Shown one piece after another: positions 1 to 21,829 of a DNA stretch of 21,829 bases. Both the position numbers and the translations under genes were made by a program. The stretch's first letter is position 1. Every line of letters starts with the position of its first letter. The notes under the pieces were generated by a model. The model did not search any database and had not been told where the DNA came from. It worked only from the letters and a program-made list of their open reading frames with translations. Source of the DNA: a virus. The DNA is taken from positions 1-21,829 of IMG/VR virus record IMGVR_UViG_3300025327_001678; one strand, written 5' to 3'.

Positions 1-366
1 CTCGCGCTTATATACACCGATAATCCTCTTGGGCATGAACGCGTCCCGTACCACCTTCCTTCCGCTGGACTTCCTGACCTTCACGGTTATGCCCCTGCTG
101 GTCCTGCGGGCGTCGAAGTGCTGAAGTCCCGGCGTCTTCCCCCTGTACCTAAGGAGCACGGCAAGGTTCTCCCACGTTGCCCGTCTCATGTAGAACCCGG
201 AGTCCAGGCGGTCCCGCTTGATGTTGTAGGTGTTCCGGACCTCGCGGCTTACGGCGGTCTTGGTCTGCGAGCCGAGCTTGTTGAGCACCCGCGTGGCAAT
301 CTTCTTGTACCTCTTGGGATCAAGGGCTTCCCTCAGCTCCTTGAGCCCCTTTACCTCAAACTGCAT
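1..366 (-). CDS. Minor tail protein Z-like protein (3' end cut by window edge)
   Basis: This is a partial gene; its C-terminus runs off the left end. The 122 visible codons begin MQFEVKGLKELREALDP and are rich in Lys and Arg, with the pattern VLNKLGSQTKTAVSREVR followed by YNIKRDRL. That pattern is typical of prophage minor tail protein Z and related HK97 gp10-like neck/tail-completion proteins, which act in virion assembly. The ATG at 366 overlaps the end of the upstream Mom-like gene by 16 bases, with GGAGAG just before it, so the two are co-transcribed. It shows that structural genes continue to the left of the window. An ORF on the plus strand across the same bases has no family resemblance and is a shadow. 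Family assignment comes from remembered sequence patterns. Confidence 0.72.
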   Translation of the reverse strand, partial: MQFEVKGLKELREALDPKRYKKIATRVLNKLGSQTKTAVSREVRNTYNIKRDRLDSGFYMRRATWENLAVLLRYRGKTPGLQHFDARRTSRGITVKVRKSSGRKVVRDAFMPKRIIGVYKRE

Positions 367-1103
367 ATACTCTCCTTGACTGGAGCGGAGTGCCGGAACC
401 GCCCCGACCCCTGGAGCCTGGGTAGCTCCCGGCTCTCTCTTGAGCCCTCCTCCGCCTCGATGACCCACTTCAAGTCCTTCCGCTTCGGGTAACCCAAAGA
501 CCAATCAAACGGCGACTCCCTCAGAAGCCTCTTTCTCTCCCCGTGCGAACATAGGAACCTCAGGTACCTGAACTGGTAGCCGCGCACCTTCGAAAGCCCG
601 AGCGCGAGCGTCACGGACTTCTTCCGGGTGCCGTACCGGGTGATGAGGAGCCTCGGATGTACGACCTCGCCTTCCCCGGTCATGTAGAACTCCGACCAGA
701 TGTGGCCGCCGTAGAGCCAGTTGGATGCCTGGTAGACATATCCGGGCTTTCCCCGGAGCCCGTCGGCCCAGCTGAAAAGGAGCTTTACGCCCGGCAAATG
801 CTCCCTGATGTATGCGGCCATCATGCCTAAAAAGAAGCTCTCCGTGTTCCTGGGCATGGAGTCGAGGACGCACAGGCGGTTGAGCTCGAGGTAGTCCCCC
901 ACGTCGAGGGAGGGGAAAATCCTCTTTATCGTGTGCCTGGGCCGCGTCCCGTATCCCCAGAGCGCCACCCCGACCAGGTCGTCGCCTGCGAAGAGGCCCA
1001 GTGAGAGCTTCGTTATGGGCGGGCAGATGACGGCGTAATGGTGTTGGGCCACGAACCTTTTCCCGACTGCGGTCGATATGGGTTGCACTTTCATGTCAAT
1101 CAC
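351..1103 (-). CDS. mom: Mom-family adenine modification protein (anti-restriction)
   Basis: Predicted homologue of phage Mu Mom, an acetyltransferase-fold enzyme that converts adenine in phage DNA to a methylcarbamoyl form resistant to many restriction enzymes. Seen in the sequence: KRFVAQHHYAVICPP near the N-terminus, LGLFAGDDLVGVALWG, YLELNRLCVLDSMPRNTES in the middle, and FSWADGLRGKPGYVYQASNW, the core pattern of the family in the right order. At 250 residues it is close to Mu Mom in size. The basic C-terminal 60 residues are less conserved. The GTG at 1103 has GAGG seven bases upstream; the ATG at 1094 is an alternative. No Com-like zinc protein, the translational activator of mom in Mu, is seen nearby. 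Its position between the replication genes and the structural genes suits expression before packaging. Confidence 0.82.
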   Translation of the reverse strand: MIDMKVQPISTAVGKRFVAQHHYAVICPPITKLSLGLFAGDDLVGVALWGYGTRPRHTIKRIFPSLDVGDYLELNRLCVLDSMPRNTESFFLGMMAAYIREHLPGVKLLFSWADGLRGKPGYVYQASNWLYGGHIWSEFYMTGEGEVVHPRLLITRYGTRKKSVTLALGLSKVRGYQFRYLRFLCSHGERKRLLRESPFDWSLGYPKRKDLKWVIEAEEGSRESRELPRLQGSGRFRHSAPVKESICSLR

Positions 1104-1138
1104 GGCTTGACCTCGCTTCCTTCAGCCGACGGGGATAA

Positions 1139-1182
1139 GGGGGAAATCCCCTCGCACCTTTAAGGGTGCGAGGATTTCCCCC
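1139..1182 (-). promoter_or_regulatory. Long hairpin in the mom leader
   Basis: GGGGGAAATCC (1139-1149) and TCGCACC (1152-1158) pair with GGTGCGAGGATTTCCCCC (1165-1182), leaving a two-base CC bulge and a short loop around TTTAA. It forms an 18 bp stem beginning 36 bases upstream of the mom start. Reading toward mom there is no T-run after the stem, so it is a poor intrinsic terminator in that direction. Mu mom is controlled through a structured leader, so a translational or attenuation role is a reasonable inference. A bidirectional structural role cannot be excluded. Confidence 0.5.
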
Positions 1183-1199
1183 CCCCTTTAGGGGGCCAT

Positions 1200-1281
1200 T
1201 TTCGCCAAAAGTATTTCTCAATATTTTCAATAACTTGCGAGCCTTTCGCCAAAAGTATCTCTTCACATTTTCGCCAAAAGT
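1200..1281. repeat. Three direct copies of TTTCGCCAAAAGT upstream of mom
   Basis: The 13-mer TTTCGCCAAAAGT occurs exactly at 1200-1212, 1244-1256 and 1269-1281, with starts spaced 44 and 25 bases. The first two copies share a few more bases (AT after the 13-mer). A related TTTCGCAGAAAGTCC at 1337-1351 lies in the end of the primase gene, and its inverse ACTTTCTGCGAA is at 1310-1321; the two form a 12 bp inverted repeat (1310-1321 with 1338-1349). The noncoding stretch between the primase and mom (1104-1306) therefore holds a repeat family resembling protein-binding sites or iterons. No function can be assigned from sequence alone. Confidence 0.7.
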
Positions 1282-1306
1282 CCTAAGTGTTTGTTTTTGT
1301 TCACGT

Positions 1307-3190
1307 TTAACTTTCTGCGAAGTCATTTTGTGCGGCTTTCGCAGAAAGTCCCTTATCGGATACTAACGCGACCTTCGGACGGCCTTTACCAGTCGTCATT
1401 TCCGTGGTGAGCCGCCCCGACTTGATGGCCAGCTCGACGGCGTGATTCCTATCTCGTTCCGTAGCGTCTGGAAGTAACGCCTTCGAGCGCGCCGCCTCGC
1501 GGACCGTGTAAAAGTTTCCGTCCGCTGCCTCGGTATTGAGGGCCGCTATGAGCTCGTCGACCATCGCTGACTCCCGGGTGGCTTTCAGGTCCACCTCTTC
1601 GAGCGCGCCGTCTTGTGTGAACCTGAAGAATACCGAGCCCGGCAACTTGGGTACGTATGAGTTCTTTGTGACCTTAAACTCGACGTACCGCCAGGGCTCG
1701 TCGATGTCGTACTTCTTTGCGTCGTCTTCCGTGAGATGCCTCATGTTCGCAGCGAAACGCGAGCCGTCCACAAGGGAAGAGCCCCCGCGGGCCCCGGTGA
1801 GCTCAAGGGCGCCGCTCAGGGCCTTCGTGACATGGTGGCTAAACAACACAGTCGCGCCGTTCAAGGTGAGCGCTTTCAGCGTATTGACCCATTGTGTGCA
1901 GTGGTCATTCGAGTTTTCGTCCAGCCCGTAAAACATGGACTTAGGGTCGATTACGACGAGTTCAGGCCGGAAATCCTCCACCTCACCCTTGAGCCATTCA
2001 AAGGCATCGGCCCTGCTTGGGTTATTGCCGTCAAGCTTCATCAATGGCCCCGGACTGCCGCAATAAAGCCGGAGGTTATCGACAAGCATGGCTTTGTCTA
2101 TGTCCCCGAATTCGCCGAGGATGCTTCTTACCCGCCTGTGGATCATGCCCGGTGGGTCTTCTCCCAGAAGCCCGAGCACCCGCATCGAGCGCGTTGGCCG
2201 GAAGGTACTGAAAGACCGCAGACCAAGCGCGGCGGAGAGCATGAGGCACACTATCAGGTAGGTCTTGCCGGTGCCGCCCTGCGCGAAAATGCCCCCCACG
2301 ATGCCCTTAATGAGCAGATTTTCGAAAAGGTAATCTATAGGCGGGGGCTCTGTATCGAGCCATACGCCGATAGGGGCCGGGGACCCGAAAGGGGTTTCAA
2401 GTCGCGTTGATGGGGCCTCTGTTATCAGCCGCGTCAGTTCTTCGTCTGCGCCATCTCCACCCTTCATGGATATCAGATCCGATACGTCGCCGCCGGGGGG
2501 AAGGTCTGCTGGAAGTTCCAAGATATGTACCGCCTTGGCTGTGCCGTCTAACGAAGTAGCGACGGAGTGCGCTGTCTTCCGGCCCGGTTCATCTTTATCA
2601 GGAATTATAAAGATGGTCTTGCCAGTGAAAAATTCGGTCCATTCCTTGCGCCAGTTTTTCGAGTTCGTGGCAAAGTATCCAAGCCCAACCAGCGCGTCAC
2701 AGTCCTTTTCTCCCTCGACGATAAGGATGGCATCGGCTTTTAAGACCTCCGGCAGTTGGTAAGGCACCCGTCTCACGCCATCGAGGTTCCATATCCAGCG
2801 GCCCGTGCCGTCCGGTCTGCGGTATTTGAAGGTTTTACCGGTCCCGTGGCCATACCTCAAAACCTGATACAAGAGTTCGCCCCCTTCATCCACATAATCG
2901 TAAATGACGTCGGGTATACCCTGCGGTTGCATTGGTGCAGGGCTCGGGCTCTTGGTCTTCGCGGGAAAGGAACTGGGTTTGTCCAGTCCCACGGCCTCGG
3001 CTACGGCTTCGAATGAACATCCGGCATGGCAATGGAGAAGGACTTTGCCACCGGCACCTTCGGAAATACTCAGGCTTGCGTCTCTGTCGCCGCGCCCCTT
3101 TCCATGTCCAGGGACGGGGCACCGTGCAATAAAACTCGTCCCAGCCTTCCTTGCCCCTATACGTTCAGCTATCTCGGCGGCCGTTGCCAT
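1307..3190 (-). CDS. Phage primase-helicase (zinc finger, TOPRIM, RepA-like AAA ATPase)
   Basis: A 627-residue bifunctional replication protein. An N-terminal primase-type zinc site is visible: C24, H29, then CHAGC at 54-58. The TOPRIM region has IVEGEKD (157-163) and PDKDEPG (197-203), the acidic metal-binding motifs of primases. A RepA/DnaB-like ATPase follows, with Walker A GGTGKT (305-310), LLGEDPP (341-347), Walker B LVVIDP (411-416) and SHH (451-453). It probably opens and primes phage DNA for replication. The start at 3190 is chosen because AAGGAG lies six bases upstream and the ATG overlaps the previous stop as TAATG; the longer reading begins inside the upstream gene. The C-terminal 80 residues look like a winged-helix tail. 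No DNA polymerase is seen here, so host polymerase is presumably recruited. Confidence 0.88.
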   Translation of the reverse strand: MATAAEIAERIGARKAGTSFIARCPVPGHGKGRGDRDASLSISEGAGGKVLLHCHAGCSFEAVAEAVGLDKPSSFPAKTKSPSPAPMQPQGIPDVIYDYVDEGGELLYQVLRYGHGTGKTFKYRRPDGTGRWIWNLDGVRRVPYQLPEVLKADAILIVEGEKDCDALVGLGYFATNSKNWRKEWTEFFTGKTIFIIPDKDEPGRKTAHSVATSLDGTAKAVHILELPADLPPGGDVSDLISMKGGDGADEELTRLITEAPSTRLETPFGSPAPIGVWLDTEPPPIDYLFENLLIKGIVGGIFAQGGTGKTYLIVCLMLSAALGLRSFSTFRPTRSMRVLGLLGEDPPGMIHRRVRSILGEFGDIDKAMLVDNLRLYCGSPGPLMKLDGNNPSRADAFEWLKGEVEDFRPELVVIDPKSMFYGLDENSNDHCTQWVNTLKALTLNGATVLFSHHVTKALSGALELTGARGGSSLVDGSRFAANMRHLTEDDAKKYDIDEPWRYVEFKVTKNSYVPKLPGSVFFRFTQDGALEEVDLKATRESAMVDELIAALNTEAADGNFYTVREAARSKALLPDATERDRNHAVELAIKSGRLTTEMTTGKGRPKVALVSDKGLSAKAAQNDFAES

Positions 3191-3417
3191 TAAATCTCCT
3201 TTAACGTTTCCTCTGCGCTCTGGCCTCCGGCCCACCAGTGGTACCTCTTATCGCTATCGAAGGGGATGACCAGCCCTCCATCGTTGTCGATGAAGGGCCG
3301 ATCCCTTTTCTCCTTGCGAACGGGAGCCGCAATCCGCGCCGGAGCCGCTTTCTCTTGCGGGACAGTATTGGCCCCAGTCGGCGGGTCGTCCTTCCCGGCA
3401 AAGTCAAATAGGTCCAT
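3190..3417 (-). CDS. Small conserved phage protein (75 aa)
   Basis: A 75-residue ORF fitted exactly between the SSB-like gene and the primase: its ATG is two bases after the upstream stop, and its TAA overlaps the primase ATG. The N-terminal half is low-complexity, rich in Pro, Ala, Lys and Arg; the C-terminal half GLVIPFDSDKRYHWWAGGQS followed by ETLKEI is more ordered. Short phage proteins ending with a KYHWW-GGQS-type pattern commonly accompany replication modules, but no function is known to me. Perfect stop/start packing on both sides is the main evidence that it is translated. Confidence 0.72.
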   Translation of the reverse strand: MDLFDFAGKDDPPTGANTVPQEKAAPARIAAPVRKEKRDRPFIDNDGGLVIPFDSDKRYHWWAGGQSAEETLKEI

Positions 3418-3419
3418 GA

Positions 3420-4139
3420 TTAAAACGGCGTCCCGTCGCCGGTGTCGTCTGTAGTCTCCTCATGGACTTGGATGTCCTTGGCCTTGGCGGAAAAGTCGTT
3501 CCACAACCGTTCGCAGAGGCTGTAATCCTCAGGGGTGGTGCTGCCGACCGGAACCACCTTGAAAACCGCGTAGGTGCCGATGTCATTAGTCTCCATCAGG
3601 GACATGAGCCTGTATTTCCTTGAGAACATGTCCCCCCCGCAGAACTTTGCCAGTGAAAGGAGCTGGCGCCCGGCCCTGTAGCTGGTCTTCGAGAAGCTAA
3701 CGATGACCGGCATGGGCACGCCCGGGAAGTACGAGAAGAAGTTAATGAACGTAGTCGCTATCGGTTTCTCCCCGTTCGGCCCAAAACGCGTCTCGGCAAC
3801 GACCTTCGGGTCCTCAGGGTCCGTTGACTTCCAGATGACCGCCCCCGGCTCGTAAGCCGGGTCGAAGCTGGGGTCGGCCTTGCTGCGCGGGTTGAAGCGT
3901 ATGAAGTTCTTGAACATGAATACCGGAATAAACTCATCGGGCAGCACCTCCTTGGTCAGGGAATTGATTATCGCGCCCGGCTTAACGCCGAGCCCTTCGG
4001 TAATCTCGGGCGATAGAGCCTGGATGAGCTTGGCGCGGGGTATAATGAGGTCTTCCTGTGTGATGCCGCTCTCGAACCCCCTCTGCCTGGAACCTCCGGC
4101 CAATGCCGACTCCGTTTTTCCTGCAAGCTCGTTTGCCAT
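3420..4139 (-). CDS. Probable phage single-stranded DNA-binding protein
   Basis: A 239-residue protein in the replication operon. The body reads as an all-beta fold with many aromatic and hydrophobic strands (PVFMFKNFIRFNP, TTFINFFSYFPGVPMPVIVSF). It ends in an acidic, flexible tail with a hydrophobic tip, ETTDDTGDGTPF, the hallmark of SSBs that recruit partner proteins through the tail. No OB-fold motif is provable by eye, so the role is inferred from tail and context. Of two nearby ATGs, the second (4139) is preferred: the AGGAGG at 4147-4152 is seven bases from it but only one base from the first (4145). A gp2.5-like or recombination-mediator role is an alternative. Confidence 0.6.
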   Translation of the reverse strand: MANELAGKTESALAGGSRQRGFESGITQEDLIIPRAKLIQALSPEITEGLGVKPGAIINSLTKEVLPDEFIPVFMFKNFIRFNPRSKADPSFDPAYEPGAVIWKSTDPEDPKVVAETRFGPNGEKPIATTFINFFSYFPGVPMPVIVSFSKTSYRAGRQLLSLAKFCGGDMFSRKYRLMSLMETNDIGTYAVFKVVPVGSTTPEDYSLCERLWNDFSAKAKDIQVHEETTDDTGDGTPF

Positions 4140-4151
4140 GGTCATGCCTCC

Positions 4152-4562
4152 TTAGTTGTTGTAGAGCCGTATCGACGGCTTCAGGTAATAGGTGATGCAA
4201 TCCGGAAGCTCAATGCCATGCTCTATGCATTCGCTCGTAAAACTCGACAGGCTCTGAGGCATGACGGTCGTCTTGATCAAGTCCTCGCGCTTTTGCTCGT
4301 TCAGGAACGCGAGCAACCTTTCCATGTTCTCCTGTCTGCAACTTGCATAGAGTCTCGGTTTTTGCATCTGCGCGTATCCCAGTCCCTCGTACCTGGCGGT
4401 GGATACCGCGGAATGCGCCTCCAGAAACTCGATGAGACGGGATTCGGACTGTTCGTATTCCTCCTGGGCGTTCTGGAGGCACTCTTTCAGATCGTCCCGC
4501 CTCTCCTTGGCCCGCTTGAACCGAAGGACCAAATCCCTCTCGGTCGCTTTCTCGTCTGACAT
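4152..4562 (-). CDS. Coiled-coil phage replication-module protein, function unknown
   Basis: A 136-residue protein with a strong ribosome site (AGGAGG seven bases before the ATG). Residues about 5-50 are highly charged and heptad-like (RFKRAKERRDDLKECLQNAQ and following), predicting a coiled coil. The C-terminal half is more globular and ends LPDCITYYLKPSIRLYNN. Its organisation resembles phage host-nuclease inhibitor (Gam) or Gp157-type small proteins found beside SSB genes, but the similarity is only architectural and I do not assign it. It sits 17 bases from the upstream 52-residue gene and 12 bases from the SSB-like start, in the same operon. Confidence 0.7.
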   Translation of the reverse strand: MSDEKATERDLVLRFKRAKERRDDLKECLQNAQEEYEQSESRLIEFLEAHSAVSTARYEGLGYAQMQKPRLYASCRQENMERLLAFLNEQKREDLIKTTVMPQSLSSFTSECIEHGIELPDCITYYLKPSIRLYNN

Positions 4563-4579
4563 TTGACTTCCTCCTTCGT

Positions 4580-4738
4580 TTACTCGACTATGGATCTGAT
4601 GTCTTCCTTCGAAATCTTCATGTTCTGGTATGCGTCGCCATTGCTGAGAGGTTCGACTGTGTAACGAATACCGTGCTTGTCCTCGATTATCTGAGTGACC
4701 TTCGCGGATACGACTATCTTGTCCCCGACCTTAAGCAT
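4580..4738 (-). CDS. Small beta-barrel-like protein (52 aa)
   Basis: The protein begins MLKVGDKIVVSAKVTQIIED and ends EDIRSIVE; alternating hydrophobic and charged residues predict a small beta-barrel of Sm-like or KOW-like type. The start at 4738 is selected because AAAGGAGG lies eight bases upstream; a longer 101-codon reading would run antiparallel to nothing but would overlap the nuclease gene in another frame and has atypical residues. The start overlaps the end of the VRR-NUC gene by eight bases, giving translational coupling. Function unknown. Confidence 0.65.
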   Translation of the reverse strand: MLKVGDKIVVSAKVTQIIEDKHGIRYTVEPLSNGDAYQNMKISKEDIRSIVE

Positions 4739-5027
4739 CGCCATCACCTCCTTTCTCGATGAATCGTTTGACGTCCTCGACGCTTCTGCAGACTGCCGCC
4801 TGCCCGCCAGCGTCCCGAATTTTACGAAGAACATGGTCTTGAATATGTGTAGACTTGTTAGAGCCTGCCTTAAGCTCGACAGCATAGAACTCCCCCTCCT
4901 TGCAGATCAGTAGGTCCGGTATCCCCGACGTGAAGCGGTCGCATGCCTTATAGACCCACGCAGTCGGATAGTTTTTTCTTATGAACCCGATGACCTTGTT
5001 TTTTAGCCGCGTCTCTGACAAGGGCAT
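4731..5027 (-). CDS. VRR-NUC domain nuclease
   Basis: A 98-residue stand-alone VRR-NUC protein, a compact PD-(D/E)XK endonuclease. The catalytic pattern is visible as GIPD (35-38) followed by YAVELKAG with the E51-x-K53 pair, then a Gln-containing helix and the terminal AAVCRSVEDVKRFIE. Phage VRR-NUC proteins commonly lie beside SNF2-type helicases and are thought to act on branched DNA in replication or recombination. The start has AGGAGG six bases upstream. The first 80 bases overlap the 3' end of the helicase gene in another frame, a tight arrangement that supports coupled expression. The size matches the family. Confidence 0.88.
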   Translation of the reverse strand: MPLSETRLKNKVIGFIRKNYPTAWVYKACDRFTSGIPDLLICKEGEFYAVELKAGSNKSTHIQDHVLRKIRDAGGQAAVCRSVEDVKRFIEKGGDGDA

Positions 5028-6411
5028 GTACGGCCTCCTGTAAGCTCTGTTTCCTTTGCAGTACCTTTAAGAGCACCTCGTCAATTGTGCCCTGCGCCAT
5101 GATGTAGATATACAAACAGCTGTTCTTCTGGCCGATGCGGTGTATCCGGTCCCTGGCCTGAGCGTGCGTCTCGAATGAATAGTCGAGGCTGTAGAAGACC
5201 ATGACGCTGCAGTTGACAAAGGTGAGGCCGTGGGCCGCGGACTTGGGGTGGGCTATCAGGTAGCGGACCCGGTTGTTCTTGAACCTGTTTATGGAGTCTT
5301 CCTTGTCCCTGGTCCCGGCGTAGAGCGTAGCCACCTGGTCGGAGCCGTATTTTTCCCTGATGAATTTTTCAATGGCCTCCACCTCATGCCGGAATTGGAC
5401 CCAAATGATGACGGGCTGGTTGCCGAGTTCCTCCAGGATTCCCTCAAGCTCCTTGAGCTTCGTCGAGCTGCCTATTTCGACGCTGTCGCCTTCCCTGTTG
5501 TAAAAGAAACCGGAGGTCGCCTGGCGGAGCTTCATGAGCTTGGCCAATGCCACCTGCGCGGCTATCTCCTCACCCTCGATTTCGGTTACCAGATGCTCCT
5601 CCATCTCGTCGTAAGCCTTCTGCTCTTTGTCGTTGAGGAATACCTCGCGTATCTGGTCGACCTTTTCCGGCAGGTCAAGGGCGTCCTCTTTTCTTACCCA
5701 GTGGGTGAACGGCTGAATTTCTTCCATGAGCAACCGCCGATTATCCTTGGTAATCTCGTAATGCCAGCCGGTGGTCAGGAACCTGCGCATATCCGCGCCG
5801 GTCAGGCGCTGGCCGTTCATGTGCATGACTTTGCCGTTACGCTCGAGATGAAAGTAGGTGTTTCTAAATGCGTAGAATGAACTGGGGAATACGTCAGGCT
5901 GTATGAAGCTAATCTGCCCCCATAGTTCGAGCTCGCTATTTGGCATGGGGGTCCCGGAGGCGATAATCCGGTACTTGAACTTATCCGCGAGGGCCAGAAG
6001 CGTTTCGGTTGTTTTGCTCTTATTGCTCTTGAGCCGCGAGCTCTCGTCAAGGACACATATGAAGTCATGGCTCCGGATTAGTTTCAGAATCCCCGGAAGA
6101 TACTTTTTCGATATGAGTGACTCGTAGTTGATGACCACGATGTCCGGCACTGCGGCCTTCATCTCCTTGAAAGGCGTATAAGTTAAGTCTGTGAACCTCT
6201 TGATATCCTCGCCCCAGGCCGAGTTGACCAGCGAAAGCGGGCAGACCACAAGGAGCCTGAGGCCGGGGTCGGTCTGCCTTAAGCGGTTGAATATCTCAAG
6301 GCAGGTCCTCGTCTTGCCGAGACCGGGGTCATGAAAGAGGGCGCAGTTGCCGTCGTTCTTCTTGGCGAAGTCGATTGCCTCGCGCTGGTGTGTGTAGAGG
6401 GACTTGTCCAT
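4948..6411 (-). CDS. SNF2/DEAD-type DNA helicase
   Basis: A 487-residue superfamily 2 helicase of the compact phage SNF2-like type. Motifs in order: DPGLGKT Walker A (28-34), LVVCPLSLVNSAW (54-66), DESS Walker B (122-125), ASGTPMPNS (151-159), a second RecA-like lobe with VIIWVQFR (335-341) and the arginine-finger segment QARDRIHRIGQ (418-428). It probably remodels DNA or displaces proteins during phage replication, possibly paired with the VRR-NUC nuclease whose gene overlaps its end. The ATG at 6411 is three bases after the stop of the 59-residue ORF; no strong ribosome site is visible, suggesting translational coupling to that ORF. Confidence 0.92.
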   Translation of the reverse strand: MDKSLYTHQREAIDFAKKNDGNCALFHDPGLGKTRTCLEIFNRLRQTDPGLRLLVVCPLSLVNSAWGEDIKRFTDLTYTPFKEMKAAVPDIVVINYESLISKKYLPGILKLIRSHDFICVLDESSRLKSNKSKTTETLLALADKFKYRIIASGTPMPNSELELWGQISFIQPDVFPSSFYAFRNTYFHLERNGKVMHMNGQRLTGADMRRFLTTGWHYEITKDNRRLLMEEIQPFTHWVRKEDALDLPEKVDQIREVFLNDKEQKAYDEMEEHLVTEIEGEEIAAQVALAKLMKLRQATSGFFYNREGDSVEIGSSTKLKELEGILEELGNQPVIIWVQFRHEVEAIEKFIREKYGSDQVATLYAGTRDKEDSINRFKNNRVRYLIAHPKSAAHGLTFVNCSVMVFYSLDYSFETHAQARDRIHRIGQKNSCLYIYIMAQGTIDEVLLKVLQRKQSLQEAVHALVRDAAKKQGHRVHKKKLSDCVGL

Positions 6412-6414
6412 GTT

Positions 6415-6594
6415 TCAGCCCGGCCTTCTTTGTATAAGAATTTTGTCTACTTCCATGCGGATGGACTTTTTTGTCTCCTCATCGAAGTCCTTGCTCTCGG
6501 CCCAGTACCCGAAGATTTTGTTGAACCCCTCTCCCTTGAATTTGGAGAAGTAATCAAGGAACTGCTCCGCTTGTATCCTGATATCCAACCCCAT
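6415..6594 (-). CDS. First gene of the early operon, 59 aa, unknown
   Basis: An ORF of 59 codons plus stop, starting MGLDIRIQAEQFLDYFSKFK and ending ILIQRRPG. AGGAGG lies five bases before its ATG, and its TGA is three bases before the helicase ATG, so it is very likely translated and coupled to the helicase. It contains FNKIFGYWAESKDFDEETKK, a mainly helical charged sequence. No family recognised. As the first gene after the divergent control region it would be made earliest in infection, the usual place for small host-interaction proteins, but this is inference only. Confidence 0.75.
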   Translation of the reverse strand: MGLDIRIQAEQFLDYFSKFKGEGFNKIFGYWAESKDFDEETKKSIRMEVDKILIQRRPG

Positions 6595-6768
6595 ACCGGC
6601 CTCCTTGTTCTTGCCTATATATACAGAGCGCCTCGATATGGCCGAAATGTTTCACTGCTAAAAAAAATAAAAATAATTCGCTTGATATATCGCGGGGTTC
6701 GCTGTAGGGTTGCCCCCCTGTTTGAAACAAATGGGGTGTAGACAGGCGCTATAAGAGAGGAGGAACTC
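6595..6768. promoter_or_regulatory. Divergent control region between early operon and integrase
   Basis: This 174-base gap separates the minus-strand early operon from the plus-strand recombinase. It holds TATATATA (6616-6623), a candidate -10 for the early operon, an A-rich tract from about 6660 to 6675 that would be bent, and GATATATC near 6686. Both flanking genes have AGGAGG ribosome sites. No repressor gene is seen in the window, so the switch protein, if any, is encoded elsewhere. A serine-recombinase attP could also lie here, but its short core cannot be recognised by eye. Confidence 0.45.
6716..6736. promoter_or_regulatory. Imperfect palindrome upstream of integrase, candidate operator
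   Basis: CCCTGTTTG (6716-6724), AAA, CAAATGGGG (6728-6736) forms nine paired positions counting two G-T pairs around a three-base centre. It ends 32 bases before the recombinase start, between a run of C and the ribosome site. The position suits an operator controlling integrase or an arm of attP. It is only a symmetry observation. Confidence 0.35.
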
Positions 6769-8406
6769 ATGGGAAAAAAGAGCGAGGTTGTCCAGAAGAT
6801 TAGAAGGGCCTGTGGCCTGTATCTCCGCGTTTCCACGGAAATGCAGGCCATCATAAAAGAGGGCTCGCTGGATACCCAGCAAAGCACCCTTACCAAGTAC
6901 ACTGAGATAAAATCCAGCAACGGTGACGAAGAATGGTGTGTGGCCGAGGTCTACCGGGAAGAGGGGAGATCAGGCAAGAACACGGATAGGCCGGAATACC
7001 AGCGGATGCTTAAGGACATCAAGAACCGAAAGATAGATGTCCTTCTTTGCACAAAGATAGATAGGGTCCACCGGTCGCTTGTGGACTTCTACAAACTCCA
7101 CGAACTCCTCGAAGCCCACGAGGTGACCTTCGTATCTCTTAGCGAGAACTGGGACACCTCGACCCCGATGGGCCGCTTCGGACTGAAGCTGACCCTTGCG
7201 GTGGCTGAGCTCGAGCGTGAGCAGACATCCCAGAGGACGAAGGAAAAGATGAGGTGGCGGGCGGAGCAGGGCCTTAGAAATGGAGGACAGGTCTTCGGCT
7301 ACGATATAGACCCTGAAAACAGGGGGGTGCTCAAGGTAAACTCCGAGGAGGCCAAACTCATCCGCCTCATTTTCGAGACATACAGGGAACTCCGCTCCTT
7401 CAGGCGGACGGCTCAGAAGTTGAACGAGATGGGCTATCGGACAAAATCCTACCAATCAAGGCGAGGGCACATCCACGGTAACAAGAAATTCACTAAGTGC
7501 GCCGTTATCCATATCCTCCAAAATCCTGTTTACATAGGAAAGGTGACCCACTATGACAGCCTGTTCGATGGAAAGCATGATGCCATCATTGACGAACGGC
7601 TATGGCAGGATGTAAATGACCAGATGCGGGCGAATCGGGTTGTAAGGGCTAAGCCGAGAGAACAAAAGATGCATACGTTCTTATTGGAAGGTCTTATACG
7701 GTGCGGATGGTGTGGTGGGTATCTTACCCCAACTTACTCAGGCGGAAGGAACGGGACGTACTTCTATTACCAGTGTACTAAGGTGCATAACGGCGGTGAT
7801 GAGTGTAAGATGAAACGGGTAAGCGCCGAAGACATCGAAGAAGTAATCGCCAGACGCCTTATTGAGATGAGCAAAGACCAAAACCTCCTTACGGAAATTC
7901 TCGACGAGGCGGATACTGCATCAAGGAAGGAAAGGAAAATCCTTGAAGAGCGCCGAAATATCCAGAAGAGGGCGTTGGCTCCTATAGAGCAGGAGATCGC
8001 AAACATCGTCAAGTTCATAGCCCAAGGGAAAGGCTCGGCGGCCCTTTCGACAGAGATCGAACGCCTTGAGATTCAGAAGCAAGAGATAGAAGGGGAACTG
8101 GAGAGGATCGAGCTTGAGGCCAGAGAGCTTAAAAACAGGACTATAAGTGCGGAGGTTGTAAGCGAGGGGCTGGGATTTTTCGAGCAGGCATGGCAGGTTG
8201 CCACCCCGAAGCAGAGGAAGGATCTCATGCGGCTCCACGTCCACCGGATAATCTGGACGCCGGAGAAAATAAAAATGGGCCTCTATGCGAGACCCACGTC
8301 GGAAATGTATATAAAACCCACTGCCGTCAACCACTTGGGCGATTTCGCAGTGGATAGTATGAACTGGCTCCCCAAGTTTCCCGTCTTACTAACCGCAGTA
8401 AGATAG
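6769..8406 (+). CDS. Large serine recombinase (phage integrase)
   Basis: A 545-residue site-specific recombinase that would integrate and excise the phage. The resolvase domain begins with GLYLRVSTE, placing the nucleophile at Ser22, followed by LDTQQSTL, LLCTKIDRVHRS (92-103) and GRFGLKLTLAVAELERE (135-151). The Recombinase domain follows (GQVFGYDIDPE, LNEMGYRTKS, LQNPVYIGKV), then a zinc ribbon with Cys at 312, 315, 336 and 346, and a charged coiled coil at about 380-465. AGGAGG lies five bases before the ATG. It is the only clear phage gene on the plus strand, divergent from the early operon, the usual position of an integrase next to attP. The last 16 residues look unrelated to the family and may be read through from a frame change. 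Confidence 0.93.
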   Translation: MGKKSEVVQKIRRACGLYLRVSTEMQAIIKEGSLDTQQSTLTKYTEIKSSNGDEEWCVAEVYREEGRSGKNTDRPEYQRMLKDIKNRKIDVLLCTKIDRVHRSLVDFYKLHELLEAHEVTFVSLSENWDTSTPMGRFGLKLTLAVAELEREQTSQRTKEKMRWRAEQGLRNGGQVFGYDIDPENRGVLKVNSEEAKLIRLIFETYRELRSFRRTAQKLNEMGYRTKSYQSRRGHIHGNKKFTKCAVIHILQNPVYIGKVTHYDSLFDGKHDAIIDERLWQDVNDQMRANRVVRAKPREQKMHTFLLEGLIRCGWCGGYLTPTYSGGRNGTYFYYQCTKVHNGGDECKMKRVSAEDIEEVIARRLIEMSKDQNLLTEILDEADTASRKERKILEERRNIQKRALAPIEQEIANIVKFIAQGKGSAALSTEIERLEIQKQEIEGELERIELEARELKNRTISAEVVSEGLGFFEQAWQVATPKQRKDLMRLHVHRIIWTPEKIKMGLYARPTSEMYIKPTAVNHLGDFAVDSMNWLPKFPVLLTAVR

Positions 8407-8486
8407 CCGAGCCGGAAGTCTGGTTCCGCATCGTCCACGTAACTCCAGAAGATAACAGCGATTTTTCGACTCACCAGGAGCAGACC

Positions 8487-8933
8487 GTGGAGATAGCCCT
8501 TGGCCCAAAGGGGGCGTTCGAGAACGGAAACATAGGAACTATCAAGCGGCAGGTGTTACCTGGCGGGGTGGTTAACGCAGTGCCGCCTCGGCTTTCAAAA
8601 CCAAGACCTCAGAAAAAACCCAAGACGCCAAGGGTGGCTGAACTGCTCAGGAAGGCAATGGAGTGGAAGGAACTTCTCGAATCAGGGAAAAGCGAAGGCG
8701 TCACCCAGGCTGACATAGCCAGACGCGAAGGGCTTTCCCGCGCCCGTGTGACTCAGATAATGGACCTACTCAACCTCGCCCCGGATATCCGGAAGTATAT
8801 ACTCGCCATGCCGGAAGCGACCCGGAGGTCCGTAGTCACAGAGCGGTCATTACGGCCTATCATGAAACTCGTTGAGCATAGGAAGCAACTGGGGGCGTTT
8901 TCGGTACTTAAGAATTCATTTTGTATTCCCTGA
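8487..8933 (+). CDS. HTH protein accompanying the serine recombinase (start uncertain, C-terminus possibly truncated)
   Basis: From a GTG the frame gives 148 residues: a basic Pro/Lys stretch (about 33-48), PRVAELLRKAMEWKELLESG (48-67), then a clear helix-turn-helix, VTQADIARREGLSRARVTQI (72-91), and LLNLAPDIRKYILAMPE. Such ORFs commonly follow serine recombinases and have a ParB/KorB-like HTH; DNA binding is expected. The frame stays open back to 8358, and the upstream peptide KIAEPEVWFRIVHVTPED looks like genuine protein, so translation may begin earlier, perhaps by a -1 shift from the recombinase. The final residues LKNSFCIP lie in the overlap with the convergent res gene and look like replacement sequence at an insertion boundary. 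Confidence 0.72.
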   Translation: MEIALGPKGAFENGNIGTIKRQVLPGGVVNAVPPRLSKPRPQKKPKTPRVAELLRKAMEWKELLESGKSEGVTQADIARREGLSRARVTQIMDLLNLAPDIRKYILAMPEATRRSVVTERSLRPIMKLVEHRKQLGAFSVLKNSFCIP

Positions 8934-11595
8934 AACCACTAATCAATTGCCGGAATGAGGTGGGCTTGAACTTATCAAAACTTTCTTGATCCACGTAAAC
9001 AAAATCATACTGAACGTCTGACTGTGCCCGATTGACATCCTCACACCATTGCCGCAGCCTTTGCATCTTCAAGGGCACATCCAGATCTTCTTGACCTTTG
9101 GTTTCAACAATGAAAATCCGCTTGTTGGCCAGCTTTACCAGAAAATCAGGGTAGTAGTTTGAGATGTCACCGTCCGCGTTAACATAGTCTACCTTGAAAT
9201 GAACCGCCATATAATTCTTAGCATAGGAAGCTACGTCATCGCAGTTTTCCAGGAAGTTGGCGAAGATTAACTCTAAATGGCTGTCTCCGATGATGCGGTT
9301 GAAGACGCTTTTTTTTGGTATGAGATATCCCTGATCCTTAGTCACGAATGGGCGTGTATGCCTCAACTTAATGGTATCGCGGATTTCGGCATCGCCCTTG
9401 TCCTGGATTGTAAGGGAGTTGATCGCCTTTTTGAGCGTCTCTACCAGGGTTTTGGTGGCAACCAGCTCCGACAAGTTGCGAAGCGTGTTAGGGCTTTCCA
9501 GTTCCACCGTGCGCTCAAATAACTGTTCTTGAACAAACGCCTTGATCTTCCCATACAGCACGTCGTAGCCGCTGACCAGGCGCAGATCTCTCATGATGGT
9601 CTGCGCGAAGTAAGCAATTACACTGCGGTAATCAGCAACACCAGCCGTGTCGAGTATGGTGGTGTGCGTCACCTCGCCTGTGGTAATGTCCTTAAAAACA
9701 ATCTCCCGCTGTTCTTCCTCACTGAACTGTTGGTAGGTCACATGCTTATGCCCCAGTGCGCTAATGTCCAGCGCGCACAGGTTCTTGTATTCCCGGTAAA
9801 CGCGCGGCGTCAGCACTGGGATTTCAATGTCCAGCGCCTCAATGTCTTTTTTGGCGTTTTCCTTGTCGATCTCCACCACCAGTGGAGTTTTGGCCTGGGT
9901 GCCTTCGCCCATCGGTTTGCGCTCCAGCACAACACCTTCAGCCTGGATGGATTCCACGAAATCCATAAAGGCGTTCGTGCCAACCACGCTGACGTATTCT
10001 TCCACACCGCCGGGGTACATCTTGCGCAAGCCACGCCCCAAGGTCTGCTCTGGCAGAATATTGCTCTTGGCGGAATAGGCGCGAAGGCCCACAATGGTTG
10101 TAACGTTACGCACGTCCCAGCCCTCTTTGAGCATCATCACGGAGATGATGGCCTTGTATGGGCTGTCCATTCCGTCAATCTCATTGGCCTGCGCACGAAG
10201 CTTATTCAATTCCTCTTTGCTCTTGCCAGATGTCGATTCGGAAATGTCACCGTTTTTATTGGTATGAATTACCAGCACTGCGTCTTTCATATCGGGATAG
10301 TTAGCTTCAAGGTATTCGGCCACATCATCACAATTGCGGGTGTCGTCGGTCATTACAAATAAAATGGCTTTTTTGTCCAACTTTTCATGTTCCGCATAAG
10401 CCTTCCGCCATTCGATCACGCCCAGGTGAATATAATCGGCATATTTCTCGGTATACTTGGCGCTCTGGCGTTCCTCCAGCTTGGCACGACTGGCGGCATC
10501 GGGCAGGACCGGGTGCTTGACTACATTTTGTGAGATGGCTTCTACCAGTGGATAATCGGCTACGGTCTGAACGAAAATCGCGCCGTTGTTGTGTTTGGGC
10601 GTTGCGGTAACGTCCACCTGCAGAGAAAGTGCGGACCCTTTTTGCTTCAGACGGTTATGGATGTCTTCGATGGATTTGAACCACGCCATCCGAGGGTCGT
10701 GAATATGGTGCGCCTCGTCGTTCAAGACCATCAGTTCGTCAATATCGCGCACGATCATGCCCAAATCCACCTTGGATTCAGTGGTCGTACCGCTGGGCCG
10801 CTTGCCGAGGAAATAATCCATCGTATCCTCATCATCTGGCGAAGGGGGAATTTCGTTGCCGGTATATACGCGGTGGATGTTCGTCAGAAAGATGTTACCG
10901 GCATGGCGGGTAACGCGCACATCGTCTTGCACGTGCAGGGTCAGTTGAAAATCGTCGCGCCAGTTGCGCCCGTCAACGCCGTTGTCCGGGATGATCGGGT
11001 CCTCAAAAAAGATGCGTAGGCCCTTAAAATCTTTATATATGCGGTCAAGCACGATAATATTGGGGGCGATAACCAGAAAATTGCGGGCCAGCCCCGAATC
11101 AGGCTCGTACAGCTTGTGATAAAAACTCCAGGCCAGCGCCAGGCTCATTACTTTGGTTTTGCCGGAGCCAGTTGCCATTTTCACCACGAAACGTCGCCAT
11201 GTCTCATCAAACATCCCCGCCGAGACCGCGCCGGAGCTGTCGAAGCGCATCAGGTCGAACTTGTCCTTCACCTCAACTACATCATACAGGTAGATGATGG
11301 TCTCCAGTGCCTCGCGTTGCGCAAAGTAATACCGAAACTCGGCCATTGTGCCGTCTGCCTGGGGAAGTAGGTGCGGTGTCTTGAACCACCAGTTCAGCAG
11401 GCTCTTGCTCGTATCCGTTGCCCCCGTATAGCCGCTGTCCCGCCATTCCTTTACTTTTTTGCGTAGCTGTGCCACCAGCGGTGGCATCAGTTTTTCAGAG
11501 CTTGTATCCCGAAGAGCTTCATCTGCCGGGAACCAGCGGATGGCCGGGTCGAGGATGGCGTGGGGTGATATGGGAAAGTGAGGATGGAGTGCCAT
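8908..11595 (-). CDS. res: Type III restriction enzyme Res subunit
   Basis: An 895-residue restriction subunit that uses ATP to translocate or slide on DNA and cleaves at a distance from unmodified sites, in complex with Mod. Motifs: MATGSGKT Walker A (140-147), LNDEAHHIHD with DEAH at 293-296, TATP (330-333), GWDVRNV and LGRGLRKM in the second helicase lobe, and a C-terminal PD-(D/E)XK nuclease, YYPDF plus IVETKG, with D817, E831 and K833 as likely catalytic residues. All motifs look intact. It is the last gene of the operon, starting 12 bases after the preceding stop. Its 3' end overlaps the convergent HTH ORF by 26 bases, which marks the island edge. Confidence 0.94.
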   Translation of the reverse strand: MALHPHFPISPHAILDPAIRWFPADEALRDTSSEKLMPPLVAQLRKKVKEWRDSGYTGATDTSKSLLNWWFKTPHLLPQADGTMAEFRYYFAQREALETIIYLYDVVEVKDKFDLMRFDSSGAVSAGMFDETWRRFVVKMATGSGKTKVMSLALAWSFYHKLYEPDSGLARNFLVIAPNIIVLDRIYKDFKGLRIFFEDPIIPDNGVDGRNWRDDFQLTLHVQDDVRVTRHAGNIFLTNIHRVYTGNEIPPSPDDEDTMDYFLGKRPSGTTTESKVDLGMIVRDIDELMVLNDEAHHIHDPRMAWFKSIEDIHNRLKQKGSALSLQVDVTATPKHNNGAIFVQTVADYPLVEAISQNVVKHPVLPDAASRAKLEERQSAKYTEKYADYIHLGVIEWRKAYAEHEKLDKKAILFVMTDDTRNCDDVAEYLEANYPDMKDAVLVIHTNKNGDISESTSGKSKEELNKLRAQANEIDGMDSPYKAIISVMMLKEGWDVRNVTTIVGLRAYSAKSNILPEQTLGRGLRKMYPGGVEEYVSVVGTNAFMDFVESIQAEGVVLERKPMGEGTQAKTPLVVEIDKENAKKDIEALDIEIPVLTPRVYREYKNLCALDISALGHKHVTYQQFSEEEQREIVFKDITTGEVTHTTILDTAGVADYRSVIAYFAQTIMRDLRLVSGYDVLYGKIKAFVQEQLFERTVELESPNTLRNLSELVATKTLVETLKKAINSLTIQDKGDAEIRDTIKLRHTRPFVTKDQGYLIPKKSVFNRIIGDSHLELIFANFLENCDDVASYAKNYMAVHFKVDYVNADGDISNYYPDFLVKLANKRIFIVETKGQEDLDVPLKMQRLRQWCEDVNRAQSDVQYDFVYVDQESFDKFKPTSFRQLISGFREYKMNS

Positions 11596-11607
11596 AATAG
11601 TATCTTC

Positions 11608-12438
11608 CTATAACAAAGATAGTTGTGGCGATGTGGGAGGATAAAACACGCCAATAATAACAAACGGATTCTTTGCCCAGCCGTGGAATTGGCGAGTTGT
11701 TCCTAAGAAAAGAAAAAGTTCCTTCCTGGAAAATTCATCGAAGTATTTTTTCCTGACAAGTTCAAGCGCTTTATCTTCATTACCCTCAGACTGCTTAAGG
11801 CAATTCCAAAATAAAGCACCTATTTCCCAATCCTCAATCATCAGTGTGCTTGCTTTCCCTGTGCAGTCCTTGAATCGGTAAGAGAACTTATACGGCAACT
11901 TTTTAACTATTAAAAACTCCTTTTTAACTTCATCTTCTGATTGGAATAAGGAAAGCTGACTTGCCTTTGCTTTTAGAATTTTCAGGCTGTCTTGGTCCCA
12001 TTCGCGCTCTGTTTGCTCAACCACGAATTCTACCAACTCCGCAGGTTTGAAGATCGCAAGTGAAAGTTTATTGCTATGGGCCTTTTTTATCAAGGCGGCT
12101 AAATCCGTGTAAACCTCGTTTTTCGCAAAAATAATTTTTTTCCGTTCAGCCCATGCCTGCTCTGTCCCCACGGGTTTGTCAATTAACTGAAGCTTGGAAA
12201 TATCCGTAATCTTATAACTCTCCGGCCGGGGATCGCTGGAGTTCCTTACTAAAGGTAGTTCCATCCATTGGTATTTCATGTATCTGTTTTCATAATCCAA
12301 ATTCCTGAACGGCAGGGGGTAAACACGAGCCCAGCTTCCATCGTCAAGAATGCCCGCCGTGCAAACCAGCTCGGCATATTTCGTTGAAAGAGTGGGGTAG
12401 GTTTTTACAGTAATGAACAGCCGTCGCACAGCACTCAT
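11608..12438 (-). CDS. Partner of the DUF488 protein in the R-M operon, unknown function
   Basis: A 276-residue protein beginning MSAVRRLFITVKTYPTLSTK. The N-terminal third (ELVCTAGILDDGSWARVYPL, FRNLDYENRYMKYQWMELPL) is beta-rich with conserved-looking aromatics. The middle is helical and charged, and the C-terminal half has FSYRFKDCTGKASTLMIEDW and FLFLGTTRQFHGWAKNPF, suggesting a second beta domain. I recall proteins of this type beside DUF488 genes in defence regions but no function. Its ATG overlaps the DUF488 stop as ATGA, so the two are translationally coupled. The region is visibly AT-rich compared with mod and res (one 60-base line counted at 42% GC), suggesting separate origin. No catalytic motif recognised. 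Confidence 0.75.
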   Translation of the reverse strand: MSAVRRLFITVKTYPTLSTKYAELVCTAGILDDGSWARVYPLPFRNLDYENRYMKYQWMELPLVRNSSDPRPESYKITDISKLQLIDKPVGTEQAWAERKKIIFAKNEVYTDLAALIKKAHSNKLSLAIFKPAELVEFVVEQTEREWDQDSLKILKAKASQLSLFQSEDEVKKEFLIVKKLPYKFSYRFKDCTGKASTLMIEDWEIGALFWNCLKQSEGNEDKALELVRKKYFDEFSRKELFLFLGTTRQFHGWAKNPFVIIGVFYPPTSPQLSLL

Positions 12439-13331
12439 AGATGAATGGCCTCGATGCCCTTGGCATGCTCCATATATTCACTGATACAATGCCGGTGGCA
12501 CGAGTCATGCTGTTTCTCGAAACAGGTCAACGCAATACGGTTGAACTGGTCAAACAATTCGCTAAGTTTTTTTAGGCTTTCCTTTTTCTGATGCAAATAT
12601 TTTCTATAGGCATCGAAAAGCTGCGCATAATCAGACTCCGTTTCGAGATCATTTCTATTTTCTGAGGCTATGCCCAATTCAGGAATATGGATGTAATCAA
12701 TGCCCAGTTTCGGCAAGAGATGGCTCAAACTACCTTTTGAAAAACCAAACTTTCTGCTTAAGGGATTTCTCCGGACATCGCACAAAAGGCGCACGTCATG
12801 ACAAATCAGCTTATTGATATATTTCTCGAAAGACAGCCCTTCGTAGCCGATAGTAAAAAGCTCCATAGCCTTCGACTTTAATTTTTCCCCTGCATGGATA
12901 ACGGCTTCATACGAATGCTTCTCCAGAATATTTTCTGCAATCTTGCTGTGTATGGCATAGTAGGGATAACGCTCATACACATGACGCACTAATTCGGTTC
13001 CTCTGTAGTCTTTATATTTTTTTGTGAAAAGGCTGGCTCTATTCAATTCATCGCTCGCCATACCAGCGGTTGACTTTTCCAGCAATTGAATGTCATTCCC
13101 CTCTGTGTGCAGCCAACCTCTGGATTCTAACAGTTCAATATCTGATTGAGCCTGGAACGAGTAGCATCCGTAGTGATAAGGAACGAAATCGTAATACGGG
13201 CTTTCATCCTCTTGCTGCGATAAAAATAACAGCTTCTGAAGATCCATCTTAGACAGTTTTCCCCCTGCCAGTTCTAAAAGAACCAGTAGAAATCGTTGTC
13301 TATGGTATTTAGGATTTATCGGTTTTGTCAT
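12435..13331 (-). CDS. Panacea-like (DUF4065) N-terminal domain fused to DUF488
   Basis: A 298-residue fusion. Residues about 5-80 (LVLLELAGGKLSKMDLQKLL, then YDFVPYHYGCYSFQ and LESRGWL) resemble the SocA/Panacea (DUF4065) domain found in antitoxins and defence proteins. From 158 onward is DUF488: FTIGYEG (159-165), LLCDVRRNPLSRKFGFSKG (182-200), and the ending TCFEKQHDSCHRHCI (269-283), whose Cys/His cluster is typical of the family. DUF488 proteins are poorly understood and are linked by context to nucleic-acid processing and defence. Both overlaps are ATGA: with mod upstream and with the unknown partner downstream. It therefore belongs to the restriction operon as an accessory component rather than a chance neighbour. 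Confidence 0.8.
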   Translation of the reverse strand: MTKPINPKYHRQRFLLVLLELAGGKLSKMDLQKLLFLSQQEDESPYYDFVPYHYGCYSFQAQSDIELLESRGWLHTEGNDIQLLEKSTAGMASDELNRASLFTKKYKDYRGTELVRHVYERYPYYAIHSKIAENILEKHSYEAVIHAGEKLKSKAMELFTIGYEGLSFEKYINKLICHDVRLLCDVRRNPLSRKFGFSKGSLSHLLPKLGIDYIHIPELGIASENRNDLETESDYAQLFDAYRKYLHQKKESLKKLSELFDQFNRIALTCFEKQHDSCHRHCISEYMEHAKGIEAIHL

Positions 13332-15637
13332 ATAGTCACCTCGACAATCGTCATGGTATCATTCCCGAAGATATCCACCACCTTCACCGCGAGCTTCCGC
13401 CGCCCTGGCGGACATTCATGGAATACGCTGGTCAGTTCCAGGGTCCGGTCTTTTTTGGTGCGGAAGGATTGCCATTCGTTCTCGAATACATAGTCGCCTG
13501 TCCAGACCTCTTCATAATCATCAAACTTTAACTGTGTCGGCTCCACGCCGCCGTCCAGTCTCTGTTGTGCCATTTGCTCTTTCGGTTTTCTTATTATCTC
13601 CTTCTTACTTTCAAAATTAAAATCCACCGCCCAGTAATCAATCCAGTCCGTCCATTTTTTCGTGAGTTGTTCGCGGCTGATAATGCCGTCTTTGTCCTTG
13701 CTCACCTTAATGATCTGCCCCTTCTCCACTACGATCTTGCTGGCCTTATCCTTGAGCGTAGCTTCGGCGGCGGCGATGGAGTCCTGCGAATAGAAGACCG
13801 AGAAGTCAGTAAGCTCCACGGCCACGCTGTTCTTTTTGACGTGCGGTTTTACCTCGATAAAGGAGACATCGTGGAAGACCACCTGGTTCTTTTCCACTGC
13901 CCGCTTGTCAAAGACTTCGGCTGGGATGTATTTGGGGGCGATGTCTATGCCCTTGGCGCGAGCTTCTTCAAGCACGTGGGGGAATAGCCCCATCTCGAAC
14001 TCGAAGCCAAGAATGTCTATGCGGGTGATGTGTTTCTTGCGGCATTCAAGGATCACCTCTTCCACGAAAAGGCGCGTTACAGGTAGATTGACCGGCCCAA
14101 CCGACACCAGCCTCCCCGCCTTCTTGCCGTGGAAGGTGGCGAAGCCTGTCGTCCTTTCGGCGCGGTAGGCTCGCAAGATAAGGTCAATAAAAGCCGCTTC
14201 CTTTTCAGCCAATTGTTTTGCCTGCTCCGCTTCGCGGAGGTTAGGGTTTACGCCGATATAGTGCTGACGCTCGTATTTGCCAAGGTTAAGAACCTCAAAG
14301 GCGCGGTAGTCCTTGCCTTCGGCCTTGAGTTGCCGCTGAACGCCGATCATGCGCTTGCGCGTGGTGTGTATGGCGAATTTGCCGAGGTCGGTTGCAATCC
14401 ACCTGCGGCCAAGCTTTTCGGAAACTGCCGCCGTGGTGCCGGAGCCGCAGAAAAAGTCGGCGATGAGGTCGCCTTCGTTGCTGCTGGCTTTGATGATGCG
14501 CTCAAGAAGGGCTTCGGGTTTTTGAGTTGCATAACCAAGCCTCTCAATTGCCTGTGGGTTAATGGGAGGGATAGAATCCCAAAGTGACTGAATTGGGCGT
14601 CCTTCCCATTCGTCCAAGTACTGTTTTCGTTGGATTCGTTGAGTTTTTAACTTCGGAAAGACCAGTTTTCCTTCCGACTCCCATCGCTTCATGGTTTCGA
14701 TTGAGCAAGACCAGCCAGTTCTTGGCGGCTGGTAACCCTTGTACTCGTAGATTAGTGTCGGGCTATATGATGGACTGACAATTGGACTCAAGCGGTATCG
14801 ACGTCCCTTGTCATCTGAGTACTTAAATCGCTCTTCAACATAATCTTCAGCACCCTCTTTCGTTACCGGTGGAGCGAAGACGTAATTCTCAGTTTTTACG
14901 TAGAACAGAATGGAGTCTGTCACAACTCCAAATTGCTTGGATTGCGCTAGGACGCCAGATCGTCGTTTCCAGACTATTTCATTGATCAAACTGTCTTTTC
15001 CGAAAACCTCATCACATACGAGACGTATATGTGAGTTTGCACGCCAATCACAATGCACATAAATGCTCCCATCCTCAGCCAACAAATCACGCATCAGCAC
15101 GAGCCGTTCATAGATCATGGCGATAAATGAATCCGCGCCCTTGCCCCATGTGTCGCGGTAGGCTATCTCTTCCAGGATGTTCGGCCGTTTGGTGAAGGTG
15201 TCGCCACCAATTTCGATATCCATGCTGAAATCAGCGCCAACGTCGAAGGGTGGGTCAATGTAAATGAGTTTAAGGCCGCCCTGCTTTTCGATCTCCTCGC
15301 GCAGCGGCCCATTCTTAAGGGAAGATAATATGAGCTTGTTGTCGCCCCAGATGAGCTTGTTCGTCCAGCCCTTTAGTTGTCTACCACGGTTGTCGGTGGC
15401 AAATAGGTCGCCTATTAGCGGCTTGTCCTCCGGCTTCTCGGCGCGAGGTTCATCCACTTGCTCTATCACCTGAAAAGGTAGGACGATGTTACAGACCTCG
15501 CCAGTCTTGCCGTTCCAGACCAGTTCCACCTCGCGTTTTTCCTCGAACAGCAGAAAGCGAAACTTATCCGGCAGGGGCTTGCCTGCCTCAACATAGCGAA
15601 TTATCTCTTGTTTTTCTTGATCGGTCAATCGCGGCAT
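13328..15637 (-). CDS. mod: Type III DNA methyltransferase Mod subunit (N6-adenine, beta class)
   Basis: A 769-residue methyltransferase that recognises DNA for both modification and restriction. Motif IV DPPF (128-131) precedes motif I ADFFCGSGTT (393-402), the beta-class order of Type III Mod proteins. The usual DPPY is DPPF here. The segment between them (about residues 225-385) holds the target-recognition domain; its DNA (about 14480-14960) is more AT-rich (two lines counted at 45% GC) than flanking mod sequence (53-67%), hinting at domain exchange. The start at 15637 is preferred to the longer reading from 15685: GGGAG precedes it and the best promoter overlaps the extra 16 codons. It is longer than EcoP-type Mod and begins a four-gene operon. 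Confidence 0.93.
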   Translation of the reverse strand: MPRLTDQEKQEIIRYVEAGKPLPDKFRFLLFEEKREVELVWNGKTGEVCNIVLPFQVIEQVDEPRAEKPEDKPLIGDLFATDNRGRQLKGWTNKLIWGDNKLILSSLKNGPLREEIEKQGGLKLIYIDPPFDVGADFSMDIEIGGDTFTKRPNILEEIAYRDTWGKGADSFIAMIYERLVLMRDLLAEDGSIYVHCDWRANSHIRLVCDEVFGKDSLINEIVWKRRSGVLAQSKQFGVVTDSILFYVKTENYVFAPPVTKEGAEDYVEERFKYSDDKGRRYRLSPIVSPSYSPTLIYEYKGYQPPRTGWSCSIETMKRWESEGKLVFPKLKTQRIQRKQYLDEWEGRPIQSLWDSIPPINPQAIERLGYATQKPEALLERIIKASSNEGDLIADFFCGSGTTAAVSEKLGRRWIATDLGKFAIHTTRKRMIGVQRQLKAEGKDYRAFEVLNLGKYERQHYIGVNPNLREAEQAKQLAEKEAAFIDLILRAYRAERTTGFATFHGKKAGRLVSVGPVNLPVTRLFVEEVILECRKKHITRIDILGFEFEMGLFPHVLEEARAKGIDIAPKYIPAEVFDKRAVEKNQVVFHDVSFIEVKPHVKKNSVAVELTDFSVFYSQDSIAAAEATLKDKASKIVVEKGQIIKVSKDKDGIISREQLTKKWTDWIDYWAVDFNFESKKEIIRKPKEQMAQQRLDGGVEPTQLKFDDYEEVWTGDYVFENEWQSFRTKKDRTLELTSVFHECPPGRRKLAVKVVDIFGNDTMTIVEVTI

Positions 15638-15656
15638 GACTATAACTCCCTGCCAA

Positions 15657-15685
15657 ACAATACAATTTTTCTGTAAAATTTGCAA
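15657..15685 (-). promoter_or_regulatory. Sigma70-type promoter of the R-M operon
   Basis: On the minus strand TTGCAA (-35) is followed after 17 bases by TATTGT (-10), and transcription would start about 12-14 bases before the mod ATG at 15637. The spacer carries the inverted repeat AATTTT-TCTGT-AAAATT (15664-15680), a possible operator. Strong spacing and fit to the start choice support it; no experiment does. Confidence 0.55.
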
Positions 15686-15753
15686 CCACGGACTGCAAGA
15701 TGGAAAGAAAAAAACATCGAATTTTTTCTAAGCTTTACCGTGCTTTGGAGCCT

Positions 15754-15783
15754 TTAGTCTGTCCCCCTTATCTTCTCCGCCGT
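15754..15783 (-). repeat. Holin 3'-end remnant C
   Basis: Read on the minus strand this encodes TAEKIRGTD followed by a TAA stop, matching the end of the intact holin at 18046-18078 (TAEKIRGSE, stop). Flanking bases remain similar for a few positions after the stop (AGGCT..AAA). It lies between the mod promoter and the HNH gene and has no holin body upstream. It is interpreted as a scar of an older holin terminus. Confidence 0.75.
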
Positions 15784-15876
15784 CGCCATCCCAGACTCGT
15801 TCTCAAGATGAAGGTCCAGCATGAAAACCGGGCCTTTACTTCTGAGATTTGGTGGGTTACGCTAACCGATATAAAA

Positions 15877-16614
15877 ATGAACTGCATATTCTGCAACAAA
15901 CCAGCCGCAGGCTCATCGGTGAGTCACATCCTGCCAGCTTCTCTGGGGGGACAGGAATGGGCGTGTCTTCCTGACGGTCTCGTCTGTAAACAATGCAACC
16001 AGTACTTCGGTGAGAAAATCGAGAAGCTCGCTCTTAGTAGTTTTCCATTTTTACCTTTTCGCGTTCTTCTTGGAATCCCCACCCAGAAGGGAACGTCTCC
16101 TAAGATGTCTACCCGCATTGGCACTGTCAAAGGAAGTTTAAGACCTGGCCAGATTGGGATTGATCCGGCATCGCCAGAAGTTGAGGAAGCTTTACAGGCA
16201 GGCAAGATTACGCAAATGCGCATTATTGCCGAGCCGACTGAACCAACTGCTGTGTGCAGGATGTTAGTTAAGATGGGGCTTGAGGTGGTTGCACGAGATT
16301 CGCCTGATGATGCTAGAAAAAAGAAGTTTGATTCAGCTAGAGTGTTTGCACGAAACCCTGTAAGAGGGACCCATTGGTGGTTTGTGATTAGCACGAGCCA
16401 CGAATTATTGTTTTCACGTTTCCTGAATGGAATATCGACTAAAGATTGGGTAGCCGGAGTAAATCTATCGGTATATCAATTTGACGAATTTGAGGCGTTC
16501 CGACTTCAGCTTCTCGACATGATTATCTTCACTCCTTTGGACGGTTGGGTTCTTCCACCTGACATGAAAGAATTTCCTGAGTCAGATTATAGGCTGTTCC
16601 GGGTGAAAATATAG
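15877..16614 (+). CDS. HNH endonuclease
   Basis: A 245-residue protein with an N-terminal HNH/treble-clef nuclease: MNCIFC (Cys3, Cys6), SHILPASLGG (His17 in the catalytic position), then LVCKQCNQYFG (Cys37, Cys40, Asn41), resembling the HNH_5 type. The remaining 200 residues are a helical/beta region with no recognised motif, probably DNA-binding or specificity. The frame stays open upstream to 15700, but those codons run across holin remnant C and have no protein character, so I start at 15877, just before the Cys motif, although no good ribosome site is seen. It could be a homing-type nuclease, a defence nuclease or a standalone restriction enzyme; the neighbouring remnants make mobility plausible. 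Confidence 0.82.
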   Translation: MNCIFCNKPAAGSSVSHILPASLGGQEWACLPDGLVCKQCNQYFGEKIEKLALSSFPFLPFRVLLGIPTQKGTSPKMSTRIGTVKGSLRPGQIGIDPASPEVEEALQAGKITQMRIIAEPTEPTAVCRMLVKMGLEVVARDSPDDARKKKFDSARVFARNPVRGTHWWFVISTSHELLFSRFLNGISTKDWVAGVNLSVYQFDEFEAFRLQLLDMIIFTPLDGWVLPPDMKEFPESDYRLFRVKI

Positions 16615-16640
16615 CCGTGTAGTGTTGGCAACGCCGATCA

Positions 16641-16691
16641 TTACCTTAAGACTCTCTCCGCTCCCCTTATTTTCTCCGCCGTCCTCCCCAG
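16641..16691 (-). repeat. Holin 3'-end remnant B
   Basis: On the minus strand 16691 to 16656 encodes LGRTAEKIRGAE, then ERVLR-like codons to a TAA at 16641. Against the intact holin end (LGRTAEKIRGSE), the codons for LGR, TAEKIRG and E differ only synonymously (for example AAG/AAA, ATT/ATA, AGA/AGG), with one Ser-to-Ala change. Similarity stops abruptly before Leu. The fragment sits directly upstream of the GIY-YIG gene and appears to be a remnant from a diverged phage. Confidence 0.78.
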
Positions 16692-16723
16692 GGCTGTGGG
16701 AAAAACAAAATGACAGGATCGAG

Positions 16724-17617
16724 ATGAACCTGAATGATCTATTTCTCAGCAAGGGCATTGATTCGCAGCAGGTTCTTGTGTTCCGGCATAGGCCTCACGA
16801 GCCTGAACTCAACAAGGTTTTGCCGTGGCTGGCTGCGGAGAAACCAGATGTATTCAACGCTTACCAACAGACGCAGGGCGAAAAGCTCGAGAAGGCCATG
16901 AGTGTCATGAAGGGTGCTGGCTATGTTGCGTCTTTTATCGGGCATGAACCTGGAAAAGCCCTATTCGTAGGTTTATATTCAATAGGGGAATCAAAGCCTC
17001 TTACTCGCGACGAATACTGGCGGGTCCCTGCCTATATTGAGATGAAAGCGTTTGGCATGAAGGGATTTACCAAGGAGGAATCGCGCACATCCATTCTATG
17101 GTTCGAACTTGCATTGACGGATTTCTACGCTGCCTGGAAAGGCAAACTGATAGTAAGCTGGCCGCCGCCCGAACGGTCCTGGTGGCGTCGGGCGCATCGC
17201 AATGAAATACCCATTCTTGCCATACTAGAAGACAGCGCCCTTGATGCTGCGATGCCGGAATGGGATGAGATAGTATTCACTTGGGAGGAGCTTGGCATCC
17301 TTCCGACGCGCTGGAAATCAGCACTTTCAGCACTTTCACAATGGCGCAGTATTTACTATATATTCGATATTTCTGACGGAAAAGGTTATGTTGGTTCTGC
17401 TTATGGTGAAAGCAATCTTCTCGGTAGATGGTTAAACTACGCTGCGCGTGGACACGGAGGAAATTGCCTGCTTAGACAGCGCGACCCAAGGAACTTCCGA
17501 TTTAGCATTCTACAGCGAGTTTCGCCGGACATGGATGCCCGAGACGTTATCCGTCTGGAAGGCACATGGAAGGAACGACTCCATACGCGTGAGCCGTCTG
17601 GCCTTAATGACAACTAA
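16724..17617 (+). CDS. GIY-YIG nuclease family protein
   Basis: A 297-residue protein with a C-terminal GIY-YIG nuclease: IYYIFDISDGKGYVGSAYGE (210-229), RW at 235-236, then RFSILQRVSP, LEGTWKERLHT with Glu279, and the terminal GLNDN. The N-terminal 200 residues form a conserved partner region (LPWLAAEKPDVFNAYQQTQG, WPPPERSWWRRAHRNEIP, WDEIVFTWEELG) seen in a family of about 300 residues whose role I do not know. The ATG at 16724 has AGGA upstream and begins right after holin remnant B; the frame upstream crosses the remnant and is rejected. A tandem 9-base duplication at 17320-17337 adds an extra Ala-Leu-Ser. It may cut foreign DNA or promote its own transfer. Confidence 0.85.
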   Translation: MNLNDLFLSKGIDSQQVLVFRHRPHEPELNKVLPWLAAEKPDVFNAYQQTQGEKLEKAMSVMKGAGYVASFIGHEPGKALFVGLYSIGESKPLTRDEYWRVPAYIEMKAFGMKGFTKEESRTSILWFELALTDFYAAWKGKLIVSWPPPERSWWRRAHRNEIPILAILEDSALDAAMPEWDEIVFTWEELGILPTRWKSALSALSQWRSIYYIFDISDGKGYVGSAYGESNLLGRWLNYAARGHGGNCLLRQRDPRNFRFSILQRVSPDMDARDVIRLEGTWKERLHTREPSGLNDN

Positions 17618-17667
17618 TCGGCTAATTTTCTTTCAACCAGCCAGGCGGGTGGGCATCGGAGTTGATA

Positions 17668-18012
17668 ATGCGTCCTAAGATTTTCGACCTTCTATTAAAG
17701 GACGACAGAATGTTTGTCCTTGAGGTATGCCCAGTAACGACAAGAAGCCTGACGTCGAACGAACCGGAAAAACAAGAATGGGCAGTGATTATCCGTCGCA
17801 ATGTGCCCGGTTATCCGCCGCACAGATCGGATGACTTTCCAACCAAGGCAGAGGCAATCGAATATTATAAAAAAGTAGTCATTGAGACGCCGCGGGTGAG
17901 TTTAGGTAACAAATCTCCAGTTCCCCCTCCAACAGTTGAGGCGTATATATCGTGGTTGGTAACGGAAAATCTTTATGACCCAATCCTCAACCCTAGTGCT
18001 CCAGTTCCGTAG
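17668..18012 (+). CDS. Conserved hypothetical protein after GIY-YIG (114 aa)
   Basis: The protein starts MRPKIFDLLLKDDRMFVLEV and includes EWAVIIRRNVPGYPPHRSDD, then PTKAEAIEYYKKVV and NLYDPILNPSA near the end. GGAG seven bases before the ATG at 17668 favours this start over the TTG at 17662. A compact alpha/beta protein is expected. It lies 50 bases downstream of the GIY-YIG gene on the same strand and may be its partner. It ends 33 bases from the convergent holin stop, with no strong terminator between. No function recognised. Confidence 0.65.
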   Translation: MRPKIFDLLLKDDRMFVLEVCPVTTRSLTSNEPEKQEWAVIIRRNVPGYPPHRSDDFPTKAEAIEYYKKVVIETPRVSLGNKSPVPPPTVEAYISWLVTENLYDPILNPSAPVP

Positions 18013-18045
18013 GGTGCGCTCGACCTACCATTTTTATTTAAAGCC

Positions 18046-18471
18046 TCACTCCGATCCTCTAATCTTCTCCGCCGTCCTCCCCAAGATGTAGCCTCCCACG
18101 CCTATCTCCATGAGCGTCCAGAGTTTGTCCGGCAGGTCGAGGACCCTGACCTTGTCTGTGAAGATTGAGAGGTAAGGATAGAGGATGTAGTTGTTTGCCA
18201 CGATTACAATGATGACCAGCATAAGTAGCGGCCTCCAGTTCCTCTGGAGCCAGCTCTGGCCTTGGGTTTCGGCCATGATGACCTTCGAGCGTGCCTCGGT
18301 TATGGACTTGTCGAGCTCTGCGTAGCGGAGCTCAAGTTCGGCCTTCTTTTCCGGAGGAAGGTCGCCGGTTATGGCCTCCCTTAGCTTTATGGCCGCGTCT
18401 CCCACGCCGTTGAGCGTGGCGCTTACCCCGGCGGCGGTCGTTCCCCCAAGTAAATCGCTAAGCAAGCCCAT
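18046..18471 (-). CDS. Holin, 3TM GTA-type
   Basis: A 141-residue membrane protein of the phage/GTA three-TM holin type. The N-terminal 65 residues are charged and helical (DLPPEKKAELELRYAELDKS). SWLQRNWRPLLMLVIIVIVA begins the first clear membrane segment (about 75-103), and LWTLMEIGVGGYILGRTAEK provides the C-terminal one. It would form membrane lesions at the end of infection to release the endolysin. GGAGG lies six bases before the ATG, and the gene overlaps the endolysin end by 14 bases. Its last 13 codons (18046-18084) are the intact version of the sequence found as remnants B and C in the cargo island. Confidence 0.85.
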   Translation of the reverse strand: MGLLSDLLGGTTAAGVSATLNGVGDAAIKLREAITGDLPPEKKAELELRYAELDKSITEARSKVIMAETQGQSWLQRNWRPLLMLVIIVIVANNYILYPYLSIFTDKVRVLDLPDKLWTLMEIGVGGYILGRTAEKIRGSE

Positions 18472-18889
18472 TCTTCGCCTCCTTCCACAAATCGAGAACC
18501 CGGTTGACCCATCCCCTGAGATACGCCTGGGCCGCGAGACGTGACCCGGCGAGGTTACTGTAATGCTCCATCCTCAAGAATAGATAGTCCGTCCAGTTGA
18601 AGGCCTTTCCTTTGAGCGTTGTTGCCCTCGACAATCCGAGGTTCACGCAGGAGTCGAAGTGGACAAGGCACATGGGCCACTCAAGAGCGCCGCACCCGGC
18701 CCGGTCCCAGTAGTCTTTGCGATAAATCATTTTGGCGTCCTCGATGGAGAGGTTCTTGATGTTAAGCAGTGGGTAGGCCCGCTTTGAAATCCCGTACTTG
18801 GTTTCCCCTCCAGGATCGCGCGGGTCGTTCACGTACCCGCCCTCATGCCTGAGGACGAAAACAAAGCACCTTTCGAAGTTGTCGCTCAC
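18458..18889 (-). CDS. Endolysin, GH108-type muramidase
   Basis: A 143-residue cell-wall hydrolase. FVFVLRHEGGYVNDPRDPGG (9-28) with Glu16 is the catalytic signature of glycoside hydrolase family 108 N-acetylmuramidases, followed by ETKYGISKRAYP. The C-terminal half (CLVHFDSCVNLGLS, LAAQAYLRGWVNRV) matches the associated peptidoglycan-binding region. The GTG at 18889 is chosen because it overlaps the upstream stop as GTGA and gives the normal family start; the longer ATG reading to 19003 lies wholly within the upstream gene in another frame. It is slightly shorter than typical family members but shows both domains. No signal peptide, so release depends on the holin. Confidence 0.85.
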   Translation of the reverse strand: MSDNFERCFVFVLRHEGGYVNDPRDPGGETKYGISKRAYPLLNIKNLSIEDAKMIYRKDYWDRAGCGALEWPMCLVHFDSCVNLGLSRATTLKGKAFNWTDYLFLRMEHYSNLAGSRLAAQAYLRGWVNRVLDLWKEAKNGLA

Positions 18890-19131
18890 TTGAAATTCGC
18901 CTTTCCCCAGAATATAAAACCCAGGAGCAGGAGGCCCAGAAAAGCCATTACAAGGGCGCCTACTACGCTCTTCCAGAAGGAGCTCCTTATATCGTCGTAC
19001 CACTCCCTGAGGTCCCGAAGGAAAAGGTGGTCCTGGTAGTGCTGCTCCTTGTCCACCTTATAGGTGCCGAGCTCCTCGTGGATGGCCTCCCTGACGACCT
19101 TCTTGAGTTCTTCGATGTCCTTCTCGCTCAT
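18886..19131 (-). CDS. Single-TM lysis-cassette protein (81 aa)
   Basis: An 81-residue protein with a charged N-terminal helix (MSEKDIEELKKVVREAIHEE), a Trp/Tyr-rich middle and one strong C-terminal membrane segment, VVGALVMAFLGLLLLGFIFW (57-76), then a short basic tail. This layout resembles XhlA- or BhlA-type lysis accessory proteins that work with a holin and endolysin. The stop overlaps the endolysin GTG by four bases. The start has AGGGG four bases upstream and follows the tail gene stop by seven bases. Confidence 0.75.
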   Translation of the reverse strand: MSEKDIEELKKVVREAIHEELGTYKVDKEQHYQDHLFLRDLREWYDDIRSSFWKSVVGALVMAFLGLLLLGFIFWGKANFK

Positions 19132-19138
19132 AGCACCC

Positions 19139-21223
19139 CTAATATCCCCCGGACACAGCCAGAAGCTTAAGCCTTATCGCGTCCCTCTTGAAGTCGAGAT
19201 TCCTGTTTATAATCTGATATCTCGCGTTCGATATGCCGCCCATGTCAGTGGAGGGAGCTTTCTTCGTCGTGACGGTCACGATGTCCCCGACCTCGAGATA
19301 AATCCTCGACCTGGCCACCTCGCAGGAGAGGACGGAGGGAGGGTTTGCGAACCTGGCCAGAACCTTCGACTCGAGGTCCTGCACCTGACTTGTCTCCGAG
19401 GGCCGGGTCCACTTGTCCTTAATCTCCTTTATGCGGAGCTCGTTCCAGTTGGCCTGGCTCGTGGCATCCGGGGCCACCCTGAGCTCGGTGAAGTCCTGGG
19501 CCTTATCGCCGTCGTTGTCCCACCCGTAATATATGTGGGTCTGGTTTATGAGGGAGGCAGAGTTGGCCTCCCACCTGACGTTCGCCATGTCGTCGTCCGT
19601 GAGGGAGTCGACAGCCGCCTCGTTCGGGTCCCACCGCTTAATCCGTATCCTCCCGTCGGCCTGGGGGATGAAGTAGCAGCCCATGAGGATGCGGAGCTCC
19701 TGTAGGAGCTCGTCCGCGTCCACCGTGTCCCCGGTGACAGTACGGCTCACCTTCCAGCCGGAAAGCGCGCCCTTGACCGCCTCAAACGACCCCAGGACGA
19801 GTTTTGAGTCCCTTACGTTAATGTGGTTACGGAGGATATCGAGGCAGACGTCCACCGGATGCATATTTGCCCAGGCCACGTCGTCGAGCGCCGATTCCCA
19901 CTTCTCAGGGACACTGGCCTTCCATGCCTTGGCGTAGTCCTGGACCTGTAACTTGACTGCGTAATCCGGCTCTATCCTCCAGTCCTCCACCTGCCCCCAG
20001 AAGTAGTTTTCGTAGTCGGCTTGAGTCCACCCGGGGGCGACGAACCCCGCCCTTACCTTTACGAGCTTGTTCCTCGGATAACCGGTCTTGAGCCACTTGG
20101 AGACGCCCTCGGTCAGCCCTATCGCCAGGTCTACCTGGCTGATGGTCGATTTTTCGAAAACATCTATCGTTGTAGTGAGCGCTGAGACGCTCAGGACCGC
20201 AGGCTCGTATCCGAGTGAGATGTTATCCGAGTAGGTGTCATAGACCTCGAAGTTCGCCTTTACGCTCTGAAGGGCAGGGGAAAAGGATGCGTCCGAGGTG
20301 GAAAGGTCGGCCCTCACCCTGTAATAGCGCCTGAGGACCGTTATAGGGTCCCCATCCTGTATCGTGTCGAGGTTGACCTCCTCCCCGGCAAAGGCCCCTG
20401 TATCCGATGCCCAGGCCTGGTAGACAATCGACGTTGCCGGAGGCTCTATATTCTCCAGCACCCACTCGCCGGTGCCGGGCGGGACCTCTCCGAGGTCCAT
20501 GCTCTGCGTCCTTATGTAGCCCGAGGGCTGGTAATATTCCCCGGTCATCGTGACCCGGAAATACAGGTCACCCATGTTATAGGTCCACGTACCCCAATGG
20601 TCCAGATGGTCGAACTGGCCGTCAGCGTAGCTGGACGTGGAGGTGTTGTATCTTACGCTGCAGCCCGGCAGAGAGGTCCCGTCCATGGTCCCGGTCACGT
20701 AGAATTTAAGCCAATATTCCGTATTGCTGTTGAGGATAAGACCCTGGGCCGCAAAATCGAACGTCATATCGTAGTTGGATACGTTATAGGGAATCGAAAG
20801 AGATGCGGTGCTCCCGATCTTGCCTCCCTTGCCAGCCGACCAGATCTCGCATTTTAATGAACCGTTCCCTCCTGCTGTCGTTATCTTTACGGTGACCAAG
20901 GCGAGGACCTTTGCCGTGCTGGTATGCTGTTTGAAAGACTGCCAGGCCTCGTGGTAGAAGGGGCCTTGCAAACCCGTGGTCGAATAGACGAAGGCTGAAT
21001 CGTTGTGCCCGGTCTGCTCTTCGTTGGGGACCGGCGCGGGGGCGAGCACCACGTCCCCGGGGGAGGCAGTATAGTCCACGTTGCTTTCCCCGGAATTCGC
21101 CTCCCAGTCCGCTTGCGTGGTCTGCTCGTTAAAGAGGTTGTGCGAAAGGATGTCCACGAGGAGCGCCGGGGTGTTCCGGTCCCTGGCGTTCTCGGTCAGA
21201 AACTTCTCGGAAAGGGCAAGCAT
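19139..21223 (-). CDS. Phage tail/baseplate hub-like protein with inserted beta-sandwich
   Basis: A 694-residue structural protein. Residues about 85-235 (EAWQSFKQHTSTAKVLALVT, CEIWSAGKGGKIGSTASLSI, SNTEYWLKFYVTG) form a repeated-strand pattern typical of a carbohydrate-binding-like beta-sandwich, a possible receptor-binding insert. The C-terminal 350 residues (AIGLTEGVSKWLKTGYPR, YFWGQVEDWRIEPDYAVKLQ, FIPQADGRIRIKRWDPNEAA, YLEVGDIVTVTTKKAP) resemble tail hub proteins of siphophages that form the tail tip. The ATG overlaps the upstream stop as TAATG, with GGAGGG in front. It precedes the lysis genes, as expected for the last late structural gene. Confidence 0.75.
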   Translation of the reverse strand: MLALSEKFLTENARDRNTPALLVDILSHNLFNEQTTQADWEANSGESNVDYTASPGDVVLAPAPVPNEEQTGHNDSAFVYSTTGLQGPFYHEAWQSFKQHTSTAKVLALVTVKITTAGGNGSLKCEIWSAGKGGKIGSTASLSIPYNVSNYDMTFDFAAQGLILNSNTEYWLKFYVTGTMDGTSLPGCSVRYNTSTSSYADGQFDHLDHWGTWTYNMGDLYFRVTMTGEYYQPSGYIRTQSMDLGEVPPGTGEWVLENIEPPATSIVYQAWASDTGAFAGEEVNLDTIQDGDPITVLRRYYRVRADLSTSDASFSPALQSVKANFEVYDTYSDNISLGYEPAVLSVSALTTTIDVFEKSTISQVDLAIGLTEGVSKWLKTGYPRNKLVKVRAGFVAPGWTQADYENYFWGQVEDWRIEPDYAVKLQVQDYAKAWKASVPEKWESALDDVAWANMHPVDVCLDILRNHINVRDSKLVLGSFEAVKGALSGWKVSRTVTGDTVDADELLQELRILMGCYFIPQADGRIRIKRWDPNEAAVDSLTDDDMANVRWEANSASLINQTHIYYGWDNDGDKAQDFTELRVAPDATSQANWNELRIKEIKDKWTRPSETSQVQDLESKVLARFANPPSVLSCEVARSRIYLEVGDIVTVTTKKAPSTDMGGISNARYQIINRNLDFKRDAIRLKLLAVSGGY

Positions 21224-21829
21224 TACTGGTCCCTCCTTCCGATAAGGTTTATGGTGATATCCCTTCTTCCGGTCAGCTTGAAGGGGTTATTGAACTTAGG
21301 CTCCGGCATCATGAGGAATACGTCGTCGGGCCTGTTGCCGCGCTCCCAGGCCACGAAGAAGTTCCTGAGGCCGCTGCCGTCCCACCACTCTTTTACCTTC
21401 TGGTAAAGCGCGTCATCCGAGTCCTCGAACCTGAGGTTCATCCTGCGCTCCCGGTACTTGTTATGAACACCCAATACATAGCCTGTGTCCCCGCGGATGA
21501 CATTGGCCTTTATTTCTTCCTCGTAGGGGTCGAATTCGGCCGTGACATAATCGAGCTCAGTCTTCATTCCCCATATGCAGATTGACATATAGGGTGCTTC
21601 CGGGAACGAGCCGCCCCCGGTCTTTTCTATCTTTAAACGCCAATACCGCCGGGCCCCTGGCGCCGTAAACTCCTTTAAAATGACCGTGTCGGCAGAGGGC
21701 GCAAACCCGGCAAAGGCGTCGTTTACCGAGGGGTTGAAGTTGTCGCCGGAATATTGAAGCGTTATCGTTGCTCCGATTGAGGCGAGGTTGTGCCCGATGA
21801 TGGCCAGGTAGTCGGCAGTCGCGGTTTTG
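21223..21829 (-). CDS. Tail protein (5' end cut by window edge)
   Basis: The frame from the right edge runs without a stop into the obvious ORF, so the apparent ATG at 21588 is internal: residues read from the edge include DYLAIIGHNLASIGATITLQ, then FTAPGARRYWRLKIEK and EAPYMSICIWGMKTELDY. This pattern, repeated beta strands with RYWRL, is shared by discoidin-like or galactose-binding-like domains of phage tail proteins. The C-terminal part (YRERRMNLRFEDSDDALYQK, KEWWDGSGLRNFFVAWERG, ITINLIGRRDQ) looks like a small tail-tip component. At least 201 residues are visible. The stop overlaps the next gene's ATG. Confidence 0.75.
   Translation of the reverse strand, partial: KTATADYLAIIGHNLASIGATITLQYSGDNFNPSVNDAFAGFAPSADTVILKEFTAPGARRYWRLKIEKTGGGSFPEAPYMSICIWGMKTELDYVTAEFDPYEEEIKANVIRGDTGYVLGVHNKYRERRMNLRFEDSDDALYQKVKEWWDGSGLRNFFVAWERGNRPDDVFLMMPEPKFNNPFKLTGRRDITINLIGRRDQ

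Follow-up and report, generated by a model that had tools for sequence, protein, structure and literature searches.

The window, meaning the whole stretch of DNA analysed here, is a linear viral record, 21,829 bases long. Its minus strand carries tail genes, a GH108 endolysin and a holin in this order, and cargo genes follow behind the holin. Past the cargo lie a large serine recombinase on the plus strand, the sole recombinase in the window, and then helicase and primase genes. The features of the locus are as follows, with A, B and C denoting three copies of the holin 3' end:

18458..18889, minus: endolysin, glycosyl hydrolase 108 (PF05838, E 7e-25; phrog_315), upstream of the holin and overlapping it
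18046..18471, minus: intact holin, GTA_holin_3TM, 141 aa (PF11351, E 3e-14; phrog_3427 holin)
17662..18012, plus: 116-aa ORF of the A-B cargo block, convergent with the holin; Pfam, PADLOC and PHROGs all gave no match
16724..17617, plus: UzuA homologue ('GIY-YIG' gene) of the A-B cargo block (PADLOC UzuA PDLC03973, E 1.4e-75, full length); no Pfam match
16641..16692, minus: copy B, orphan holin 3' end LGRTAEKIRGAE, without its stop; the range includes about 14 nt of 3' flank that are conserved
15877..16614, plus: HNH_5 endonuclease-family gene of the B-C cargo block (PF14279, E 8e-11), convergent with B
15754..15794, minus: copy C, orphan holin 3' end TAEKIRGTD-stop, with a 2-nt insertion after LG
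13328..15637, minus: type III-like DNA methyltransferase (PF01555, E 4e-43; MTase_III PDLC03633, E 3e-109)
8908..13331, minus: rest of the third cargo block, namely DUF488/PDC-M19A (12435-13331), PDC-M19B (11608-12438) and a ResIII-type protein (8908-11595)
8487-8933, plus: ParB-HTH protein (PF17762), far side of the cargo
6769-8406, plus: large serine recombinase (phrog_95 integrase, E 7e-114; PF00239/PF07508), far side of the cargo

At the left end of the window (351-1103), a Mom-family protein of the phage DNA-modification type was found (PF25680, E 5e-46). Two early genes (3420-4145 and 4152-4562) are family matches to phage Pam3 gp34 and gp33. Just beyond the primase gene (1200-1272), there are two 29-nt direct repeats, 44 nt apart, at 86%.

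All three holin 3' ends lie on the minus strand. Copy A (18046-18084; 18034-18084 with its 3' flank) encodes LGRTAEKIRGSE-stop. Copy B encodes LGRTAEKIRGAE at 16656-16691 and has lost its stop (TGA to AGA), and copy C encodes TAEKIRGTD-stop at 15754-15783. Positions, strand and peptides were the same in a preliminary description, which read B and C as holin remnants. Both start at the LGR codon. A and B form the strongest direct repeat in the whole window (50 nt at 82%), with a longest exact identity of 19 nt and a similarity that extends about 14 nt beyond the stop codon.

We compared this similarity with 300 dinucleotide shuffles of the window, using holin ends of other genomes as queries and masking the intact holin. 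B reached 42.1 bits (E 1.4e-7, query C117 of genome G011) and C 38.2 bits (E 4e-6, query G325), while the best shuffle over all queries reached 30.2 bits. The holin gene itself matched B at E 2.4e-9 (blastn). With profile R1, which was built with B among its sequences and without C, the scores were 95.6 bits for A, 25.8 bits for B and 16.0 bits for C, falling with distance from the holin.

The codons of A and B showed four synonymous differences and one nonsynonymous difference (p 0.008 for random substitutions). The same twelve residues as in B are encoded by the fragment C109a of G011, a groundwater Deltaproteobacterium, with five synonymous and no nonsynonymous differences (p 0.0009). A second G011 fragment, C117, also encodes LGRTAEKIRGAE, again with only synonymous differences. 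As B differs from C109a only synonymously and from A in four of five cases, it descends from a holin under selection, which agrees with the earlier proposal. The codon test of C against A gave p 0.06, which is not significant, C being too short for significance. The stop of C, noted before as kept, and its 3' flank match G325. Thus, B has both the register of the holin 3' end and the codon constraint, and C has the similarity. Read from the sequence, both B and C derive from the genuine 3' ends of holins, and of different alleles: B carries the KIRGAE allele, also present in G011, and C the GTD allele. A terminator or promoter role of the scars was considered and rejected, as a scan performed no better than on shuffles.

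A search for holin ends matching B and C found the B allele in G011 and the junction of C with the methylase in G325, a genome of the same class as the groundwater Deltaproteobacterium L048. G325 has an orphan holin end that encodes TLMEIGVGGYILGRTAEKIKGTD-stop; behind it come a stretch homologous to the region behind C and then the same type III methylase start. C together with the DNA upstream of the methylase aligned to G325 in two segments, one of 149 nt at 69% identity (E 1e-12) and one of 43 nt at 86%. G327 also has this methylase, but there it follows a host gene that by eye resembles yebC, and no holin end is present. The presence of the methylase with the holin end in one genome and without it in the other means that the junction is a real joint. 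This joint was probably made once and now stands in two contexts, a phage and a chromosome. The holin part of C is shorter in the window than in G325, as expected if the HNH block arrived later and cut into C.

The cargo falls into three blocks: the UzuA homologue with the 116-aa ORF (A-B), the HNH_5 gene (B-C) and, beyond C, the type III-like methylase, PDC-M19A (DUF488), PDC-M19B and the ResIII protein. The preliminary description had two nuclease cassettes bounded by holin ends. The bounding holds; the number does not, C bordering a third block. Moreover, its 'GIY-YIG' cassette contains the UzuA homologue and a further ORF. UzuA, as its PADLOC name also indicates, belongs to a described defence system, Uzume. 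Judged by family names, most of the cargo appears to be defence-related. Genes of defence type lie between the lysis genes and the integrase, and their composition is unlike that of the phage core (GC 42-51% in the cargo vs 56-57%). The cargo genes between A and C are oriented against the holin, and the block behind C is oriented with it.

The content behind the holin is different in the relatives L048 (holin 86% identical to that of the window), L049 and G306. In two phages of the annotated collection, HS6 and ctOsX528, this holin family occurs within an operon without cargo. No homologue of UzuA was found in 62 genomes of the host class, and the HNH protein had a single weak match among them. 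The viral contigs yielded no relative when queried with the tail, integrase and HNH proteins. A DNA pattern used on the same contigs gave a single match (L047), which was discarded as unrelated and lying inside another coding gene. About 90 nt behind the intact holin of L049 (10519-10550), a possible second holin end reads GGRSVEKITRAVWGG-stop; its profile E value of 0.72 is not significant.

The 62 genomes of the L048 class were searched with the holin protein and with profile R1. They contained three intact holins, one partial gene (G319) and, spread over seven genomes, 11 orphan 3' ends called with confidence. Some of the orphan sequences had gone into R1; 8 of the 11 were first found with the window protein alone. 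The sample consists mostly of metagenome assemblies, and the orphans C45, G325 and G329 lie at contig ends. In all 11 cases, the 3' side was kept and the 5' side was missing. Most orphans start at codons 107-120 of 141 and one near codon 128, and these chromosomal ends are short (about 20-35 codons). As controls, the tail protein (693 aa) and the endolysin (136 aa) of L048 were searched in the same genomes and gave long homologues and weak noise. The only short control piece of high identity (G329 C49) was a tail gene fused to a holin end by deletion.

Of the 11 orphan ends, five lie next to genes that are clearly of the defence or toxin-antitoxin kind:

G328: PIN
G332: GNAT and ParE
G011 C117: polymerase-beta-type/HEPN pair, PDC-M05
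G011 C124 (L238, 7454-9885): type II methylase and restriction enzyme, directly behind the orphan end
G325: type III methylase

At C109, an AbiEii match stayed below the threshold, and no defence or toxin-antitoxin neighbour was recognised at C45, G320, G336, G329 and C109b. Ten genes further off on the same contigs, there was no full-length defence match, and three matches shared a domain. By eye, the orientation of the neighbouring genes looks non-random.

Several observations stand beside this count. At L163 (G011:C109) and L158 (G011:C45), the holin end is followed by a palindrome and, by eye, by a stretch like the C-terminus of a RAYT transposase (RLDRILTAKPRGRPRKEDAK-stop), and this arrangement is repeated within the genome. 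Two copies of the repeat have palindromic inserts in common. Weak holin-end matches in G333, G334 and G312 (L239, L240 and L242) have a common 5' flank upstream of one host gene (MAYRLKEAEFRAIA...); given this shared flank, they may go back to an old insertion that was inherited vertically. Profile matches outside the class, in a phylum-wide search, were set aside as other holins. G384 and G707 looked like orphan ends but were not counted, as each has an intact lysin gene followed by a holin that has lost an internal part.

Arrays comparable to that of the window stand in Ignavibacteria, a second phylum. In L058, the order is holin, AbiEii/AbiEi, type VI retron reverse transcriptase and a 177-nt holin 3' copy. 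This copy is 92.7% identical to the holin of G229 and 90.0% to the neighbouring holin, which is a small difference. In L068, the holin is followed by a 15-codon holin end, AbiEii and DUF6577, a degenerate second holin copy and type III restriction genes. The second copy lies inside a 607-nt repeat of the holin region (88% identical), which ends at the stop codon, and an integrase (PF00589) lies near the array. In each array, the holin homology stops at or near the stop codon. Further holin ends stand alone in G003 and G229. At L170 and L175 (G229 and G198), an element near tRNA-Thr comprises an M15-like peptidase (by eye), a TM gene and the holin, then AbiE, TIR or patatin cargo. No capsid genes were recognised in this element, and two of its conserved proteins had no Pfam match.

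From these data, we propose that the stretch from the holin stop to the integrase is an accessory defence locus that has the holin end as its fixed border and was built by serial recombination leaving scars. The probability of this reading is put at about 0.58; the shares given to all explanations are a matter of judgement. Incoming DNA with a related holin allele and its own defence cargo would recombine within the resident holin or close to it. The new holin end would restore a working lysis gene, and the new cargo would be placed behind it. The far-side joint would fall within the old holin 3' end, which is then superfluous and would be kept as a scar. Two rounds would lead to the order A, UzuA, B, HNH, C and type III island, so that scars would be older the further they lie from the working holin. 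The sequence of these steps, a recombination mechanism and any benefit from the cargo are all inferred. Recombination between related phages or prophage remnants is the likeliest route.

The preliminary description had already suggested a repeated gain of cargo at the holin end, with the old termini left behind. This part is the best supported one, by the ends of holin alleles, the G325 junction and the other arrays; homologous recombination in every step was not observed. Searches yielded no relative in an intermediate state (holin, HNH, C), no recipient phage and no donor of UzuA or the HNH gene, and none of the window's genes was identified as a Rad52-type phage recombinase. Relaxed recombination is documented between temperate phages and defective prophages and works with homology that is short and diverged (De Paepe et al. 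2014, PMC3945230). The longest A/B identity of 19 nt is below the Red-beta minimum quoted there (23-27 bp), although the true donors may have been closer. Our case is similar to that mosaicism in that DNA comes from remnants across short diverged homology, and one of the regions tested there spans lysis genes. That study is based on experimental crosses in E. coli and leaves holins unmentioned in its main text, whereas the window holds end products only (PMC3945230).

The shortness of the chromosomal scars (about 20-35 codons) is what agrees least with serial recombination, and neither simple random recombination nor decay predicts it. Many scars are chromosomal, some of them at tRNA or tmRNA genes, so prophage decay or an integrase-type displacement could produce part of the pattern. 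Owing to the shortness of the chromosomal scars, both keep some probability, which is low in either case. If prophages decayed after integration at a tRNA or tmRNA gene, all but the useful cargo between the holin and the attachment site would be deleted and the last stretch of the holin left; a phage would later acquire such remnants in tandem. Indeed, L048 ends at a tmRNA gene with a single gene between it and the holin, and the G319 remnant consists of a partial holin, cargo and tmRNA. In G011 C117 and G336 C12, tRNA-Ser at one and the same host locus is followed by cargo, and this by an orphan holin end. Such sites suggest that prophages of this kind have their cargo at the end on the holin side, which keeps decay alive for the chromosomal scars. 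The same sites led us to reject a phage attachment site in the holin end as the main reading, since L048 and G319 border tmRNA and C117/G336 tRNA-Ser; a duplicated tmRNA end was not found in the L048 contig. However, random deletions should often spare most of the holin or the lysis genes, nearly all orphans are only 20-35 codons long and no such pieces come from tail and endolysin genes. In addition, the array of the window lies inside a phage genome, beside its integrase. We therefore consider decay an unlikely source of the array.

At E. coli icd, icdC is a 3' end displaced at an integration target. In a similar way, cassettes could insert site-specifically at the holin end, with an integrase of their own or one acting in trans; each would bring its own end copy, keep the holin intact and leave the former end at the far side. 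The likeness lies in a copy of a gene end, short and truncated at its 5' side, that is found past an insertion which has made the gene whole again. One holin end per cassette, the LGR start of both B and C, several chromosomal ends starting near codons 107-120, scarring that is specific to this 3' end and absent for tail and endolysin genes, and integrases near L068 and in the window all agree with it. Unlike icdC, the window cassettes carry no integrase and the target is a phage gene. The scar borders do not share one start: on the 5' side they vary across about 75 nt (roughly codons 107 to 131), and the Ignavibacteria have longer copies of 177 and 607 nt. No common core is recognisable, and the 3' flanks vary among sites. 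Hence, such displacement is improbable as the general explanation. Integron arrays hold short genes mostly in one orientation, a repeated separator, toxin-antitoxin or defence cargo and the oldest unit furthest from the anchor. These traits recur here, with the oldest unit placed as proposed above, but the separators are remnants of a coding gene and no integron integrase was found. The broader view of the holin 3' end as a recurrent integron-like insertion site for small defence or toxin-antitoxin cassettes, each with one holin end that restores the holin and the newest unit next to the functional copy, for phages from two or more bacterial phyla, is distinctly doubtful. A short repeat of the REP/RAYT type, with a hairpin after the holin stop that mobilises the adjoining holin end, is very unlikely. 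Its palindrome-bearing 3' flank is common to G328, G011 C45, C109a/b, G336 and A, and in G011 it continues into the transposase-like stretch seen by eye; but B, C, G325, C117 and G320 lack the palindrome, and the Ignavibacteria scars stop at the stop codon. Least credit goes to a chance resemblance or to homing by the HNH and GIY-YIG genes, which both encode nuclease-type proteins: the similarity is above all 300 shuffles, and comparable sites are not nuclease-specific, carrying AbiE, reverse transcriptase, restriction-modification or toxin-antitoxin genes.

Prophage defence hotspots are already known, and cargo exchange has so far mostly been inferred from gene content. As outlined for the core defence hotspots of Pseudomonas aeruginosa (PMC10250203) and the defence islands of E. 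coli (PMC10121019), variable, GC-poor defence genes lie between conserved border genes, as they do in the window. Unlike in these outlines, the 3' end of the border gene recurs here as orphan fragments between cargo blocks. The exchange has left ordered marks, namely scars from which the earlier holin allele and the joint can be told. Such scars make the history of a hotspot readable and allow a direct test of recombination against site-specific insertion. They are also a sequence tag for finding loci of this kind without an annotated conserved border gene. The similar arrays in groundwater Deltaproteobacteria and Ignavibacteria suggest either a shared habit of phages with this holin as their last late gene or a shared mechanism. 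As the same scars recur in several bacterial genomes, the holin end looks, from sequence comparison, like a border at which defence genes are exchanged time and again.
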